In this document: positions 1 through 64,000 of the stretch, piece after piece | Position numbering within the stretch: position 1 is the first letter of the stretch | How the letters are laid out: the number at the start of each line of letters is the position of its first letter | Assembly (NCBI RefSeq): GCF_023554255.2 | Contig: NZ_JAMJWD020000001.1 | Span: 124,001 to 188,000 of the forward strand | Length of the DNA stretch: 64,000 nt | Source: Phyllobacterium sp. 21LDTY02-6 | GTDB taxonomy: Bacteria > Pseudomonadota > Alphaproteobacteria > Rhizobiales > Rhizobiaceae | Direction: 5' to 3' | The notes under the pieces: model-generated | The model's input: only the letters and a program-made list of their open reading frames with translations | The model's database searches: none | Told to the model about the DNA's origin: nothing | Program-made: the position numbers and the translations under genes

Positions 1-372
1 CTATTCCTCGAGCAGACGGCCAACAGGCTCGCGGAACAGATGGAACAGGGGCTTTCGCGTGTCGCGGAGGATATGGCCGCTCGCGCCGCCCAGGTGCTTG
101 CGCCGCTTGTCGAGGATCATCTGCGCGGCCAGATCGTCGAGGTTTTTTCCGACGAAGTCATGCGGTTGGTGCGCGGCAGGGAGGGGTTGGCGCTTGAGGT
201 GCGGGGGCCGGCACATCTTCTGGTGGCTCTGCGCAAGCGTGACGACATGATGGCGCTGAACTGCAAGTTTGTCGAAGAAGACCAGGCTGAGCTCTCGCTC
301 AATCTTGACGAGGTTGCGATAGAAACGCGCCTCGGCCGGTTGCTCGAAACCATTCGGCGGGCAGGGACATGA
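1..372 (+). CDS. Flagellar-cluster protein, 5'-truncated, FliH-like?
   Basis: The reading frame is already open at base 1, so only the C-terminal ~123 residues are present. They are helical and acidic, with stretches such as LAPLVEDHLRGQIVEVF and LSLNLDEVAIETRLGRLLE. The stop codon overlaps the motB start (ATGA), so it is translationally coupled to motB. An uncharacterised gene sits just before motB in rhizobial flagellar clusters. The amphipathic C-terminal half resembles FliH-type export-ATPase regulators, but this is only an impression. An internal ATG at 40 is unlikely to be the true start because the frame continues upstream. Confidence 0.6.
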   Translation, partial: LFLEQTANRLAEQMEQGLSRVAEDMAARAAQVLAPLVEDHLRGQIVEVFSDEVMRLVRGREGLALEVRGPAHLLVALRKRDDMMALNCKFVEEDQAELSLNLDEVAIETRLGRLLETIRRAGT

Positions 373-1550
373 ATATCGATCCGGAAACGCACCGCGAGAT
401 CGTCATCGTGCGGCGAGCACGCGGCGATGGTGAGGACGGCCATCATGGCGGCGTGTGGAAGATCGCCTATGCCGACTTCATGACCGCGATGATGGCATTT
501 TTCCTGGTCATGTGGCTGATCAATGCGGCCAATGAGGAAACCAAAGCCGCCGTCGCCAGCTATTTCAATCCCGTGAAGCTGATGGACAGGAGTTCCAGGC
601 CGAAAGGCATCGAGGACACCGAGAGCGAACAAGGAAAGGTGCGGTTCGAACGGCTGGACGCTGACGATCCGGACACCAAGAGTTCGCGCAATGACAGGAA
701 TACGGAAACCCAGCCGGAGCGTGAAGAGCGTCAAATATTCAAGGATCCCTATGCGGTCCTGTCGGAAATCGCTGCCGAAAGCGGTGTGCTGCAAAATCGT
801 TCCGTCGCTGGTGCGGGCGGCAAGAACCTTGCGGGTCCCTTGACGGGAGCCGAGGGCGGCGAAGCCTATCGCGACCCCTTCAATCCGAATTACTGGTCGG
901 AACGGCGGCAGGACGACATCTTCCCGCTGACGGAAAGCCCGCCTGTTCCGCCGCCATCGGCCAACAAGCAGACGGAAACCGCGCTCGCCAAAGCCAGCGA
1001 ACCGCGCCCGGAGGAACTCGCAAAGCGGCTGGAGGCCGGGGAAACACCGCCGGCCAAAGCGGACAAGGCACAGAACCTGTCGCAGGCCGAGATTGCGCGC
1101 CGGCTTGCGGCCGAGATAGCGAGCAAGACCGACACTGCGGGCGAGGGCAGGGCGCCGGATATAAGCGTCGTGCCGGCCAGGGATGGCGTGCTGATCCAGC
1201 TGACCGACAAGATCGACTACGGGATGTTCGCGATCGGATCGGCGAAGCCGGACAAGCGTGTCGTCCAGGTGCTCGACGAGATCGGCAAGATCATCCAGAG
1301 CCGCGAGGGCGATGTCATCATCAGCGGCCACACGGATGCACGGCCGTTCAAGAGCGACACCTATGATAATTGGCGCCTTTCGTCGGCCCGGGCGCATATG
1401 GCGTATTACATGCTGACGAGGGGCGGCCTCGATGCAAAACGCATCCTGCGCGTCGAAGGCTATGCCGACCGTGATCCCAAGGTGCCGGCCGACCCGTTTG
1501 CGGCGCAGAACAGGCGCATCGACATATTCCTGAAGGCCGCCGGCACATGA
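369..1550 (+). CDS. motB: Flagellar stator protein MotB
   Basis: MotB anchors the stator to peptidoglycan and, with MotA, forms the proton channel that drives the flagellar motor. The 393-residue protein has the plug/TM segment near residues 33-57 (KIAYADFMTAMMAFFLVMWL), including the conserved TM aspartate in YADFMTA. A long hydrophilic linker of about 200 residues follows, then a C-terminal OmpA-type peptidoglycan-binding domain from about residue 280 (ISGHTDARPF, NWRLSSARA, NRRIDIFL). The long linker is typical of rhizobial MotB, which contacts periplasmic MotC. It overlaps the preceding gene and motC by ATGA junctions, so the stator and control genes form one operon. Confidence 0.96.
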   Translation: MNIDPETHREIVIVRRARGDGEDGHHGGVWKIAYADFMTAMMAFFLVMWLINAANEETKAAVASYFNPVKLMDRSSRPKGIEDTESEQGKVRFERLDADDPDTKSSRNDRNTETQPEREERQIFKDPYAVLSEIAAESGVLQNRSVAGAGGKNLAGPLTGAEGGEAYRDPFNPNYWSERRQDDIFPLTESPPVPPPSANKQTETALAKASEPRPEELAKRLEAGETPPAKADKAQNLSQAEIARRLAAEIASKTDTAGEGRAPDISVVPARDGVLIQLTDKIDYGMFAIGSAKPDKRVVQVLDEIGKIIQSREGDVIISGHTDARPFKSDTYDNWRLSSARAHMAYYMLTRGGLDAKRILRVEGYADRDPKVPADPFAAQNRRIDIFLKAAGT

Positions 1551-2749
1551 GGGCGCGCTATGTGACGCTCCTCTTCCTTGGGCTTCTCGGTGTCGGCATT
1601 GCGCCCGCCCGCTCCGAACTGGCCGCGCCGGAGCCTTATTTGCTCGTCCGGTCGATGCGGATGCTGCAGGACCAGGTTGCATCCGGTAAGCCCGAAGCAC
1701 TGCTAATGCTCAATCGCGTGCTTGGGCACATCGCCGACGATCTGCAACGCGCAAGGCCGGATGTCTGGCAAAAGCCTGAAAACGTCTATGCGCTTCTGGT
1801 CTATCTCCTTAATGGCGGCAATCCGGCGATCGTCCGCAACGTCATCGGAAGGCTGCAGCCCGGGCAGGTCGATCAGAAGCTGATCGCAGGCTCGCTAGCT
1901 TATGCGGACGGCGATTCCGTGCGCGCATTGGACAATTTCGAGCAATTGCCGGAGGGGATTCCAAGCGAACTCGTCGCATCCATATATCTCGTCACGGCGG
2001 ACCACATGGCTGCGATCGATGCGGGGACCGCGCTGCGCCGCCTGGACTATATCCGCCTCAATGCGCCCGGCACATTGCTGGAAGAGGCGGCGCTGCGCCG
2101 GGAGCTGGTGATAGCGGCGCGCCTCGGGGAGAGCGACAAGGTGCGGGGCCTCGCCCGCAACTATTTGCAGCGGTTCGAACGTTCGCCCTATTCGGAAGAC
2201 TTCTTTCGTCAGTTCGTGGAGGCCATCCTCAAGCTGAAAGGCAAGATGACGGACCATGAGATCGACGATATCGCTTCGCTGGCCTGGCGTGGAGCCCAGC
2301 TGCCGCTCTATCTGCGCATTGCGCGCGGCTCCATCGTCAATGGTGATCTTGCGCGTGCCCGGTTCGCTGCGGAAAAGGCCCGCGACCTGGCGGTTGCGCT
2401 CAAGGCGGACGATACGCAGGCGCAGCTCTATCTCTCGGTCGCCAATGTCGGTTCCGACAAAACTGCGGAAGCCGGCAGGATATTGAACGGTCTTTCGAGG
2501 AAGAACCTCCACGAGCGTGATCTGGAATTGCTCGACGCCGCCAGGGCGATGGCTGCGAAGATAACGGCCCAGCCCGTCGCCGTCGCGCCGCCGGCAGAAC
2601 CGGCTCAGCCCAGGGTTCGGGAGAGCTCCGCGATTGCGGCCGAGGCGCGGCCTGCCGAGTATGAGGCGCCGGCGGAAGACAACCGGATCATCGAGGCGAG
2701 AAAAAAGCTTGATGCGATCGATGCCATTCTTGGGAATACCCGCAGATGA
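1547..2749 (+). CDS. motC: Motility protein MotC (periplasmic MotB partner)
   Basis: MotC is a rhizobial periplasmic protein that binds the MotB linker and is needed for motor torque. The 400-residue product starts with a signal peptide (RYVTLLFLGLLGVGIAPARS) and then has helical, TPR-like repeats (LVYLLNGGNPAIVRNVIGRL, EEAALRRELVIAARLGESDK). The proline/alanine-rich tail near residues 345-375 is low complexity. ATGA overlaps with motB upstream and fliK downstream support coupled translation. The position between motB and motD/fliK is diagnostic for the rhizobial mot operon. Confidence 0.93.
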   Translation: MRARYVTLLFLGLLGVGIAPARSELAAPEPYLLVRSMRMLQDQVASGKPEALLMLNRVLGHIADDLQRARPDVWQKPENVYALLVYLLNGGNPAIVRNVIGRLQPGQVDQKLIAGSLAYADGDSVRALDNFEQLPEGIPSELVASIYLVTADHMAAIDAGTALRRLDYIRLNAPGTLLEEAALRRELVIAARLGESDKVRGLARNYLQRFERSPYSEDFFRQFVEAILKLKGKMTDHEIDDIASLAWRGAQLPLYLRIARGSIVNGDLARARFAAEKARDLAVALKADDTQAQLYLSVANVGSDKTAEAGRILNGLSRKNLHERDLELLDAARAMAAKITAQPVAVAPPAEPAQPRVRESSAIAAEARPAEYEAPAEDNRIIEARKKLDAIDAILGNTRR

Positions 2750-3993
2750 ATATCGGCCCCAAAATGGTACGCCCGACCGAATCCCTGCTTCGCGAGCCCG
2801 GCAAGGACGCCCTGTTGAAAGACGACGCACTCGTCAATGAGAACATGCCGGACAACGACTTCCAGCAATTGGTCGAAGCCAGAAGCATGAGGCTTCACTC
2901 GAAGATGCGCGCCCCGTCCCCGACGGATGAGCGGGCAAAGGAACGCGATACGGAAACACCGCTGGAACGCGAATTCGCCAAGGCTCCCGACACCCAGACG
3001 ACAGTCTTTCAACCGCCGATGCGGGCGCTTGAGCAACTTCTGCAGGAACTGCCTCGGCTTGTCGAAGATTCCGGCCCTGCAGAAAGCCCCACGATCCGTG
3101 CGAGCCTCGTTTCGTCGCTTGCTGGCAAGGCAATCGTCGAGGCTGACGAAATGCCGGTGCAGCCAGAGATAGGCGTCGTCGCTGTCGGCGGTAGCGACGC
3201 GAAGGTGAGGCAGTTCGCGTCTGAAAGATCAGTAGCGCGCGACGTTCCGCCGTCCGACGGTCAGGCGGTAGAGACACAAGTTCCGGCGCCTGCAGAACCT
3301 GCTGTGCGGGAGGACCAGCCATTGCCGCTTGCTGGACCGCAAGAACAGCCGGACGAGAAGCAGGCATTGCAGGAACGGCCGGCACAGGCGGATCTGAAGC
3401 CTGCAGCTCCGCAAGGGATGACCGCGCCTGCACAATTGGCGGGCCAGGAGCCGGTGAAGGGCGGAGTGCCGCCATCGCCTCCACCTCCGGCCGGCATCGG
3501 GCAGGACATCCGGATATTGAAGTTGGACGTCCTCTCGGAGCGCATAACGGGTCCGTCGAAAACCTTGGTGCTCCAGCTCCAGCCTGTTGAACTCGGCACG
3601 GTGGTCGCCCGCATGCGGCTGGGGCCGGAGGGCCTGCACATCCATATCACCGCAGAAAGCGCGGATGCTGCTGCCCATCTGGCGCGAGATCATGAGGGTT
3701 TGGTCAAGGCCCTGCACGATAGCGCGCTATCGGACGAATCCGTGGCGGTGACGATCTCCATCAGCGACAGGTCAGGCACCGCCAGCACGTTCCAGGGCGG
3801 GCATTCCCCTATGGCCGGCGACGGGCAGGCTGACGGGCGCGCAGGCGGACAAGCACAGGCGGGTTTCGGGGGCAGCGAGAAGAATGAGGCGTCGGCGAAG
3901 CGCCAATGGGAGGAGGCAGCACCCAATGCAAAAGCGCGGCAGGTGGTCGGTGATGCTCAGGCGCCTGGCAGTTCTCGCGGCATCGTGGTCTAG
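2746..3993 (+). CDS. fliK: Flagellar hook-length control protein FliK/MotD
   Basis: This protein measures hook length and triggers the export switch; in rhizobia it was first named MotD. The first ~265 of 415 residues are hydrophilic and rich in Pro, Gln, Ala and Glu, as expected for a secreted ruler. The conserved Flg_hook domain lies at about residues 265-350 (LVLQLQPVELGTVVARMRL, GPEGLHIHITAESADAA). A Gly/Gln-rich tail follows. It overlaps motC by 4 bp, and the downstream transglycosylase start lies inside its last 70 bases. Confidence 0.92.
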   Translation: MNIGPKMVRPTESLLREPGKDALLKDDALVNENMPDNDFQQLVEARSMRLHSKMRAPSPTDERAKERDTETPLEREFAKAPDTQTTVFQPPMRALEQLLQELPRLVEDSGPAESPTIRASLVSSLAGKAIVEADEMPVQPEIGVVAVGGSDAKVRQFASERSVARDVPPSDGQAVETQVPAPAEPAVREDQPLPLAGPQEQPDEKQALQERPAQADLKPAAPQGMTAPAQLAGQEPVKGGVPPSPPPPAGIGQDIRILKLDVLSERITGPSKTLVLQLQPVELGTVVARMRLGPEGLHIHITAESADAAAHLARDHEGLVKALHDSALSDESVAVTISISDRSGTASTFQGGHSPMAGDGQADGRAGGQAQAGFGGSEKNEASAKRQWEEAAPNAKARQVVGDAQAPGSSRGIVV

Positions 3994-4516
3994 CCTGCTC
4001 CTCGCACCGCAATATGCGAGCGCAGCCAATCTGTGTGAGGCCCACATGCACCGTGCGGCCGCGCGGTACGGGGTGCCGATCGGCATCCTCTATGCAGTCG
4101 GCCTGACGGAGACGGGCCGGAAGAGCTCGCTTCAGCCCTTCGCATTGAACGTGGAGGGAACGTCGTTCTTTCCGAATTCGGCCGCTGCGGCCAGGGAACA
4201 ATTCTTCGAAGCGCAGCGCCGCGGCGCCAGGCTGATCGATCTCGGCTGCATGCAGATCAACCATCATTTTCATGCCGGCGCCTTCGCCTCGATCGACGCC
4301 ATGATCGACCCTGCGACCAATGTCGATTACGCCGCCCGCTTCCTCAAGCAGCTTCGGCAGAGGGAGGGAAACTGGACAATGGCCGTGGCCCGATATCATG
4401 CGGGACCGGACAATGACCCCGCGCAGAAAAAATACGTGTGCAGGGTCGTGGAGAACATGGTGGCAACCGGCTTCGGAAACTGGACTCCGAACGCGCGAAT
4501 CTTCTGCGATAAGTGA
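3926..4516 (+). CDS. Lytic transglycosylase (SLT family), flagellum-associated
   Basis: Predicted to cleave peptidoglycan locally so the flagellar rod or stator can pass. From the ATG at 3926 the protein has 196 residues: a signal peptide (MLRRLAVLAASWSSLLL, ending ASA), then an SLT fold with the likely catalytic Glu in GLTETGR and the conserved CMQINHHFH, DPATNVDYAARFL and AVARYHAG motifs. I chose 3926 because GGGAGGAGG lies about 10 bases upstream; the frame is open further upstream (ATG 3884) inside fliK but has no ribosome site there. ATG 3953 is a possible shorter start. The gene overlaps the fliK end by 68 bases. Confidence 0.88.
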   Translation: MQKRGRWSVMLRRLAVLAASWSSLLLAPQYASAANLCEAHMHRAAARYGVPIGILYAVGLTETGRKSSLQPFALNVEGTSFFPNSAAAAREQFFEAQRRGARLIDLGCMQINHHFHAGAFASIDAMIDPATNVDYAARFLKQLRQREGNWTMAVARYHAGPDNDPAQKKYVCRVVENMVATGFGNWTPNARIFCDK

Positions 4517-4751
4517 TTCAAGTAATATCCAGTAATAAAACGTGAATTCATCGTTTGCTGCAGAAATTGCTAGACTCCTGCCACGCGCCCGGAGCGATTC
4601 CCTGCGCCGGTTTTCTCCCAAAACTCATCCTGATTTCGCTTCCTGACCTCCCAATTTCTTGGGTGCCACAAGTTGGGTATTGTCGGCGACTCCCACTGGC
4701 CGGTACTTGTGTGTTGCTTGGGGTTAACTAATTGATTCGATAGGTGGGGTT
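4517..4751 (+). promoter_or_regulatory. Intergenic leader of ftcR, promoter region
   Basis: This 235-base gap is AT-richer than the flanking genes and holds no convincing ORF on the plus strand. It is the only sizeable gap in the first half of the flagellar block, so it probably carries the ftcR promoter. I could not pick out a convincing -35/-10 pair or a clear terminator for the mot operon. Confidence 0.4.
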
Positions 4752-5423
4752 GTGATCGTAGTCGTCGACGAACGAAGTCTGGTGACGAGTGGGTATTCTG
4801 CGTGGTTCGCCCGTGAGGGCATAACAACGACCGGGTTCGCTCCGGATGAATTTGGTGAGTGGGTCACCAGCGTTCAGGAGAGCGATATCATGGCGGTCGA
4901 GGCCTTTCTCATTGGCGAATGTTCGGACCGCAGCAAGTTTCCACACAAGATTCGTGAACGCTGCGCGGCACCGGTCATAGCGGTCAACGATACGCAATCC
5001 CTCGAACATACGTTGGAGCTGTTCCAGGCCGGCGTGGACGATGTCGTCCGCAAGCCGATGCACGTGCGGGAGATCCTGGCGCGCATCAATGCGATCCGCC
5101 GCCGCCACGGCAATGGCGGTTCCGGCATGCAGGTCGGGCCGATCCGCGTGTTCTCGGATGGACGCGATCCGCAAATAAACGGCGTGGATTTTTCATTGCC
5201 GCGACGTGAGCGGCGGATACTGGAATATCTCATCGCCAATCGCGGACGGCGTCTCAACAAAGCGCAGATATTCAACGCCATCTACGGCATCTTCGACAAT
5301 GAAGTCGAGGAAAGCGTGGTGGAGAGCCATATCAGCAAGCTGCGCAAGAAGCTTCGCAGCGAGCTCGGCTATGATCCGATCGATTCCAAGCGGTTTCTTG
5401 GCTACTGCATCAATCTCGATTGA
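4752..5423 (+). CDS. ftcR: Flagellar transcriptional regulator FtcR/Rem (OmpR-type)
   Basis: FtcR (Brucella) or Rem (Sinorhizobium) is the class-II master activator of flagellar genes. The 223-residue protein has an N-terminal receiver-like domain (about 1-115) and a C-terminal OmpR/PhoB winged helix (about 130-223; [32 protein letters not shown]). The receiver lacks the usual phospho-acceptor Asp: the strand-3 position reads IMAVEAFL with Glu50, while Asp6/Glu7 and Lys101 are kept. The start is GTG at 4752, preceded by a TAGGTGGGG ribosome site. It lies directly upstream of flgE with a 127-base gap. Confidence 0.93.
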
Positions 5424-5550
5424 TGCACGGACGGCCTTCGGATCGGCAGAACGCCGGAAGGCAAGACCTGCGTTCCGTCTGAAACGTCAGCTTCGCACAA
5501 GTAACGACGCCTAACATTTTCGGACGGAATCACGCTCGAGGAGACGGGAA

Positions 5551-6813
5551 ATGAGCCTCTATGGAATGATGCGGACAGGCGTATCGGGGATGAACGGGCA
5601 GGCCAACAGGCTCTCGACCGTTTCCGACAATATCGCCAATTCCAGCACCGCCGGCTACAAGCGGGCCTCTACCGAGTTTTCCTCGCTCGTTCTGCCAAGT
5701 TCCGGCGGCGCCTACAATTCAGGCGGCGTCGAAACGACGGTGCGCAATCACATATCCGACGAGGGCAGCCTGCGTTTCACCACTTCGTCGACAGACCTTG
5801 CGGTAAAGGGCAACGGCTTCTTCCTGGTCAGCAATGGCAGCGGGACGCCGTTTCTGACCCGCGCCGGCTCATTCGTCGAAGACCCTAACGGCTTTCTCTA
5901 CAATACCGGCGGGTTCTATCTGATGGGCTACCCGATCACGAACGGCAACGTGAATCCGGTCGTCAATGGCTACCAGGGCCTCGAGCGCATCAGCCTTGCA
6001 CAGAACGATCTCATCGCCGAGCCAAGCCGCGAAGGCATCTTCACCGCCAATCTGCCCGCAGGCGCTTCGATCGTTGCGGCAGCCGACAGGCCACCGACGA
6101 ACACTACGGCATCCGCGCAATTCACGGCGAAATCGTCGGTTCAGACTTATGACAATCTCGGCAATGTCGTTGTCCTCGACGTCTATTTCACCAAGACTGC
6201 CGACAATAATTGGGAAGTCGCCGTCTATGACAAGGCAAACGCTGCTGCCTCGGGCGGGTTCCCCTATACGCCGCCGGCGCCGCTGACGACGGAGAATTAT
6301 GCCTTCGACCCTGTGACGGGCAAGCTGGCTTCAGCCGACAAGTCCATTTCGGTCACGGTGCCGAACGGCCAGCCACTAGAGATCGACTTCTCCAATACCA
6401 AGCAGCTGGCGGGTGACTACACGCCGATCGCAGTCAAGATCGACGGCAATTCGCCAAGCCCCATCGAAGACGTCACCATCGGCGCGGATGGCGTGGTCGT
6501 CGCCAATTACAAGAATGGCACCACGCGCGCCATCTATCGTATCGCGCTCGCCGATGTTCCGAGCCCGGACAATCTCCAGGTGCTGAACGGCAATGTCTTC
6601 GCCACGAGCGCCGAGTCCGGCGACGTGCAGATCGGTTTCCCGGATTCGGGCAGCTTCGGCACGCTGAAATCGGGAGCTCTCGAGGAATCCAACGCCGACA
6701 TCGCGCAGGAGCTGACCGATATGATCGAAGCGCAAAGAAACTACACGGCCAATTCCAAGGTATTCCAGACGGGTGCTGATCTCATGGATGTACTCGTCAA
6801 TCTCAAAAGATAG
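5551..6813 (+). CDS. flgE: Flagellar hook protein FlgE
   Basis: FlgE polymerises into the hook, the universal joint between rod and filament. The 420-residue protein begins with the axial-protein N-terminal motif (SLYGMMRTGVSGMNGQANRL, then SDNIANSSTAGYKR). It has a variable D1/D2 centre and ends with the FlgBC-type C-terminal helix (LEESNADIAQELTDMIEAQR, then NYTANSKVFQTGADLMD). A GAGGAG ribosome site lies about 9 bases before the ATG. It heads the hook/junction gene run flgE-flgK-flgL and is the expected target of FtcR. Confidence 0.96.
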   Translation: MSLYGMMRTGVSGMNGQANRLSTVSDNIANSSTAGYKRASTEFSSLVLPSSGGAYNSGGVETTVRNHISDEGSLRFTTSSTDLAVKGNGFFLVSNGSGTPFLTRAGSFVEDPNGFLYNTGGFYLMGYPITNGNVNPVVNGYQGLERISLAQNDLIAEPSREGIFTANLPAGASIVAAADRPPTNTTASAQFTAKSSVQTYDNLGNVVVLDVYFTKTADNNWEVAVYDKANAAASGGFPYTPPAPLTTENYAFDPVTGKLASADKSISVTVPNGQPLEIDFSNTKQLAGDYTPIAVKIDGNSPSPIEDVTIGADGVVVANYKNGTTRAIYRIALADVPSPDNLQVLNGNVFATSAESGDVQIGFPDSGSFGTLKSGALEESNADIAQELTDMIEAQRNYTANSKVFQTGADLMDVLVNLKR

Positions 6814-6844
6814 TTGAACTTCAAAAGCTGATTGGACAAAGGGC

Positions 6845-8305
6845 ATGTCGCTTACCTCGGCACTTCTCACAGCTCAGAGCTCGCTCAATACTGTGTCGAA
6901 GCAGACCGCGCTGGTGTCTCGCAACATTGCAGGGGCGAATGATCCCAATTTCTCGAGGCGGATAGGTTCGGTCGCCAGCGGGGCGGGCGGGCTCACCTAT
7001 CTGTCGATCACGCGCTCGGCGGACGAAGCCCTCCTGTCCAAATATATCGAAACCAACGGGCAGCTTGGAACATCCGAAACATTGAAGGCCGGACTTGACC
7101 GCCTCTCCGGCATCTACTCGGCCAATAACAACGCGGGCTCGCCCCGCGCGCTTCTCGGCGATCTTCGGGACTCGCTGCAGATCTACGCCTCGCAGCCCAG
7201 CAATACGTCGCTGGGGGAATCCGCAGTATCAAAGGCGGTGTCGCTCGCCGATGCCCTGAACAGGGGGACGCAGGAGACGCAGAAGCTTCGGCTCGACGCC
7301 GATGCCGACATCGCCAATTCCGTGAACGATATCAACTCGCTCCTCGCCAAGTTCGAGGAGGTGAACAATCGTGTCATCAATGGCACACGCGCCGGCAAGG
7401 ACGTCTCCGACGATCTCGATGAACGCGATGGCTTGCTGAAGCAGCTTTCGGGCGAGATCGGGATCACCACCCTGAAACGTGGCGACAATGACGTCGTGAT
7501 CTTCGCGGAAAACGGCGTCACCCTGTTCGAAAAGTCGCCCCGGACGGTGAGTTTCGTCGCGACCAGTGCATTCGCGCCCGGTACTTCCGGCAATCAGGTC
7601 TATGTGGATGGCGTGCCGCTGACCCATGGCACGTTCGACCAGCCATTCGGCACGGGCAGGCTGAGCGGGTTGCTGCAACTGCGGGACCAGACGGCGCCGC
7701 AATATCAGAGCCAGCTCGACGAGATCGCGCGGGGCCTCGTGAGCATGTTTGCGGAATCGGGTCCGGGCGTGCCGACGATACCCGGCCTCTTTACCTATGG
7801 CGGCGCGCCAGCGATGCCGGTGGACGGCGTGCTGTCGCCAGGCATTGCCGGCAGCATAAAGGTTGCCTCCGCCTATATCGTTTCCGAAGGCGGCAATCCG
7901 GCACTGCTGCGCGATGGCGGTACGGACCCTGCCAACCCGGCCTATGTGAAAAATCCGGATGGTTCGGCCGGCTATTCCGACAGGTTGCAGAACCTGATTA
8001 CCGCAATCGGCACTCCGAGGGCCTTCGACGAAACGGCCGGTGCGGGCGACAATCGCAGTATTCTGGATTTCGCCGCTGCGTCGCTGAGTTCGATCGAGGC
8101 GAAGCGGCAGACGGCTACCCAGACGCATGAATATGACAAGGTGCTGGCGACACGCGCCACCGACGCCATCTCCAATATGGGCGGCGTGAACATAGACAGC
8201 GAACTGCAGTCATTGCTCGATCTCGAGCACTCCTACCAGGCGTCGGCAAGGATATTGTCGACAGTCGATGCGATGTTCAAAGAACTCTTCCAGGCGGCGT
8301 CCTAA
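6845..8305 (+). CDS. flgK: Flagellar hook-filament junction protein FlgK (HAP1)
   Basis: FlgK is the first of two adaptor proteins between hook and filament. The 486-residue product carries the N-terminal axial motif (SLTSALLTAQSSLNTVSKQT, NIAGANDPNFSRR) and the C-terminal motif VNIDSELQSLLDLEHSYQAS followed by ILSTVDAMFKEL. It starts 31 bases after flgE and its stop is one base from flgL, so all three are co-transcribed. The length matches rhizobial FlgK. Confidence 0.96.
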   Translation: MSLTSALLTAQSSLNTVSKQTALVSRNIAGANDPNFSRRIGSVASGAGGLTYLSITRSADEALLSKYIETNGQLGTSETLKAGLDRLSGIYSANNNAGSPRALLGDLRDSLQIYASQPSNTSLGESAVSKAVSLADALNRGTQETQKLRLDADADIANSVNDINSLLAKFEEVNNRVINGTRAGKDVSDDLDERDGLLKQLSGEIGITTLKRGDNDVVIFAENGVTLFEKSPRTVSFVATSAFAPGTSGNQVYVDGVPLTHGTFDQPFGTGRLSGLLQLRDQTAPQYQSQLDEIARGLVSMFAESGPGVPTIPGLFTYGGAPAMPVDGVLSPGIAGSIKVASAYIVSEGGNPALLRDGGTDPANPAYVKNPDGSAGYSDRLQNLITAIGTPRAFDETAGAGDNRSILDFAAASLSSIEAKRQTATQTHEYDKVLATRATDAISNMGGVNIDSELQSLLDLEHSYQASARILSTVDAMFKELFQAAS

Positions 8306-8306
8306 G

Positions 8307-9356
8307 ATGAAGACACAATCGATCTCCTCCTACGTTCTCGCCAACTCGACCCGCAGCATCATCGCCCGGGCGCAGGCCGATCTGGTCAAGGCGCAAACCG
8401 AGGCGACCACCGGCCTTGTCGCCGATACGGGTCTTGCCCTTGGCAGCCGTACGGGGCAATCCATTTCGCTGCGCAAGGAGCATGATCGGCTCTCGGTCCT
8501 GACGGATTCGAACCAGCTTCTCATGCAGCGCATGACCACATCGCAGGGAGCATTGACCAATGCGGTCAAGGGCGCGCAGGATTTTCTCGGCTCGATCGTC
8601 GCCATGCGCGGCTCCAGCCAGGGTCATGACATCCTCGTCTCGACGGCGAAAGGCATGCAGCAGGCCGCGACATCGCTGATCAATACGAATTTCAACGGCG
8701 AATATGTTTTCGCCGGGGTCAATACCGATGTGAAGCCCATGGCGGACTACGACGCCGCAGGCAGCGCCGCCAGGGTCGCGGTGCTCCAGTCCTTCGAGGA
8801 TCATTTCGGTTTTCCCGTCACCGATCCGCAGGTCGCCAATATCGACGGCGCCGAGATGAAGGCCTATCTCGATACCGCATTTGCGGCGGAGTTCGACGAT
8901 GCTTCCTGGTCGGACAATTGGTCATCCGCTTCCGACACGATGGTCAGGAGCAGGATTGCACCTACAGAACTCGCTGTCACATCGGTGGGAGCGAACGACC
9001 AGGGCTTCCGCAAGCTGATGATGAGCTACACGATGGTGGCCGAATTCGGCAATATCGGCCTTGCGCAGGGCGCGTTCGACGCGGTGATCGACACGGCTAT
9101 CGAAACGACGACAGTCGCCAACACGACCCTGTCGAGCGCCCAGTCCTCGCTGGGAACGGCACAGGCGCGGACGAAGAGCGCCACGGACCGGCTCACGGTG
9201 CAGATCAACGTCCTGAACAGTTCGGTGCTCGACCTGGAAGCCGTCGATCCATATGAGGCCGCCAACAGGGTGGAGGCGCTCCGCACGCAGATCGATGCGT
9301 CCTACGCGTTGACCGTGAAGATCCAGAGCCTGAGCCTGCTCAACTATCTGAAATAG
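8307..9356 (+). CDS. flgL: Flagellar hook-filament junction protein FlgL (HAP3)
   Basis: FlgL caps the hook-filament junction and resembles flagellin. The 349-residue protein starts MKTQSISSYVLANSTRSIIA, a flagellin-like D0 helix, and ends with the paired helix (AANRVEALRTQIDASYALTV, LSLLNYLK). I use ATG 8307, directly after the flgK stop. The frame is open upstream to 8268, but that extension lies inside flgK and does not fit the family N-terminus. Confidence 0.95.
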   Translation: MKTQSISSYVLANSTRSIIARAQADLVKAQTEATTGLVADTGLALGSRTGQSISLRKEHDRLSVLTDSNQLLMQRMTTSQGALTNAVKGAQDFLGSIVAMRGSSQGHDILVSTAKGMQQAATSLINTNFNGEYVFAGVNTDVKPMADYDAAGSAARVAVLQSFEDHFGFPVTDPQVANIDGAEMKAYLDTAFAAEFDDASWSDNWSSASDTMVRSRIAPTELAVTSVGANDQGFRKLMMSYTMVAEFGNIGLAQGAFDAVIDTAIETTTVANTTLSSAQSSLGTAQARTKSATDRLTVQINVLNSSVLDLEAVDPYEAANRVEALRTQIDASYALTVKIQSLSLLNYLK

Positions 9357-9390
9357 AGGAAGGCGATGCGCACGCCGCTTCGAAAGTCTT

Positions 9391-9735
9391 ATGTACCAAG
9401 CCCGATATGACGATGTCATCAATGATAGCGTAGCGACCGCAAGGGAGCGCGAGCGCTTTCTTTTCGACCAGTCCATTGCGATGCTCGAAGCGGCGCGGGA
9501 CGAGGGGGGCTATTCCTACAAGGGCATTGAGGCGGTGCACTTCACGGTGAAGCTGTGGATGCTGGTCATCGAGGATCTCGGCGACGCCGCCAATCAATTG
9601 CCGCCTGAATTGCGCGCTTCGCTGATTTCGATAGGCATCTTCATCCTGAAGGAACTCGAAGCGATCCGGCAGGAGCGTTCTACGGATTACGACAGTATCA
9701 TCGACATCACCCGCACCATACGCGACGGGATCTAG
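9391..9735 (+). CDS. flaF: Flagellin synthesis regulator FlaF
   Basis: FlaF promotes flagellin synthesis and assembly in alphaproteobacteria and acts opposite to FlbT. The 114-residue protein matches the family in length and in motifs such as RERERFLFDQSIAMLEAA, AVHFTVKLWMLVIEDL and SLISIGIFILKELEAI. It lies 34 bases after flgL and 4 bases before flbT, the usual flaF-flbT pairing. The ribosome site before ATG 9391 is weak (CGAAAG), possibly limiting its translation. Confidence 0.95.
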   Translation: MYQARYDDVINDSVATARERERFLFDQSIAMLEAARDEGGYSYKGIEAVHFTVKLWMLVIEDLGDAANQLPPELRASLISIGIFILKELEAIRQERSTDYDSIIDITRTIRDGI

Positions 9736-9739
9736 ACCC

Positions 9740-10180
9740 ATGAAAATTTCGTTGCGAGCCGGCGAGAAGCTTTACGTCAATGGCGCCGTCCTGCGGGCCG
9801 ACCGCAAGGTCGCGCTGGAGTTCATGAACGATGTGAGTTTCCTCCTGGAAAATCATGTCCTGCAGCCCGAACAGACGACGACACCGCTGCGGCAGCTCTA
9901 TTTCGCCGCACAGATCATGCTGCTCAATCCCGCCGGCAAGGACGAGGCGCATGCCACGTTCAAGCACATGCTGGCGTCGCTATTGGCGACGTTTTCGAAC
10001 AAGACCATGCTGAAAGAGCTGAAATTCATCGATGAGCTCGTCTTTGGGGACCGGATATTCGAGGCACTCAAGTCGATCCGTTCCCTCTACCCCCTGGAAG
10101 CGCAAATCATGTCGGGCGAACCCGAACTCGCCGTAAAGAGCGGTACGGATCACGATGTCCGACCGGAGGCAGGCCTATGA
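9740..10180 (+). CDS. flbT: Flagellin post-transcriptional repressor FlbT
   Basis: FlbT binds flagellin mRNA leaders and links flagellin translation to hook completion in Caulobacter; in Brucella it can act positively. The 146-residue protein has the family N-terminus MKISLRAGEKLYVNGAVLRA followed by LEFMNDVSFLLENHVL and a central QLYFAAQIMLLNP. Its last bases overlap the flgD start (ATGA). Confidence 0.95.
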   Translation: MKISLRAGEKLYVNGAVLRADRKVALEFMNDVSFLLENHVLQPEQTTTPLRQLYFAAQIMLLNPAGKDEAHATFKHMLASLLATFSNKTMLKELKFIDELVFGDRIFEALKSIRSLYPLEAQIMSGEPELAVKSGTDHDVRPEAGL

Positions 10181-10584
10181 CCACGACACCGCCGGTTGGC
10201 ACGCAGCAGACGCCGCAACCTGATACGACGACGACCAGCAAATCCGAGGGCCCTGGCGTCGATTACCAGACCTTCCTGAAGCTGCTCGTGGCCCAGATGA
10301 AGAACCAGGACCCGACGAAGCCGATGGATGCCACCGAGCAGGTGGCGCAGCTGGCGCAGTTTTCGAGCGTCGAGCAGGCGGTGCGGATGAACACGAAGCT
10401 CGACCAGTTGCTGGCGAGTTCCTCGCTTGCGCAAGCCGACGGCATCATAGGGCGGACCGTGACGAGCTTCGACGGGAAGATCACCGGCGTCGTGGAGTCC
10501 GTCCGCATCTATGCCGATGGCATGATCGCCAAGCTCAAGGACGGTGCCGAGGTGCCGATAACGCCCGGTATAGTCATCAGTTAG
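10177..10584 (+). CDS. flgD: Flagellar hook assembly scaffold FlgD
   Basis: FlgD caps the growing hook and is discarded on completion. Only the conserved core is present (135 residues versus ~230 in enterobacteria): VDYQTFLKLLVAQMKNQDPT, then MDATEQVAQLAQFSSVEQAV, followed by a short SH3-like tail (IIGRTVTSFDGKITGVVESV). The short form is usual in Rhizobiales. It is coupled to flbT by a 4-base overlap. Confidence 0.94.
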   Translation: MTTTPPVGTQQTPQPDTTTTSKSEGPGVDYQTFLKLLVAQMKNQDPTKPMDATEQVAQLAQFSSVEQAVRMNTKLDQLLASSSLAQADGIIGRTVTSFDGKITGVVESVRIYADGMIAKLKDGAEVPITPGIVIS

Positions 10585-10593
10585 GTCACGGAC

Positions 10594-10860
10594 ATGAACG
10601 AGGCCGATGCGCTCGATATCGTCACGCAGGCCATCTGGACCGTGATCGTGGCCTCCGGACCTGCCGTGGGCGCCGCCATGGTCGCTGGCATCGCCATTGC
10701 CCTGTTCCAGGCGCTCACGCAGGTGCAGGAAATCACGCTCACCTTCGTGCCTAAAATCCTGGTCATCCTTGCCGTGCTTGCGCTGACAGCGCCTTTCGTC
10801 GGTTCGCAGATCAACACATTGACACTTCTGACCTATTCACGCATCGAAAAAGGCTTCTAG
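10594..10860 (+). CDS. fliQ: Flagellar export gate protein FliQ
   Basis: FliQ is a small inner-membrane subunit of the type III flagellar export gate. The 88-residue protein has two TM helices (IVTQAIWTVIVASGPAVGAA, FVPKILVILAVLALTAPFVG) and the family motif ALTQVQEITLTFVPK between them. It sits between flgD and flhA. fliP is not in this window. Confidence 0.94.
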   Translation: MNEADALDIVTQAIWTVIVASGPAVGAAMVAGIAIALFQALTQVQEITLTFVPKILVILAVLALTAPFVGSQINTLTLLTYSRIEKGF

Positions 10861-10931
10861 TCCCGGCGTGATTTGGCTTCGCGCAAGCTTCGCTTCCTAT
10901 GGTGCCTCCTGAACAAGGGCAGGAGCATTCC

Positions 10932-13022
10932 GTGCAGCAAGCAGCCGCCAAACCAATCGGGGCAAGAGCCTACCTGACCGGCAGCGATGTCGGGCTGGCA
11001 TTGGGCATCGTCATCATCCTGACGGTGCTGTTTCTGCCTGTCTCGCCAATGGTGCTCGATATCGGCCTGGCGTTCTCCATCGCGCTCTCCGTGCTCATCC
11101 TGATGGTGGCGCTTTGGATCCAGCGCCCGCTCGACTTCTCTGCCTTTCCGACGGTGCTCCTGATCGCGACGATGTTGCGCCTTTCGCTCAATATCGCGAC
11201 GACGCGCGTCATCCTTACCCATGGTGACGAAGGCTATGCCGCCGCCGGGCAGGTCATTCATGGTTTCTCGCAATTCGTCATGGGCGGCGATTTCGTCATC
11301 GGCCTGGTCGTGTTCGCGATCCTGATCATCGTGAACTTCCTCGTCATCACCAAGGGCGCCACGCGTATCGCAGAGGTCGGCGCCCGCTTCACCCTCGACG
11401 CCATTCCCGGCAAGCAGATGGCCATCGACGCCGACCTTTCGTCCGGATTGATCGACGAGAAGGAAGCGCAGCATCGCCGGCGTGAACTCGAGGAGGAAAG
11501 TTCCTTCTTCGGCTCGATGGACGGTGCGTCGAAATTCGTTCGCGGCGATGCCATCGCCGGACTCATCATCACGGCCGTCAACATCTTCGGCGGCATCATC
11601 ATCGGTGTCACCCGCCACGGCATGGAAGTCGCCGAGGCAGCGGACGTTTTCACCAAGCTATCGGTGGGCGATGGACTGGTGACGCAGATACCGGCACTGA
11701 TCGTCTCGCTCGCCGCCGGCCTCCTCGTCTCCAAGGGCGGCACGCGCGGCTCTACCGACAAGGCCGTCTTCGGCCAGCTCGGCGCTTATCCGAAGGCGCT
11801 ATTCGTTGCGGCACTCCTGCTCTTCGTCCTCGGAATCCTGCCCGGCCTGCCGGCGTTTCCGTTCTTCCTGCTCGCGTTCGGCCTGGCTGCACTCGGCGTA
11901 TCGATACCGCGCCGCCTGGCGCGCGCCGAAGCCGCGCAGCAAGCCGAACTTGCGGCCAAGCGCAAGAGCGCCGAGGAGGAAGACCGCAACTCCGTACGCG
12001 CATCGCTCGATACGGCGCAGATCGAGGTTTGCCTCGGCAAGCAGCTCTCGACCCGCCTCATGGCCTCGCAGCTCGAATTGGCGCACCGGGTGAACAAGAT
12101 GCGCAAGAAGTTCGCGGTCGAATACGGCTTCGTGGTCCCGGAAATCAAGGTAACGGACGATTTCCTGCTGCCGCCCAAGACCTATCGCATCAAGATTCAT
12201 GGCACCGTGGTCGCTTCGCACGAACTGCGCGTTGGCGAGGTCCTCGTCATACCGGGCGACCGGCCGCCGCCGCATGTCCCCGGCGAGGAAGTGCGGGAAC
12301 CTGCATTTGGAATGAAGGCATATTCGGTGCCGGAGACATTCATCACCGAGCTCAAGCGCGACAATTACATGACGGTGGACAATCTTTCGGTGCTGCTGAC
12401 CCATCTCAGCGAGATCGTGCGCAACAATCTGGCGCAGTTGCTGTCCTACAAGGATATGCGCGCGCTGCTGGACCGCCTCGGTCCGGAATACCGCAAGCTG
12501 CTGGACGACATCTGCCCGGCGCACCTCTCCTATTCCGGCCTGCAGGCCGTGCTCAAGCTGCTGCTGGCGGAGCGGGTATCGATCCGCAATCTGAACCTGA
12601 TCCTCGAGGCGATCGCCGAAGTTGCACCACATGTGCGCCGGTCGGAGATGATCGTGGAACATGTGCGCATGCGCATGTCACAGCAGATTTGCGGCGATCT
12701 GTCCGACAATGGTGTTCTCTCCGTGCTCCGGCTCGGCAACAGGTGGGACCTCGTATTCCACCAGAGCCTGAAGCGCGACGCCAAGGGTGAGGTGATGGAG
12801 TTCGACATCGACCCGCGCCTGCTCGAGCAATTCGGTACGGAAGCGACCACGGCGATCCGGAAATATCTCGATGCGGGCGAGCGCTTCGTGCTGGTGGCCT
12901 CGCCGGAGGCCCGGCCCTATATCCGCATGATCGTCGAGCGTCTTTTCACCACGCTCTCCGTATTGTCGCATGTAGAGATCGCGCGAGGCGTCGAAGTGCG
13001 CTCGCTGGGCACCATCTCCTGA
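10932..13022 (+). CDS. flhA: Flagellar export protein FlhA
   Basis: FlhA is the large export-gate protein that couples proton flow to type III secretion. About eight TM helices span the first ~330 residues, including the conserved FHIPEP-like cytoplasmic stretch ([20 protein letters not shown]). The C-terminal substrate-docking domain contains [19 protein letters not shown] and [21 protein letters not shown] prefer the GTG at 10932 (696 residues) because GGGCAGGAG lies about 6 bases upstream; ATG 10899 in the same frame has no such site. The fliR start follows the stop by one base. Confidence 0.96.
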
Positions 13023-13023
13023 A

Positions 13024-13773
13024 ATGCCCCCTCTCGCCGAAATGGTCGTTGCGGCCCTTCTGATCTTCGCGCGCGTCGGGGCCTGCCTTCTGATCATGCC
13101 GGGGATTTCCAGTCCGCGCATTCCCATGCAGATCCGCTTGTTCCTGGCTCTCGCCTGCTCGCTGATGATCGTGCCGCTTGTCATGACAAATGTCGCGCCC
13201 GCGGCCTCCATGCCGCCCCTGGTGCTGATGCGGACGATCATCATCGAGATCATCGTCGGCGGCATGATCGGCGTTCTGGCCCGCATCTATTTCTGGGCCC
13301 TGCAGTTCATGGCCAGCGTCATCGCCATGGCGGCCGGCTATTCCGGTGCGCCTAGCGGCGCTGTCGAGGCCGAAGAGCCACAGGCGGCGATCGCTACTTT
13401 CGTCACACTTTCGGCGCTATGCCTGTTCTTCATCTCGGACCTGCACATGGAGGTGTTCCGGGCTCTGCTTTCCTCTTACTCCGCGGTTCCCGTCGATGGG
13501 ATATTCCAGCCCGACACCGCGCTCACCAGTATCACCGACACGCTGTCGCGCGCCTTCCTCGGCACCATACGCATTGCCGCTCCGTTTATCGTCTTCGCGA
13601 TCGTGGTGAATATCGCCGTCGGGCTCATCAACAAGCTGACGCCGACAATTCCGGTCTATTTCATCTCGATGCCCTTCGTGCTGGCTGGCGCGCTGATGCT
13701 GCTCTATTTCGCAATGCCCGACATGTTGCGCCTGTTCACCTCGGAGATCGGCTCCTACCTCAGGAATTTCTAA
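13024..13773 (+). CDS. fliR: Flagellar export gate protein FliR
   Basis: FliR joins FliP and FliQ in the helical export-gate core. The 249-residue protein has six hydrophobic helices (for example MVVAALLIFARVGACLLIMP, ALMLLYFAMPDMLRLF) and the FliR motif AFLGTIRIAAPFIVFAIVVN followed by KLTPTIPVYFISMP. It begins one base after flhA ends, and its stop overlaps the next start by one base. Confidence 0.95.
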   Translation: MPPLAEMVVAALLIFARVGACLLIMPGISSPRIPMQIRLFLALACSLMIVPLVMTNVAPAASMPPLVLMRTIIIEIIVGGMIGVLARIYFWALQFMASVIAMAAGYSGAPSGAVEAEEPQAAIATFVTLSALCLFFISDLHMEVFRALLSSYSAVPVDGIFQPDTALTSITDTLSRAFLGTIRIAAPFIVFAIVVNIAVGLINKLTPTIPVYFISMPFVLAGALMLLYFAMPDMLRLFTSEIGSYLRNF

Positions 13774-14168
13774 TGAGAGCTGCGCAATCCAGGGAACAGC
13801 TCGTCCGGCTGCAACGCGTCGCGAAAGCCCGCTGCGAGATGGAAGTCGCGGAGCTGGTGGCGCGTCAGACCGCGGTGGACGATGAAAACGCCTACCTTCG
13901 GGAAATGCAGGCGCGCCGCTTCGAAACCGGCGGGAACCTCGTGCCCGAATCCATCATTGTCGAACGTCTTGACCGCAATGGCCGCCTGTCGGCGCAGCTG
14001 ACGGCGGACCTTGCCGACCGGAAGCGGGCGCTGCTGCAATCGTCGCGAACATTGGAAATCCTGGAGAAAAAGGTAAGCGTCGAGACGCGCGCTAGCGAGC
14101 GAATGCGGGATGCGGCTGCGATGGACGAATATGTGGCAAGCCTGGCAGGCAGGGCGAAAACGTCATGA
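13773..14168 (+). CDS. Coiled-coil flagellar protein, FliJ-like
   Basis: A 131-residue, strongly helical and charged protein (SREQLVRLQRVAKARCEMEV, LEILEKKVSVETRASERM) predicted to form a long coiled coil like FliJ or the T3SS stalk proteins, which couple the export ATPase to the gate. No specific motif proves FliJ identity. The ATG at 13773 overlaps the fliR stop by one base; upstream extension of the frame lies within fliR. It fits a conserved but poorly named gene after fliR in rhizobia. Confidence 0.7.
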   Translation: MRAAQSREQLVRLQRVAKARCEMEVAELVARQTAVDDENAYLREMQARRFETGGNLVPESIIVERLDRNGRLSAQLTADLADRKRALLQSSRTLEILEKKVSVETRASERMRDAAAMDEYVASLAGRAKTS

Positions 14169-14238
14169 CGAACGTCAAGCCTCCCGCAAGTTTGGACGAT
14201 TAGTATCGGCACCGTGAACAAGGAAAAGGTTAGCTTCG

Positions 14239-14712
14239 ATGGCAATCAACCCGCCGTCCGACATCATTCTCGATGTGGCCCGCGCCGCCGATCCGGTCGC
14301 CTATCAGGCTTCGCTGGAGAAGTTGCGCGCGCTGGCGGGCGCTCGCATCGAGGGCACGGACCAGACCCAATTCACCGTTGCGTCTGCCGCGGTCGAAGCA
14401 CCGCGTCCGGCCGCCAATCCGGCCTTCCGCAAGTTCGAGGCATTCATGCTTCAGACTTTCGTGCAGTCAATGTTCACCAGCGAGGGTGAAAGCGTCTTCG
14501 GCAAGGGGATTGCCGGAGAATATTGGAAGTCGATGATGTCCGAGGCCATCGCCAAGGAAATGGCGGAAGGCGGCGGCGTGGGCATCGCCACGATGCTTCA
14601 GGCGCGCAGCGATCAAATGGCAAGCCTCGATATGATGGGAGGCGCAGCAGGCACCGCAGCGTTTTCTGGTCCGGGTTCAACCCTGACAGACGACGAAACG
14701 CCGGCCGGTTGA
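14239..14712 (+). CDS. Rod-binding protein, FlgJ N-terminal type
   Basis: A 157-residue protein with the rod-binding domain in its second half (FRKFEAFMLQTFVQSMFTS, then GKGIAGEYWKSMMSEAIAKE and GIATML). In enterobacterial FlgJ this domain is the rod cap and is fused to a muramidase. Here the muramidase is absent, and the separate transglycosylase upstream of ftcR may supply that activity. The first ~65 residues are alanine-rich and variable. Confidence 0.82.
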   Translation: MAINPPSDIILDVARAADPVAYQASLEKLRALAGARIEGTDQTQFTVASAAVEAPRPAANPAFRKFEAFMLQTFVQSMFTSEGESVFGKGIAGEYWKSMMSEAIAKEMAEGGGVGIATMLQARSDQMASLDMMGGAAGTAAFSGPGSTLTDDETPAG

Positions 14713-14730
14713 TGATTTGAAGGAATGATT

Positions 14731-15141
14731 ATGACAATAAACGATACTAAAACGAACGAAATTCAGCGTCTGGACCAGGCACTCGAGCCGGTATATTCGG
14801 CAATTCAACGTCTTGAAAGCGTGATCGATCACGAAACCGACCTGCTGCTTGACGGTTCAACCGTCGATCTCAAGGAAATCAGCGCCAGCAAGAGCCGGGG
14901 CCTTCGCGATTTCAACAAGGCTCTCGGCAAGGCAACCAAAATCGTCGACCAGGGAGCATTGAAGACCCTGCAGCCTTTGCTGGAAAGCCTGCGGCGCAAG
15001 CTGGACCGCAATTGCGATGCGCTCAAGCTGCACCTGCGCGCTGTCAGCGAACTGACTGGCATCATCCGCGATGCGCTCGAAACGCATGAGGCGGACGGCA
15101 CCTATACGGTGGAGCAACTCCGCAGCGGAAGCGGTGCATGA
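14731..15141 (+). CDS. FlgN-like flagellar export chaperone
   Basis: A 136-residue all-helical protein (LDQALEPVYSAIQRLESVID, LQPLLESLRRKLDRNCDALK) with the length and helix pattern of FlgN, the chaperone for FlgK and FlgL. I use ATG 14731 because AAGGA lies 6 bases upstream; ATG 14725 in the same frame directly abuts that site. It sits between the rod-binding protein and a 4-base overlapping membrane protein. Family assignment is by length, helicity and context. Confidence 0.65.
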   Translation: MTINDTKTNEIQRLDQALEPVYSAIQRLESVIDHETDLLLDGSTVDLKEISASKSRGLRDFNKALGKATKIVDQGALKTLQPLLESLRRKLDRNCDALKLHLRAVSELTGIIRDALETHEADGTYTVEQLRSGSGA

Positions 15142-15608
15142 TCCGCATCATCGTCATCGGCCTGTGGGTCTGCGGCGTTGCGCTGGGCTCGCTCTATTTC
15201 GCCGTCCGCTACAATTCGGCGTCTGCTTCCAACCCCGCCGCGGTCGAAACCGTGCTGGACAATGGCAAGACCGACATATTCAGCGTGCCGATCATCGTCG
15301 ACGGCGCCGTGCAGGGCTATATCGTCTCGCAGCTGATCTACACCCTGGACGGCAATGCCAATCAATCGGCGGGGGCTCCCGTAAGTTTCTTCATCAATGA
15401 CGAGATTTTTCGCCAGTTCTATGGCCGCTATTCGGAAGTCAAGGACGTGCAGAAGGTGGAGTTCGACGACGTCAGGAAGTCGATCATCGAGCGGGTCAAT
15501 ACGCGCTTCCCCAGGCCGGTGCTGCGCGACCTGCTGGTCGAGCAGTTCAACTACATCTCATCCAACGATATCCGCAATCAGAACATGAAGGGCCTGCCGC
15601 GCGGCTAG
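15138..15608 (+). CDS. Single-TM protein at end of flagellar operon
   Basis: A 156-residue protein with one N-terminal TM helix (IIVIGLWVCGVALGSLYFAV) and a ~130-residue periplasmic domain (FSVPIIVDGAVQGYIVSQLI, VNTRFPRPVLRDLLVEQFNY). The topology is like FliL, and the C-terminal region resembles the membrane-proximal helix of such proteins, but I cannot assign it firmly. It is coupled to the FlgN-like gene by ATGA and ends in a tail-to-tail overlap with the PilZ-like gene. Confidence 0.7.
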   Translation: MIRIIVIGLWVCGVALGSLYFAVRYNSASASNPAAVETVLDNGKTDIFSVPIIVDGAVQGYIVSQLIYTLDGNANQSAGAPVSFFINDEIFRQFYGRYSEVKDVQKVEFDDVRKSIIERVNTRFPRPVLRDLLVEQFNYISSNDIRNQNMKGLPRG

Positions 15609-15955
15609 GGCTTGCCGAGCGAATAGTATTTGCCCGACAGCGCCTCGAGGACCGCTTCGCCGAGGGGCGGCACATCGGCTGGCGTAATGAAACGGATGCC
15701 GATCTCCATGCCCTCGCTCCACACCGACTGGCCGAGCAGCACGCCGCAATACTGGTCGTCGAACAGCCAGAACTGTTCGGGGACGATGGCCTTGCGCGCG
15801 AGCCTTATGCGTGCGCCATTTTCGGTAAGGTCATAGAACTGGCACTCCACGATGAACCGTCCATCGACCGAAATGATCTTTCCCGACCGCAGCCGCGTTC
15901 GCTTCCGCTCCTCCAGCCGCTGATCGGGTCCATTCTTTCGGGTTTTCGTGAACAT
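15605..15955 (-). CDS. PilZ-like domain protein
   Basis: A 116-residue, probably cytoplasmic protein. It shows the two PilZ signature parts: a basic cluster near the N-terminus (RLEERKRTRLR) and, about 25 residues later, DLTENGARIRL, resembling the (D/N)xSxxG c-di-GMP-binding loop with Thr in place of Ser. It may slow the motor or respond to c-di-GMP at the end of the flagellar cluster. ATG 15955 is used; GTG 15982 in frame is possible. Its stop codon overlaps the stop of the converging flagellar gene (shared CTAG). Confidence 0.75.
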   Translation of the reverse strand: MFTKTRKNGPDQRLEERKRTRLRSGKIISVDGRFIVECQFYDLTENGARIRLARKAIVPEQFWLFDDQYCGVLLGQSVWSEGMEIGIRFITPADVPPLGEAVLEALSGKYYSLGKP

Positions 15956-16144
15956 CTGCCTTGCCTGATCACCTGTTCTCACCCTGAGATTAGCCGTAAA
16001 AGACTTTCAAATCCGTTAGAAGTTCCTGACACCTGTAGGCGGTGAGGCGGTTTGTCCACAACTTCAGATTGCTAGATATCCAATGCCTATCGGAAGTTGA
16101 ACGGAAGAGGAGTAGACACTCTGAAGTTTAACCTCGGGGGTCTC

Positions 16145-16561
16145 ATGTTCAATAACCGCTTTATTCTCGCACTTTTATTTGCAGCACCTGTTTCCTTGGC
16201 GCAGGCGCAGACCTGCGAGAGCAATTTCAAGGTCACCGGCGTTCCAATGGTCACAGCGATGAGCTTCAAGACGTCGATGGATTTCCCCGGTATCAAGCCG
16301 GATCAGGCTTTGAAGACATTGGCCCAGGCGGTGGCCGCCGAAGGCTTCTCGGGCATCCGGACCGACAAGTCGCTCGGCGCGGTCGATGCCTATCAGGAAA
16401 CGTCCGGCTCTGGCAGGGAGCAGACATTGCGCGTCGTAGCCCGCAAGAAGGGCAAGGGCACACGGGTCGATGCCATGTTCAACATCCAGCAGGGGCAGGT
16501 GACGAGCCAGAGCATCGTGCGCAAGGGGCTTTGCACCATCGTCATGTCGCTCGCCGACTGA
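16145..16561 (+). CDS. Secreted hypothetical protein
   Basis: A 138-residue protein with a clear signal peptide (MFNNRFILALLFAAPVSLAQ, cleaved after AQA). Two cysteines, one just after cleavage (TCESNF) and one near the end (KGLCTIV), could form a disulfide in the periplasm. The start at 16145 is preceded by a G-rich site (CTCGGGGG); the frame is open 48 bases further upstream but that would mask the signal peptide. I do not recognise the family. Confidence 0.72.
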   Translation: MFNNRFILALLFAAPVSLAQAQTCESNFKVTGVPMVTAMSFKTSMDFPGIKPDQALKTLAQAVAAEGFSGIRTDKSLGAVDAYQETSGSGREQTLRVVARKKGKGTRVDAMFNIQQGQVTSQSIVRKGLCTIVMSLAD

Positions 16562-16699
16562 CCGTTTTCAATAGATGTTGCGCCGTGCAGGCGTGAATGA
16601 TGTCATCGCGGCAAACGAATCAGCGGTGAGGTCAGGAACGGCCCGCGTGGAACAAAATATGAGCTTTCCTGATTTCGTTGGAATAAAACGGGGAATCTC

Positions 16700-18469
16700 A
16701 TGACCACGCAGCAGTTTCTGGCCTTTGCCGTCATCGTTCTCATGATGGCGGCATTCATCTGGGGGCGTTTTCGCTACGACGTGGTGGCAATGTGCGCGCT
16801 CCTCGTGGCCTGCCTGCTCGGTCTCGTCCCCTATGACCGCGCCTTCAGCGGTTTCAGCGACGAGATCGTCATCATCGTCGGCAGCGCCCTTGTGGTGAGT
16901 GCCGGCGTGGCGCGTTCCGGGCTGATGGAGGCGGCCGTGCAGCGGTTTGCGCCGCGGCTGGTTGCGGTTCGTGGGCAATTGGCGCTGCTCGTCATCGTCG
17001 TGACGGTCCTCTCCGCCTTCGTCAAGAATATCGGCGCCCTTGCGATCATGATACCGATCGCGTTCCAGTTTGCCCGCCGGTCCAATGTTTCGCCGTCGCT
17101 CTTCCTGATGCCGATGGCCTTTGGAGCGCTGATGGGCGGCCTGATGACCCAGATCGGCACCTCGCCCAATATCGTCGTTTCCCGGGTGCGCGAGGAAATG
17201 GTGGGCGAGCGCTTCACCATGTTCGACTTCACGCCGGTCGGCGCGACGGTGGCTGCGGTCGGCATCGTCTATCTGGTCCTGTTCTACTGGCTGGTTCCCA
17301 TGCGTTCGAGGGAAGGCCTGTCGGCGGACGAGGCCATCGAGATCAGCAATTACGTTGCGGAAGCCTCCGTTCCGCAGGGCGCTTCGGCCATCGGCAAGAC
17401 GGTGGTCGATATCAGCAAGCCCGGAGAGGGCAGGGCAAGCATCACCTCGATCATTCGCGGCGAGAGCCGAACCAGTCCGTTGCCGGATACGATCATTGCG
17501 CAGGGTGACGTGCTGGTGCTTGAAGGCGATCCCGCCGCACTCGATGCCATCGTCAATTCCGGCAAGCTCAAGCTTTCGCGCGACCGGATACCGGAGCAGG
17601 AGCAGGGTTCCGAACTCGAATCCATCGAGGCGGTCATCGGTGACAATTCTCCGCTCATCGGCCTCTCGGCGCGCGACCTGTCGCTGTTCGACAGGTACGA
17701 GGTCAATCTGCTTGCGCTGAGCCGGCAGGGCGAAAGGATCACCGACAGGCTCGGCGAGATAAAGCTGCGCCTGGGTGACGTGGTGGTGTTCCAGGGCAAG
17801 GACAGCGTCCTGCCGGCGTTGCTGCGCGAATTCGGCTGCCTGCCGCTGGCCAAGCGTACCATCATGCTCGGCAATGTGCGGCGCGGGCTCATTCCGCTGT
17901 CGATCCTGCTGGTCGCGATCATCGTCACGGCGTTCGGCCTGGCGCCGGTCTCATTCGTCTTCTTCGCCGCGGCGGTGGCCATGGTCGCATTCAAGGCCAT
18001 CCCTGTGCGCGAACTCTACACTGCCATCGATGGTCCAATCCTGGTCATGCTTGCCGCGCTCATTCCCGTCAGCGATGCGCTGCGAACGTCGGGCGGCACG
18101 GACCTCATTTCGCAATATCTGACCGCCTACGCGCATTCCCTGCCTCCATTCGCGGCGCTGGGCGTCATTATGGTCGTCGCCATGGCGGTGACGCCGTTTC
18201 TCAACAATGCGGCAACCGTGCTGGTCATGGCGCCGATCGCCTCCAGTTTCGCGACCGGGCTCGGGTACAGGCCCGAGGCGTTCCTCATGGCCGTCGCCAT
18301 CGGCGCAGGATGCGATTTCCTGACGCCGATCGGTCATCAGTGCAATACTTTGGTCATGGGTCCGGGTGGCTACACTTTCGGGGATTACCCGCGGTTGGGC
18401 CTACCGCTATCGATCATCGTGGTGCTCGTTGCGGTGCCAACATTGATGTTCTTCTGGCCGCTCCGATGA
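16700..18469 (+). CDS. SLC13-family permease with two RCK-C domains
   Basis: A 589-residue anion/dicarboxylate-type transporter. The N-terminal membrane half has the SLC13/CitMHS pattern (FVKNIGALAIMIPIAFQFAR, GGLMTQIGTSPNIVVSRVRE). Two TrkA-C/RCK-C regulatory domains fill roughly residues 215-400, and the second membrane half ends with VTPFLNNAATVLVMAPIA and a LTPIGHQCNTLV loop. This layout is common for sulfate, selenite or dicarboxylate carriers; the substrate cannot be read from sequence. A GGGG ribosome site lies before the ATG. It converges on the next gene with a 6-base gap. Confidence 0.88.
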   Translation: MTTQQFLAFAVIVLMMAAFIWGRFRYDVVAMCALLVACLLGLVPYDRAFSGFSDEIVIIVGSALVVSAGVARSGLMEAAVQRFAPRLVAVRGQLALLVIVVTVLSAFVKNIGALAIMIPIAFQFARRSNVSPSLFLMPMAFGALMGGLMTQIGTSPNIVVSRVREEMVGERFTMFDFTPVGATVAAVGIVYLVLFYWLVPMRSREGLSADEAIEISNYVAEASVPQGASAIGKTVVDISKPGEGRASITSIIRGESRTSPLPDTIIAQGDVLVLEGDPAALDAIVNSGKLKLSRDRIPEQEQGSELESIEAVIGDNSPLIGLSARDLSLFDRYEVNLLALSRQGERITDRLGEIKLRLGDVVVFQGKDSVLPALLREFGCLPLAKRTIMLGNVRRGLIPLSILLVAIIVTAFGLAPVSFVFFAAAVAMVAFKAIPVRELYTAIDGPILVMLAALIPVSDALRTSGGTDLISQYLTAYAHSLPPFAALGVIMVVAMAVTPFLNNAATVLVMAPIASSFATGLGYRPEAFLMAVAIGAGCDFLTPIGHQCNTLVMGPGGYTFGDYPRLGLPLSIIVVLVAVPTLMFFWPLR

Positions 18470-18475
18470 GAGGGT

Positions 18476-18787
18476 TCATGGCTCGTCGATTTCGGCGGAG
18501 GACGAGGCAGCAGCGCGAATAGTGCCCGCCACCATGCCGCGCTTGCCCTCGGCGGGATAGCGCAGGGACGTATCTTCGATGACGTTGTAGAGTTCGTTGT
18601 CGAGGAAGTCCTGGCGCGAACCTCCCTTATGATGGCTGGACGCCAGCTCCGCCGCTAACGCCCTGGCATCGTCGGGCGATTCCGCCCGCACGATGACTTC
18701 GCCCTGTGTGCCAGCGGAGTTCCAGTTGGGGTCGCTCTCGGTCGTAACCGGCAGGAGACGATAAATTCGAAGCGAAGCCTCGGCCAT
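18476..18787 (-). CDS. Small hypothetical protein, EcfG-regulon candidate
   Basis: A 103-residue soluble protein (starts MAEASLRIYRLLPVTTESDP; middle GEVIVRAESPDDARALAAEL) of unknown function. ATG 18787 is chosen because AGGAG lies about 7 bases upstream and an EcfG-type promoter (18818-18842) lies 30 bases upstream; a longer in-frame start (18850) would overlap that promoter. It is divergent from the small lipoprotein gene, which has its own EcfG-like promoter. Confidence 0.75.
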   Translation of the reverse strand: MAEASLRIYRLLPVTTESDPNWNSAGTQGEVIVRAESPDDARALAAELASSHHKGGSRQDFLDNELYNVIEDTSLRYPAEGKRGMVAGTIRAAASSSAEIDEP

Positions 18788-18817
18788 CCTGTTCTCCTTT
18801 CTCTCCATTGCCGGTGA

Positions 18818-18842
18818 AACGGCCGCAAAAGAGGATGGTTCC
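18818..18842 (-). promoter_or_regulatory. EcfG-type stress promoter (minus strand)
   Basis: On the minus strand the sequence reads GGAAC-N16-CGTT, an exact match to the alphaproteobacterial general-stress sigma factor (EcfG) promoter consensus. It lies 30 bases before the start of the 18476-18787 gene. Confidence 0.72.
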
Positions 18843-18864
18843 CGCTTCATGCGGAGCTGTTCGG

Positions 18865-18890
18865 GGAACCACCAGGCATAATCGGCGGTT
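18865..18890 (+). promoter_or_regulatory. EcfG-type stress promoter (plus strand)
   Basis: GGAAC at 18865, 17-base spacer, GGTT at 18887: one base off the GGAAC-N16/17-cGTT consensus. It is 40 bases upstream of the lipoprotein start and back to back with the minus-strand promoter. Confidence 0.65.
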
Positions 18891-18930
18891 TCCGCATGGA
18901 ACCGTGCGACAGAGAAGCGGAGAACTTCCG

Positions 18931-19143
18931 ATGAACATGCGAAATCTACTGATCATTCCGATGTTTGCGGCCTGCATCGCCTGCAGCGACCAGTCCCGGC
19001 AACAGCAGGACTCGACGCCCACGACCGAGACCAGTCCACAAATGGACACCAGGAAGTCGCCGCAGACCTCGACCGGCGGCGAGACGGAATCGACGACGCC
19101 CAGCGGCAATGAAAACCGCCCGACCCCGGCACCTGCGAATTAG
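18931..19143 (+). CDS. Small lipoprotein
   Basis: A 70-residue protein with a short lipoprotein signal (NLLIIPMFAACIAC; a lipobox-like cysteine at residue 15 or 18), followed by a Ser/Thr/Pro/Gln-rich disordered tail. It is probably anchored in the cell envelope. The upstream EcfG-type promoter suggests induction in the general stress response. Its stop overlaps the stop of the convergent histidine kinase gene by 4 bases. Confidence 0.7.
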   Translation: MNMRNLLIIPMFAACIACSDQSRQQQDSTPTTETSPQMDTRKSPQTSTGGETESTTPSGNENRPTPAPAN

Positions 19144-20765
19144 GATGCCGGCGCCTCCGCTGCGTCTTCGTCAGGCGCTGCCGCCGCCGAGGACAGGGCT
19201 TCGGCGAGCTTCTTCGACAACTGGCTGAGCATGAACGGCTTCGAAAGCAGCGGAACCTTGCTGAAATCCTTCGGCAATTCGGAATAGCCGGTGACGAGGA
19301 TGACCGGCAGCGAGGGCGACCTCTCCTTGATATGGCCGAGAAGCTGGGTGCCGGTCATGCGCGGCATCGCCTGATCGGTGACGACGAGGTCGATATCCGG
19401 GTTCTGCTCCAGCAGCCCGAGCGCATCCTGGCCGGAAGATGCCTCGATCACCTCATGGCCGAGTTCCTCGAGCATGGCCACGGTGTTCATCAGTACGAGC
19501 GCGTCATCATCGACCGCAAGAACTTTCAGCGCCCGCTTCTCAGGAGTGGCCTGGACCTCCATGGCGCGAACCGGCGCCGTGATTTCCTGCTCCTGCGCCA
19601 CCGGCAGCCAGAGTTCTGCCGTCGTGCCTTTCTGCGGCTCGCTGCGCAAGACCAGCTGGCCGCCCGATTGTTTCATTATGCCATGCACCATCGGCAATCC
19701 GAGACCCGTGCCCTTGCCGACGCCTTTCGTCGTATAAAAAGGCTCGATGGCGCGATCCAGCGTCTCCTTGTCCATGCCTTCGCCCTCGTCACTGATGGAA
19801 AGGCAAGCGTAGCGCCCGGCAGCCATGTCCGGATCGCCGCCTGCCACCGTCGCCTCACGCGCCGAAATGACGATCTTACCGCCGTTCGGCATGGCGTCGC
19901 GGGCGTTGACCGCAAGATTGAGAAGCGCAAGCTCCAACTGGTTCGGGTCGGCCGTGACGTTGGGAAGTCGCGCCGGAAACCGCATGTCGATCGTGATGGC
20001 CGGCCCGATCGACCGTTCGAGGAGATCGGCAACGTTGTCGACGAGGCCAGGCAGGTCGACAGTCTGCAGGTCGAGATCCTGCCGCCGCGCGAAGGCCAGC
20101 ATGCGCTGGGTCAGCGACGAGCCGCGCTGGGCGGCCTCCACCGCATTGTCCAGCAGGTCCAACGCGCGGGGATCGGCCGAGATGCGCTTGCGCAAGAGTT
20201 CGAGGCTCCCGAGAACCGCCATGAGAAGATTGTTGAAATCATGCGCTACGCCCCCGGTCAGCTGGCCGATGGCTTCCATCTTCTGCGACTGGAACAGCGC
20301 TTCCCGCGCCTTGGCAAGTTCCTTTTGCGCGTTCATCCGTTCCGTCACGTCGCGCGTCACCTTGGCAAAGCCGATGAGTTCGCCATCATCGTTCCTGACG
20401 GCATCGATAATCACATTGGCCCAGAACCGTGTTCCGTCCTTGCGAACCCGCCAACCTTCCTTCTCGTATCGCCCCGTCCGGAACGCCGTGGCCAGCGCGA
20501 TATCGGGCAGACCTTCATTCAGGTCCTCTTCAGTGTAGAATCGCGAGAAATGCTGACCGATAATCTCGTGCTGCTTGTAGCCCTTGATGCGTTCCGCACC
20601 AATGTTCCAGCTCGATACATGCCCGGACGTATCCAGCATGTAGATGGCATAGTCGGTAACGCCTTGCACCAATATCCGGAATTGTTCTTCGCTGCGTCTC
20701 AAGGCTTCGCTCGAGCCTTGTCGCGGGTCAGGAACGCCTGATCCCACATCGTTCCGATACTCCAT
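19140..20765 (-). CDS. PAS-domain hybrid histidine kinase with receiver
   Basis: A soluble 541-residue hybrid sensor kinase with no TM segment. Order: PAS/PAC domain (about 22-145; DYAIYMLDTSGHVSSWN, then VRKDGTRFWANVIIDAV), HisKA with phospho-acceptor His175 (GGVAHDFNNLL), HATPase (NLAVNARDAMPNGGKIV, GKGTGLGLPMVHGI) and a C-terminal receiver with Asp in VVTDQAMP and Lys in LLSKPF. I start it at ATG 20765; the frame is open to 20996, but an EcfG promoter at 20815-20839 would then lie inside the gene. Stress-regulated cytoplasmic sensor; the partner regulator is not in the window. Confidence 0.9.
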   Translation of the reverse strand: MEYRNDVGSGVPDPRQGSSEALRRSEEQFRILVQGVTDYAIYMLDTSGHVSSWNIGAERIKGYKQHEIIGQHFSRFYTEEDLNEGLPDIALATAFRTGRYEKEGWRVRKDGTRFWANVIIDAVRNDDGELIGFAKVTRDVTERMNAQKELAKAREALFQSQKMEAIGQLTGGVAHDFNNLLMAVLGSLELLRKRISADPRALDLLDNAVEAAQRGSSLTQRMLAFARRQDLDLQTVDLPGLVDNVADLLERSIGPAITIDMRFPARLPNVTADPNQLELALLNLAVNARDAMPNGGKIVISAREATVAGGDPDMAAGRYACLSISDEGEGMDKETLDRAIEPFYTTKGVGKGTGLGLPMVHGIMKQSGGQLVLRSEPQKGTTAELWLPVAQEQEITAPVRAMEVQATPEKRALKVLAVDDDALVLMNTVAMLEELGHEVIEASSGQDALGLLEQNPDIDLVVTDQAMPRMTGTQLLGHIKERSPSLPVILVTGYSELPKDFSKVPLLSKPFMLSQLSKKLAEALSSAAAAPDEDAAEAPAS

Positions 20766-20814
20766 CGAACCCCTCGAACTGGCGACAATCCGCCTCTCTT
20801 TTGACCGCTCCTGA

Positions 20815-20839
20815 AACGAAGCTGGCGCAATAATGTTCC
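20815..20839 (-). promoter_or_regulatory. EcfG-type stress promoter of the hybrid kinase
   Basis: Minus-strand GGAAC-N16-CGTT, an exact consensus match, about 50 bases upstream of the kinase start at 20765. It supports the shorter kinase start. Confidence 0.7.
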
Positions 20840-20901
20840 CTTTGCAGCGCGGAGGACCAGCAAAGAGTTCAGCGCCTGTCGGCGGCGCCGGAGGCCACGG
20901 C

Positions 20902-20927
20902 GGAACAAACATCGCGCATCGCCCGTT
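20902..20927 (+). promoter_or_regulatory. EcfG-type stress promoter (plus strand)
   Basis: GGAAC at 20902, 17-base spacer, CGTT at 20924. It is 28 bases upstream of the ATG at 20956, with an AGGAGA ribosome site between. It pairs divergently with the kinase promoter. Confidence 0.7.
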
Positions 20928-20955
20928 AAGGAGAAGCTTCGCAGGAGATGGACAT

Positions 20956-21195
20956 ATGGCCCCCCAGCAATTGATCATCGTGACGGTTTTCGACAAGGAC
21001 GACGCCGGTACGCTCTATCCGGCCGGCGAACCGCGACGTTTCGATACCGAGGCGGGCGCGGTCCAGGCGGCCAAGGAACTGGCCTCACGCCATGATGGCG
21101 TCATTGCCTGGGTGCGAAGCGCCGTATCCGGAGCCGAGGAGTATGGCCCGGCCAAGGTGCTCTACAGCGCTGGTGAAGCCGTAGACATGGAATGA
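20956..21195 (+). CDS. Small stress-linked hypothetical protein
   Basis: A 79-residue soluble protein (MAPQQLIIVTVFDKDDAGTL, then AVQAAKELASRHDGVIAWVR) of unknown function. It starts after AGGAGA (20943-20948) and lies 28 bases from an EcfG-type promoter. Its stop overlaps the start of the following membrane protein gene, so the two are coupled. The frame extends upstream to 20833, but that part precedes the promoter. Confidence 0.72.
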   Translation: MAPQQLIIVTVFDKDDAGTLYPAGEPRRFDTEAGAVQAAKELASRHDGVIAWVRSAVSGAEEYGPAKVLYSAGEAVDME

Positions 21196-21878
21196 GCGAG
21201 ATACGTCGTGACAGCCAGCTTCGGAGGCTTGATGTGAGGTTTTTCCGCAATCATGGGCTCACCATCGTTCTGATGACGGCATTCGCCGCCAGTGTGGTGG
21301 GGATGGTCATTGCCGGATGGAACCATGAGAACCAGCAATTGGCCAATCACGGCCAGGCGCAGATTAGCGTTGCGCAATATCTGTCCGATGCCAGTTTCTG
21401 GTCCGCCCTTTTCGAGAATTGGGAAAGCGAGTGGCTGCAGATGGCCGCCTATGTTGCCCTGACGGCATTCCTGTTCCAGAAGGGGTCGGCGGAATCGCTC
21501 GATCCGGACAATCCCGAGCGCGAGGAGAGCAAGAAGAAGCCCTATTACCCCCGGAGCGTGCGTGGCTCGGCGATTCTGCGCCGGCTCTACGAATATTCGC
21601 TGGGCATCGCACTTGCGTCGTTTTTCATCCTTTCCCTCGCCGCTCACCTCGTTGCAAGCCGTGCGGCCGCCAATTCCGAGGCGTTGATGCATGGCAGGCA
21701 ACCCGTTTCCATGCTCGACTATGTCGGCGATGCGCAATTCTGGTTCGAGTCGTTCCAGAACTGGCAATCGGAATTCTTTTCCACGGCGATGCTGGTGGTG
21801 CTCTCGATCTTCCTGCGCTTCAAGGGATCGCCCGAATCCAAGAGCATTTCCGCGCGCCATGAGGATACGGGCGGATAG
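21192..21878 (+). CDS. DUF6766-type membrane protein
   Basis: A 228-residue inner-membrane protein with about four hydrophobic segments (LTIVLMTAFAASVVGMVIAG, MAAYVALTAFLFQKG, GIALASFFILSLAAHLVAS, FFSTAMLVVLSIFLRFKG). Two halves share the pattern FWSALFENWESEWLQ and FWFESFQNWQSEFFS, an internal duplication typical of DUF6766 proteins. Function is unknown. It is coupled by overlap to the small gene upstream and probably shares its EcfG-type promoter. Confidence 0.82.
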   Translation: MSEIRRDSQLRRLDVRFFRNHGLTIVLMTAFAASVVGMVIAGWNHENQQLANHGQAQISVAQYLSDASFWSALFENWESEWLQMAAYVALTAFLFQKGSAESLDPDNPEREESKKKPYYPRSVRGSAILRRLYEYSLGIALASFFILSLAAHLVASRAAANSEALMHGRQPVSMLDYVGDAQFWFESFQNWQSEFFSTAMLVVLSIFLRFKGSPESKSISARHEDTGG

Positions 21879-21951
21879 GAACCAATTCGCGCACTTGCAA
21901 ATCTGGCACGGAGGCTTACAAGCACAGCACATTCGCGCCGAAAGACAGATA

Positions 21952-22158
21952 ATGGATCCTCAAAACCGCAGTGCAGCTATCGCCGCCTTGTGCATTCTCT
22001 TCGGCTTTGGCCTGGTTGCCTTCTTCATGCCGAACCTGATGCTCGCGATCGCCGATTGGTCGCCTGCCGCGGCAGGCGTCTTTGCCGGCCTGTTCGTCCT
22101 TGCCTTCTTCTTCGTTTTCTGGCTGAGGGCGCGCCGGCAAAAGCGGCGGGAACGCTAG
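21952..22158 (+). CDS. Small two-TM membrane protein
   Basis: A 68-residue protein with two TM helices (AAIAALCILFGFGLVAFFMP, AGVFAGLFVLAFFFVFWLRA) and a basic C-terminus (RRQKRRER). The start MDPQNRS at 21952 gives the compact two-helix form; the open frame upstream has no membrane character and overlaps the preceding gene. The gene lies 73 bases after the DUF6766 gene, and its stop is inside the left arm of a long inverted repeat. Confidence 0.65.
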   Translation: MDPQNRSAAIAALCILFGFGLVAFFMPNLMLAIADWSPAAAGVFAGLFVLAFFFVFWLRARRQKRRER

Positions 22159-22218
22159 TGACCCGAATCTGGATTGCAGCAGCGTCAGATGAACTTCAGA
22201 TTCGAAAGGATCACTAGC
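22154..22218. terminator. Long imperfect inverted repeat between convergent genes
   Basis: GCTAGTGA and CGAATCT at 22154-22170 pair with AGATTCG and TCACTAGC at 22198-22218, with a bulge in the right arm. It lies between two convergent genes and could act as a bidirectional terminator, although no T-run follows. Confidence 0.5.
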
Positions 22219-22239
22219 AACCATATGCTAGACCGAAGC

Positions 22240-23301
22240 TCAGTACTGAAGTGCTGCCGCGAGAAGAACCAGTCCGAAAACGGTGATAAACAGCGCCCCG
22301 GCGATCTCGATGATGCTCTGCATCCGGGACGACAACGACGAACTGCCTGACAGTCGCAGTGCCACGTTCTTCGCCATCACCGATAGCGTTGCGAGGATGG
22401 CCACGGTGATGAACGTCCCGATGGCCATGGCGAAGACCGACAATATTCCGCCGATGACGAGGCCGTTCAGCAGCGAGAAGGTCAGTACGATCAAGGCGCC
22501 GGAGCACGGGCGCAATCCAACTGCGATGATGGCCGCCCAGGCAGTCTTCCAGTTGAACTCGCCGGCGATCATGGCCGGATCCGGCGCGTGAGAATGGCCG
22601 CAGCTCGCGCAGACCTCGCCGGGCCCGTGATGGTGATGATGATGGTGGTGGGCGTGATCGTGGTGATGCCCTGCATGGTGGTGATCGGCATGGCCGTGTT
22701 CATGCGCGGCGACCGGAACCGGGCGCGTTGCCCATAGCAGCGGCACCTTGCGCCATAGCAGTGCCAGCCCGAAAGCCGCGATCAGCCCAAAGCTTGCGAT
22801 CTCCATGAGCCGCGTCGCGTCATCCATCGAGATAGTCGTGCCGCGCAGGACGAGAAAGGTAACGCCGATAATGGCAATGGCGCTGATCGCCTGCAGCATC
22901 GACGAGGCGAAGGAGAGAAAGATGCCGCGGCGCAGGGTCGTCTCATTGGCAAGCATGTAGGACGAGATCACCGCCTTGCCGTGTCCCGGTCCGACCGCAT
23001 GCAATATGCCGTAGAGAAAGGACAGGCCGACCAGGACGGACACGTGCCAGGGGTTTTCGCGCATGGCTTTCAGCGATTGGGTCATGGCCAGATAGAAACT
23101 GCGTTGCTGCGCATTGATCCAATAGATGAAGTTGGCGAAAGGCCCGGTCGGCTGCATGGCGGATTCGTTCATCCCGATGCCAAGGGATGACGTCTGCGCC
23201 AGGGCGTGGCCGGCGATCAGGGTCAGCAGGATCGCGGCGATCAGGATAACGAGACCCGGCCTTGCACCTTTGGGCAGCGCCACGCATTTCTGTAGGGTCA
23301 T
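22240..23301 (-). CDS. NicO-family nickel/cobalt transporter with His-rich loop
   Basis: A 353-residue membrane protein of the NicO/RcnA family, likely moving Ni2+ or Co2+ across the inner membrane. Family motifs are LHAVGPGHGKAVISSYML and VGLRPCSGALIVLTFSLLNG. A cytoplasmic loop near the middle is extremely His-rich (several runs of HHH, then CASCGHSHAPD), a metal-binding segment. The start ATG 23301 gives a good N-terminal signal/TM; the frame is open to 23343. It follows a DUF1007 gene by 16 bases; NicO and DUF1007 commonly occur as a pair. Confidence 0.88.
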   Translation of the reverse strand: MTLQKCVALPKGARPGLVILIAAILLTLIAGHALAQTSSLGIGMNESAMQPTGPFANFIYWINAQQRSFYLAMTQSLKAMRENPWHVSVLVGLSFLYGILHAVGPGHGKAVISSYMLANETTLRRGIFLSFASSMLQAISAIAIIGVTFLVLRGTTISMDDATRLMEIASFGLIAAFGLALLWRKVPLLWATRPVPVAAHEHGHADHHHAGHHHDHAHHHHHHHHGPGEVCASCGHSHAPDPAMIAGEFNWKTAWAAIIAVGLRPCSGALIVLTFSLLNGLVIGGILSVFAMAIGTFITVAILATLSVMAKNVALRLSGSSSLSSRMQSIIEIAGALFITVFGLVLLAAALQY

Positions 23302-23317
23302 GGTGTGATGCTTTCCT

Positions 23318-23974
23318 TCACCCCTGCGGGCAGTCGATTTCAAGACGGGTGGCGAAAATCTTCGACATGTCCGTTCCCGTGGGATCGTTGAAGAAGGCGT
23401 CGGTCAGCGTGGCCTGGTTCTGCGCGATGGCCTCGTCCGGGTTCGGCCGCACCACCTTCTGCTGACATGTAGCGGGTATGCCTTTCACGTGGACGTCGCT
23501 GTCGTTCACATAGTCGATCGCGGTGTAAAAGGTAGGGTCGTAGACGCCGAAACTGGTCTTCTGGCCGAGCTTCAACGCTTGTTTCGGCGTGCTTTCGAAT
23601 ATGATCAGCAATTGGTTGTTCTGGAAGTCGGCGATGATATTGGGCGGTGCCGCCATTACGATCTTCTTGCCATTGAGTTCCACGGACTGGAAATAGTCGA
23701 ACTCGGAAATCGAGGCGTTGATCGTCTGGGCCAGATCGGCCAGTTCCTTCTGGTCGAGTTTCAGATCGCCATTCTTGTCGAATTCGACAAGAACCGTACT
23801 CGAGAAAAGATCGTCGAAGCGCCAGACGTGGCCGAGCTTTTCCACTGTCCCATCGGGCTTGATGCTGACATCCAGCCGGGCCTCGGCAAAGACATGCGGA
23901 TGTACATAGGCGGGCGTGGAGAAGCCCACGGCCAAGGCGAGAGTAGCTAGGAAGATGGGCAGTCTCTTATGCAT
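23318..23974 (-). CDS. DUF1007 family periplasmic protein
   Basis: A 218-residue exported protein with a signal peptide (LPIFLATLALAVGFSTPAYV) followed by HPHVFAEARLDV, the signature of DUF1007. An EF-hand-like acidic stretch (DKNGDLKLDQKEL) suggests metal binding. DUF1007 genes are regularly adjacent to NicO transporters and probably help bind or deliver the metal in the periplasm. First gene of the two-gene operon. Confidence 0.88.
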   Translation of the reverse strand: MHKRLPIFLATLALAVGFSTPAYVHPHVFAEARLDVSIKPDGTVEKLGHVWRFDDLFSSTVLVEFDKNGDLKLDQKELADLAQTINASISEFDYFQSVELNGKKIVMAAPPNIIADFQNNQLLIIFESTPKQALKLGQKTSFGVYDPTFYTAIDYVNDSDVHVKGIPATCQQKVVRPNPDEAIAQNQATLTDAFFNDPTGTDMSKIFATRLEIDCPQG

Positions 23975-24054
23975 CGGCGAACCTTGGAATCAGCCACAGG
24001 GGACAACCTGAACTTGGCGAAATTGGGACGATATAACATTAATCGGCGCCGGTT

Positions 24055-24954
24055 TCAGCCCCGACGGTAATCCTTGAACCATTGCGACAGATAATCGACG
24101 AGAACGCGCACCTTCGCCGGCAGGTAGCGCCGGTGTGGGTAGACGGCGTAAATGCCTGCGTCGCGCGGCACGAATTCTTCGAGCACGCTGACCAGGCGGC
24201 CGCTCTCGACCTCGCTGCGGGCGATGAAATCAGGCACCATGGCGAAGCCCAGTCCGGCGAGCGCGGCCCGGCGCGTTGCCAGCGGGCTGTTGATCTCGAT
24301 TATGCCGGTGACCTGGATCGATGTGGCGCTGCCGTCGGCGCTGCGAAAATGCCAGCTGTTGCGCGAGCGGCTATTGGTATCGATGATGCAGGGCAGGGCA
24401 ACCAGATCCTCCGGCCGCTGCGGCATGCCCACCCGCTCGATCAGTTCCGGCGAGGCGCAGAGAACGACGCCGAACGGCGCAATCCGCTTTGCGATCAGGG
24501 ACGAATCCTGCATGCGGCTGATGCGTATCGCGAGATCGAACCCTTCCTCCACCAGATCGACAAAGCGATCGTCGAGGCGCACATCGAGTACGATATCGGG
24601 GTGGGCGGCGCAAAAATCGATGAGACATTGGCCGATATCGGCATCTGCGAAGCTGCGCGGAGCCGAGATCTTGATCCGCCCCTTGATGTCGCTGCTCGAG
24701 TCGCGCACGGATTCTTTCAGGCTTTCGACATCGCGCAGGATTTCATTGGCGCGCTGGTAGTAGGTATGACCGGCCTCGGTCAGCGAGAATTGCCGGGTCG
24801 TCCGGTTGAGCAGCAAGGCGCCGAGTTCGTCTTCCAATTCGCGCACATATTTGGAAAGCAGCGCCTTGGACCGGCCAATCTTGCGCGCCGCAGCCGAAAA
24901 TCCCTCCGCTTCGACCACATCGACGAAAGCGCGCATGCGCGTCAGCGTGTCCAT
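24055..24954 (-). CDS. LysR-family transcriptional regulator
   Basis: A 299-residue LysR regulator with an N-terminal HTH (about 1-60; FVDVVEAEGFSAAARKIGRS followed by KALLSKYVRELEDELGALL) and a C-terminal effector domain (IKISAPRSFADADIGQCLID, FAMVPDFIARSEVESGRLVS). Its start overlaps the stop of the upstream amidase gene (TGATG), so the two are probably co-transcribed; this differs from the usual divergent LysR layout. The effector is unknown. Confidence 0.9.
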   Translation of the reverse strand: MDTLTRMRAFVDVVEAEGFSAAARKIGRSKALLSKYVRELEDELGALLLNRTTRQFSLTEAGHTYYQRANEILRDVESLKESVRDSSSDIKGRIKISAPRSFADADIGQCLIDFCAAHPDIVLDVRLDDRFVDLVEEGFDLAIRISRMQDSSLIAKRIAPFGVVLCASPELIERVGMPQRPEDLVALPCIIDTNSRSRNSWHFRSADGSATSIQVTGIIEINSPLATRRAALAGLGFAMVPDFIARSEVESGRLVSVLEEFVPRDAGIYAVYPHRRYLPAKVRVLVDYLSQWFKDYRRG

Positions 24955-26144
24955 CAGCCGGGCTCCTTTCCGGCGAGCAAGGACCGTGCGAGGCGGATCA
25001 ACGCGGCGTCGCTGTCCCTTGGGCCGATGATCGAAATGCCGAACGGCGCGCCGTGCACCTCTCCGAGCGGCACGCTGATCTGCGGGAAGCCGGAGAGCAC
25101 GGCCAGGCAGAGCAGCCGCAATGCGCGCTCGCGATAGGCTTGAAGCTCCTCAAACGGCGTTGCGCTCAAGGGGGCAGCGCCGGGAACGGTAGGCAGGATC
25201 AGCACGCCATCGTCGGACAAAAGATCTGCGAACTCCGCGGTGAAGAGCGATCGGCGCTGCAATTGCGCGTTGTAGGTGCCGGCATCGATCTCGGCACCAT
25301 AGGCGAAGCGCTCCTTGACGCCGGGCCCGAGCCCGCGGTCTTTGGCCGAGATCCATGGTCCATGGGCGGCCCAGGCTTCGTAACCCTGTATCTGACGGAA
25401 GCAGAGATAAAGATCGTCGATCGAGGCTGTCGACTGTCGCGCCGAGCGGGCATGGCCGAGATGTTCGGCGACGATCTTGTACATGCCGCGATAGGCGGCA
25501 TCCTCCGCCTCGCCGACAAGCAGATGTTCGAGGAGCGGGATGAAGAGCGGGCGGGCGAGCCTGAAGCGGGTTTCCTCACCCGGAAAGAACAGCTGCCCGA
25601 CCTTTTCATAGAGCGTGATGTCGCGCGCGAACCAGCCGAATGTATCGAGCGAGGGTGCAAGCGGCATGGTGCCGTCGAGCGATATGCGGCCATGGGTGGT
25701 GCGCAGCCCGACGAGGCCGCAAAAGCTTGCTGGAGCCCGTATGGAACCACCCGTATCCGAACCAGTTGCAATTGCAACTATCCCGCCTGCCACCGCTGCC
25801 GCCGAGCCGGAGGAGGATCCGCCCGTGACCCGTTGCGGCGCTCTGCTGTTGACCGGATGCGGAAAATGCGCGTTCTGGCCCATCAGCGAAAAGGCAAGTT
25901 CGTCGGTTTGCGTCTTGCCGACGATCCGCGCGCCGGCATCGACCAATGTCCCGATGGCCGGGGCCGTGCGGCCAGCCGGGCGCGATTCGCGCGCAATATC
26001 AGGATTGCCGCAGCCGGTGGGCAGCCCTTCGACGTCGAAAATGTCCTTGACGGCCAGGGTTTCGCCGCGCAGTGGCCCATCCACCTCCGCCGAAGCCGGT
26101 ATGTCGAGGTCGAGCAATGCGTTCAAAGGCGGAAGTGTCTTCAT
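24954..26144 (-). CDS. Amidase (amidase signature family)
   Basis: A 396-residue cytoplasmic amidase. The Ser-cisSer-Lys triad is visible: Lys in LAVKDIFDVEG, cis-Ser in GGSSSGSAAAVAGG and the nucleophile region TGSDTGGSIRAPASFCG. The C-terminal half fits AtzF/GatA-like enzymes with a SGFPQISVPLG motif. No GatB/C partner is present, so it is not the glutamyl-tRNA amidotransferase; its substrate is unknown. The gene is divergent from the ornithine decarboxylase leader and overlaps the LysR gene. Confidence 0.88.
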   Translation of the reverse strand: MKTLPPLNALLDLDIPASAEVDGPLRGETLAVKDIFDVEGLPTGCGNPDIARESRPAGRTAPAIGTLVDAGARIVGKTQTDELAFSLMGQNAHFPHPVNSRAPQRVTGGSSSGSAAAVAGGIVAIATGSDTGGSIRAPASFCGLVGLRTTHGRISLDGTMPLAPSLDTFGWFARDITLYEKVGQLFFPGEETRFRLARPLFIPLLEHLLVGEAEDAAYRGMYKIVAEHLGHARSARQSTASIDDLYLCFRQIQGYEAWAAHGPWISAKDRGLGPGVKERFAYGAEIDAGTYNAQLQRRSLFTAEFADLLSDDGVLILPTVPGAAPLSATPFEELQAYRERALRLLCLAVLSGFPQISVPLGEVHGAPFGISIIGPRDSDAALIRLARSLLAGKEPG

Positions 26145-26270
26145 CGTTCACGGATTCTAGGTGATTTTGCCGTCACCGTTCAATGAATAAAAATTTTGGT
26201 CCAGCCCCATATTTGTCATTGATTGGACACAAGTTTCCACTTATATCGCGCTTGCCCAAAGTCGCACGTG
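26145..26270. promoter_or_regulatory. Divergent promoter region amidase / ornithine decarboxylase
   Basis: This AT-rich stretch separates the amidase start from the structured leader of the decarboxylase gene and must hold the promoters of both. I could not define exact -35/-10 elements. Confidence 0.4.
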
Positions 26271-26640
26271 CCTGTGGGTGTCCGCCGATCCTCATGATGG
26301 TGAGGAAACGGTATGGTACCTGGAACTAACCCCTCCAGTCAGTTTGACGGCCTACCGCCAAGCTGAGGACATCTTGAAGCAACGACGGTGCGGGCCTTTC
26401 TGGTGTCTTTCGGCTGTCCAAAAGCCGGAATTACTGAAGAGGCACACCTTCATTGCCGGTAGTGCGGATGGGTTCATCCAAGCCAAGGCAGACAAAGCGG
26501 ATTTACGCTGCTTGCAGCGTGGTCCATCGCCGCATGATCCTTCGCGTGTTTCCAGTATCTCCAAAGGCTGGCTCCACGAGGGACGGATTCTTGCACTTTG
26601 TCCTTCGGCAGCTCGGGCGTTCCCGTGATTGCCGTACATG
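26271..26640 (+). ncRNA. speF-type leader RNA of ornithine decarboxylase
   Basis: A ~370-base leader upstream of a type III ornithine decarboxylase, the position of the alphaproteobacterial speF motif (a cis-regulatory RNA described upstream of such genes). Visible stems: TCCTCA/TGAGGA at 26289-26306, a CGGCTxxxxxAGCCGG-like stem near 26411-26428 and CGCTG-CTTG-CAGCG near 26506-26519. An open frame (GTG 26278 to 26628) runs through the leader, so part could instead be coding. Identity is based on recall of position and general pattern, not on an alignment. Confidence 0.6.
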
Positions 26641-26682
26641 CTTGAGACGGCCGTGAAACGCCGTCACGATTGGAGAACCACT

Positions 26683-27816
26683 ATGGCGACGCAGCGCATC
26701 CTCGATTTCATCAATACCCGACGTCCGAACGGCCCATGTATGGTGCTCGATCTGGAGGTCGTGCGCGAGAATTTCCATAATTTCGAGATGGCACTGCCGA
26801 ATTCGAAGATCTTCTACGCGGTGAAGGCCAATCCCGCGCCTGAGATCCTGCGCCTGCTTGCCTCTCTCGGCTCGAGCTTCGATACGGCATCCGTCGCCGA
26901 AATCGAAATGGCTCTGGACGCCGGTGCCACGGCAGACCGCATCTCCTTCGGCAACACGATCAAGAAGGAGCGCGATATCGCGCGTGCCTTCGAGCTCGGC
27001 ATTCGTCTCTTTGCCGTCGATTGCGTCGAAGAAGTCGAGAAAGTGGCGCGTGCCGCTCCGGGAGCACGTGTATTCTGCCGCGTCCTTACCGATGGTGCTG
27101 GTGCCGAATGGCCGCTGTCGCGCAAGTTCGGCTGCGTTCCGGCCATGGCGGTCGACGTCCTGCGTGCGGCCAAGTCGCTTGATCTCGAGGCCTATGGCGT
27201 GTCGTTCCATGTCGGCTCGCAGCAGACCGACCTTGCCGCTTGGGATCGTGCCCTTGGCGACGCCAAGCACGTATTCGACGCGCTTGCCGCCGAAGGCATC
27301 GTTCTGAAGATGGTCAATATGGGTGGCGGTTTCCCGACCCGTTATCTCAAGGACGTGCCGACTGCCCAGGCCTATGGACAGGCGATCTTCCAGGCGCTGA
27401 GCAAGCATTTCGGCAATCGCCTGCCCGAGACGATCATCGAGCCCGGCCGCGGAATGGTCGGCAATGCCGGTGTGATCAAGGCCGAAGTCGTGCTGGTCTC
27501 GAAGAAGGCCGACAATGACAATGTTCGCTGGGTCTATCTCGACATCGGCAAGTTCGGCGGTCTCGCCGAGACGATGGACGAGGCAATCCGCTATCAGATC
27601 ACCACGCAGCGCGATGGCGACCACAGCGAGCCGTGCGTTCTCGCCGGCCCGACATGCGACTCCGCCGATGTCATGTATGAAAAAAACCCGTATCCGCTGC
27701 CCATCTCGCTGACGATCGGCGATGAAGTGCTGATCGAGGGAACGGGCGCCTATACGACGACCTATTCCGCGGTGGCCTTTAACGGTTTCGAGCCCCTCCG
27801 ATCCTACGTCATCTGA
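26683..27816 (+). CDS. Ornithine/lysine decarboxylase (fold III, PLP)
   Basis: A 377-residue alanine-racemase-fold decarboxylase, making putrescine from ornithine (possibly also cadaverine from lysine). The PLP lysine is in IFYAVKANPAPEIL. Further sites are the GNTIKKERDI phosphate-region motif, FHVGSQQTDLAAWD, MGGGFPTRY, EPGRGMVGNAG and the substrate loop GPTCDSADVMYE with the catalytic Cys. ATG 26683 follows TGGAGA. The long speF-type leader upstream suggests polyamine feedback. The downstream GNAT gene is separated by two hairpins. Confidence 0.93.
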   Translation: MATQRILDFINTRRPNGPCMVLDLEVVRENFHNFEMALPNSKIFYAVKANPAPEILRLLASLGSSFDTASVAEIEMALDAGATADRISFGNTIKKERDIARAFELGIRLFAVDCVEEVEKVARAAPGARVFCRVLTDGAGAEWPLSRKFGCVPAMAVDVLRAAKSLDLEAYGVSFHVGSQQTDLAAWDRALGDAKHVFDALAAEGIVLKMVNMGGGFPTRYLKDVPTAQAYGQAIFQALSKHFGNRLPETIIEPGRGMVGNAGVIKAEVVLVSKKADNDNVRWVYLDIGKFGGLAETMDEAIRYQITTQRDGDHSEPCVLAGPTCDSADVMYEKNPYPLPISLTIGDEVLIEGTGAYTTTYSAVAFNGFEPLRSYVI

Positions 27817-27859
27817 TCCGGCAATGCCGGATCTGGTGTCCCCGTCCGCCAAAGGCGGA
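27815..27859 (+). terminator. Two tandem hairpins after ornithine decarboxylase
   Basis: First hairpin GATCCGGC-AAT-GCCGGATC (27815-27833) overlaps the stop codon; second TCCGCC-AAA-GGCGGA (27845-27859). No T-run follows, so they may stabilise or partly terminate the transcript before the GNAT gene. Confidence 0.5.
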
Positions 27860-27900
27860 TCGGGATGGGTCGGATATCTCTTGCTTGAATGGTTCGAAAG

Positions 27901-28509
27901 ATGAACGCTGCAGAAAAAATAGGACGGGTCCAGCCTGGCGCGAAGGCCTTCACCATCGTCAATGAATTGCCGCAGGATCAGGCCGCACGCGAAGAACTGC
28001 TCGACCGGGCCATGGGTCCCGGAAGGCGGCGCAAGTCCTCCGAGAAGCTTCGTCGTGGACGGTTGCCCTCCGAAGGCATGGCTTTTGTTGCGCGCGATGC
28101 CGACGGCAGGCTGCTCGGAACGGTGCGGCTCTGGGATATTCAGGCCGGCCATGACGCGCTGGGCCTGCCTATCCGCGCGCTTCTGCTCGGTCCCCTGGCA
28201 GTCGATCCGTCGATCAAGGGCAGCGGCATCGGCGCCGGGCTCATGCGGCATGCGATCGCCGAGGCCGCGCGCCTCGGACATGGTGCCATTCTTCTTGTCG
28301 GCGACCCGGAATATTACGAGCGTTTCGGCTTTTCCGGCGCGAACACCACAAGCCTTGCAATGCCCGGTCCGGTGGAGCGGCATCGCTTTCTCGCGCTCGA
28401 GTTGCGCACTGGCCACCTCGCGGGCGCGCATGGCGTACTCATGCCACGCGGCCGCAAGGCGAAAATGAGCGTCACTGCTCCGGTTTCGCTGCGCTTCTCG
28501 GCGCGGTGA
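27901..28509 (+). CDS. GNAT-family N-acetyltransferase
   Basis: A 202-residue protein with the GNAT acetyl-CoA fold: GTVRLWDIQAG, then LGPLAVDPSIKGSGIGAGLM (the Q/RxxGxG/A-type pyrophosphate loop) and LLVGDPEYYERFGFSGANTT. It may acetylate polyamines or another amine, inferred only from its position after ornithine decarboxylase. Either ATG 27889 or 27901 is possible; I used the second. Confidence 0.85.
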   Translation: MNAAEKIGRVQPGAKAFTIVNELPQDQAAREELLDRAMGPGRRRKSSEKLRRGRLPSEGMAFVARDADGRLLGTVRLWDIQAGHDALGLPIRALLLGPLAVDPSIKGSGIGAGLMRHAIAEAARLGHGAILLVGDPEYYERFGFSGANTTSLAMPGPVERHRFLALELRTGHLAGAHGVLMPRGRKAKMSVTAPVSLRFSAR

Positions 28510-28524
28510 ATGGCAGGGGGATGG

Positions 28525-29136
28525 CTATGAGCCGTCCCCGATGAAACGGCCGACAGCGGCGATCTCGCCTTGCGGGATTTCGTGGCCGCCCGAGTGCCAG
28601 AAGAGCTCGACATCGGCCTTCTGCCCGACGAGATAATCCGCCAGCAACTGGGTGGTGGATGGCGGGCAGATGGGATCATTCCTCCCGGCAGTTATCAACA
28701 TGCGCCGGCCGGCCAGTCCGGCATTGGGTTCCGGCTGCCACGGGATGAGCGGATGCATTAGAACCGCATCGTCGAACAGCTCGGGCCGGGACAATATCAC
28801 CGAAGCCAGGATGTTGGCGCCATTCGAATAGCCCAATCCGATGATCCTGGACGGTCGGGCCTGCTCTATCCTGTCTTCGACGAAACGAGCCATGGCGGCC
28901 GTGCGCGCCCGCAGGTCATCCATATCGTAGACGCCTTCGCCAGTTCGGCGGAAGAAACGAAGCGCGCCATGTTCGGAGACATCGCCGCGCGGCGCGACAA
29001 TGCCCGCATCGGGCAGCAACTGCCGGCCATAGCCGAAGAACTGGTTCTCGTCGCCGCCGGTGCCGTGGAAGACGATGAGCAAGGGTTGCCCGGGCTCCGC
29101 CTCATGGGCGCGGTAGTGATAGCTGGACTGGGTCAT
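28525..29136 (-). CDS. Alpha/beta hydrolase (carboxylesterase/phospholipase type)
   Basis: A 203-residue esterase of the small phospholipase/carboxylesterase family. The oxyanion region LLIVFHGTGGDENQFF and nucleophile elbow IIGLGYSNGANI are clear, and Asp (AGRNDPICP) and His (HSGGHEIPQGEI) complete the triad. Many relatives belong to ring-opening dioxygenase clusters as YtpA/MhqD-like proteins, but no such partner is here. It converges with the GNAT gene. Confidence 0.88.
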   Translation of the reverse strand: MTQSSYHYRAHEAEPGQPLLIVFHGTGGDENQFFGYGRQLLPDAGIVAPRGDVSEHGALRFFRRTGEGVYDMDDLRARTAAMARFVEDRIEQARPSRIIGLGYSNGANILASVILSRPELFDDAVLMHPLIPWQPEPNAGLAGRRMLITAGRNDPICPPSTTQLLADYLVGQKADVELFWHSGGHEIPQGEIAAVGRFIGDGS

Positions 29137-29239
29137 GACGAGCCTTCCGTTTTGCGTGTCAGCCCCTCATATGATGAGCCGCTGGCCGGTGCACAGCGGC
29201 TCACCCCTTTTACGCATTGTCGCCGTTTGTCGAACGATC

Positions 29240-30658
29240 CTAGCCGGCGCTCGACCAGGGCCCATGGAAGTCGCCCTCCTGGTCGAGCCGCTTGAAGCCA
29301 TGGGCGCCGAAGAAATCGCGCTGTGCCTGAATGAGATTGGCGGTACCGCGAGCCTGGCGGAAACCATCGAAATAATTCAGCGCGGCGGATAGCGCCGGTA
29401 CCGGCAGGCCGGCAAGCGATGCTTCCGCAACGATCTTGCGCAGGGACTTCGAACCTTCCTTCATCCGCTCGACAAATGCCGGCACGAGAAGCAGGTTGGT
29501 GTCGGCATTGCCTTCGAACGCCGCTGCAATCTCGTCGAGGAACTGCGATCGGATGATGCAGCCGGCGCGCCAGATTCTTGCTGTTGTCGCCAGCGGAATG
29601 TCCCAGCCACGCTCTTTCGAAGCGCCAGCCATGACTTCGAAACCTTGCGCATAGGCCGCAATCTTGCCCGCCAGCAAGCCGCGCTCGAGCGCATCTATGA
29701 AGCCCTGGCTCTTGTCGGCGAGCCTGGCCGTTCCGAGGTCGCCATAGGCCTTGGCGGCCACCGACCTTTGTTCAACCAGGGAAGAGATCGACCGCGCCGC
29801 GACCGCGGCCTCGATTCCGGTCGCGGGAATGCCAAGCATCTGCGCCTCGATCGCGGCCCAGCGTCCGGTCCCCTTCTGTCCGGCGCTGTCGAGGATGACA
29901 TCGACAGCGGGTTTGCCCGTTTGCTTGTCGGTTGCCAGCAGCACCTTCGCGGTGATCTCGATCAGGTAGGAATTCAGCGGCCCCTTGTTCCACGTTTCGA
30001 AGATCTTTCCAATCGCGTCGGGGGCAAGCTGCAGACCGTCGCGCAGCACGCCATATACTTCGGCGATCATCTGCATGTCGGCATATTCGATGCCATTGTG
30101 GATGGTCTTGACGAAATGGCCGGCACCGTCCGGTCCCATCAGGGCGGAACAGGGCTCGCCCTCGAATTTAGCCGAGATCGCCGTCAATACGGGCTCGATG
30201 CGGGCATAGGATTCCGGCGTACCGCCGACCATGATGGAAGGTCCGTGTCGCGCGCCTTCTTCGCCGCCGGAAACACCCATGCCGACGAATGTCGGATCGC
30301 CGGAACCAAGTTCCGCCAGACGGCGAACCGTATCATGGAAGTTCGCATTGCCGGCGTCGATGATGATGTCGTTCTTCTCGAGATAGGGCTTGAGCGCTGC
30401 AATCTGTTCATCGACAGCCTCGCCGGCCTTGACCATGAGGATGATCGGCCGTGGCGCGCGAATGTTCTGGGCAAGCTCTTCGAGCGATTGGCAGGTGACG
30501 ATATTGTCCTGCAGGGAACCTGCTCCAGCGTAAAATTCCTGCGTCTTGGCAGGTGTCCGATTATAGACCGCGATGCGATAACCGTTTTCGGCGATGTTCA
30601 GGGCCAGATTGGCGCCCATGACACCGAGGCCGATCAATCCGATGTCAGCTTGCTGCAT
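29240..30658 (-). CDS. gnd: 6-phosphogluconate dehydrogenase, decarboxylating
   Basis: Converts 6-phosphogluconate to ribulose 5-phosphate with NADP+ reduction. The 472-residue enzyme has the Rossmann motif IGLIGLGVMGANLALNIAEN, the signature SGGEEGARHGPSIMVGG and catalytic Lys in HFVKTIHNGIEYADMQMI; the length is typical. ATG 30658 (MQQADIGLIG) is used rather than the longer frame to 30712. A palindrome CTGTCC-G-GGACAG lies 55 bases upstream. It lies 153 bases downstream of the RpiR regulator, on the same strand. Confidence 0.95.
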   Translation of the reverse strand: MQQADIGLIGLGVMGANLALNIAENGYRIAVYNRTPAKTQEFYAGAGSLQDNIVTCQSLEELAQNIRAPRPIILMVKAGEAVDEQIAALKPYLEKNDIIIDAGNANFHDTVRRLAELGSGDPTFVGMGVSGGEEGARHGPSIMVGGTPESYARIEPVLTAISAKFEGEPCSALMGPDGAGHFVKTIHNGIEYADMQMIAEVYGVLRDGLQLAPDAIGKIFETWNKGPLNSYLIEITAKVLLATDKQTGKPAVDVILDSAGQKGTGRWAAIEAQMLGIPATGIEAAVAARSISSLVEQRSVAAKAYGDLGTARLADKSQGFIDALERGLLAGKIAAYAQGFEVMAGASKERGWDIPLATTARIWRAGCIIRSQFLDEIAAAFEGNADTNLLLVPAFVERMKEGSKSLRKIVAEASLAGLPVPALSAALNYFDGFRQARGTANLIQAQRDFFGAHGFKRLDQEGDFHGPWSSAG

Positions 30659-30712
30659 ATTCTTCGTCCTATTCCTGAAATATTGCATCTGGAGCCATGC
30701 TTCGCGCGGCAC

Positions 30713-30725
30713 CTGTCCGGGACAG
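30713..30725. promoter_or_regulatory. Palindrome upstream of gnd
   Basis: CTGTCC-G-GGACAG, a perfect inverted repeat with one central base, 55 bases before the gnd start. It could be an operator; the binding protein is unknown. Confidence 0.3.
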
Positions 30726-30811
30726 CATTAGTATATCAATGCGGCGTGGCGGCAACGGAAAACATCTGTTTTTCCCATGCCGGCGCAGTTGGTACCCGCA
30801 GGGGTAGAAGA

Positions 30812-31645
30812 CTAGCGGTCGCGCAATTGTTCCAGGTCGCGGATCCTGTCGGCGCCCGTCTGTTCGAGACGCCGCGTCACATCCGCGATCAGCGTTTCGG
30901 CCACCAGGAACAGGGCGGCGGACGAATCCCAGGGCGAGGGCACGGCAGTCCGGCCGGCGATCACATGGCGGGCAAAACGGGCAATGGGTGATAGCCACTG
31001 ATCGGTGATGAGCACGATCTCGACGCCGCGCTGCTGCGCCTTTTCGGCGAAGCGCAGCAGGCTGTCCTGATAGCGTCTTATGTCGAAGATCACCAGCACG
31101 TCCTTCTTGCCCATATCGATGAGCTGGTCGCGCCAATGGCTCTCCTGGCCAAAGAGATGCGTGACGCCCGGCCGTACGATCTTCAGATGCGAGGCCATGT
31201 AATTGGCGATGGGATCGGTGAAGCGTCCGCCCAGCAGGTAAAGCCTTGCCTTGCTCCGCGCCAGCGCCGAAGCGGCTTCGCCAAGCTGCCGCTGCGAGAT
31301 GTGCTGGAACGTCTCGCGGATGTTCTCGATGGCGGATTCCATCAGGGGGAACGGCATTGCGCTGCCGCCGGCGCCGATGGTTGCAGCCCGGTTCCATGGC
31401 GACTGTACCTGCGCCGCCAATTCCTCCTGCAGCGCGCCCTGAAATTCGGGATAGCTCTGAAAGCCGAGCCGGGAGACGAAGCGAAGGATGGTGGGCGAAC
31501 TCACGCCAGCCTGGGCGGAAAATTCCGCCACCGTGCGCAGGCCGATAAGGGGATAATTGCCGACAAGGGTTTGCGCGGCCTTGCGTTCCGAAGCCGGCAT
31601 GGCGTCGATCTTCTCTGCGATCAGCTCGGATATGCTGGTATTCAT
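30812..31645 (-). CDS. RpiR/MurR-family transcriptional regulator
   Basis: A 277-residue regulator with an N-terminal RpiR HTH (about 1-75; TVAEFSAQAGVSSPTILRFV) and a SIS domain (about 120-250; ARLYLLGGRFTDPIANYMAS, VLVIFDIRRYQDSLL, VEIVLITDQWLSPIARFA). SIS domains in this family usually sense phosphosugars, but several rhizobial members control amine or amino-acid catabolism. It is divergent from the amine-degradation operon; an element in the shared promoter recurs at the ABC-transporter promoter. GTG 31648 would add one residue. Confidence 0.9.
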   Translation of the reverse strand: MNTSISELIAEKIDAMPASERKAAQTLVGNYPLIGLRTVAEFSAQAGVSSPTILRFVSRLGFQSYPEFQGALQEELAAQVQSPWNRAATIGAGGSAMPFPLMESAIENIRETFQHISQRQLGEAASALARSKARLYLLGGRFTDPIANYMASHLKIVRPGVTHLFGQESHWRDQLIDMGKKDVLVIFDIRRYQDSLLRFAEKAQQRGVEIVLITDQWLSPIARFARHVIAGRTAVPSPWDSSAALFLVAETLIADVTRRLEQTGADRIRDLEQLRDR

Positions 31646-31714
31646 CACGAAGTTCCCCCAGGCCCGCTTCTATCCGGCAGATGCTGCCAATTCGGATTTG
31701 ACTTTGTTCGTCGT

Positions 31715-31736
31715 TATGTATCAAATCATACGAGAG
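31715..31736. promoter_or_regulatory. Candidate RpiR operator, copy 1
   Basis: GTATCAAATCATAC, an inverted repeat of GTAT/ATAC around CAAATC, within a 22-base stretch. Read on the minus strand it begins CTCTCGTAT, identical in nine bases to an element upstream of the ABC-transporter operon (42377). It lies between the RpiR gene and the operon starting at 31789. Confidence 0.5.
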
Positions 31737-31788
31737 TGGAAATAAATATACCAGATGTAACACGCAATACATCGTCGAAGAGAGCAAA

Positions 31789-32610
31789 ATGGGTAAGGCG
31801 GTCTCGAAAGAGGCATGGACGGCCGACAAATTGCCAGAAAGCCCGGTGCGGGTGTCAAACGCCGCAGGGCGCGGGCGCGCGATCATTTTGTGCGACCACG
31901 CTTCCAATCATATCCCTGCGAAATTCGGTACGCTCGGCCTGTCGCCCATCGACCTGACCCGCCATATCGCATGGGACCCGGGAGCCCTTGGCGTGAGCAA
32001 CATGCTGGCGATGCTGTTGGATGCACCTCTCGTCGAATCCCGCATCTCCCGGTTGATCGTCGACTGCAACCGCCCGCCGGACGCCCCGGATCTCATACCT
32101 TCGATCAGCGAACTGACGGTAGTTCCCGCCAATCAGCAACTAGACGAGGCGGCGATCAAGGAGCGCATCGCGCTGTCGCATCGACCGTATCATGCCGCGA
32201 TAGAAGATTTGATCGGCGAGCGGGAACGCGAAGACTTCCCCGCGCCGGTGCTCGTGGCCATCCATTCCTATACGCCGGTCTATCGCGGCGTCTCCCGACC
32301 CTGGCATATCGGGATCATCCATGATGCCGATACGAGCATCGCTGCGCCGCTCATCGAGGGGCTTGAGCGGATCGAAGGGCTGATCGTGGGCGACAACGAG
32401 CCCTATTCGCCCGCCGACAGGGTCTATTACACGCTGGAGCGGCACGCTTCGGCCAGAAGATTGCCGGCAGTCATGATCGAGATACGCAATGATCTGATCA
32501 CCACGCCGCATGAGGAGCAGGTCTGGGCCGAACGGCTGGCGCTGCTGCTCAAACCGATAATCAAGAAACCGCTCCGGGGAGTACGGGAGACGCCAGACAG
32601 GGAATCGTAG
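31789..32610 (+). CDS. N-formylglutamate amidohydrolase-family hydrolase
   Basis: A 273-residue zinc-type amidohydrolase (FGase family), with IILCDHASNHIPAKFG, SRLIVDCNRPPDAPD, ALSHRPYHAAIEDLI, VAIHSYTPVYRGVSRPWHIG and VMIEIRNDLI. The family hydrolyses N-acyl glutamates. Here it heads an operon with a PuuA-like ligase and two dehydrogenases, so it may release glutamate from a gamma-glutamyl or N-acyl intermediate rather than act in histidine catabolism; no hut genes are present. The function in this pathway is inference. Confidence 0.85.
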   Translation: MGKAVSKEAWTADKLPESPVRVSNAAGRGRAIILCDHASNHIPAKFGTLGLSPIDLTRHIAWDPGALGVSNMLAMLLDAPLVESRISRLIVDCNRPPDAPDLIPSISELTVVPANQQLDEAAIKERIALSHRPYHAAIEDLIGEREREDFPAPVLVAIHSYTPVYRGVSRPWHIGIIHDADTSIAAPLIEGLERIEGLIVGDNEPYSPADRVYYTLERHASARRLPAVMIEIRNDLITTPHEEQVWAERLALLLKPIIKKPLRGVRETPDRES

Positions 32611-32673
32611 AACCACGGATCGCGCCGGCATGCTGCTATCGACGTTGAAACTCAATAATTACAGGGGAACGTG

Positions 32674-34227
32674 ATGACACACCAGGACTATACCGACACC
32701 GACAAGCTGGAGGATGTGAAGGTCCTCCATGGCATGGGCTATGCCCAGGAACTCGAGCGGCGAATGAGCCGCTTCTCCAATTTCGCCATCTCCTTTTCGA
32801 TCATCTGCATTCTTTCCGGCGGTATCAACTCGCTGGCGCAGGCAACCGCGGGCGCGGGCGGGGCGGCCATCGGCATCGGCTGGCCGCTCGGCTGTCTGAT
32901 TTCCGCGGTCTTCGCCATCGCAATGGCACAGATCAGCTCGGCCTACCCAACCGCAGGCGGCCTCTATCATTGGGGCTCGATCCTCGGCAATCGCGGTACG
33001 GGCTGGCTGACGGCCTGGTTCAATCTTCTGGGGCTCATCACCGTTCTCGGCGCGATCAACGTCGGAACCTATTATTTCTTCATCGGCGCATTCGGCGAAT
33101 ATCTCGGCATAGCCGACTCGACGACCGTGCGCGTCGTCTTCCTGGTCATCCTGACCGGTGCCCAGGCGCTCATCAATCACATGGGCATCGGGCTGACGGC
33201 AAAGCTGACGGATTTTTCCGGCTATCTGATCTTCGTAACGTCGATTCTCCTCGCCGTCGTCTGCCTTGCGGTAGCGGACAGCTACGATATCGGCCGCCTC
33301 TTCACCTTCTCGAACTATTCCGGCGAGGCGGGCGGCAATGTATGGCCCGCGACCTCGGGGACCTGGGTCTTCCTGCTTGGCCTGCTGCTGCCGATCTATA
33401 CGATCACCGGCTATGATGCGTCGGCCCACACGTCCGAAGAGACGGTCAAGGCGGCATATTCCGTGCCGCGCGGGATGATTTCGTCGGTCCTCTGGTCGGC
33501 CGTGTTCGGCTACATCATGCTTTGCTCCTTCGTGCTGATGATCCCGGACATGGATGCTGCCGCCGCGCAAGGATGGAACGTCTTCTTCTGGGCGATGAAC
33601 GAGCAGGTCAATCCGCTGATCAAGGACATTCTCTATTTCCTGATCTTCATCTGCCAGTTCCTGTGCGGCCTGGCCACGGTCACCTCCGTCTCGCGCATGA
33701 TCTTCGCCTTCGCGCGCGACAAGGGCCTGCCGGCATCGAAGGCGTTGTCGAAAGTCAGCCCGAAATATCGCACCCCCGTAGCCGCCATCTGGACCGGCGC
33801 GACACTGGCCGTGCTCTTCGTATGGGGCTCGTCGCTGGTTTCGATCGGCGAGACGCCTGTCTACACGATCGTCGTGTCCTGCACGGTCATCTTCCTGTTC
33901 TTCTCCTTCGCCATTCCGATCGCCCTCGGCTTGCTGGCATGGGGTACACCGAAGTGGAACCGCATGGGACCCTGGGACATGGGCGAAGCGAAGTTCAAGC
34001 TCTTCGCGGTGCTCTCCATACTGGCGATGGTGCTGATCTTCATCCTCGGCATCCAGCCGCCCAATGATTGGGCGCTCTACATAACGGTCGGCTTCCTCAT
34101 CGTGACGGCAGCCGTCTGGTTCTTCTTCGAGAAGCGCCGCTTCAAGGGTCCGCCCATCGGCGACGACGTTGCAAGACGTGCGGCCGAGATTGCCGCCGCC
34201 GAGAAAGCCGTAGGCGAACGCATCTGA
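32674..34227 (+). CDS. APC-family amino acid/amine permease
   Basis: A 517-residue inner-membrane transporter with about 12 TM helices. The N-terminal APC motif is RMSRFSNFAISFSIICILSG, and the central GYDASAHTSEETVKAAYSVP is conserved in GabP/PuuP-type carriers. It probably imports an amine, amino acid or amino alcohol feeding the next three enzymes. An AGGGGAA site precedes GTG 32671 and ATG 32674; I used the ATG. Confidence 0.9.
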   Translation: MTHQDYTDTDKLEDVKVLHGMGYAQELERRMSRFSNFAISFSIICILSGGINSLAQATAGAGGAAIGIGWPLGCLISAVFAIAMAQISSAYPTAGGLYHWGSILGNRGTGWLTAWFNLLGLITVLGAINVGTYYFFIGAFGEYLGIADSTTVRVVFLVILTGAQALINHMGIGLTAKLTDFSGYLIFVTSILLAVVCLAVADSYDIGRLFTFSNYSGEAGGNVWPATSGTWVFLLGLLLPIYTITGYDASAHTSEETVKAAYSVPRGMISSVLWSAVFGYIMLCSFVLMIPDMDAAAAQGWNVFFWAMNEQVNPLIKDILYFLIFICQFLCGLATVTSVSRMIFAFARDKGLPASKALSKVSPKYRTPVAAIWTGATLAVLFVWGSSLVSIGETPVYTIVVSCTVIFLFFSFAIPIALGLLAWGTPKWNRMGPWDMGEAKFKLFAVLSILAMVLIFILGIQPPNDWALYITVGFLIVTAAVWFFFEKRRFKGPPIGDDVARRAAEIAAAEKAVGERI

Positions 34228-34233
34228 GTGACC

Positions 34234-34259
34234 GGGGCGGCGGCATTGCCCGCTGCCCC
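34234..34259 (+). terminator. Stem-loop between permease and glutamine-synthetase gene
   Basis: GGGGCGGCGG pairs with CCCGCTGCCCC (one or two mismatches) just after the permease stop. No T-run; it could tune the level of downstream mRNA. Confidence 0.4.
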
Positions 34260-34301
34260 TCCATTCCCCAACTCTAAGCATTGACGTTTTAAGGAAAGAT
34301 C

Positions 34302-35672
34302 ATGCCCGGACATTGGAGTTTCGACGAGTTAAAGCGTCATGTGACGAATGGTGAGATCGATACGGTTCTTGCCTGTTTCGTCGATATGCAGGGCCGCCTG
34401 ATCGGCAAACGCTTCCATGCCAGTTTCTTCGTCGAATCCGCCCATGACGAAACCCATGGCTGCAATTATCTTCTTGCCAATGACATCGATATGGAGCCGG
34501 TACCCGGCTATAAGGCGGCGAGCTGGCAGCAGGGCTATGGCGATTTCGTCATCAAGCCGGACCTTTCGACGATCCGCCACATTCCATGGCTCGAGAAATG
34601 CGCGCTGGTGCTCTGCGATATTCTCGATCATCACCACCATGAGGATCTGGCGCATTCGCCGCGCGCGATCCTCAAACGGCAGCTCGCAAGGCTGAAAGAG
34701 CGCGGATACCTCGCTTATTTCGCCTCGGAGCTGGAATTCTATCTCTTCGACGAGACCTATGAGAGCGCGCGGGCGAAGAACTGGAAGGGCATGGCCACCG
34801 CCTCGCCCTATATCCAGGATTACGTGATCCAGATGACGACCAAGGAAGACGCCGTCATGCGCGCCATCCGCAATGGATTGTTCGATGCCGGTATCCCGGT
34901 GGAGAATTCCAAGGGCGAATGGGGTCCCGGGCAGGAGGAAATCAACGTCCGCTATGCCGAAGCGCTGGAAATGGCTGACCGCCACGTCATCATGAAGAAT
35001 GGCTGCAAGGAGATCGCCACGCAGATGGGCAAGGCCATCACCTTCATGGCGAAGTACGATTATTCGCTCGCCGGCAGCTCCAGCCATGTCCACAACTCGC
35101 TGTGGAGCGCGGATGGCAAGACGCCGCTGTTCTACGACAAGAGCGCCGAATATACGATGTCGCCGCTCATGCGGCAGTGGGTGGCCGGGCAATTGAAATA
35201 TGCCAATGACTTCACCTATTTCCTCGCGCCCTACATCAACTCCTACAAGCGGTTCCAGGCAGGCACGTTTGCGCCGACGAAGAATGTCTGGAGCCTCGAC
35301 AACCGCACGGCGGGCTTCCGCTTGTGCGGCGAGGGGTCGAAGGCCATCCGCATCGAATGCCGCATCGGCGGCGCCGATCTCAATCCCTATCTCGCTTTTG
35401 CAGGGCTGATCGCATCGGGGCTGGCGGGCATCGATGAAAAGCTCGAACTCGCCAAGCCGTTCCAGGGCGATGCCTATGGCGGTGCGCGCCTCAAAGAAAT
35501 ACCGAAGACATTGCGCGACGCCACGGAAGCGCTCGGCCGGTCGAAAATGCTTCGGGAAGCGCTGGGAGAAGAGGTGATCGAGCATTACCTCCATACGGCC
35601 CGCTGGGAGCAGTTCGAATATGACCGCCGCGTCACCGATTGGGAGTTGCATCGCGGCTTCGAACGGTATTGA
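34302..35672 (+). CDS. Glutamine synthetase-like gamma-glutamyl-amine ligase
   Basis: A 456-residue member of the type I glutamine-synthetase fold, in the PuuA/IpuC/GlnT group rather than housekeeping GlnA. Seen: N-terminal beta-grasp (LACFVDMQGRLIGKRFHASF), catalytic region (YFASELEFYLFDETY, GQEEINVRY, GSSSHVHNSLW) and NSYKRFQAGTFAPTKNVW. The GlnA adenylylation-loop tyrosine context is absent. By analogy it should join an amine or amino alcohol to the gamma-carboxyl of glutamate using ATP. It is followed directly by aldehyde and alcohol dehydrogenase genes. Confidence 0.88.
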   Translation: MPGHWSFDELKRHVTNGEIDTVLACFVDMQGRLIGKRFHASFFVESAHDETHGCNYLLANDIDMEPVPGYKAASWQQGYGDFVIKPDLSTIRHIPWLEKCALVLCDILDHHHHEDLAHSPRAILKRQLARLKERGYLAYFASELEFYLFDETYESARAKNWKGMATASPYIQDYVIQMTTKEDAVMRAIRNGLFDAGIPVENSKGEWGPGQEEINVRYAEALEMADRHVIMKNGCKEIATQMGKAITFMAKYDYSLAGSSSHVHNSLWSADGKTPLFYDKSAEYTMSPLMRQWVAGQLKYANDFTYFLAPYINSYKRFQAGTFAPTKNVWSLDNRTAGFRLCGEGSKAIRIECRIGGADLNPYLAFAGLIASGLAGIDEKLELAKPFQGDAYGGARLKEIPKTLRDATEALGRSKMLREALGEEVIEHYLHTARWEQFEYDRRVTDWELHRGFERY

Positions 35673-35709
35673 AGAACCTGAACCCAGCAGAAGATCAGAG
35701 GGTATTTCC

Positions 35710-37095
35710 ATGACCGAAACGGTCAAAATCATCTCGCCCGTCGATGGCACCATCTATGCGGAACGTCCCATTGCTACGGACAAGGCAGTCGAGGCCATTG
35801 TCGAAACGGCCCGCCAGGCCCAGGAAGCCTGGAGCCAGACCAGCATCGCCGAACGCGGACGCCTTTGCCTCGCCGCGCTTGATGCGCTTCTCGCGATGAA
35901 TGACGAAATCGTGCCCGAAATCGCCTGGCAGATGGGCAGGCCGGTTCGTTATGGCGGCGAGAAGGGCGGTGTCGAGGAACGTACGCGCTATATGGTCGGC
36001 ATCGCCGAACAGGCGCTGTCGCCGGTACTGGAAAATGACAGGCGGGGCTTCCGGCGCTATATCAGGCACGTGCCGCTCGGCGTCGTGATGGTGATCGCGC
36101 CGTGGAACTATCCTTATCTCACCGCGGTGAACACGATCATCCCGGCGCTCATGGCGGGCAACAGCGTCATCCTGAAACATGCGGCGCAGACACTTCTCGT
36201 CGGCGAGCGCTTCGCGCAGGCATTTGAAAGGGCCGGACTGCCGAAGGGCGTGTTCCAGAATGTTGTCCTCAGCCATCAGCAGACCGAGAAACTGCTCGGC
36301 TCGGGCCGGATCGACCATGTCAACTTCACCGGCTCGGTGGCCGGCGGCCGCGCCATCGAGAAGGCTGCGGCCGGAACCTTCATGACATTGGGACTGGAAC
36401 TCGGCGGCAAGGATCCCGCCTATGTCCTGCCCGACGTCAATCTCGACCATGCCGTTGCCAATCTCGTCGATGGAGCCTTCTTCAACTCCGGGCAATGCTG
36501 CTGCGGTATCGAGCGCATCTATGTGCATGAAAGCGTCTATGACCGCTTCGTGGATGGCTTCGTCGACCTGACGAAGCAATATGTCGTCGGCAATCCGCTC
36601 GATCCCACCACGACCATGGGGCCGATGGCGCAGACCCGTTTTGCCGATCTCGTGCGCGAGCAGAAGGCCGAGGCGCTGCGCAAGGGTGCGAAGGCGCATG
36701 TGTCCATGAAGGTCGCCAATGATGGTGCCGGCTCGCCCTATCTCGCGCCTGAAGTCCTCACCGGGGTCGATCACCAGATGAGCGTCATGCGCGAGGAGAG
36801 CTTCGGGCCGATCGTCGGCATCATGAAGGTCCGCAATGATGAGGAGGCGCTGGCACTGATGAATGACAGCCAATATGGGCTGACCGCTTCGCTGTGGACG
36901 ACGGATACGGATCGGGCGGCTGCGCTGGGCGACCGGATCGAGACGGGCACCGTATTCATGAACCGCTGCGATTATATCGATCCGGCGCTGGTATGGACCG
37001 GTGTCAAGGAGACGGGCAAGGGCGCCTCCATGTCCGCCATCGGCTATGGCAATCTCACCCGGCCCAAATCCTTCCACCTGCGCGAAGCCATCTGA
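35710..37095 (+). CDS. Aldehyde dehydrogenase
   Basis: A 461-residue NAD(P)-dependent aldehyde dehydrogenase: cofactor site PWNYPYLTAVNTIIPALMAG, Gly-rich NFTGSVAGGRAIEKAAAG, catalytic Glu in LELGGKDPAYVL and Cys in FFNSGQCCCGIERIYVHE (three consecutive cysteines). Likely oxidises the aldehyde produced by the neighbouring iron alcohol dehydrogenase, giving a gamma-glutamyl acid or a free acid. ATG 35710 is used; the frame is open to 35620 inside the upstream gene. There are 37 bases between genes. Confidence 0.92.
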   Translation: MTETVKIISPVDGTIYAERPIATDKAVEAIVETARQAQEAWSQTSIAERGRLCLAALDALLAMNDEIVPEIAWQMGRPVRYGGEKGGVEERTRYMVGIAEQALSPVLENDRRGFRRYIRHVPLGVVMVIAPWNYPYLTAVNTIIPALMAGNSVILKHAAQTLLVGERFAQAFERAGLPKGVFQNVVLSHQQTEKLLGSGRIDHVNFTGSVAGGRAIEKAAAGTFMTLGLELGGKDPAYVLPDVNLDHAVANLVDGAFFNSGQCCCGIERIYVHESVYDRFVDGFVDLTKQYVVGNPLDPTTTMGPMAQTRFADLVREQKAEALRKGAKAHVSMKVANDGAGSPYLAPEVLTGVDHQMSVMREESFGPIVGIMKVRNDEEALALMNDSQYGLTASLWTTDTDRAAALGDRIETGTVFMNRCDYIDPALVWTGVKETGKGASMSAIGYGNLTRPKSFHLREAI

Positions 37096-37111
37096 TCAAG
37101 AGAGACATGCA

Positions 37112-38278
37112 ATGACCGAACTCGTTTCCAAATGGAATTACCCGACCACCGTGCGTTTCGGCGCCGGGCGGATCAAGGAATTGCCGGAGGTCCTCGAAGC
37201 GACGGGCATCGCAAACCCGCTGTTCGTCACCGATCCCGGCCTCGCCCGCCTGCCCGTGGTGGCATCCACATTGAAGATACTGAACGACGCCAATATCCCG
37301 CATGGCGTATTCTCCGACGTAAAGCCCAATCCGGTGGAAGCCAATCTGACTGCCGGCATCGCGGTATTCAAGCAGGGCGGCCATGACGGCGTCATCGCAT
37401 TTGGCGGCGGTTCGGCGCTGGATCTCGGCAAGCTCATTGCGTTTCAGGCGGGGCAGACAAGGCCGGTCTGGGATTTCGAGGATATCGGCGACTGGTGGAC
37501 GCGCGCGGATGCCGCTTCCATCGCTCCGATCATCGCCGTGCCGACGACTGCCGGTACGGGCTCGGAAGTGGGGCGCGCGGGCGTCATCACCAATGAAGCC
37601 ACCCACACGAAGAAGGTGATCTTCCATCCCAAGCTCTTGCCGGCGATCGTGATTGCCGATCCGGAGCTTTCCGTCGGCATGCCGCCCTTCATCACAGCGG
37701 GCACGGGCATGGATGCTCTCGCCCATTGCCTTGAGGCCTATTGCGCGCCGGGCTACCACCCGATGGCCGATGGTATCGCCGTGGAGGGAATAAGGCTTGT
37801 GTTCGAGAATCTGCCCAAGGCTTTCGCCGATGGCAGCGACCTTACGGCGCGCGCCCACATGATGAGCGCCGCGGCCATGGGGGCTACGGCGTTCCAGAAG
37901 GGATTGGGCGCGATCCACTCCCTGTCTCATCCGATTGGCGCCATCTACGACACCCATCATGGCATGACCAATGCTGTCTTCATGCCCTATGTGCTGGCGT
38001 TCAATCGCCCTGCCATCGAGCCCCGCATAGAACGCCTCGCCAGTTATATCGGCATTGCGGGCGGATTCGACGGGTTTGCCGATGCGATCCTGAACCTGCG
38101 CAGGCAACTCGACGTGCCGCACGCTCTCGGCGGTCTGATCAAGGATCTCGACATGAGCGAAGACCAGAAGGAACGGATCGCGGCCATGGCGATTGTCGAT
38201 CCGACTGCTGGCGGCAATCCGGTCGAACTTACCAAAGAAGCGGCGCTCAAGCTGCTGAATGAGGCCATCGCCGGATAA
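37112..38278 (+). CDS. Iron-containing alcohol dehydrogenase
   Basis: A 388-residue group III alcohol dehydrogenase. It has the NAD motif VIAFGGGSALDLGKLIA, TTAGTGSEVGRAGVI, and metal-ligand histidines in MDALAHCLEAY, LGAIHSLSHPIGAIYDTHHG. With a ligase and aldehyde dehydrogenase in the same operon it fits oxidation of an alcohol group on an amino-alcohol substrate. ATG 37112 lies 16 bases after the upstream stop. The last gene of the operon; a GC-rich hairpin follows. Confidence 0.92.
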   Translation: MTELVSKWNYPTTVRFGAGRIKELPEVLEATGIANPLFVTDPGLARLPVVASTLKILNDANIPHGVFSDVKPNPVEANLTAGIAVFKQGGHDGVIAFGGGSALDLGKLIAFQAGQTRPVWDFEDIGDWWTRADAASIAPIIAVPTTAGTGSEVGRAGVITNEATHTKKVIFHPKLLPAIVIADPELSVGMPPFITAGTGMDALAHCLEAYCAPGYHPMADGIAVEGIRLVFENLPKAFADGSDLTARAHMMSAAAMGATAFQKGLGAIHSLSHPIGAIYDTHHGMTNAVFMPYVLAFNRPAIEPRIERLASYIGIAGGFDGFADAILNLRRQLDVPHALGGLIKDLDMSEDQKERIAAMAIVDPTAGGNPVELTKEAALKLLNEAIAG

Positions 38279-38289
38279 TCGCCAAGCAT

Positions 38290-38308
38290 CGGGGCCGGAT
38301 CGGCCCCG
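38290..38308. terminator. Bidirectional GC-rich hairpin
   Basis: CGGGGCCG-GAT-CGGCCCCG, 8-base perfect arms, between the convergent alcohol dehydrogenase and ABC ATPase genes. Likely ends both operons. Confidence 0.7.
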
Positions 38309-38316
38309 TTCGCCGG

Positions 38317-39381
38317 TCAGTGGCCCAGCACAAGGAGATCCTTGGCCGCAAGACTTACCTTGACGTCTTCGCCCGGAGCGGGCGGCGGGGCGCTCGGATT
38401 GTTGAACGTATCGAACGACACCGTGTTCTGTCCGAGCGATGCGCGGATTCGGATCACCGAGCCGAGGAAATGCACGCTGTTGATCCTGCCGTCCAGCGTC
38501 ACCTCGCGGGCCGCACTGGCAGCTCCAAGGCTCACAGCCTCCGGGCGCACGGCAAGCGAGATCTGGTCGCCTGCCTTGTGGCCGTTCAGTCGTGGCCCAA
38601 GCACAACGTCGCAGCCGTCAATGGTGATGATGCCGGCGGCGGCATCGCGGACGGTCGCATCGAGCATGTTGAGCGTTCCGACGAAGGAAGCGACGAAACG
38701 CGACGCCGGCTGATTGTAGATTTCGAACGGAGCGCCGACCTGCTCGGCTCGCCCTTCGTACATGACCACGATACGATCGGAGATCGACAGCGCTTCTTCC
38801 TGATCATGCGTGACGAAGATCGTGGTAATACCCAATTTGCGCTGGATCGAGCGGATTTCCTCGCGCAGGGACACGCGGATCTTCGCATCTAGTGCCGATA
38901 GCGGCTCGTCCAGCAGCAGGACCTGCGGCTTGGTGGCAAGCGCCCGTGCCAGCGCGACACGCTGCTGCTGTCCGCCGGAAAGCTGATAGGGGTAGCGGTC
39001 GGCCAGATGGTCGAGCTTGATGAGGGTCAGCATTTCGCGAACGGTCGCATCGATCTCGGCCTTGGGCTTTTTGGCGACTTTCAGGCCAAAGGCGACATTC
39101 TGCGCCACCGTCATGTTCGGGAACAGGGCGTAGGCCTGGAAGACCATGCCGATATTTCTCTGGTTCGGCTTGAGATTGACCACATCATTGCCGCCAATGC
39201 TGATCATGCCGGCGCTCGGGGTTTCGAAGCCCGCCACCATCCGCAGGACCGTGGTCTTGCCGCAACCGCTCGGTCCAAGCAGCGAGATGAACTCCCCCTT
39301 GTCGATGCTGAGATTGAAATCGTGCACGACAGTCGTCGAATTGAAGCTTTTTCTCAAATGGCTGATGGTTAGAAATGACAT
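38317..39381 (-). CDS. ABC transporter ATPase, polyamine/Fe3+ type (PotA-like)
   Basis: A 354-residue nucleotide-binding subunit: Walker A LLGPSGCGKTTVLR, signature LSGGQQQRVALARALA, Walker B VLLLDEPLSALDAKIR, H-loop TIFVTHDQEEALSIS and a C-terminal TOBE domain (LAVRPEAVSLG). It belongs to the CUT1/PotA/FbpC group that serves spermidine, putrescine, Fe3+ or related importers. It is the last gene of a four-gene operon on the minus strand, facing the catabolic operon it probably feeds. Confidence 0.93.
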   Translation of the reverse strand: MSFLTISHLRKSFNSTTVVHDFNLSIDKGEFISLLGPSGCGKTTVLRMVAGFETPSAGMISIGGNDVVNLKPNQRNIGMVFQAYALFPNMTVAQNVAFGLKVAKKPKAEIDATVREMLTLIKLDHLADRYPYQLSGGQQQRVALARALATKPQVLLLDEPLSALDAKIRVSLREEIRSIQRKLGITTIFVTHDQEEALSISDRIVVMYEGRAEQVGAPFEIYNQPASRFVASFVGTLNMLDATVRDAAAGIITIDGCDVVLGPRLNGHKAGDQISLAVRPEAVSLGAASAAREVTLDGRINSVHFLGSVIRIRASLGQNTVSFDTFNNPSAPPPAPGEDVKVSLAAKDLLVLGH

Positions 39382-39396
39382 GAATCGATCCGATAT

Positions 39397-40188
39397 TTAT
39401 CGCCGCGTTGCCGCGAGCGATTTGTTGAGACGGGTGACGATCTGAATAAGCCCCATGCAGATCCAGGTGATGGCGAAAGCGATCACCGCAAGTGCCGCCG
39501 GTTCATAGGCGCGATTGGCGCCGATAAGCTGCAGGAACGGTCCGAAGGCCGGGCGGTTCAACAGCGCAGCCATGGTGAATTCCCCGATCACGATGGCGAA
39601 GGTGAGAAACGCGCCTGAAAGAACCGCCACCAGTACATTCGGCAGGATGATGCGCGACATGATGGTAATGCGGCTTGCGCCGAGACTTTCCGCCGCCTCC
39701 GTCAGGGTGCGGATATCGATGGCGCCGAGGCCGGTATCGACCGCGCGGTACATATAGGGCATGGCGAGCATGGTGTAGCCGAAGACCAGCAATATGTTCG
39801 TGCCCATCGCCGAACCGGTGAGCGGCAGGAGCGACGATGTGTTGTAGAGGCGGATATAGCCAAAGACGACGACGATCGCCGGGATCACGAGCGGCAGCAG
39901 CGTGATGAATTCGAGGAATGGCCGCCAGCGCGGCAGGCGCAGGCGGACCCAATACGCGGTCGGAACCACGAGCAGCACGCCGACCAGTATCGTCACCAGA
40001 GCCATGACGACGGAATAGCCGAACGTCGCCTGGAAGCGCGGATCGCTCAGGATGACCCAATAGGCATCGAGGGAATAGGCGCCGCGCCGCATCCGCAGGG
40101 AGAATTCAAGCGTGCCGATGAGCGGAACGACGAAATAGACGATGCCGAATGCCAGCGCCAGCCAGGACCAGAAGCGATTGACCTTCAT
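39397..40188 (-). CDS. ABC transporter permease (PotC-like)
   Basis: A 263-residue inner-membrane permease with about six TM helices (FWSWLALAFGIVYFVVPLIG) and the EAA loop LTEAAESLGASRITIMSRII that contacts the ATPase. ATG 40188 (MKVNRFW) overlaps the stop of the preceding permease gene by 4 bases; the longer open frame upstream has no membrane character. Confidence 0.91.
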   Translation of the reverse strand: MKVNRFWSWLALAFGIVYFVVPLIGTLEFSLRMRRGAYSLDAYWVILSDPRFQATFGYSVVMALVTILVGVLLVVPTAYWVRLRLPRWRPFLEFITLLPLVIPAIVVVFGYIRLYNTSSLLPLTGSAMGTNILLVFGYTMLAMPYMYRAVDTGLGAIDIRTLTEAAESLGASRITIMSRIILPNVLVAVLSGAFLTFAIVIGEFTMAALLNRPAFGPFLQLIGANRAYEPAALAVIAFAITWICMGLIQIVTRLNKSLAATRR

Positions 40189-41084
40189 TTCAGCCACCGT
40201 TCGCTGCGGGCGCGCATCCAGATGTAGACCGCATTGGAAAGGCCCGTCACCACGATCATGCCGAAGGCGAGAGCGTAGCCGAGATGGGGGTCTTGAAGGA
40301 CATCGCCGCGGATCTGCGCGAAAAGGACGATAGGCACGATGCTCAGGGAAGACCCGGTGAGGGCGTAAGCCGTTGCTATCGCGCCGAAGGAATTGGCGAA
40401 GAGCAGCAGCATGGTGCCGAGCAGGGCGGGCCACAGGATCGGGAAGGCGACCATGCGCCAATATTGCGGGCCGGTGGCGCCGAGGATGAGCGCCGCTTCC
40501 TTCCACTCCTTCTTCAGCCCGTCCAGCGCGGGCGTGATGATGAGGATCATCAGCGGGATCTGAAAATAGAGATAGGTCAGCGTCAGGCCCCAGAAGCTCA
40601 GGAGGTTGAAGCCATGGGCATAGAGATTGAAGCCGAAAACATTATAAAGCAGCGAGGTCACGAGCCCCGTCCGTCCCAACGTAGCCAGAAAGGCGAAGGC
40701 AAGCGGCACGCCGGCGAAATTGGAAGCGACGCCGGAGAAAGTCATCAATGGCGCGCGAATCCAGCCGGGAAGCCCGCCGAGAGTGACGGCTGCCGCGACG
40801 CAGAAGCCGATGACCGCACCGAGAATTGCCGAGGCCAGTGAAATGCGGATCGAGATCCAGTAGGCGTCAAGGATCGAGGGCTGAAACAGATTGATGATAT
40901 TGGCGAGGGTGAAACCGCCCTCATTGTCCTGAAAAGCACCGGCGACGAGATAGATTGTCGGCCAGATGAGGAAAAGAACGGCAAAAATGATGAAGGGCAT
41001 GACGCCAAGCCAATCAAGCGACATGCGCTTGCGCCTTGGTACCGGCGGCGGGGCTGGAGCATCCAGTTCAGTAGCTGCACTCAT
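40185..41084 (-). CDS. ABC transporter permease (PotB-like)
   Basis: A 299-residue permease with about six TM segments (WLGVMPFIIFAVLFLIWPTI, LMTFSGVASNFAGVPLAFAF) and the EAA motif KEAALILGATGPQYWRMVAF. It precedes the PotC-like permease, to which it is coupled by a 4-base overlap. A strong hairpin separates it from the binding-protein gene. Confidence 0.91.
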   Translation of the reverse strand: MSAATELDAPAPPPVPRRKRMSLDWLGVMPFIIFAVLFLIWPTIYLVAGAFQDNEGGFTLANIINLFQPSILDAYWISIRISLASAILGAVIGFCVAAAVTLGGLPGWIRAPLMTFSGVASNFAGVPLAFAFLATLGRTGLVTSLLYNVFGFNLYAHGFNLLSFWGLTLTYLYFQIPLMILIITPALDGLKKEWKEAALILGATGPQYWRMVAFPILWPALLGTMLLLFANSFGAIATAYALTGSSLSIVPIVLFAQIRGDVLQDPHLGYALAFGMIVVTGLSNAVYIWMRARSERWLK

Positions 41085-41174
41085 GGTTCCGGTGCTGACT
41101 TTCGATTGCCAAATGGCGGAAACGGCCAGTCACGCCTGACGTGCCGGGCCATGTCCGCCTTGGGTTCAGAAACG

Positions 41175-41200
41175 GAGAACCCCGCTTTCACGGGGTTCTC
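41175..41200 (-). terminator. Strong hairpin between binding protein and permease genes
   Basis: GAGAACCCCG at 41175-41184 pairs perfectly with CGGGGTTCTC at 41191-41200; loop CTTTCA. It lies just after the substrate-binding-protein stop (minus strand). Such hairpins commonly protect the abundant binding-protein mRNA or reduce read-through into permease genes. Confidence 0.75.
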
Positions 41201-41209
41201 GCTCCATCA

Positions 41210-42313
41210 TTACTTGACGTTGGCGCCGACGACCTTGTCCCATTCCTTGGTGATGACTTCCTTTGCGGCAGCCTGTTCATCAAGCGTCGGGAAAATGGCC
41301 TTCTCGTAGGCTGCAGCCGGCGGCAGCTTGTCGAGCAGTTCCTTCGGGACCTTGTTGTTCTTGACGAGGTCGTTGAAGCGGATCGGGTGGCAATAGCCCT
41401 TCAGCCAGGTCAGCTGGCCCTCGTCGGAGTAAAGATACTCCATCCAGAGCTTGGCGGCGTTGGGGTGCGGCGCGTAGGCGCTGATCGCCTGGACATAGAC
41501 GCCGGCAACGACGCCCGAAGCCGGAACGACGACTTCAACCGGGGGATTGCCTTTCAGCGTATCGCGGCCGGAAAGCGCATTGTAATCCCAATTGATCACG
41601 ATCGGAGTCGCGCCCTGCGCCAGCGTTCCGGACTTGCCGATGACCGGAACGAAATTGCCCGCCTTGTTCATTTCGGCAAAATATTTGAGGCCTGCTTCGC
41701 CGGCCGCCTTGCCGGCAGCGGCGCCAGTGGACAGACCCGCAGCCGATACGGCGAGGATCGCCTGGTTGGACGCCCGCGGGTCGCCTGCCAGAGCAACGGC
41801 ATTGGCATATTCGGGCTTCAACAGGTCCGACCAATCCTTGGGAACGGTCTTGACGATGTCGGTGTTCACCTGGAACGACAGAACGCCGTAATAGTCACCA
41901 TACCAGTGGCCGTCGGCATCCTTCACGTTTTCCGGGATGGAGTCCCAGGTGCTGACCTTGTAGGGCATGGTCAGGCCGTCGGTCTTGGCGGAGGGGCCGA
42001 AGGCGAAACCGACGTCGATCACATCGGGAGCCTGCGGGCCCTTATTGTCCTTGTTTGCCTTGATGGCCTCGATTTCGTCGCCCGAACCCGCGTCCGGATT
42101 GAGCTCATTGACTTCGATCCCGTATTTGGCCTTGAAGCCCGCGATCATGTCGCCATAGGCGCACCAGTCATGCGGAAGGGCGATCGTCGTCAGCGTGCCT
42201 TCCTTCTTCGCGGCTTCGACAAGCTCGGCCGGCGCGTCGGCAAATGCGATCGATGTGCTTGCGAAGAGTACGGCAGTGGTCAGCGCGGTGAAGCGCCTTG
42301 AGTTGGCAATCAT
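41210..42313 (-). CDS. ABC transporter periplasmic substrate-binding protein
   Basis: A 367-residue exported binding protein with a signal peptide (FTALTTAVLFASTSIAFA). It has the class-D/polyamine-type fold (EAAKKEGTLTTIALPHDWCA, GVLSFQVNTDIVKTVPKDW, PIVINWDYNALSG, AAKLWMEYLYSDEGQLTWLK). It captures the substrate for the two permeases and ATPase; the ligand is unknown but may be the amine consumed by the facing operon. ATG 42313 is used because the longer frame (42388) overlaps the promoter and candidate operator. Confidence 0.92.
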   Translation of the reverse strand: MIANSRRFTALTTAVLFASTSIAFADAPAELVEAAKKEGTLTTIALPHDWCAYGDMIAGFKAKYGIEVNELNPDAGSGDEIEAIKANKDNKGPQAPDVIDVGFAFGPSAKTDGLTMPYKVSTWDSIPENVKDADGHWYGDYYGVLSFQVNTDIVKTVPKDWSDLLKPEYANAVALAGDPRASNQAILAVSAAGLSTGAAAGKAAGEAGLKYFAEMNKAGNFVPVIGKSGTLAQGATPIVINWDYNALSGRDTLKGNPPVEVVVPASGVVAGVYVQAISAYAPHPNAAKLWMEYLYSDEGQLTWLKGYCHPIRFNDLVKNNKVPKELLDKLPPAAAYEKAIFPTLDEQAAAKEVITKEWDKVVGANVK

Positions 42314-42630
42314 TTTTTTACACCCCTTTAAGCTTACGTCATTGGCTCTGGTTCGACGCCAGCACCCGATATAGGTCTCTCGTATCAATTAGATGACACA
42401 CCTATAACGAGTGGGAACGCGAACTCTCCCTGAGCAGTAAGAGGAGTGAACCACTTTTTCGGCGGCTTAGCAATTCGGCTCTATGCTAAAAGCTATGTGT
42501 CTGGGAAGGCGAACGTTTTTCCGATAAGGCGTCCGCGCGTGGCGGTGATTTTTGTCCGCATGCCGGAGGATTTGGCCGCGCGATCATGCGGGCTGCTTTC
42601 GCCCTCGAAAGCGCCCGCACGAAAACGGCT
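42314..42630 (-). promoter_or_regulatory. Promoter region of the ABC operon
   Basis: 317 bases between the binding-protein start and the end of the efflux gene on the same strand. It contains the 22-base element at 42377-42398 shared with the RpiR promoter. A 62-codon plus-strand frame at 42446-42634 has no ribosome site and I do not regard it as a gene. Confidence 0.5.
42377..42398. promoter_or_regulatory. Candidate RpiR operator, copy 2
   Basis: Begins CTCTCGTAT, then CAATTAGATGACA. The first nine bases are identical to the copy at 31715-31736 (read on the minus strand) and the A/T-rich remainder is similar. It is 64 bases before the binding-protein start. Confidence 0.45.
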
Positions 42631-44223
42631 CTAATGGCCTCCGCCGCCACCGGCGGCCGGGGCGCCGGGCTTGCGCATCATCACCGCAAATACGGCGAGC
42701 GACGCGAAAAGCAAGGTGAGGATATAGAACACGTCCATGAATGACAGAATGGATGCCTGTTGATGCACCATGCCGGAGATCCTGCTCAAGGCGGTAAGGT
42801 CGCCATCAAGGCCATGGGAGGCGAAGTTTCGCGACATGGTCTCCATCATCCCCTCGGCCTCGGGATTGCCCCAGCGGACATTCTCCGACAATTGGGCGTA
42901 GTGGATCGCATTCCTGTCCGTCAGGATCTGGTTTATGACGGCAAGCCCTACGGCCCCGCCGAGATTGCGCGTGAGGTTGAACAGGCCGGAGGCGTTCTTG
43001 AGCCGGGCAGGGGGCAGCGTCCCGAGCGCAAGATTGTTGATCGGCACCATGCACAGCATCAGCGACACGCCGCGGAACAGCTGCGGTACCAGCAATTCAT
43101 AGAAATCCCAGTCTGCGGTCAGATGGGTCATGGTCCATGTGCCGACGCCGAAGCCGATGAAACCGATCATGATCATGATGCGCGGATCCATGCGCCCGGA
43201 AAGGAAGCCGGCGATGGGAGCCGTCATGAACATGGCAAGTCCGCTGACGAACAGGGCTTCGCCGATCATCAGGGCGTCGTAGCCCCTGATCTGGCCGAGA
43301 TAGACGGGGTAAAGGTAGGTCAGCCCGTAGAGCCCGATGCCGAGCACGAAGGAGAAGGCCGAGCCAAAGGCGAAATTCAGGTTCTTGAAGGCGAAAAGAT
43401 CGACGATTGGCTGCTCCGCGGTGAAGGCGCGGTAGAAAAAGACGATGCCGCCGATGACCATGACAATGCTGCAATAATAGACGGCATGGTCCTGGAGCCA
43501 GTCATTGCGCGGGCCTTCTTCGAGCACATATTCAAGCGAACCGAGAAAGGCTGCCATGCCGGCCAGGCCCCACCAGTCGAACTTGTTCAAAAGCGAGCGG
43601 TCGCCCTTGTCGAAATCGATCAGGTTCCAGGTGGCGATGGCGACGGCGATGCCGGGGATCACATTGACGAGGAAGAGCCAGTGCCAGGAAAAGGCGTGGC
43701 TGAGATAGCCGCCGACCGTCGGGCCGATCGTCGGCGCCAGCGTTGCCACGAGGCCGATCATCGGCGATACGATGGAGCGTTTGGAAGGCGGGAATATCGT
43801 GAATGCCGCGGCAAACACGCTCGGGATCATGCCGCCGCCGATGAAGCCCTGTATGGCGCGGTAGACGATCATCTGATCGATATTGGTGGCGGTCGCGCAG
43901 AGAACGCTTGCGGCGGTGAAGCCGGCGGCGGATACCGAGAACAGGATGCGCGTGGAAACCAGCCGTCCGAGGAAGCCGGACAGGGGGATCATGATCACTT
44001 CGGCGATCAGGTAGGACGTCTGCACCCAGGATATCTCGTCCGAGCTGGCGCTCAGCCCCGCCTGGATTTCGGCAAGCGAGGCGGAAACGATCTGGATATC
44101 GAGAATGGCCATGAACATGCCGAAGACCATGGCGAGAAAGGCGATAGCCTTTTTCGGATCTATGCGGTCTTCGGGAATGGCCGGGGAGGCCGGGCCTCCA
44201 CCTGCCGTCGTTGCGTCTGCCAT
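42631..44223 (-). CDS. DHA2-family drug efflux MFS transporter (EmrB-like)
   Basis: A 530-residue, 14-TM MFS exporter of the DHA2 family: FGMFMAILDIQIVSASLAEI, then WVQTSYLIAEVIMIPLSGFL, RAIQGFIGGGMIPSVFAA (motif A/B region) and APTIGPTVGGYLSH (motif C, antiporter). Works with the adjacent membrane-fusion protein to export toxic compounds across both membranes. A Gly-rich C-terminus (AAGGGGGH) is seen. 42 bases downstream of the EmrA-like gene. Confidence 0.92.
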   Translation of the reverse strand: MADATTAGGGPASPAIPEDRIDPKKAIAFLAMVFGMFMAILDIQIVSASLAEIQAGLSASSDEISWVQTSYLIAEVIMIPLSGFLGRLVSTRILFSVSAAGFTAASVLCATATNIDQMIVYRAIQGFIGGGMIPSVFAAAFTIFPPSKRSIVSPMIGLVATLAPTIGPTVGGYLSHAFSWHWLFLVNVIPGIAVAIATWNLIDFDKGDRSLLNKFDWWGLAGMAAFLGSLEYVLEEGPRNDWLQDHAVYYCSIVMVIGGIVFFYRAFTAEQPIVDLFAFKNLNFAFGSAFSFVLGIGLYGLTYLYPVYLGQIRGYDALMIGEALFVSGLAMFMTAPIAGFLSGRMDPRIMIMIGFIGFGVGTWTMTHLTADWDFYELLVPQLFRGVSLMLCMVPINNLALGTLPPARLKNASGLFNLTRNLGGAVGLAVINQILTDRNAIHYAQLSENVRWGNPEAEGMMETMSRNFASHGLDGDLTALSRISGMVHQQASILSFMDVFYILTLLFASLAVFAVMMRKPGAPAAGGGGGH

Positions 44224-44265
44224 GATCCTGGCTCCAATGCCGCGCTTTTCTTGTGTGCCGGTGCC

Positions 44266-45471
44266 TTATTTCGCCGGTGTCGTGCGGGTATCCACATCGA
44301 CGATGACGCTGAGGCCGGCCTGCAGCTTGCCGCTCGCCAGGGCGTCTTCCGGCAAGGCAATGCGGACGGGAACGCGCTGCACGACCTTGGTGAAGTTGCC
44401 GGTGGCGTTTTCTGGCGGCAAGAGCGAGAACACCGCGCCTGAAGCGGGGGCGACCGAGGCGACAGTGCCTTCGAACTCATCGCCGTCCAGAGCATCGACC
44501 CGGACGTGAACCTTCTGCCCGACTTCGATATCCCGAAGCTGGGTTTCCTTGTAGTTCGCATCGATATAGAGCGCATTGACGGGCACGAGGGCCGCAAGTC
44601 TCTGGCCGGAGCTGACGAGATCGCCCTTCTTGGCGGAGAGATTGCCGATCACGCCGTCAACGGGGGCGCGCAGGACCGTGAAGCTCAGGTCGCGCGCGGC
44701 CTTGTCCTTCGAAAGCTCGAGCGATGCTATTGCGCTCTGCGCTTCCTGGTACTGGGCCTCCAGAACGGCAATATTGGCCGTGGCGCTGGCGATCTGCGCG
44801 TCAGCGGATGCGAGGTTGGCCTTGGCCTGGTCGAGCGCTGCCGTTGCCTCGTCCAGCTGTGACTGCGAAGCGAATTTGGTGGTGTGGAGCTGGCTGGCGC
44901 GCACGGAAGCGGCCTGCGCATTGGTCAGGACGGCCTGCGCGCTCAACTTGCCCGCCTCTGCCTGCTTGAGCGAGGCACGCGCGGCATCGGTCTGCGCCTT
45001 GATGCGATCAAGCGAGAGCTTCTGCGTGACGATCTGGGCCTCTGCCTGCTTTTCCGCTATCGTATAATCGCCACTGTCGAGCGTGATCAGCGGGTCGCCT
45101 GCCTTTACGCGTTGATTGGCAACGACGTTGATCGTATCGATATAACCGGTGACTTTCGGCGCAATTGTCGTGATATCGCCCTGGATGTAGGCATCGTCCG
45201 TCGATACCATGAAGCGGCCGGTGGTCCAGTAGTCATATCCGAACCAGGCGCCTCCGGCGAGGGCGGCGACGAGGATCGTCGTCAGGATGAGGCGCTTCCG
45301 CGACCGCTTCGGCGGCGCCGGCGGGGCGGAAGTCGTTACATCGTGCTGCGGAGCCTCGGCATGCGCGGGGGTCTCTGTCTTGGCTGCGGGTGCGGGAAAC
45401 GGACGGATTTCCGCCTCGTTCTTAGCTTTGGTTGCAGGCATTTTCGGCGTCTTTCTTGGGAGTGCACTCAT
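44266..45471 (-). CDS. HlyD-family membrane fusion protein (EmrA-like)
   Basis: A 401-residue periplasmic adaptor: an unusually long Pro/Ala-rich cytoplasmic N-tail (~55 residues), one TM helix (LILTTILVAALAGGAWFGYD), biotinyl-lipoyl-like motif (VSTDDAYIQGDITTIAPKVT), a long coiled coil (about 115-230) and the C-terminal barrel (VNALYIDANYKETQLRDIEV). Start ATG 45471 or 45441 are both possible. It is divergent from the TetR gene; the twin operators lie directly upstream. Confidence 0.91.
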   Translation of the reverse strand: MSALPRKTPKMPATKAKNEAEIRPFPAPAAKTETPAHAEAPQHDVTTSAPPAPPKRSRKRLILTTILVAALAGGAWFGYDYWTTGRFMVSTDDAYIQGDITTIAPKVTGYIDTINVVANQRVKAGDPLITLDSGDYTIAEKQAEAQIVTQKLSLDRIKAQTDAARASLKQAEAGKLSAQAVLTNAQAASVRASQLHTTKFASQSQLDEATAALDQAKANLASADAQIASATANIAVLEAQYQEAQSAIASLELSKDKAARDLSFTVLRAPVDGVIGNLSAKKGDLVSSGQRLAALVPVNALYIDANYKETQLRDIEVGQKVHVRVDALDGDEFEGTVASVAPASGAVFSLLPPENATGNFTKVVQRVPVRIALPEDALASGKLQAGLSVIVDVDTRTTPAK

Positions 45472-45483
45472 AGTTGAATGACT

Positions 45484-45497
45484 GAACCGTTCGGTTC
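45484..45497. promoter_or_regulatory. TetR operator 1
   Basis: GAACCG-TT-CGGTTC, perfect 6-base arms, 13 bases upstream of the EmrA-like start in the TetR/EmrA divergent promoter. Confidence 0.65.
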
Positions 45498-45539
45498 GAT
45501 CGTTGACATAGCGCAAATGAAAGAGCATATCAAGTGGAT

Positions 45540-45555
45540 CGAACCGGATGGTTCG
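45540..45555. promoter_or_regulatory. TetR operator 2
   Basis: CGAACC-GGAT-GGTTCG, perfect 6-base arms, 27 bases before the TetR start. It shares GAACC/GGTTC half-sites with operator 1, 56 bases apart, suggesting that one repressor controls both genes. Confidence 0.65.
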
Positions 45556-45581
45556 AAATAAATAAGAGGAAACGAAAAGGA

Positions 45582-46277
45582 ATGTCTTCAACGAAGACCC
45601 AGGCAAAGCCCCATCTTCTCGCATGTGCGCTTGAAGAAGCGATGGCCAACGAAAAGCAGGGCCGCCCGGGTGCGGGGCAGGACCCCGCCAAGCGCCAGCA
45701 GATTCTTGAAGGGGCCGACAGGGTATTTTCGCAGATGGGGTTCGATGCAGCCAGCATGAACGACATCACGCGCGAAGCGGGCGTGTCCAAGGGCACGATC
45801 TATGTCTATTTCGACAGCAAGGAAGAGCTCTTCATGGAGCTTTGCATCCAGTATCGCGACAAGTTCTTCAGCGGCGTCCACTCCGCGCTGGAGGGCGAGC
45901 GCGACATACGGGAGGCCCTGATCGCCTTCGGGATGGCGCTATCGATGAAGGTCACGTCGGACGTCGTCATTCGCGCGCAGCGGGTCGTCATCGGCGTGGC
46001 CGAACGCATGCCCTCGCTCAGCCGCAGCTTCTATGAGCAGGGCCCGAAGCGCGGGCAGGCCCTCGTGCGGGGATGGCTGGAAAAGCGTGTCGCGGCAGGC
46101 GACCTCGAAATCGACGATCTCGACCTTGCGACCTATCAATTGTCCGATCTGATGGTCAGTGGCATTTTCAAGCGCCGGCTTTTCGGCTGCATGGACGACC
46201 CGCCATCGGATGAAGTTGTGCGGAAAACCGTTACGTCCGGCGTCGATATGTTCCTCAAGGCCTATCGCAAGCGCTAG
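45582..46277 (+). CDS. TetR-family repressor of the efflux pair
   Basis: A 231-residue regulator. The TetR HTH is at about residues 35-85 (RQQILEGADRVFSQMGFDAA, then SMNDITREAGVSKGTIYVYF) followed by a helical ligand domain (ALIAFGMALSMKVTSDVVIR, TYQLSDLMVSGIFKR). ATG 45582 follows AAAAGGA; the in-frame start at 45534 would lie within operator 2. Expected to repress itself and the emrAB-like genes until an effluxed compound binds. Confidence 0.92.
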   Translation: MSSTKTQAKPHLLACALEEAMANEKQGRPGAGQDPAKRQQILEGADRVFSQMGFDAASMNDITREAGVSKGTIYVYFDSKEELFMELCIQYRDKFFSGVHSALEGERDIREALIAFGMALSMKVTSDVVIRAQRVVIGVAERMPSLSRSFYEQGPKRGQALVRGWLEKRVAAGDLEIDDLDLATYQLSDLMVSGIFKRRLFGCMDDPPSDEVVRKTVTSGVDMFLKAYRKR

Positions 46278-46278
46278 G

Positions 46279-46677
46279 TCAGGCGGCGGCGCAATTTGCG
46301 CAAGTGCCGCGAATCTCGATCGTGGTCTTCGATGGCTTGAAGCCGCTGGCCCTTGTCCATTCCCGCACCCGTGCGGTGATTTCATCGTCGGAAAATTCTG
46401 TCACCTGACCGCAATTCTCGCAGATGGCGAACGCAGTCATGCCATGGCTGTGGCCATGGGCATGCGAACAGGCGACGAAGGCGTTGATGCTCTCCAGCCG
46501 GTGGACCATGCCGTAGTCCAGCAGCTTGTCGAGCGCACGATAGACCTGCAGCGGCGCCCGGAAACCTTCCGGCCGAAGCTGGTCCAGTATCGTATAGGCG
46601 CTGAGGGGGCCATCGGCGCGCGTGAGCGCATTCAGCACCAGCGACTGGTTCTTGGTCAGCTCATGCGTCGTTGTCAT
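46279..46677 (-). CDS. zur: Zinc uptake regulator Zur (Fur family)
   Basis: A 132-residue Fur-family repressor: N-terminal winged helix (about 1-75; GFRAPLQVYRALDKLLDYGM, HRLESINAFVACSH) and dimerisation domain with His-rich HAHGHSHG, and two Cys pairs (AICENCGQ, GTCANCAAA) for structural zinc. The Cys-X2-Cys pairs and position beside znuCBA identify Zur rather than Fur or Mur. It represses zinc uptake genes when zinc is ample. Divergent from znuC; convergent with the TetR gene (1-base gap). Confidence 0.94.
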   Translation of the reverse strand: MTTTHELTKNQSLVLNALTRADGPLSAYTILDQLRPEGFRAPLQVYRALDKLLDYGMVHRLESINAFVACSHAHGHSHGMTAFAICENCGQVTEFSDDEITARVREWTRASGFKPSKTTIEIRGTCANCAAA

Positions 46678-46811
46678 AACAGTTCTCTCCGATATGCAAT
46701 CAATGAGATAGGAAATATTTTTCCGTGCCGCCAGCGGGTTATTGCGCGGATCGGCGTTAATGGCAATTTTGTTTCACTCTCCACATGGTTGAGTGCCTTC
46801 AAGGTTGACTA

Positions 46812-46828
46812 ATGTAATAACATCACAT
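46812..46828. promoter_or_regulatory. Zur box upstream of znuCBA
   Basis: ATGTAATAACATCACAT, 7-base arms with a single mismatch, 73 bases before the znuC start. It is nearly the reverse complement of the perfect box at 49637-49653. Confidence 0.75.
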
Positions 46829-46900
46829 AGGAACGGTCAAGGATGCTCCCCCGGAGCCATGGCCTGTGGCCTCAACATGTGCTGGCGAGCCGAATTTTAA

Positions 46901-47728
46901 ATGAACGAGACAAGCCTGATATTCCGCGATCTGACGCTGGGCTATAACAGCCATCCTGCGGTGCATCACCTCAGTGGCACCGTGCGGCGAGGTTCCCTGA
47001 CGGCCGTCGTCGGCTCGAACGGCTCGGGGAAATCGACGCTGATGAAGGGTATCGTCGGCGTTCTTAAACCGATGGCAGGCAGCTGCACCGTGGCAAGCGG
47101 ACAGAAGATCGCCTATCTGCCGCAGCAGTCGGAACTCGACCGCTCCTTCCCGGCACGGGTGGTGGATCTGGTATCGCTGGGTCTTTGGCCGAAGCGCGGT
47201 CTTCTTGGACGGCATACGGGCGAGGACCAGGCGAATGTCTCGCGTGCGTTGCTGGCCGTGGGGCTGGGCGGTTTCGAGAAACGGCCCATCGACACGCTTT
47301 CGGGCGGGCAATTGCAAAGGGCGCTGTTCGCGCGCGTCTTGCTGCAGGATGCCGATATCATCCTGCTTGACGAACCATTCAACGCGATCGATGCGAAGAC
47401 GGTGTCCGACCTGATCGGGCTCATCAAGCACTGGCATGGCGAAAACCGCACGGTGATGGTGGTCGTCCATGATCTGGATCTGGTGCGGCAGCATTTCCCG
47501 GAAACGCTTCTGCTGGCGCGCAAGCCAGTCGCATGGGGCGCGTCGCGCGAGACGCTGATGCCGGCAAATCTGCTGCAGGCGCGGCAGTTTCACGAGGCAT
47601 GGGAGGAGAATGCCGATTGGTGCCATGACGATCCGCTGCATGAACACCCGGGGCATGAACACCCGGGGCATGACCGCTCGGGCCACGTCCATGATGGCGG
47701 ACATGATGACGGGTCGAAGGCAGCATGA
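46901..47728 (+). CDS. znuC: Zinc ABC transporter ATPase ZnuC
   Basis: A 275-residue ATPase powering zinc import: Walker A VVGSNGSGKSTLMK, signature LSGGQLQRALFARVL, Walker B ADIILLDEPFNAIDA. The C-terminal 35 residues are His-rich (HEHPGHEHPGHDRSGHVHDG), a zinc-binding tail; its DNA holds two identical 15-base repeats (47639-47668). The stop overlaps the znuB start by 4 bases. Confidence 0.95.
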   Translation: MNETSLIFRDLTLGYNSHPAVHHLSGTVRRGSLTAVVGSNGSGKSTLMKGIVGVLKPMAGSCTVASGQKIAYLPQQSELDRSFPARVVDLVSLGLWPKRGLLGRHTGEDQANVSRALLAVGLGGFEKRPIDTLSGGQLQRALFARVLLQDADIILLDEPFNAIDAKTVSDLIGLIKHWHGENRTVMVVVHDLDLVRQHFPETLLLARKPVAWGASRETLMPANLLQARQFHEAWEENADWCHDDPLHEHPGHEHPGHDRSGHVHDGGHDDGSKAA

Positions 47729-48597
47729 TCATGTATGAAACCTTGATCGAGCCTTTCGTCAGATACAGCTTCATGCAGCGTGCCCTGCTTGGATCGCTGG
47801 CGCTCGCGCTGGGTTCCTGTCCGGTCGGCGTCTTCCTGATGCTCAGGCGGATGAGCCTGACAGGCGATGCCATGGCCCACGCCATCCTTCCGGGCGCAGC
47901 AGTCGGCTTCTTGCTTTACGGCCTGCAGATCGTGCCGATGACGCTCGGCGGTCTCGCAGCGGGCATCGTCGTCGCACTCGGCGCAGGCGCGGTCTCGCGT
48001 TTCACCATCCAGAAGGAGGATGCCTCACTCGCGGCGTTCTATCTGATTTCACTGGCGCTTGGCGTGATGATCGTCTCGCTGCGAGGGTCGAACGTCGATC
48101 TGATGCACGTTCTGTTCGGTTCGGTGCTTGCGCTGAACAATGACGCCTTGACGCTGATCGGCACGGTGTCGCTGTTGAGCGTGGTGACATTAATGTTCTT
48201 CTGGCGCGGACTCGTCGCCGAGTGTCTCGATCCCCTGTTTCTGCGTTCGGTCAGCCGTATCGGCACGCCGGTGCACTTCATCTTCCTGGCTCTGGTCGTC
48301 CTCAATCTCGTTGCCGGGTTCCAGGCACTGGGCACATTGCTGGCGGTCGGCCTGATGATGCTGCCGGCTGCCGCGGCGCGGTTCTGGACGACGCGCGTCG
48401 GCCCGATGTGCCTTCTCGCCATCGCACTCGGCATTTGTTCCTGCATCGCCGGGTTGCTCATCTCCTATCATTTTGCCGCTCCTTCAGGACCGGCGATCAT
48501 CCTCTCCGCCGGCGGGGCATATGTCGTCTCGTTCCTCGCCGGCTCCGGCGGGGTCCTTCGAAGCCGCATCCGCCCCCATCGTCACAAGACTGCCTAA
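47725..48597 (+). CDS. znuB: Zinc ABC transporter permease ZnuB
   Basis: A 290-residue ABC-3 family permease with about eight TM helices (MSLTGDAMAHAILPGAAVGF is the conserved cytoplasmic motif; LNLVAGFQALGTLLAVGLMM, LISYHFAAPSGPAIILSAGG). It forms the channel of the zinc importer. Its start overlaps znuC by 4 bases; a second in-frame ATG at 47731 is possible. znuA follows after 23 bases. Confidence 0.94.
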   Translation: MIMYETLIEPFVRYSFMQRALLGSLALALGSCPVGVFLMLRRMSLTGDAMAHAILPGAAVGFLLYGLQIVPMTLGGLAAGIVVALGAGAVSRFTIQKEDASLAAFYLISLALGVMIVSLRGSNVDLMHVLFGSVLALNNDALTLIGTVSLLSVVTLMFFWRGLVAECLDPLFLRSVSRIGTPVHFIFLALVVLNLVAGFQALGTLLAVGLMMLPAAAARFWTTRVGPMCLLAIALGICSCIAGLLISYHFAAPSGPAIILSAGGAYVVSFLAGSGGVLRSRIRPHRHKTA

Positions 48598-48620
48598 CGA
48601 CCTGCATAAGGAAGCTCGAT

Positions 48621-49583
48621 ATGAAAAAATCCATCAAACTTGCCGCGTTATTGAACGTTATAGCATTACTTGGCGGCTATTCTGCCGCCCATGCGGACAA
48701 TCTGAAGGTAGTCGCAAGTTTCTCGATCATCGCGGATTTCGCCAGGAATGTCGGTGGCGACAGGATCGAACTGACCACCCTCGTGGGGCCGAACGGCGAC
48801 GCCCATGTCTATGAGCCCCGGCCTGCGGATGCGGCAGCTTTAAGCTCTGCCGATGTGATCCTGGTGAATGGCCTGCATTTCGAAGGGTTTCTGCCGCGTC
48901 TGGTCGAGGCCAGCGCGACAAAGGCGCCCATCATCGAACTCACCAAGGGGATCGAGCCGCTGAAGTCCGAAGCGGAAGAGCATGAGCATGGCCATGCGGA
49001 AGGCGAGCATGCCGAGCACAAGGACGAGCATGCGGGCCACGATCACGGGGCCTATGATCCGCACGCGTTCCAATCGATCGCCAATGCGAGAATCTATGTC
49101 AGGAACATCGTCGATGCCTTCTGCGCCGCGGATGCGGAAGGCTGCGAAACCTACAAAGCCAATGGAACGGTCTATGACAAACAGCTGGAAGCGACCGAGG
49201 CGGATGTAAAGGCGGCCATCAATGCCATCCCGCAGGAAAAGCGGCTGGTCATCACCTCGCATGATGCCTTCGGCTATTTCGAGCGTGCCTATGGGCTGAA
49301 ATTTCTGGCGCCTGAAGGCATTTCCACGGATTCGGAAGCTTCGGCAGCAGATATCGCAAAGCTCATCGAACAGGTCCGGGAAGACAAGGCATCGGCCATT
49401 TTCGTGGAGAATATCACCAATCCGCGCCTGATCGAGCAGATTGCGTCGGAAACCGGGCTCGCCATGGGCGACGAGCTGTTTTCGGACGCATTGTCCAAGC
49501 CGGGCGAGGGTGCCGGCACCTATATCGAGATGATGGAACACAATGCCGAGGCCTTCAAACGGGCTATCGTCGACAAGAGCTGA
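48621..49583 (+). CDS. znuA: Zinc ABC transporter binding protein ZnuA
   Basis: A 320-residue periplasmic zinc-binding protein. Signal peptide [20 protein letters not shown]; cluster A-1 fold with the zinc-ligand histidines in [17 protein letters not shown] and [16 protein letters not shown]. The characteristic His/Asp/Glu-rich loop ([19 protein letters not shown]) follows KSEAE. ATG 48621 after the GGAAGC site gives the signal peptide; the longer frame overlaps znuB. Third gene of the znuCBA operon. Confidence 0.95.
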
Positions 49584-49636
49584 CAAGGCAGGACGAGCGG
49601 AGTTCCGACAGGACTCCGCTCTCTTTTTGCCTAAGA

Positions 49637-49653
49637 ATGTAATGTTATTACAT
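49637..49653. promoter_or_regulatory. Zur box upstream of COG0523 GTPase
   Basis: ATGTAATGTTATTACAT, perfect 7-base arms around GTT. It lies 18 bases before the GTPase start, so bound Zur would block its promoter. Confidence 0.78.
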
Positions 49654-49671
49654 ATGAGAAAGAGGGCTGGG

Positions 49672-50886
49672 ATGATGGAGTACAAGCGAAAATTGCCCGT
49701 GACGGTGCTGTCAGGCTTCCTTGGCGCAGGAAAGACGACACTGCTCAATCATATCCTGCACAATCGCGAAGGCAGGCGTGTCGCCGTGATCGTCAATGAT
49801 ATGAGCGAGGTGAATATAGACGCGGCGCTGCTGCGCGATGGCGGCGCCAACCTTTCTCGAACCGAGGAGCAATTGGTCGAGCTCACCAATGGCTGCATCT
49901 GCTGCACCTTGCGCGATGATCTGCTGGCGGAAGTAAGGCAGCTCGCGAGCCAGGACCGGTTTGACAATCTGATCATCGAATCGACCGGCATATCGGAGCC
50001 GCTGCCCGTTGCATCGACGTTCGAGTTCAGGGATGAGGATGGCAACAGCCTTTCCGACATTGCCAGGCTCGACGCCATGGTGACAGTGGTCGACGCTGCC
50101 AACCTCCTGAAGGATTATGCTTCGAGCGACTTTCTGCGCGACCGCGGAGAGTCGCTCGGCGATGACGATAACAGGACGTTGATCGACCTCCTGGTCGATC
50201 AGATCGAGTTCGCCGACGTGGTGGTCTTGAACAAACTGTCTTCGGCCAGCCCCGAGGATCGCGCATCCGCCCGCAAGATCATCCGGGCGCTCAATCCCGA
50301 TGCTCGGCTGATCGAGACGGACTTTGCGAGAGCACCCCTGCAAGCAGTGCTTGATACGAACCTGTTCGACTTCGACAAGGCGCATCAGCACCCATTATGG
50401 TTCAAGGAACTGCACGGTTTTGCCGAGCATGTCCCCGAGACCGAGGAATATGGCGTCCGTTCCTTCGTCTACCGGGAACGGCGTCCATTCGACCCGGCGA
50501 AATTTCACGGTTTCATGAACCGTCAATGGCCGGGTGTCATCCGCTCGAAAGGTTTTTTCTGGCTCGCGACACGGCCAGACCATGTCGGTGAACTGAGCCA
50601 GGCGGGTGCGCTGGTTCGCACCGAACGCAGGGGAGTGTGGTGGTCGTCGATCGCCCGCAACCGTTGGCCTGACGCGCCGGAATGGCATGCGGCCATGCGG
50701 CCATATCTCGATCCCGTATGGGGCGACAGGCGGCAGGAGCTTGTCTTCATTGGGGTCGATACGATGGATGAGGCGCAACTGCGGGCAGAACTCGATGAAT
50801 GCCTGGTGGATGCCACGGATTTCACACCGCACCTCTGGCAAGACCTGGTGGACCCATTCCCGAGCTGGCTGCGAAAGGCCGGATGA
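49672..50886 (+). CDS. COG0523 (CobW-like) zinc-metallochaperone GTPase
   Basis: A 404-residue G3E-family GTPase: P-loop [17 protein letters not shown], the metal-site motif [11 protein letters not shown] (CxCC), Walker B-type ESTGISEP and guanine motif VVLNKLSSA; a C-terminal CobW_C domain ([20 protein letters not shown], then [12 protein letters not shown]). A perfect Zur box directly upstream places it among the zinc-starvation COG0523 proteins (ZigA/ZagA type) that hand zinc to essential enzymes, not among cobalamin-pathway CobW proteins. ATG 49672 or 49675. Confidence 0.92.
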
Positions 50887-51031
50887 CATGCAGGGCCAGC
50901 TCGCAAACCTCATCAGGAAGGCATCATCATTGATACGAGTTTCATCGTCCGGGAGTGCGCCGTCGCAGGCAGGCGCCAACGGCTTCGCCTGCGACAGCCC
51001 GGTCGGCGAAGGGACCCGGGCCAAGAACGAA

Positions 51032-51060
51032 AACAGTCAGGAACAATGTTCCTGTCTGTT
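51032..51060. terminator. Hairpin between convergent GTPase and TerC genes
   Basis: AACAG-T-CAGGAA pairs with TTCCTG-T-CTGTT around CAATG; 11 of 12 positions pair. It lies between two convergent genes and may end both transcripts. Confidence 0.6.
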
Positions 51061-51070
51061 GCCGCATCCG

Positions 51071-52648
51071 TCAGATAAACATGGCTGATGCGTTCGTCGA
51101 GGTGATGCGGACCTTGCCTATGTTGCGTCCTTCCATCTCGACGATCTCATACTCGTAATCATCGACCGTCAGCTTCTCACCTTGCACCGGTATGTGGCCG
51201 AGATTCCACAAGATATAACCGGCAAGCGTCGTGTATCGGTCGCCTTCATCCACGAGGTCCCTGTCGATAAGCCCGCCGAGGCGGCGAATATCGATATAGG
51301 CATCGACGATCATGCTTCCGTCCTCGGAGCGTTCCAGGATAGGGCTTTCCTCGCCCTCTTCCGGGAAATCGCCGGCAATGGCTTCAAGAATGTCCGTCGG
51401 CGTCACCACGCCTTCGAAGGAGCCATGCTCGTCGAGAACAATACCCATTTGCACCGATGAACCGCGCAGTTGCTCCATCACACGCAGGACATTGGCGTTC
51501 TCATGCAGGATGAGAGGCTGGCGGGTGACCTTCTCCCAGTCGATCTTGCCGCCATCGAGAATGGCGAAGAGCAGGTCCTTGGTCAGGGCGACGCCGACGA
51601 AATCCTCGACACGTCCACGCGCAAGCACCACGCGGCTATGCGCAAGCGTGCGGATTTCCGCCAGAAGCTCCTCATTGGACTCGTCGAGGTCGAGCCATTC
51701 AACTTCGTTGCGCGGCGACATGATCGACCGCACGGGCCGTTCCACCAGATCGAGCACGCCGCGGATCATCTCCTTCTCTTCCGGATGGAAGACATCGCCC
51801 GCCGCGCTATGTTCGGCGATGACGTCGAGCGTATCGGCGTGGGGCGTCTCGCCGTTCCTGCCGCCGCCGAGGAGGCGCAGCACCGCGCCGGCGGTACGGT
51901 CTCGCAGATCCATCGTCGTGATGCGCTTCTCGCGATTATGGCGGCCGACCTGATTGGCGGCCTCGATCAGCACCGAGAAGCCGATCGCCGCGTAGAGATA
52001 GCCCTTCGGTATATGGAAGCCGAAGCCTTCGATGATGAGGCTGAAGCCGATCATCATCAGGAAGCCGAGACACAGGATGACGACCGTGGGGTGCCGGTTG
52101 ACGAAGGTCATCAGGGGCTTGGACGCCAGCATCATGACGCCGACCGCGATGACGACTGCGATCATCATCACTTCGAGATGTTTCACCATGCCGACTGCCG
52201 TGATCACGCTGTCGAGCGAGAAGATCGCATCGAGCACGACGATCTGGGCGATGACCTGCCAGAAGACGGCATGGACGACATTGGTCTCCTTGGCCGAAAG
52301 ATCGCCCTCGAGGCGCTCGTGCAGCTCCATCGTGCCCTTGAACAGCAGGAATATGCCGCCGAGGATGAGGATGATGTCGCGGCCGGAGAAGCCAAAACCG
52401 GCAATCGTGAACAGCGGCTGCGTCAGCGTTACCACCCATGAAATCGACGCAAGCAGCAGAAGCCGCATCAGCAATGCCAGCGACAGGCCGACGATGCGGG
52501 CGCGGTTGCGTTGATCCGGGGGAAGCTTGTCGGCGAGAATGGCGATGAATACGAGGTTGTCGATGCCAAGGACGATCTCAAGCACGACAAGCGTCGCGAG
52601 ACCAATCCAGGCATTGGGGTCGGCAAGCCACTCTAAAGTCAGATCCAT
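51071..52648 (-). CDS. TerC-family membrane protein with CBS and CorC domains
   Basis: A 525-residue protein of the YoaE/YegH type. TerC membrane domain (about 1-235; [40 protein letters not shown] with acidic intramembrane residues), two CBS domains (about 300-420) and a C-terminal CorC/HlyC domain ([19 protein letters not shown]). TerC proteins are linked to Mn2+ export and metal loading of secreted proteins. A structured leader lies upstream. Substrate is unproven here. Confidence 0.9.
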
Positions 52649-52971
52649 TGGAAAAACGGGTCCTTGTGGGAAATTTGAAAAGGGGGCGCTGGCATATGGG
52701 CGAGCGGGACCATGCCGCTGGCATCAACCGGCAGGGAATGTGACTTAGACGTGGATCGGTGGACATGCTGACGCCGCGGTTGCGGGGTCAGCTTGCTTCG
52801 CAAGTCCGGACTCGGCGGTTCTTCAGATTGTTCGTCCGGCATCGATGCGCGGTCAGTCGTCCCTGTTTGGCTGGCAATGTGTATATATGAGGCTACAGCG
52901 CCAGATCGACATATAATGGCAGTCTCGTGCCCATGGTTCAAGAGGCTGCGGCCAGAAAGGCCAACGGGCGA
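52649..52971 (-). promoter_or_regulatory. Leader of the TerC-family gene with stem-loops
   Basis: A 323-base gap upstream of the TerC-family gene. Visible stems: GCTGAC/GTCAGC-armed hairpin at 52767-52792, CTTGC-TTC-GCAAG at 52792-52804, and CCGGAC/GTCCGG flanking 52806-52840. Mn2+ (yybP-ykoY) riboswitches precede some terC genes, but I cannot find its conserved core here. No gene is seen in it. Confidence 0.4.
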
Positions 52972-53523
52972 TCAGCCGGCGAAGCCGCCCTCGTCGAGAA
53001 AAGCCTGTTCTGCCGGCGTCGTCTGGCGCCCCAATATTGCGTTGCGGTGAGGAAACCGCCCGAAGCGCTGGATGATATCATAGTGATCATGCGCATATTC
53101 GAGGTTCGAAGGCGAACCGCCGCGGCACAGTTCGACGCAGCGCCGCTGGTCATCCACGTCTTCGGAGTGCATGAAGGGCAGATAGAGAAATCCGCGCACG
53201 TCCTGTTCCAGGGTCAGGTCATGGCCACGCTCCAGTGCGATCCGGGCGTAGTGGCGTGCCAGATGATCGGTGGCGTACATATGTCCAGTGCCGCGGAAGG
53301 CGTTGCGCGGATATTGGTCGAGCAGCACCATCAGCGCCAGCGCGCCTTCCGGCGTTTCCACCCAGTTCTCGTATTCCCGGCGTGCGGCGGCAAAATGCCG
53401 GTCGAAGAACCGGGAGCGGAAATCATCGTCGAACGCATCGTCCTTCTCGAACCACTTCGCAGGGCCGGCTTCGCGCCAGAACCCAGTGATTTCCGTGATG
53501 GCGGAATCGTTCATGTCCGTCAT
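52972..53523 (-). CDS. DUF924 family protein
   Basis: A 183-residue soluble protein with DUF924 hallmarks: EITGFWREAGPAKWFEKDDA, FRSRFF, GALALMVLLDQYPRNAFRGT, and FLYLPFMHSEDVDDQRRCVE, FGRFPHRNAILGR. The family has a TPR-like fold and unknown function. It lies 8 bases after the antiporter gene on the same strand, so the two are probably co-transcribed. Confidence 0.88.
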   Translation of the reverse strand: MTDMNDSAITEITGFWREAGPAKWFEKDDAFDDDFRSRFFDRHFAAARREYENWVETPEGALALMVLLDQYPRNAFRGTGHMYATDHLARHYARIALERGHDLTLEQDVRGFLYLPFMHSEDVDDQRRCVELCRGGSPSNLEYAHDHYDIIQRFGRFPHRNAILGRQTTPAEQAFLDEGGFAG

Positions 53524-53531
53524 GCCCGCTC

Positions 53532-55364
53532 CTATCGATCCGTATCCAGTGCGAGCGGCAAGACGCTGGCCGTCTCTTCGCTCAGCGCCCGCCCCGTTTG
53601 TTTCGGCTTGATCAGCGGGCCGGGGACGGGGGCGTTGCCCTTCATCAGATCCCCGCCCGCATAGATGCCGCCCGCCAGCTGCAGGTCCAGGCGTTCATCG
53701 TCGCGCCTGCGAATATCGGCAATGACCTCGGCGGCTTCGTCAGGATCGACGCCAAGACCGACCAGCGTTCTTTCGCCAAAGGTCAATGCCGATTCGAAGG
53801 TCTCGCGAACCTGGTATTCGACGCCGGCATTGATGAGTTCGAGCGTATTGCCGCGGTCGTAGGACCGCGCATAGATCTGCAGCAAGGGGAATTCCGACTT
53901 GATCAGCCGCACGACGGTCAGGATCGTTTCCGGCTTGTCCACGCAGACAAGCACCGCCTGCGCGCGCCCTGCGCCAGCGGCGTGCAGTATGTCGAGGCGT
54001 GTGCCGTCACCATAATAGACCTTGAAGCCGAATTGCGCCGCCGCCTGTATCATCTCGACGTCATTGTCGATGATCGAGACATCGACTCCGCGCAGAAGCA
54101 GCGGTTGGCTGGCAATCTGCCCGAACCGGCCGAAACCGATGACGAGGACGCGCCCCGAGAGGTTCTCGGCCACATCGACGCCGTCGAGCGACTGTTTCTG
54201 CGTGCCCAGGAACGCACGCATGGCGATGATTGCCAATGGGGTAAGGACCATGGAAATGATGATGATGGCGGTCAGGATCGCATTTTCCTGCCCATCCAAT
54301 ATGCCGACATTGGTCGCGGTGGCGTAAAGCACGAAGGCGAATTCGCCGCCTTGCGCCATGATCACGGCTCTTTCGACGGATTCGCGATGCGGTGTCTTGA
54401 GCAGGCGGGCAACCACGTAGATGGCGGCCGCCTTGAACAGCATGAACGCGATGACATAGAAGATCACCATCTGCCAATTGGCCGCGACCACCGCCAGATC
54501 GAGCGACATGCCGACCGCGAGAAAGAAAAGACCGAGCAGAATTCCGCGAAACGGCTCGATATCCGCTTCCAACTGATGGCGGAACGTCGATTCTGAGAGA
54601 AGAACGCCTGCGAGAAACGCTCCCATGGCCATGGAAAGACCGCTGACCTGCATGAGCAACGCTGCGCCCAATACGACGAGAAGCGCAGCGGCCGTCATGA
54701 CTTCACGGGCGCGCGAAACGGCAAGAATGCTGAAAAGCGGGTTGAGGAGGTAGCGGCCGGCAATGATCAGCCCTGCGACCGCGCCGAGCCCTATGCCAAT
54801 ATCCATCCAGCGCAGTCCGCCGGCTTCCTCCGTGCTGATGGGCGCGAGAAAGGCGACCAGCGCAAGAAGCGGTACGATCGCAAGGTCTTCGAACAGGAGG
54901 ATCGAAACCATCTTCTGGCCGGCGGGGCTCGCCATGTCGCCGCGCTCTTCGAGAATCTGCATGACGATGGCGGTGGAGGTCAGGACGAAGCCGGCGCCGG
55001 AGACGAAGGACGTCGCGACCGGAAAGCCCGTGGCAACGCCGATCGCCGTGAGGACGAGGGCGCACCCCGCAACCTGCAATGCGCCGAGGCCGAAAATCTC
55101 CTTGCGCATCCCCCAGAGACGCGATGGCTGCATTTCCAGTCCTATGATGAACAGGAACATGACGACGCCGAGCTCGGCGACATGGAGGATCGTCATGGGG
55201 TCGGAAAAGAGCCGCAGCCCGAACGGGCCGATGACCAATCCCGCTGCCAGGTAGCCGAGCACCGATCCAAGCCCGAGGCGCTTGAAAATGGGGACTGCCA
55301 CGACGCCGGCGCCCAGAAGCACCACTACGCTGATCAGGTCTGGTCCGCTCGCTTCCGCCGCCAT
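53532..55364 (-). CDS. CPA2 monovalent cation/proton antiporter (KefB/KefC-type)
   Basis: A 610-residue membrane antiporter. N-terminal Na+/H+-exchanger domain of about 12 TM helices (about 10-385; GYLAAGLVIGPFGLRLFSDP), then a TrkA-N/RCK NAD-binding domain (VLVIGFGRFGQIASQPLLLR, DNDVEMIQAAAQFG). It probably exports K+ against H+ and is gated by a nucleotide or glutathione adduct. No KefF/KefG partner is present. ATG 55364 follows AAAGGAG; longer frames to 55562 lack this. Confidence 0.91.
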   Translation of the reverse strand: MAAEASGPDLISVVVLLGAGVVAVPIFKRLGLGSVLGYLAAGLVIGPFGLRLFSDPMTILHVAELGVVMFLFIIGLEMQPSRLWGMRKEIFGLGALQVAGCALVLTAIGVATGFPVATSFVSGAGFVLTSTAIVMQILEERGDMASPAGQKMVSILLFEDLAIVPLLALVAFLAPISTEEAGGLRWMDIGIGLGAVAGLIIAGRYLLNPLFSILAVSRAREVMTAAALLVVLGAALLMQVSGLSMAMGAFLAGVLLSESTFRHQLEADIEPFRGILLGLFFLAVGMSLDLAVVAANWQMVIFYVIAFMLFKAAAIYVVARLLKTPHRESVERAVIMAQGGEFAFVLYATATNVGILDGQENAILTAIIIISMVLTPLAIIAMRAFLGTQKQSLDGVDVAENLSGRVLVIGFGRFGQIASQPLLLRGVDVSIIDNDVEMIQAAAQFGFKVYYGDGTRLDILHAAGAGRAQAVLVCVDKPETILTVVRLIKSEFPLLQIYARSYDRGNTLELINAGVEYQVRETFESALTFGERTLVGLGVDPDEAAEVIADIRRRDDERLDLQLAGGIYAGGDLMKGNAPVPGPLIKPKQTGRALSEETASVLPLALDTDR

Positions 55365-55429
55365 CGATGCTCCTTTGTTTTTTACTAGGTAAAGCGGTCG
55401 CCGGGATGAGGCAAGCCCAATCGCCGCTA

Positions 55430-56278
55430 TCAGAGCTTCCAGATGCGCCGGGCGTTTTCGGAAAACAGCCGTGCTTTCTCGCTGTCGCTGCATCCGGAAA
55501 GCAGCGCATGGGTCGCGGCGACCCAGGTGGCAAGCCCGCCGCCGAGGGTGCAGACGGGCCAATCGCTACCCCAGACCAGCCGATCGAAGCCGAAACTCGA
55601 AATGACGTGATGCACATAGGGCTCGAGCGTCGCCACGCTCCAGCTATCGGCATCGGCATAGGCAACGACGCCGGAGATCTTGGCCACCACGTTCGGCCTG
55701 CGGGCGATCTCGGCGAGATTTTTACTCCATCCGTCGAAATCCTCGCCCTTGATATCCGGCACGCCGCAATGGTCAAGGATGAACTGCACCTCGGGCGCGA
55801 GATCGACCAGCGCGATCGCCCTTTCCATTTGCCGCGGCAATACACAAAGGTCGAATGTCAGCCCGGTGCCGGTCAACCGCCGAAGATTGTCGCGGAACAG
55901 GCCGCTCTCGGAAAGTTCGTCAGGCATGACATGCAGGACGCGGCGAAACCCCTTGATGAAATGGTTGCCCGACTGCCGCTCGAGGAAGGCGGCAAAATCC
56001 TGGCTTTCAGGGCGGCAGGAGGAAATGGCGCCCCGGATGAGGCTGCCGTCCTGCCGCGAAAGACCTTTGATGAAGGCTGTTTCGGCCTCGATATCGGAAG
56101 GTGCGACATCCACCTCCATATGCAGGGCAGCGCCGATGCCGGCCCGATGCGCCTGCCGGGCATATTCGTTATAGAGAAAGCTGCGGTTGAGCGAGCCGGC
56201 CTCCGCCAGCCAGGGATAGTTCAGGGCCCCCTGATCGATCAGATGGAGGTGGGTGTCGATGATTGGTGCAGCGGGCAT
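55430..56278 (-). CDS. Amidohydrolase, L-fuconolactonase type (COG3618)
   Basis: A 282-residue TIM-barrel metal-dependent hydrolase. Start MPAAPIIDTHLHLIDQGAL carries the DxHxH motif; other metal-site regions are FILDHCGVPDI and LVWGSDWPVCTL. In this group L-fuconolactonase and L-rhamnonolactonase open sugar 1,4-lactones; the neighbouring fuconate dehydratase favours L-fucono-lactone. ATG 56278 follows GAGGAGG. It is co-transcribed with the IclR gene just upstream (13-base gap). Confidence 0.88.
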   Translation of the reverse strand: MPAAPIIDTHLHLIDQGALNYPWLAEAGSLNRSFLYNEYARQAHRAGIGAALHMEVDVAPSDIEAETAFIKGLSRQDGSLIRGAISSCRPESQDFAAFLERQSGNHFIKGFRRVLHVMPDELSESGLFRDNLRRLTGTGLTFDLCVLPRQMERAIALVDLAPEVQFILDHCGVPDIKGEDFDGWSKNLAEIARRPNVVAKISGVVAYADADSWSVATLEPYVHHVISSFGFDRLVWGSDWPVCTLGGGLATWVAATHALLSGCSDSEKARLFSENARRIWKL

Positions 56279-56291
56279 GGCTCCTCCTCGT

Positions 56292-57077
56292 TCAGTTCTG
56301 GCGGATGTCCGCGCCGGACAGTTCCGAAAGCTTTCCTGCGGTCGCAACGACCATTCGTCCCACAGCCTCGACATCCGGCGCATCCGGCACGTTGAGGACC
56401 GAGATATAGGGGCATGTCAGCGCCGCTATGGCGCGGCCGTCAGGGCCGAGGACGGGCGCCGAGACGTTGAACACACCGGCAGTCTGCGCGCTGGGCATGA
56501 TCTCGTAGCCGTGCTCGCGGATGCGTTCCAGCCTGTCCTGATGATCGTCAAGCACCAGCCTGTCATCGAGATGATGCTCATATTCGGCGATCATCAGCTC
56601 GCGTTCCTTGTCGGAACGGAACGCCAGAAGCACATGGCCGGAGCCGGTATTGAACAGGCTCATATGTGAACCGACCCTTATCGAGATGCCCCAATATTCC
56701 GGCGCTTCCTGCTGCGCGACGACGACCACTGCGCCCCGATCGAAGACGCAAAGATGATTGGCCTGCTTCGACGTCACGGCAAGCTCCCGCATGAAGGGCG
56801 CCGCATAGGCCGCCAGCCGCCGCACGGGCGCATGCAGCTGCGCCAGGCCGAAGAGTTTGAGCGTCAGCGAATAGCGATCGCCTTCCAGCCTCGTCACATA
56901 GCCGCGGCGGACCAGCCGGTCGAGCATCCTGTAGAATTCGTTGGGGCTGCGGCCGAGCCGCTTGGCAATTTCCGCCTGGGTGACGCCGCCATCGATCCCT
57001 GCCAATAGTTCCAATATATCCAACCCCTTATCGAGCGCTGGTGCCCTGTAGCGGTCGCTGTCGTCTTCATCTGTCAT
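56292..57077 (-). CDS. IclR-family transcriptional regulator
   Basis: A 261-residue regulator: N-terminal winged HTH (about 12-75; LDILELLAGIDGGVTQAEIA, then RLGRSPNEFYRMLDRLVRRG) and C-terminal IclR effector domain (about 85-255; HMSLFNTGSGHVLLAFRSDK, ISVLNVPDAPDVEAVGRMVV). Probably controls the divergent sugar-acid operon and its own lactonase gene. The shared 172-base promoter holds three CATATA/TATATG-type elements. Confidence 0.9.
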   Translation of the reverse strand: MTDEDDSDRYRAPALDKGLDILELLAGIDGGVTQAEIAKRLGRSPNEFYRMLDRLVRRGYVTRLEGDRYSLTLKLFGLAQLHAPVRRLAAYAAPFMRELAVTSKQANHLCVFDRGAVVVVAQQEAPEYWGISIRVGSHMSLFNTGSGHVLLAFRSDKERELMIAEYEHHLDDRLVLDDHQDRLERIREHGYEIMPSAQTAGVFNVSAPVLGPDGRAIAALTCPYISVLNVPDAPDVEAVGRMVVATAGKLSELSGADIRQN

Positions 57078-57105
57078 CGGCTGATCCCGGATTCGCTGAC
57101 TCTAG

Positions 57106-57201
57106 CCATATACGAAGTGCATCACTGTGCGAAAGGCCCGGCGGCAACTTGACCGCCGCCATCATAAATGTTTGTATATGAATGATCTTCCCATATATGG
57201 G
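57106..57201. promoter_or_regulatory. Divergent promoter with three TATATG-type elements
   Basis: CCATATACG (57106-57114), TGTATATGA (57173-57181) and CCCATATATGGG (57190-57201, perfect palindrome). The palindrome sits between GATCTT and AAGATC half-sites (57184-57210). They are candidate IclR binding sites. Confidence 0.4.
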
Positions 57202-57249
57202 TACAAGATCACTGAATTAGCAAGGCCGAAACGCCGCCGGGAGGTCACT

Positions 57250-58359
57250 GTGGCAAAAATTGAACGGGTTGAACTTCGCATGGTGGATCTGCCGCCGAAA
57301 GTTCGCCGAACGGATGCCATACAGAGCTTTGTCAGCCAGGAAACGCCCATTGTCACGATTACCGACAGTGATGGCGCTACCGGCACCGGCTACAGCTATA
57401 CGATCGGCACCGGCGGTTCGTCCGTGATGCGGCTTCTGTCGGATCATCTGGTCCCGAGGCTGCTGGGCAAGGATGCCGACCAGATCGAGGGCATCTGGCG
57501 TGAACTCGAATTCGCCACCCATGCGACGACGATCGGCGCGATCACGGCGATAGCGCTGGCGGCCGTCGACGTCGCTCTGTGGGACCTGCGGGCAAAGAAG
57601 GTCGGCCTGCCATTGTGGAAGCTTGCCGGCGGCGCCAAGGACCGCTGTCCGCTCTACACGACCGAAGGCGGTTGGCTCCATATCGAGAAGCAGGCTCTGG
57701 TGGATGACGCGTTGGCCGCCAAGGCCAAGGGCTTCAAGGGCGCCAAGGTGAAGATCGGGCGGCCGCACGGTTCGGAGGATCTCGATCGGCTTTCGGCCGT
57801 TCGCGACGCTGTCGGCGGCGGATTCGAGATAATGACCGATGCCAACCAGGGATTTTCGCTCGACGAGGCCATCCGGCGGTCGCGCGTCCTCGGCGATATC
57901 GATCTCGCCTGGCTGGAGGAGCCGCTCGCGGCCGACGATATCGACGGCCACGTCCGGCTTTCGGCAGCGACGCAGACGCCGGTCGCCATTGGCGAATCGC
58001 TCTATTCGATCAGGCATTTCCGCGAATACATGCAGCGCGGCGCCTGTTCCATCGTGCAGGTGGATGTCGGGCGCATCGGTGGCATCACGCCATGGCTGAA
58101 GGTCGCGCATGCCGCCGAGGCATTCAATATTCCCGTCTGCCCGCATTTTCTGATGGAATTGCATGTCAGCCTGACCTGCGCCGTGCAGAATGGCAAATAT
58201 GTCGAGTATATTCCGCAGCTCGACGACCTTACCCACACGCAGATGCGCATCGAGGATGGATATGCGCTGGCGCCCGCCGAACCCGGCATCGGCATCGACT
58301 GGGACTGGGATGCCGTGAAGCAGCGAAGCGTGGAAGAGTTCACAACTGAGATAAGCTGA
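57250..58359 (+). CDS. Mandelate racemase/muconate lactonizing-family sugar acid dehydratase
   Basis: A 369-residue enolase-superfamily enzyme of the mandelate-racemase subgroup: KxK catalytic motif in GAKVKIGRPHG, metal ligands in MTDANQGF, WLEEPLA and AIGESLYSI, catalytic Asp/His in QVDVGRIGG and VCPHFLME. Substrate probably an aldonate or aldarate. The start is GTG 57250 because GGGAGG lies 5 bases upstream; the frame extends to 57127 but that part is promoter. It is first gene of an operon with SDR and fuconate-dehydratase genes, so the operon contains two different dehydratases. Confidence 0.85.
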   Translation: MAKIERVELRMVDLPPKVRRTDAIQSFVSQETPIVTITDSDGATGTGYSYTIGTGGSSVMRLLSDHLVPRLLGKDADQIEGIWRELEFATHATTIGAITAIALAAVDVALWDLRAKKVGLPLWKLAGGAKDRCPLYTTEGGWLHIEKQALVDDALAAKAKGFKGAKVKIGRPHGSEDLDRLSAVRDAVGGGFEIMTDANQGFSLDEAIRRSRVLGDIDLAWLEEPLAADDIDGHVRLSAATQTPVAIGESLYSIRHFREYMQRGACSIVQVDVGRIGGITPWLKVAHAAEAFNIPVCPHFLMELHVSLTCAVQNGKYVEYIPQLDDLTHTQMRIEDGYALAPAEPGIGIDWDWDAVKQRSVEEFTTEIS

Positions 58360-58420
58360 TAATATCGTAGCGAGCGATTTGATCACCAGGCCTGCGCCGC
58401 GGGCCCAATGGAGAATGGAT

Positions 58421-59155
58421 ATGATTTCGAAACTTGAAGGCAAGCGCGTGCTGATAACAGCGGCAGGGCAGGGTATCGGGCGGGCTTCGGTGCTGGCTTT
58501 CGCCGCAGCCGGGGCAATCGTGCACGCGACCGATATCAACCAGGGCCTGCTCGATGCTCTGCCGAAGCAGGACAATATCAAGCCGCGCAAGCTCGATGTG
58601 CTCAATGGCGACGAGGTCACGCGGGTCGTCGGCGAGATCGGACAGGTCGATGTCCTGTTCAATTGCGCCGGCTTCGTCCATGGCGGCACCATTCTCGAAA
58701 TGCCGGATGCCGATCTGGAATTCGCGCTGGACCTCAATGTGCGGGCGATGATCCGCACCATCAAGGCCGTGTTGCCGGGCATGATCGAGCGCAAGGACGG
58801 GGCCATCATCAACATGTCTTCCGTCGCCAGCAGCGTGAAGGGCGTTGGCAACCGCTTCGCCTATGGGGTCACCAAGGCGGCGGTTCTCGGCCTCACCAAG
58901 TCGGTAGCGGCGGATTTCATCACGCAAGGCATACGCTGCAACGCCATCTGCCCCGGCACGGTCGAAAGCCCGTCGCTGGAGCAGCGCATGCGCGCGGGTG
59001 GCGACTATGAGGCGACACGCGCGGCGTTCATCGCCCGCCAGCCGATGGGGCGGCTCGGCATGCCCGAAGAGATTGCCGACCTCGCCGTCTACCTGGCCGG
59101 CGCAACCTATACGACCGGCCAGGCCTACAATATCGACGGCGGCTGGACCGTCTGA
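58421..59155 (+). CDS. SDR dehydrogenase, 2-keto-3-deoxy-L-fuconate type
   Basis: A 244-residue short-chain dehydrogenase: NAD motif TAAGQGIGRASVLAFAAAGA, NCAGFVHGG, catalytic Ser (NMSSVASSVKG), YGVTK (Tyr-X3-Lys) and PGTVESPSLEQRM. It closely resembles the BDH2/DHRS6-like group in which bacterial 2-keto-3-deoxy-L-fuconate dehydrogenases lie. In the oxidative L-fucose route this step follows fuconate dehydratase. ATG 58421 follows GAGAATGG. Confidence 0.88.
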   Translation: MISKLEGKRVLITAAGQGIGRASVLAFAAAGAIVHATDINQGLLDALPKQDNIKPRKLDVLNGDEVTRVVGEIGQVDVLFNCAGFVHGGTILEMPDADLEFALDLNVRAMIRTIKAVLPGMIERKDGAIINMSSVASSVKGVGNRFAYGVTKAAVLGLTKSVAADFITQGIRCNAICPGTVESPSLEQRMRAGGDYEATRAAFIARQPMGRLGMPEEIADLAVYLAGATYTTGQAYNIDGGWTV

Positions 59156-59164
59156 GGAAAGAAC

Positions 59165-60442
59165 ATGACCCGCATTACCGACCTTCGCGTATTCGATATC
59201 CGTTTTCCAACCTCCCAAAGCCTGGACGGATCGGATGCGATGAACCCCGATCCGGACTATTCCGCAGCCTATGTGGTGCTTGATACGGATACTGACGGCC
59301 TCTCGGGACACGGCCTGACCTTCACCATCGGGCGCGGCAATGAAATCTGCTGCCTTGCCATCGAAGCGATAAAACATCTTGTCATCGGCCTCGATCTTGC
59401 CTGGGTGAAGGAGAACCCGGGGCGGTTCTGGCGTTTCATCACCGGCGACAGTCAATTGCGCTGGATCGGGCCGGACAAGGGGGCGATGCATCTTGCCACC
59501 GGGGCCGTCGTCAATGCCGTCTGGGATCTGCTGGCCAAGCAGGCCGGCAAGCCGGTCTGGCAGCTCGTCGGCGAGATGACCGCCGAGGAGATCGTCGATA
59601 TCGTCGATTTCCGCTACCTGACCGACGTGCTGACGCGGGACGAGGCTTTGGAAATTCTGCGCAAGGCAGAGCAGGGCAAGGCGGAACGCATCGAAACGCT
59701 GAAGCGCGAAGGCTATCCCTGCTATACGACATCCGCCGGCTGGCTCGGCTATTCCGACGAGAAGCTGCGCCGCCTGTGCCAGGAAGCGGTGGATGCGGGC
59801 TTCAATCATGTGAAGATGAAGGTCGGACGCGATCTGGAGGACGACATCCGCCGTCTTACGATCGCGCGCGAAGTCATCGGACCGGACCGCATCCTGATGA
59901 TCGACGCCAACCAGGTGTGGGAAGTGGGCGAAGCCATCGACTGGGTGAAGAAGCTTTCCTTCGTGAAGCCGTTCTTCATCGAAGAGCCGACGAGCCCGGA
60001 CGATGTTGCCGGCCACAGGAAGATCCGCGAGGCGATCCATCCGGTCAAGGTGGCGACCGGCGAGATGTGCCAGAACCGCATCATGTTCAAGCAGTTCATC
60101 GCCGAAGGCGCGATCGACGTGGTGCAGATCGATTCATGCCGCATGGGCGGCCTCAACGAGGTGCTCGCCGTCCTGCTGATCGCGGCCAAGTATCAACTTC
60201 CGGTCTGGCCCCATGCGGGCGGCGTCGGCCTTTGCGAATATGTCCAGCATCTGTCGATGCTCGATTATGTCGCCGTCTCCGGCACCAAGGAGGGCAGGGT
60301 GATCGAGTATGTCGACCATCTGCACGAGCATTTCGTCGATCCATGCGTCATACGCGATGCGGCCTATATGCCGCCCTCGCTTCCCGGCTTCTCCATCGAG
60401 ATGAAGCCCCAGTCCATCGAGCAATATCGATATCGCGGCTAG
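59165..60442 (+). CDS. L-fuconate dehydratase (enolase superfamily)
   Basis: A 425-residue enzyme that dehydrates L-fuconate to 2-keto-3-deoxy-L-fuconate. Length and motifs match the family: N-terminal VFDIRFPTSQSLDGSDAMNP, GHGLTFTIGRGNEICC, KMKVGRDLEDD (KxK), MIDANQVWEVGEA, FFIEEPTSPDD, ATGEMCQN and PVWPHAGGVGLCEYVQHL (catalytic His). It starts 9 bases after the SDR gene. A GC-rich hairpin follows (60469-60494). Confidence 0.92.
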   Translation: MTRITDLRVFDIRFPTSQSLDGSDAMNPDPDYSAAYVVLDTDTDGLSGHGLTFTIGRGNEICCLAIEAIKHLVIGLDLAWVKENPGRFWRFITGDSQLRWIGPDKGAMHLATGAVVNAVWDLLAKQAGKPVWQLVGEMTAEEIVDIVDFRYLTDVLTRDEALEILRKAEQGKAERIETLKREGYPCYTTSAGWLGYSDEKLRRLCQEAVDAGFNHVKMKVGRDLEDDIRRLTIAREVIGPDRILMIDANQVWEVGEAIDWVKKLSFVKPFFIEEPTSPDDVAGHRKIREAIHPVKVATGEMCQNRIMFKQFIAEGAIDVVQIDSCRMGGLNEVLAVLLIAAKYQLPVWPHAGGVGLCEYVQHLSMLDYVAVSGTKEGRVIEYVDHLHEHFVDPCVIRDAAYMPPSLPGFSIEMKPQSIEQYRYRG

Positions 60443-60468
60443 CACCTGCGAAAACCGAGTATCTGCGG

Positions 60469-60494
60469 CACGGCCGGCCATGAGGCGGGCCGTG
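60469..60494 (+). terminator. Hairpin after L-fuconate dehydratase gene
   Basis: CACGGCCGGC and GCGGGCCGTG (one mismatch) with loop CATGAG, followed by TCGTCTT. Probable end of the sugar-acid operon, before the cobalamin riboswitch. Confidence 0.6.
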
Positions 60495-60559
60495 TCGTCT
60501 TGCGTAAATGCCATGTCGTTTCCGCACCTATCCTTTTACCTTGCCTAGTGCTCATATGG

Positions 60560-60745
60560 AGCTGCTTGAGGTGCCGCTTCTAGGGGAGCGGAGAATTGGG
60601 AAGCCGGTCTGAACCCGGCGCTGCCCCCGCAACGGTGGTGGAGTAAAACGCGGCAAAAGAGCCACTGGGGAATTCCCGGGAAGGCGTCGCGGCGTCCTGC
60701 GAGGGAGCTCCAGAGCCCGGAAACCAGCCCCAGGCCATAAACCGA
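60560..60745 (+). ncRNA. Cobalamin riboswitch
   Basis: A clear adenosylcobalamin riboswitch on the plus strand. Conserved parts in order: AGGTGCCGCTT..., GAATTGGGAAGCCGGT, the core GCTGCCCCCGCAACGG (60621-60635), GAGCCACTGGGG (60660-60670), GGGAAGGCG and the B12 box AGCCCGGAAACCAGCC (60714-60729; consensus AGCCAGGAGACCTGCC). It lies on the same strand and directly upstream of the Rieske oxygenase gene (ATG 60858), not of a cobalamin synthesis or transport gene. High B12 should lower expression of the downstream gene. Confidence 0.93.
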
Positions 60746-60747
60746 CT

Positions 60748-60770
60748 GATCGCGGTGGGCGATCAAGGAG
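60748..60770 (+). promoter_or_regulatory. Hairpin plus Shine-Dalgarno after the riboswitch
   Basis: GATCGC-GGTGG-GCGATC (60748-60764) followed immediately by AAGGAG (60765-60770). The hairpin could be the expression platform that exposes or hides this ribosome site, in front of a short frame that overlaps the Rieske gene start. Confidence 0.45.
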
Positions 60771-60771
60771 T

Positions 60772-60882
60772 ATGATAATGCCCGGTATGCCCGTGCAGGC
60801 ATCTTCTCCATCACCACCAGTCAGTTCTTTCGCAATATTGGCAGGCGAGGACACGACATGGATATTCAAGCGGAACTCCTGA
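60772..60882 (+). CDS. Possible 36-codon leader ORF overlapping oxygenase start
   Basis: ATG 60772 (or 60778, which is 7 bases from AAGGAG) opens a frame of about 36 residues (MIMPGMPVQASSPS...) ending at 60882, out of frame with and overlapping the oxygenase start. A short coupled leader peptide is possible, controlled by the riboswitch hairpin. It is too short to judge coding potential. Confidence 0.3.
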   Translation: MIMPGMPVQASSPSPPVSSFAILAGEDTTWIFKRNS

Positions 60883-62099
60883 GAAGCCTCAGGCAGCGCA
60901 AACAGGGCTACGGGCTGGAGCAGCCCTTCTATTCCGATCCGGATTATTTCCGGCTGGACATGGAGACGATCTTCTACCGCGACTGGCTGTTCGTGGGCCA
61001 TGATTGCGAGGTGGCGCGCCCCGGCAACTACTTCACCGTGCAGGTCGGCGACTATCCCATCGTCATCGTGCGCGACCGGGAGAAGAACATTCGGGCATTC
61101 CACAATTCCTGCCGCCATCGCGGTTCGCGCATTTGCGCGGGCGAGCGCGGAAGCTCGGCCAAGCTCGTATGCCCCTACCATCAATGGACCTATGAACTCG
61201 ACGGCCGGCTGCTGTTCGCGCGGCAGATGGGCGATGATTTCGATGCGAGCCAGTTCAGCCTGAAGCCGGTGCATTGCGAGAGCGTCGGCGGATATGTCTT
61301 CATCTGCCTTGCCCAGGTGGCGCCGGATTTTGCGCCTGCACGCGCGCTGCTAGAGCCGTATCTGGCCCCGCACCGCCTGACGGAAACGAAGATCGCCTAT
61401 CAGAGCACGATTGTCGAGAAGGGCAATTGGAAGCTGGTATGGGAGAACAACCGCGAGTGCTATCACTGCGCAGGCAACCATCCTGAATTGTGCAAGACGT
61501 TCCCCGAAGCGCCGAGCGCAACCGGCATTCAGGGATCGAAGAGCGATCCGGAGATCGTCGCCCACTGGGACAAGTGCGAATCCGAGGGCCTGCCGAGCAT
61601 ATTCCGCATTTCCGACAATGGCCAATACCGCGCAACGCGGGTGCCGCTGCTGGGCGAGGCGGAAAGCTATACGCTGTCGGGCAGGCGCGCCGTCGGCCGC
61701 CAGTTGAGCGACGATGTCAATGCGCGCCGGATCGGCTCGCTGCTGCTCTATCATTATCCCGGTACCTGGAACCACATTCTCGCCGATCATGCCATCTCGT
61801 TCCGGGTATTGCCGCTCGGTCCGAACGAGACGCAGGTGACGACGAAGTGGCTGGTGCACAAGGATGCGGTCGAAGGCGTCGATTATACGATCGACGAGCT
61901 CACCCATGTCTGGCTCGAGACCAACGACCAGGATCGCAGGATCGTCGAGGAGAATGCATTCGGCATTCGCTCGCCTGCCTACGAGCCGGGACCCTATTCG
62001 CCCGAGCATGAGGGTGGCGTCCTGCAATTCCTCGAATGGTACGGCAACATGATGGAAAGCCGTCTCGGCGGCGACGCGAAGCTCAGCAGGGTGGCATGA
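60858..62099 (+). CDS. gbcA: Rieske non-heme oxygenase, glycine betaine demethylase type
   Basis: A 413-residue alpha subunit resembling GbcA, which demethylates glycine betaine to dimethylglycine and formaldehyde. Rieske ligands CRHRGS...CPYHQW (about residues 86-110), mononuclear iron motif ENNRECYHCAGNHPELC and a later Asp in ETNDQDRRIVEEN. Related stachydrine or carnitine demethylases are alternatives. GCGAGG ribosome site; the stop overlaps the reductase start by 4 bases. Upstream lies a cobalamin riboswitch, so expression should rise when B12 is scarce. Confidence 0.85.
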   Translation: MDIQAELLRSLRQRKQGYGLEQPFYSDPDYFRLDMETIFYRDWLFVGHDCEVARPGNYFTVQVGDYPIVIVRDREKNIRAFHNSCRHRGSRICAGERGSSAKLVCPYHQWTYELDGRLLFARQMGDDFDASQFSLKPVHCESVGGYVFICLAQVAPDFAPARALLEPYLAPHRLTETKIAYQSTIVEKGNWKLVWENNRECYHCAGNHPELCKTFPEAPSATGIQGSKSDPEIVAHWDKCESEGLPSIFRISDNGQYRATRVPLLGEAESYTLSGRRAVGRQLSDDVNARRIGSLLLYHYPGTWNHILADHAISFRVLPLGPNETQVTTKWLVHKDAVEGVDYTIDELTHVWLETNDQDRRIVEENAFGIRSPAYEPGPYSPEHEGGVLQFLEWYGNMMESRLGGDAKLSRVA

Positions 62100-63199
62100 T
62101 GAACATGGGCGTTCCCCAGGGCCACGGTTACAAACATCTCGACCAGATGCAGCCGTGGAGCGACAGGCTGCACCTCCTGGAGTGCCTGTCGGTCGTCGAG
62201 GAAGCGCCCAACGTCAAGACCTTCACCTTTCGCTCCGACAATCAGAACTGGTTCCGGTATGAGCCGGGCCAGTTCATGACCTTCGAACTCGGGACGCAGC
62301 CCGAATCCATCCTGCGGACCTTCACGCTTTCGTCCAGCCCCTCGCGTCCGTTCACGTTCGCCGTGACGGTGAAGGCGCAGGAGGGAAGCATCGGCGCCCG
62401 GTGGATGCTGGACAACCTCCTGCCGGGAATGCGGCTGAAGGCTTTCGGGCCGCTGGGGGATTTTTCGATCGCCAGGTATCCGGGCGACAAATATCTCTTC
62501 ATCTCCGCGGGCTCGGGTGTCACCCCCATGATGTCCATGACGCGGTGGCTGCAGGATTGCGCGCCGCAGAGCGATGTCAGCTTCGTTGCCTGCGCGCGCC
62601 GCCCGAGCGATATAATCTTCCGGCGAGAACTGGAATATCTGACGAGCTCAATGCCCAATCTGAAAGTATCGTTCCTGATCAAGGAACATGAGATGGGGCA
62701 ATTATGGACGGGGATCAGAGGCCGCCTCGAGGCTCCGAAACTCCCGCTGCTGGCCCCTGATTTCAAGGATCGCGTCATCTTCTGCTGCGGGCCCGAGGGC
62801 TTCATGCGCGATGTGCGGGAAATGCTCGAAGCCTCCGGCTTCGACATGGCGCACTACCACCAGGAGAGCTTCGGGCCCGCCGCGGAGCCGGTGTTGCCGC
62901 TCATGGACGATCTGGAACCCGGGGAGCAGCCGGCTGCGACATCCATGGTGACGTTTTCCATGTCCGGCAAGGAAGTGCCTTGCGCCGCCGGCGAAACGAT
63001 CCTCAAGGCCGCGCGCGGGGCCGGTATCCGTATTGCCGCGGCCTGTGAATCCGGCCTCTGCGGCACCTGCAGGATCCTGAAGCTCTCCGGCGAGGTCGCG
63101 ATGGATCACAATGGCGGTATCCTCGATGAGGAAATCGAGGAAGGCTACATTCTCGCCTGTTGTTCCAAGCCGCTCGGCAACGTCGAAGTCGAAGCCTGA
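62096..63199 (+). CDS. gbcB: Ferredoxin-NAD(P) reductase component, GbcB type
   Basis: A 367-residue reductase that passes electrons from NAD(P)H to the oxygenase. FAD domain (RTFTLSSSPSRPFTFAVTVK), NAD domain (FISAGSGVTPMMSM, CCGPEGFM) and a C-terminal plant-type [2Fe-2S] domain (AACESGLCGTCRI ... ILACCSKP). Domain order FAD-NAD-2Fe2S and the ATGA overlap with the oxygenase fit GbcB. ATG 62099 is an alternative start. Confidence 0.88.
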   Translation: MMNMGVPQGHGYKHLDQMQPWSDRLHLLECLSVVEEAPNVKTFTFRSDNQNWFRYEPGQFMTFELGTQPESILRTFTLSSSPSRPFTFAVTVKAQEGSIGARWMLDNLLPGMRLKAFGPLGDFSIARYPGDKYLFISAGSGVTPMMSMTRWLQDCAPQSDVSFVACARRPSDIIFRRELEYLTSSMPNLKVSFLIKEHEMGQLWTGIRGRLEAPKLPLLAPDFKDRVIFCCGPEGFMRDVREMLEASGFDMAHYHQESFGPAAEPVLPLMDDLEPGEQPAATSMVTFSMSGKEVPCAAGETILKAARGAGIRIAAACESGLCGTCRILKLSGEVAMDHNGGILDEEIEEGYILACCSKPLGNVEVEA

Positions 63200-63556
63200 G
63201 ACGGCTGCCCTGCCTGCAGGCGAACGGCGCTGATGGCTCCTGTCCGCACCACCATGCGTGGCGCGGCAATAATGTAGTCTCCGGCATCTCCAGTTGAACA
63301 GGTCCGCGGTCACTCCGCCCGCCACAGGCGCGAGCCGAAGACGAAATCCGGCTTGACGCTCTCATCATAAAATGGAATAAATATTTCAGTAGCTGGTCGA
63401 TATGGTCTGGATATTCCGTATTGAGCAGCTTCGAGGAAGGCCGCTCCGACGGTCTTCCATTCGACCTCGGGGCTTGGGCAGGAGAATGGGCCGCGGGGTG
63501 GATGAGAGCTGCAACCGGATAAAAGGTGTGGCCGGGCACCATGTGGAGGAACAACA
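63200..63556 (+). promoter_or_regulatory. Promoter region of sugar ABC operon; possible gene relic
   Basis: 357 bases, AT-rich in the middle (63360-63420). It holds the ribosome site GGAGG (63545-63549) for the next gene. The minus-strand reading near 63310-63460 ends VKPDFVFGSRLWRAE and faintly resembles a LacI-regulator C-terminus, perhaps a relic. I see no intact gene or clear operator. Confidence 0.4.
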
Positions 63557-64000
63557 ATGAAAAAGCTTCTTTTGGGGATCGCGGTTTCGGCCCTTATGTC
63601 AGGGTCGGCGATGGCGGCCAATATCGGCGTCAGCATGGCGCAGTTCGATGACAATTTCCTCACGGTCCTGCGCAATGGCATGCAGGAATATGCCAAGACG
63701 CTGGACGGCGTGACGCTGCAGGTCGAGGACGCGCAGAACGACGTCGCCAAGCAGCAGAGCCAGATACAGAATTTCATCGCTTCGAAGGTCGACGCGATCA
63801 TCGTCAACGCGGTCGATACCGATGCAACGGCGGCCATGTCGAAGATCGCCGCCGAGGCGGGCATTCCGCTGGTTTACGTCAATCGCGAGCCTGCCAATGT
63901 CAATGAACTGCCGGAGAAACAGGCTTTCGTCGCTTCCAACGAGGTCGAGTCCGGCACGCTTCAGACCAAGGAAGTCTGCCGCCTGCTCAAGGGGCAGGGC
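63557..64000 (+). CDS. Sugar ABC transporter binding protein, 3'-truncated
   Basis: The first 148 codons are in the window. A signal peptide (MKKLLLGIAVSALMSGSAMA) is followed by a RbsB/type I periplasmic-binding fold: NIGVSMAQFDDNFLTVLRNG, VEDAQNDVAKQQSQIQNFIA, SKVDAIIVNAVDTDATAAMS, IPLVYVNREP. GGAGG lies 8 bases before the ATG. Probably imports a monosaccharide or polyol in a CUT2 system. The gene order near the fucose operon makes a deoxysugar plausible, without proof. Confidence 0.9.
   Translation, partial: MKKLLLGIAVSALMSGSAMAANIGVSMAQFDDNFLTVLRNGMQEYAKTLDGVTLQVEDAQNDVAKQQSQIQNFIASKVDAIIVNAVDTDATAAMSKIAAEAGIPLVYVNREPANVNELPEKQAFVASNEVESGTLQTKEVCRLLKGQG

Follow-up and report, generated by a model that had tools for sequence, protein, structure and literature searches.

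A cobalamin riboswitch of a distinct aptamer subtype precedes a GbcA/Stc2-type Rieske demethylase operon and co-occurs with MttB-family corrinoid demethylases in Rhizobiaceae

Introduction

Why should a cobalamin riboswitch stand before an operon for betaine-type catabolism? The question is raised by a 64,000-nucleotide stretch of DNA from Phyllobacterium sp. 21LDTY02-6, referred to here as the window, in which a complete cobalamin riboswitch had been predicted on the same strand as, and about 110 bases ahead of, a Rieske oxygenase operon. Parts of PMC2211319 and PMC545781 describe the repression by cobalamin of the B12-independent isozyme where both isozymes occur, and a metE riboswitch is listed for Mesorhizobium loti in a section of PMC5948670. 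The analyses below address what the operon encodes, how widely it is joined to the riboswitch, and which other gene family the riboswitch follows.

Results and Discussion

The riboswitch and the Rieske operon

An Rfam scan of the whole window matched the cobalamin family RF00174 over its entire model (positions 1-189; E = 7.4e-26; gathering score 31.5 bits), bearing out the predicted complete element, and this is the sole cobalamin riboswitch in the window above the gathering score. The aptamer end lies 111 bases from the gbcA start codon on the same strand, in agreement with the predicted distance. An intervening terminator or promoter had been named as an objection to the original prediction; the window scan found no terminator-like site on the plus strand between aptamer and gbcA, and one weak promoter-like match (9/12; 0.4 expected by chance) at 60838-60866, spanning the start codon. 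The features are collected in Table 1.

Table 1. Leader and operon features, with positions in the window
Feature	Position	Strand	Basis
Cobalamin riboswitch aptamer (RF00174)	60552..60746	+	cmscan 107.2 bits, full model
L5 segment GCCCCCGC, predicted kissing loop	60623..60630	+	sequence; L13 complementarity judged by eye
B12 box, gbcA subtype, AGCCCGGAAACCAGCC	60714..60729	+	sequence comparison
J6/3 junction, AAA replacing AGA	60721..60723	+	unpaired in Rfam structure line
Alternative long hairpin, excludes P13	60744..60826	+	60744-60750 with 60820-60826, 60754-60758 with 60814-60818; minimum-energy fold
P13 hairpin	60747..60765	+	loop core GCGGTGGGC = L13 at 60752-60760, complementary to L5
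gbcA/stc2-type Rieske oxygenase, 413 aa	60858..62099	+	NF058607 517.9 bits; Rieske and ring-hydroxylating domains
gbcB-type reductase, 367 aa	62096..63199	+	NF058606 383.9 bits; FAD, NAD and 2Fe-2S domains

The oxygenase bears the CxH...CxxH Rieske motif, and every one of the 120 aligned orthologues retains H203, H208, D357 and D359; together with the domains of the reductase, these iron ligands identify a two-component Rieske quaternary-amine demethylase of the GbcA/Stc2 type. In NCBIfam, the oxygenase is best matched by the oxygenase subunit of glycine betaine monooxygenase. Both products score under the curated cut-offs of the corresponding equivalog models (670 for GbcA, 500 for GbcB). The Stc2 protein of S. 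meliloti reached 498.5 bits on the GbcA model and one distant riboswitch-linked homologue 654.7 bits, while the best PDB matches of the window oxygenase were 3n0q (553.6 bits) and Stc2 (3vca, 531.9 bits). As the score lies below the GbcA cut-off and Stc2 is about equally near, the enzyme was filed as GbcA/Stc2-type; the predicted Rieske oxygenase and reductase thus held, while these scores do not establish the name glycine-betaine demethylase. Judged from these matches, glycine betaine, stachydrine or another quaternary amine would be candidate substrates. The closest named relative of the oxygenase belongs to Phyllobacterium myrsinacearum (83% identity). The gbcA stop codon overlaps the gbcB start (ATGA), so translational control of gbcA would probably extend to gbcB.

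The neighboring genes of the operon appear unrelated to it: upstream lie an IclR regulator, two enolase-superfamily enzymes and an SDR, and downstream a sugar-binding protein. When the open reading frames recurring around 80 named loci were inspected by eye, none besides gbcA and gbcB pointed to a substrate. The orthologues of Paracoccus ferrooxidans and Agrobacterium 1D1609 are arranged in the order gbcA-gbcB-fdhA, with no riboswitch in the stretch examined, and in P. ferrooxidans a BCCT transporter follows; this order fits betaine oxidation that releases formaldehyde.

Recurrence of the riboswitch-gbcA pair

The recurrence survey suggested by the original prediction gave a positive answer, beginning with the genus, where Rfam placed a riboswitch before the gene at 20/20 loci (19 genomes plus P. 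myrsinacearum, which may be one of these). A family sample of 297 genomes contained 126 with a match at E 1e-140, and 120 of the 126 have a close orthologue (64-100% identity). The riboswitch was found upstream in 85 of these 120, 84 being called by pattern and one by the covariance model and Rfam, and neither pattern nor covariance model detected it at eight paralogue loci with 53-56% identity. The pair also occurs on pSymB of S. meliloti USDA1021 (riboswitch 100.3 bits, gene 72% identity), which makes it directly testable in a model organism. The proposed tie between B12 status and betaine-type catabolism is plausible.

Across 385 genomes sampled from the whole class, the subtype box was found at 15 sites, nine of which carried a riboswitch core; the six others had none and were taken as chance matches. 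Eight of the nine core-bearing sites precede a GbcA homologue, namely the window and seven of 47-66% identity from seven genomes in five families outside the order, and on the Rieske-family tree the riboswitch-linked homologues are not confined to a single branch. The ninth site, in one distant genome, precedes a gene for glutathione-independent formaldehyde dehydrogenase (fdhA; 711 bits, cut-off 637), and its riboswitch stands back to back with another cobalamin riboswitch, which precedes a homocysteine-methyltransferase gene.

A distinct aptamer subtype

All 84 pattern-called gbcA-linked elements contain the core AACGGT, as opposed to ACTGT in 43/43 other cobalamin riboswitches, and the CAG of the box is replaced by CCG. 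Under our pairing, CTG/CAG and CGG/CCG are both complementary, and the Rfam structure line does not draw the pairs exactly so. The J6/3 junction reads AAA in 78/84 and ACA in 6/84 gbcA-linked elements, four of the latter coming from a genus with degenerate riboswitches, versus AGA in all 43 comparison elements; since 40 of these were drawn from the highest-listed matches (the other three from the window's genome), the comparison leans towards canonical riboswitches. The change of G to A or C in J6/3 is also seen outside the order.

Johnson (2012) and Polaski (2017) reportedly located J6/3 near the upper face of cobalamin, where it is said to set the preference for adenosyl- or methylcobalamin. 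Selectivity can be converted by few binding-site residues, according to part of PMC9600662, and a changed ligand preference is therefore possible for elements with an altered J6/3. On these sequence differences, we tentatively suggest, as a possibility less probable than not, that the aptamers before gbcA form a variant of altered specificity, which may read methyl- or hydroxocobalamin in place of adenosylcobalamin and in some genomes may command a small regulon to which formaldehyde dehydrogenase is added. If this were true, the riboswitch would report on the cofactor forms that the methyl-transfer corrinoid proteins use, and thus on the pool that must fail before the Rieske enzyme is needed. 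The gbcA-linked aptamers offer a natural set with a conserved J6/3 change for studies of cobalamin selectivity.

Leader folding and the proposed switch

The P13 loop GCGGYGGGC is present in 78 of the 84 gbcA-linked leaders, and in 76 of those 78 the hairpin has a stem of at least five pairs that varies in sequence. L5 and L13 have the complementary sequences of a kissing loop with P13, the tertiary contact itself being a prediction. Simple folding of the aptamer region in the window gave no excess stability (z 0.97). In the window's leader, the alternative hairpin was calculated at -36.8 kcal/mol versus -31.6 kcal/mol with P13 forced, the kissing energy not being counted, and the 3' motif of this alternative hairpin is found in 36 of the 80 leaders examined.

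The folding comparison covered 80 of the 84 leaders, two having no loop match and two no Shine-Dalgarno site. Forcing P13 raised the mean pairing of the Shine-Dalgarno site from 0.88 to 0.99 where the leader has the CCACC..CAGT motif (36 leaders) and from 0.73 to 0.79 where it does not (44 leaders); the shift exceeded 0.1 upwards in 21/80 and downwards in 2/80. This modest in silico effect is no more than suggestive of sequestration by P13, and for that reason we infer translational OFF control from the riboswitch class. A possible leader peptide starting at 60779 after AAGGAG was regarded as incidental, as its frame was not conserved across the named leaders when compared by eye.

Co-occurrence with MttB/MtgB-family demethylases

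Among the 120 orthologue genomes, 81 have both the riboswitch and MttB, 33 have neither, four have the riboswitch only and two MttB only, with absence of MttB defined at E 1e-150. The B12-dependent partner expected by analogy with metE is therefore present in 81/85 riboswitch carriers and in 2/35 non-carriers. The four riboswitch-only genomes form one genus whose elements score 56-61 bits in Rfam, and in the two of these that were aligned the GCCACTG strand is missing, as if it had decayed. Both MttB-only genomes likewise belong to a single genus; gbcA is present in them and the riboswitch was not found. In the named genomes, which overlap with the 120 and for which absence was set at E 1e-30, MttB was detected in 26/26 tested carriers (30 further carriers were left out), and 21 of the 22 non-carriers had none, the exception being Ciceribacter lividus, with MttB and gbcA and no riboswitch found. 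A named member of the genus with degenerate riboswitches had no MttB. All 19 genomes of the window's genus have both, and the seven out-of-order genomes with the pair all carry MttB (2-7 genes). Copy number in the named set ranges from 1 to 8 per genome in several score classes.

Fisher's test on the counts before the correction by the covariance model, with six odd-type genomes excluded and relatedness ignored, gave p = 1.4e-25. Several riboswitch-less groups (five are listed) comprise whole genera, and the 120 genomes can therefore by no means be counted as independent observations. In a phylogeny of their 120 orthologous proteins, about 10 changes of the riboswitch and about nine of MttB were counted, and the number of independent events is small. 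Independent pairs were taken on supported branches. Of the 8 pairs that differ in riboswitch, 6-7 differ in MttB in the same sense and none in the opposite one, with a median p of 0.0156 (range 0.0156-0.0312); of the 7 pairs taken from the MttB side, mostly 6-7 concur, again with none in opposition and with a median p of 0.031 (range 0.0156-0.0625).

The window's own genome contains two PF06253 genes near MtgC-, MtgD- and MtgE-like genes, a gene resembling dimethylglycine (DMG) or sarcosine dehydrogenases and an OpuAC-type binding protein. About 7-18 kb from the PF06253 genes lie an open reading frame named by eye as cobyric-acid-synthase-like and another cobalamin riboswitch. The presence of these Mtg-type genes suggests that the Rieske operon provides an alternative without B12 in a genome that also holds a B12-dependent system.

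B12 synthesis and MetH were considered in a control set of 62 of the 120 genomes, comprising all 35 riboswitch-less ones and 27 carriers. Every control genome keeps at least one cobalamin riboswitch, the 35 having 1-6 elsewhere. The cobN and metH genes are present in 24/33 and 33/33 of the genomes without riboswitch and MttB, in 27/27 and 24/27 of the carriers, and in 2/2 and 0/2 of the MttB-only genomes; this distribution indicates that the occurrence of the riboswitch is not accounted for by B12 synthesis or by MetH.

Interpretation and alternative explanations

Because the riboswitch tracks MttB-family demethylases, gbcAB resembles a B12-independent isozyme under the rule known from metE and metH, and we consider it probable that the cobalamin riboswitch controls gbcAB as an isozyme that works without B12 in place of a B12-dependent demethylase. 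The original prediction had named isozyme control as typical of this riboswitch class, which fits gbcAB through the MttB link, and had not applied it to this operon. It had instead favored metabolic reasons. According to one of these, betaine converted to glycine at low B12 supplies 5-aminolevulinate and hence the making of corrins. The sense of the riboswitch's action would suit this, and part of a review (PMC8123684) reports a stimulation of industrial B12 production by betaine and choline. A riboswitch serving corrin synthesis would be expected to follow B12 synthesis, which is at odds with the cobN and metH counts in the gbcA genomes lacking both riboswitch and MttB; moreover, no recurrent glycine-pathway gene was noticed at the 80 named loci and the MttB link is not predicted, making this reading very unlikely. 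The companion idea, that betaine spares methyl-group pathways, is likewise not the best fit to a riboswitch that follows corrinoid demethylases.

Chance could also account for the pattern if some lineages had jointly inherited and lost the riboswitch and MttB without a functional tie, as the genus-wide absences and the resulting dependence among genomes would allow. Both traits changed repeatedly on the tree without any independent pair in opposition, and the seven genomes outside the order agree as well, which renders such a coincidence improbable. Alternatively, the MttB system and gbcAB may differ in function: they could act on different betaines or be joined through the balance of formaldehyde, oxygen or methyl groups, with neither replacing the other. 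The Rieske and MttB protein families each include several betaine specificities, and both the near-equal distance of the oxygenase from Stc2 and GbcA models and the multiple MttB copies and score classes would suit this reading. It is nonetheless unlikely, since the link extends to homologues from different Rieske-family branches and the riboswitch-less orthologues of Paracoccus and Agrobacterium adjoin fdhA, one of them also near the BCCT transporter.

Under isozyme control, the aptamer would bind cobalamin when the cofactor is sufficient and the L5-L13 kissing loop would lock P13, shutting off gbcA and, by ATGA coupling, gbcB; betaines would then be demethylated by the corrinoid-dependent MtgB/MtgC, with the methyl group passing to folate. 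When cobalamin is short, the mRNA would be released and the O2- and NADH-dependent Rieske enzyme would take over, giving off formaldehyde. If true, the silencing of B12-independent isozymes by B12 riboswitches would extend to a catabolic enzyme, and soil- and plant-associated alphaproteobacteria would choose between folate-linked and O2-using, formaldehyde-releasing betaine demethylation by their B12 status.

Comparison with known systems

The riboswitch class and the isozyme logic are known, the target pair is new, and the aptamer subtype is distinct. Within the available portions of the open-licence literature, no report links a cobalamin riboswitch to gbcA or a betaine demethylase. The 2003 surveys of B12 elements by Rodionov, Vitreschak and colleagues are said to list an 'ardX-frdX' pair (ring-hydroxylating dioxygenase and ferredoxin); a search of the open-licence literature for these names found frdX only with another meaning. 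Should they do so, the linkage may already have been noted without being explained. The part of PMC2573895 tabulating elements of the S. meliloti 1021 chromosome lists three cobalamin riboswitches; the pair found here is on pSymB.

When compared to GbcAB of Pseudomonas and Chromohalobacter and to Stc2 of S. meliloti, the window operon shares the two-component Rieske family, the domains and the iron-site residues. It differs from GbcAB in its oxygenase score, given above, and from Stc2 in that the tree puts Stc2 and the 56% paralogues, which have no riboswitch, in a separate supported group.

Sections of PMC12478193 (2025) describe aerobic demethylation of glycine betaine by the cobalamin-dependent MtgBCD, with MtgB belonging to PF06253, state that the mtg genes of S. 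meliloti lie with cobalamin genes, and discuss its betaine demethylation routes as unsettled; riboswitch control of gbcAB is not mentioned in these sections. The gene types of that system (PF06253, MtgC-, MtgD- and MtgE-like) are those clustered in the window's genome, and MtgBCD would thus be the B12-dependent counterpart, distinct from the window operon. Compared with other cobalamin riboswitches, the gbcA-linked ones differ in J6/3 from the 43 comparison elements, a set that lies outside the metE riboswitches. With the metE riboswitch they share the class and, if the model holds, the logic by which the B12-independent isozyme is repressed while the B12-dependent one works; in contrast to metE, the target here is a catabolic, O2-dependent Rieske demethylase, and its partner is the MttB/MtgC corrinoid system.

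Exceptions to the Link between the Riboswitch and MttB

Departures from the link between the gbcA-type cobalamin riboswitch and the corrinoid-dependent demethylase MttB were found in both directions. In genus g118 (Rhizobium sp. Leaf371 group; loci L071, L184, L193, L195, and L199), gbcA was preceded by a degenerate, low-scoring riboswitch in genomes that lacked MttB, and the metH match carried a single in-frame stop in three of four genomes and was partial in the remaining one. Conversely, MttB was present in genomes G264 (L173) and G193 (L179) and in Ciceribacter lividus (L067), where no riboswitch was found before gbcA in the stretch searched; MetH was also absent from G193 and G264.

Leader, Related Genes, and Other RNA Elements

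A short ORF from the start codon at window position 60779, just after AAGGAG, overlapped the gbcA start in a different frame; it was not conserved by eye among the named leaders compared and was treated as incidental. Elsewhere in the window, the speF leader lay directly 3′ of the sRNA ar45. In genome G685, the gbcA-type riboswitch preceded fdhA, encoding a glutathione-independent formaldehyde dehydrogenase, and was divergent from a second cobalamin riboswitch located before a homocysteine-methyltransferase gene. The window's genome also bears a second, distant Rieske paralogue, and its mtg cluster includes a fatty acid desaturase gene; a desaturase gene under cobalamin riboswitch control is reported in PMC2211319.

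Coordinates of related genes and RNA elements
Feature	Genome	Location	Strand	Basis
Fatty acid desaturase	Window's genome, contig C1	L119:11778-12827	+	PF00487
Rieske paralogue	Window's genome	L006, C1:954758-955957		279 bits, GbcA model
fdhA	G685	L302 10-1200	-	
gbcA-type riboswitch	G685	L302 1484-1683	-	
Second cobalamin riboswitch	G685	L302 1924-2147	+	135 bits
ar45 (alphaproteobacterial sRNA)	Window's genome	window 26254-26399	+	Rfam scan
speF leader	Window's genome	window 26408-26550	+	Rfam scan
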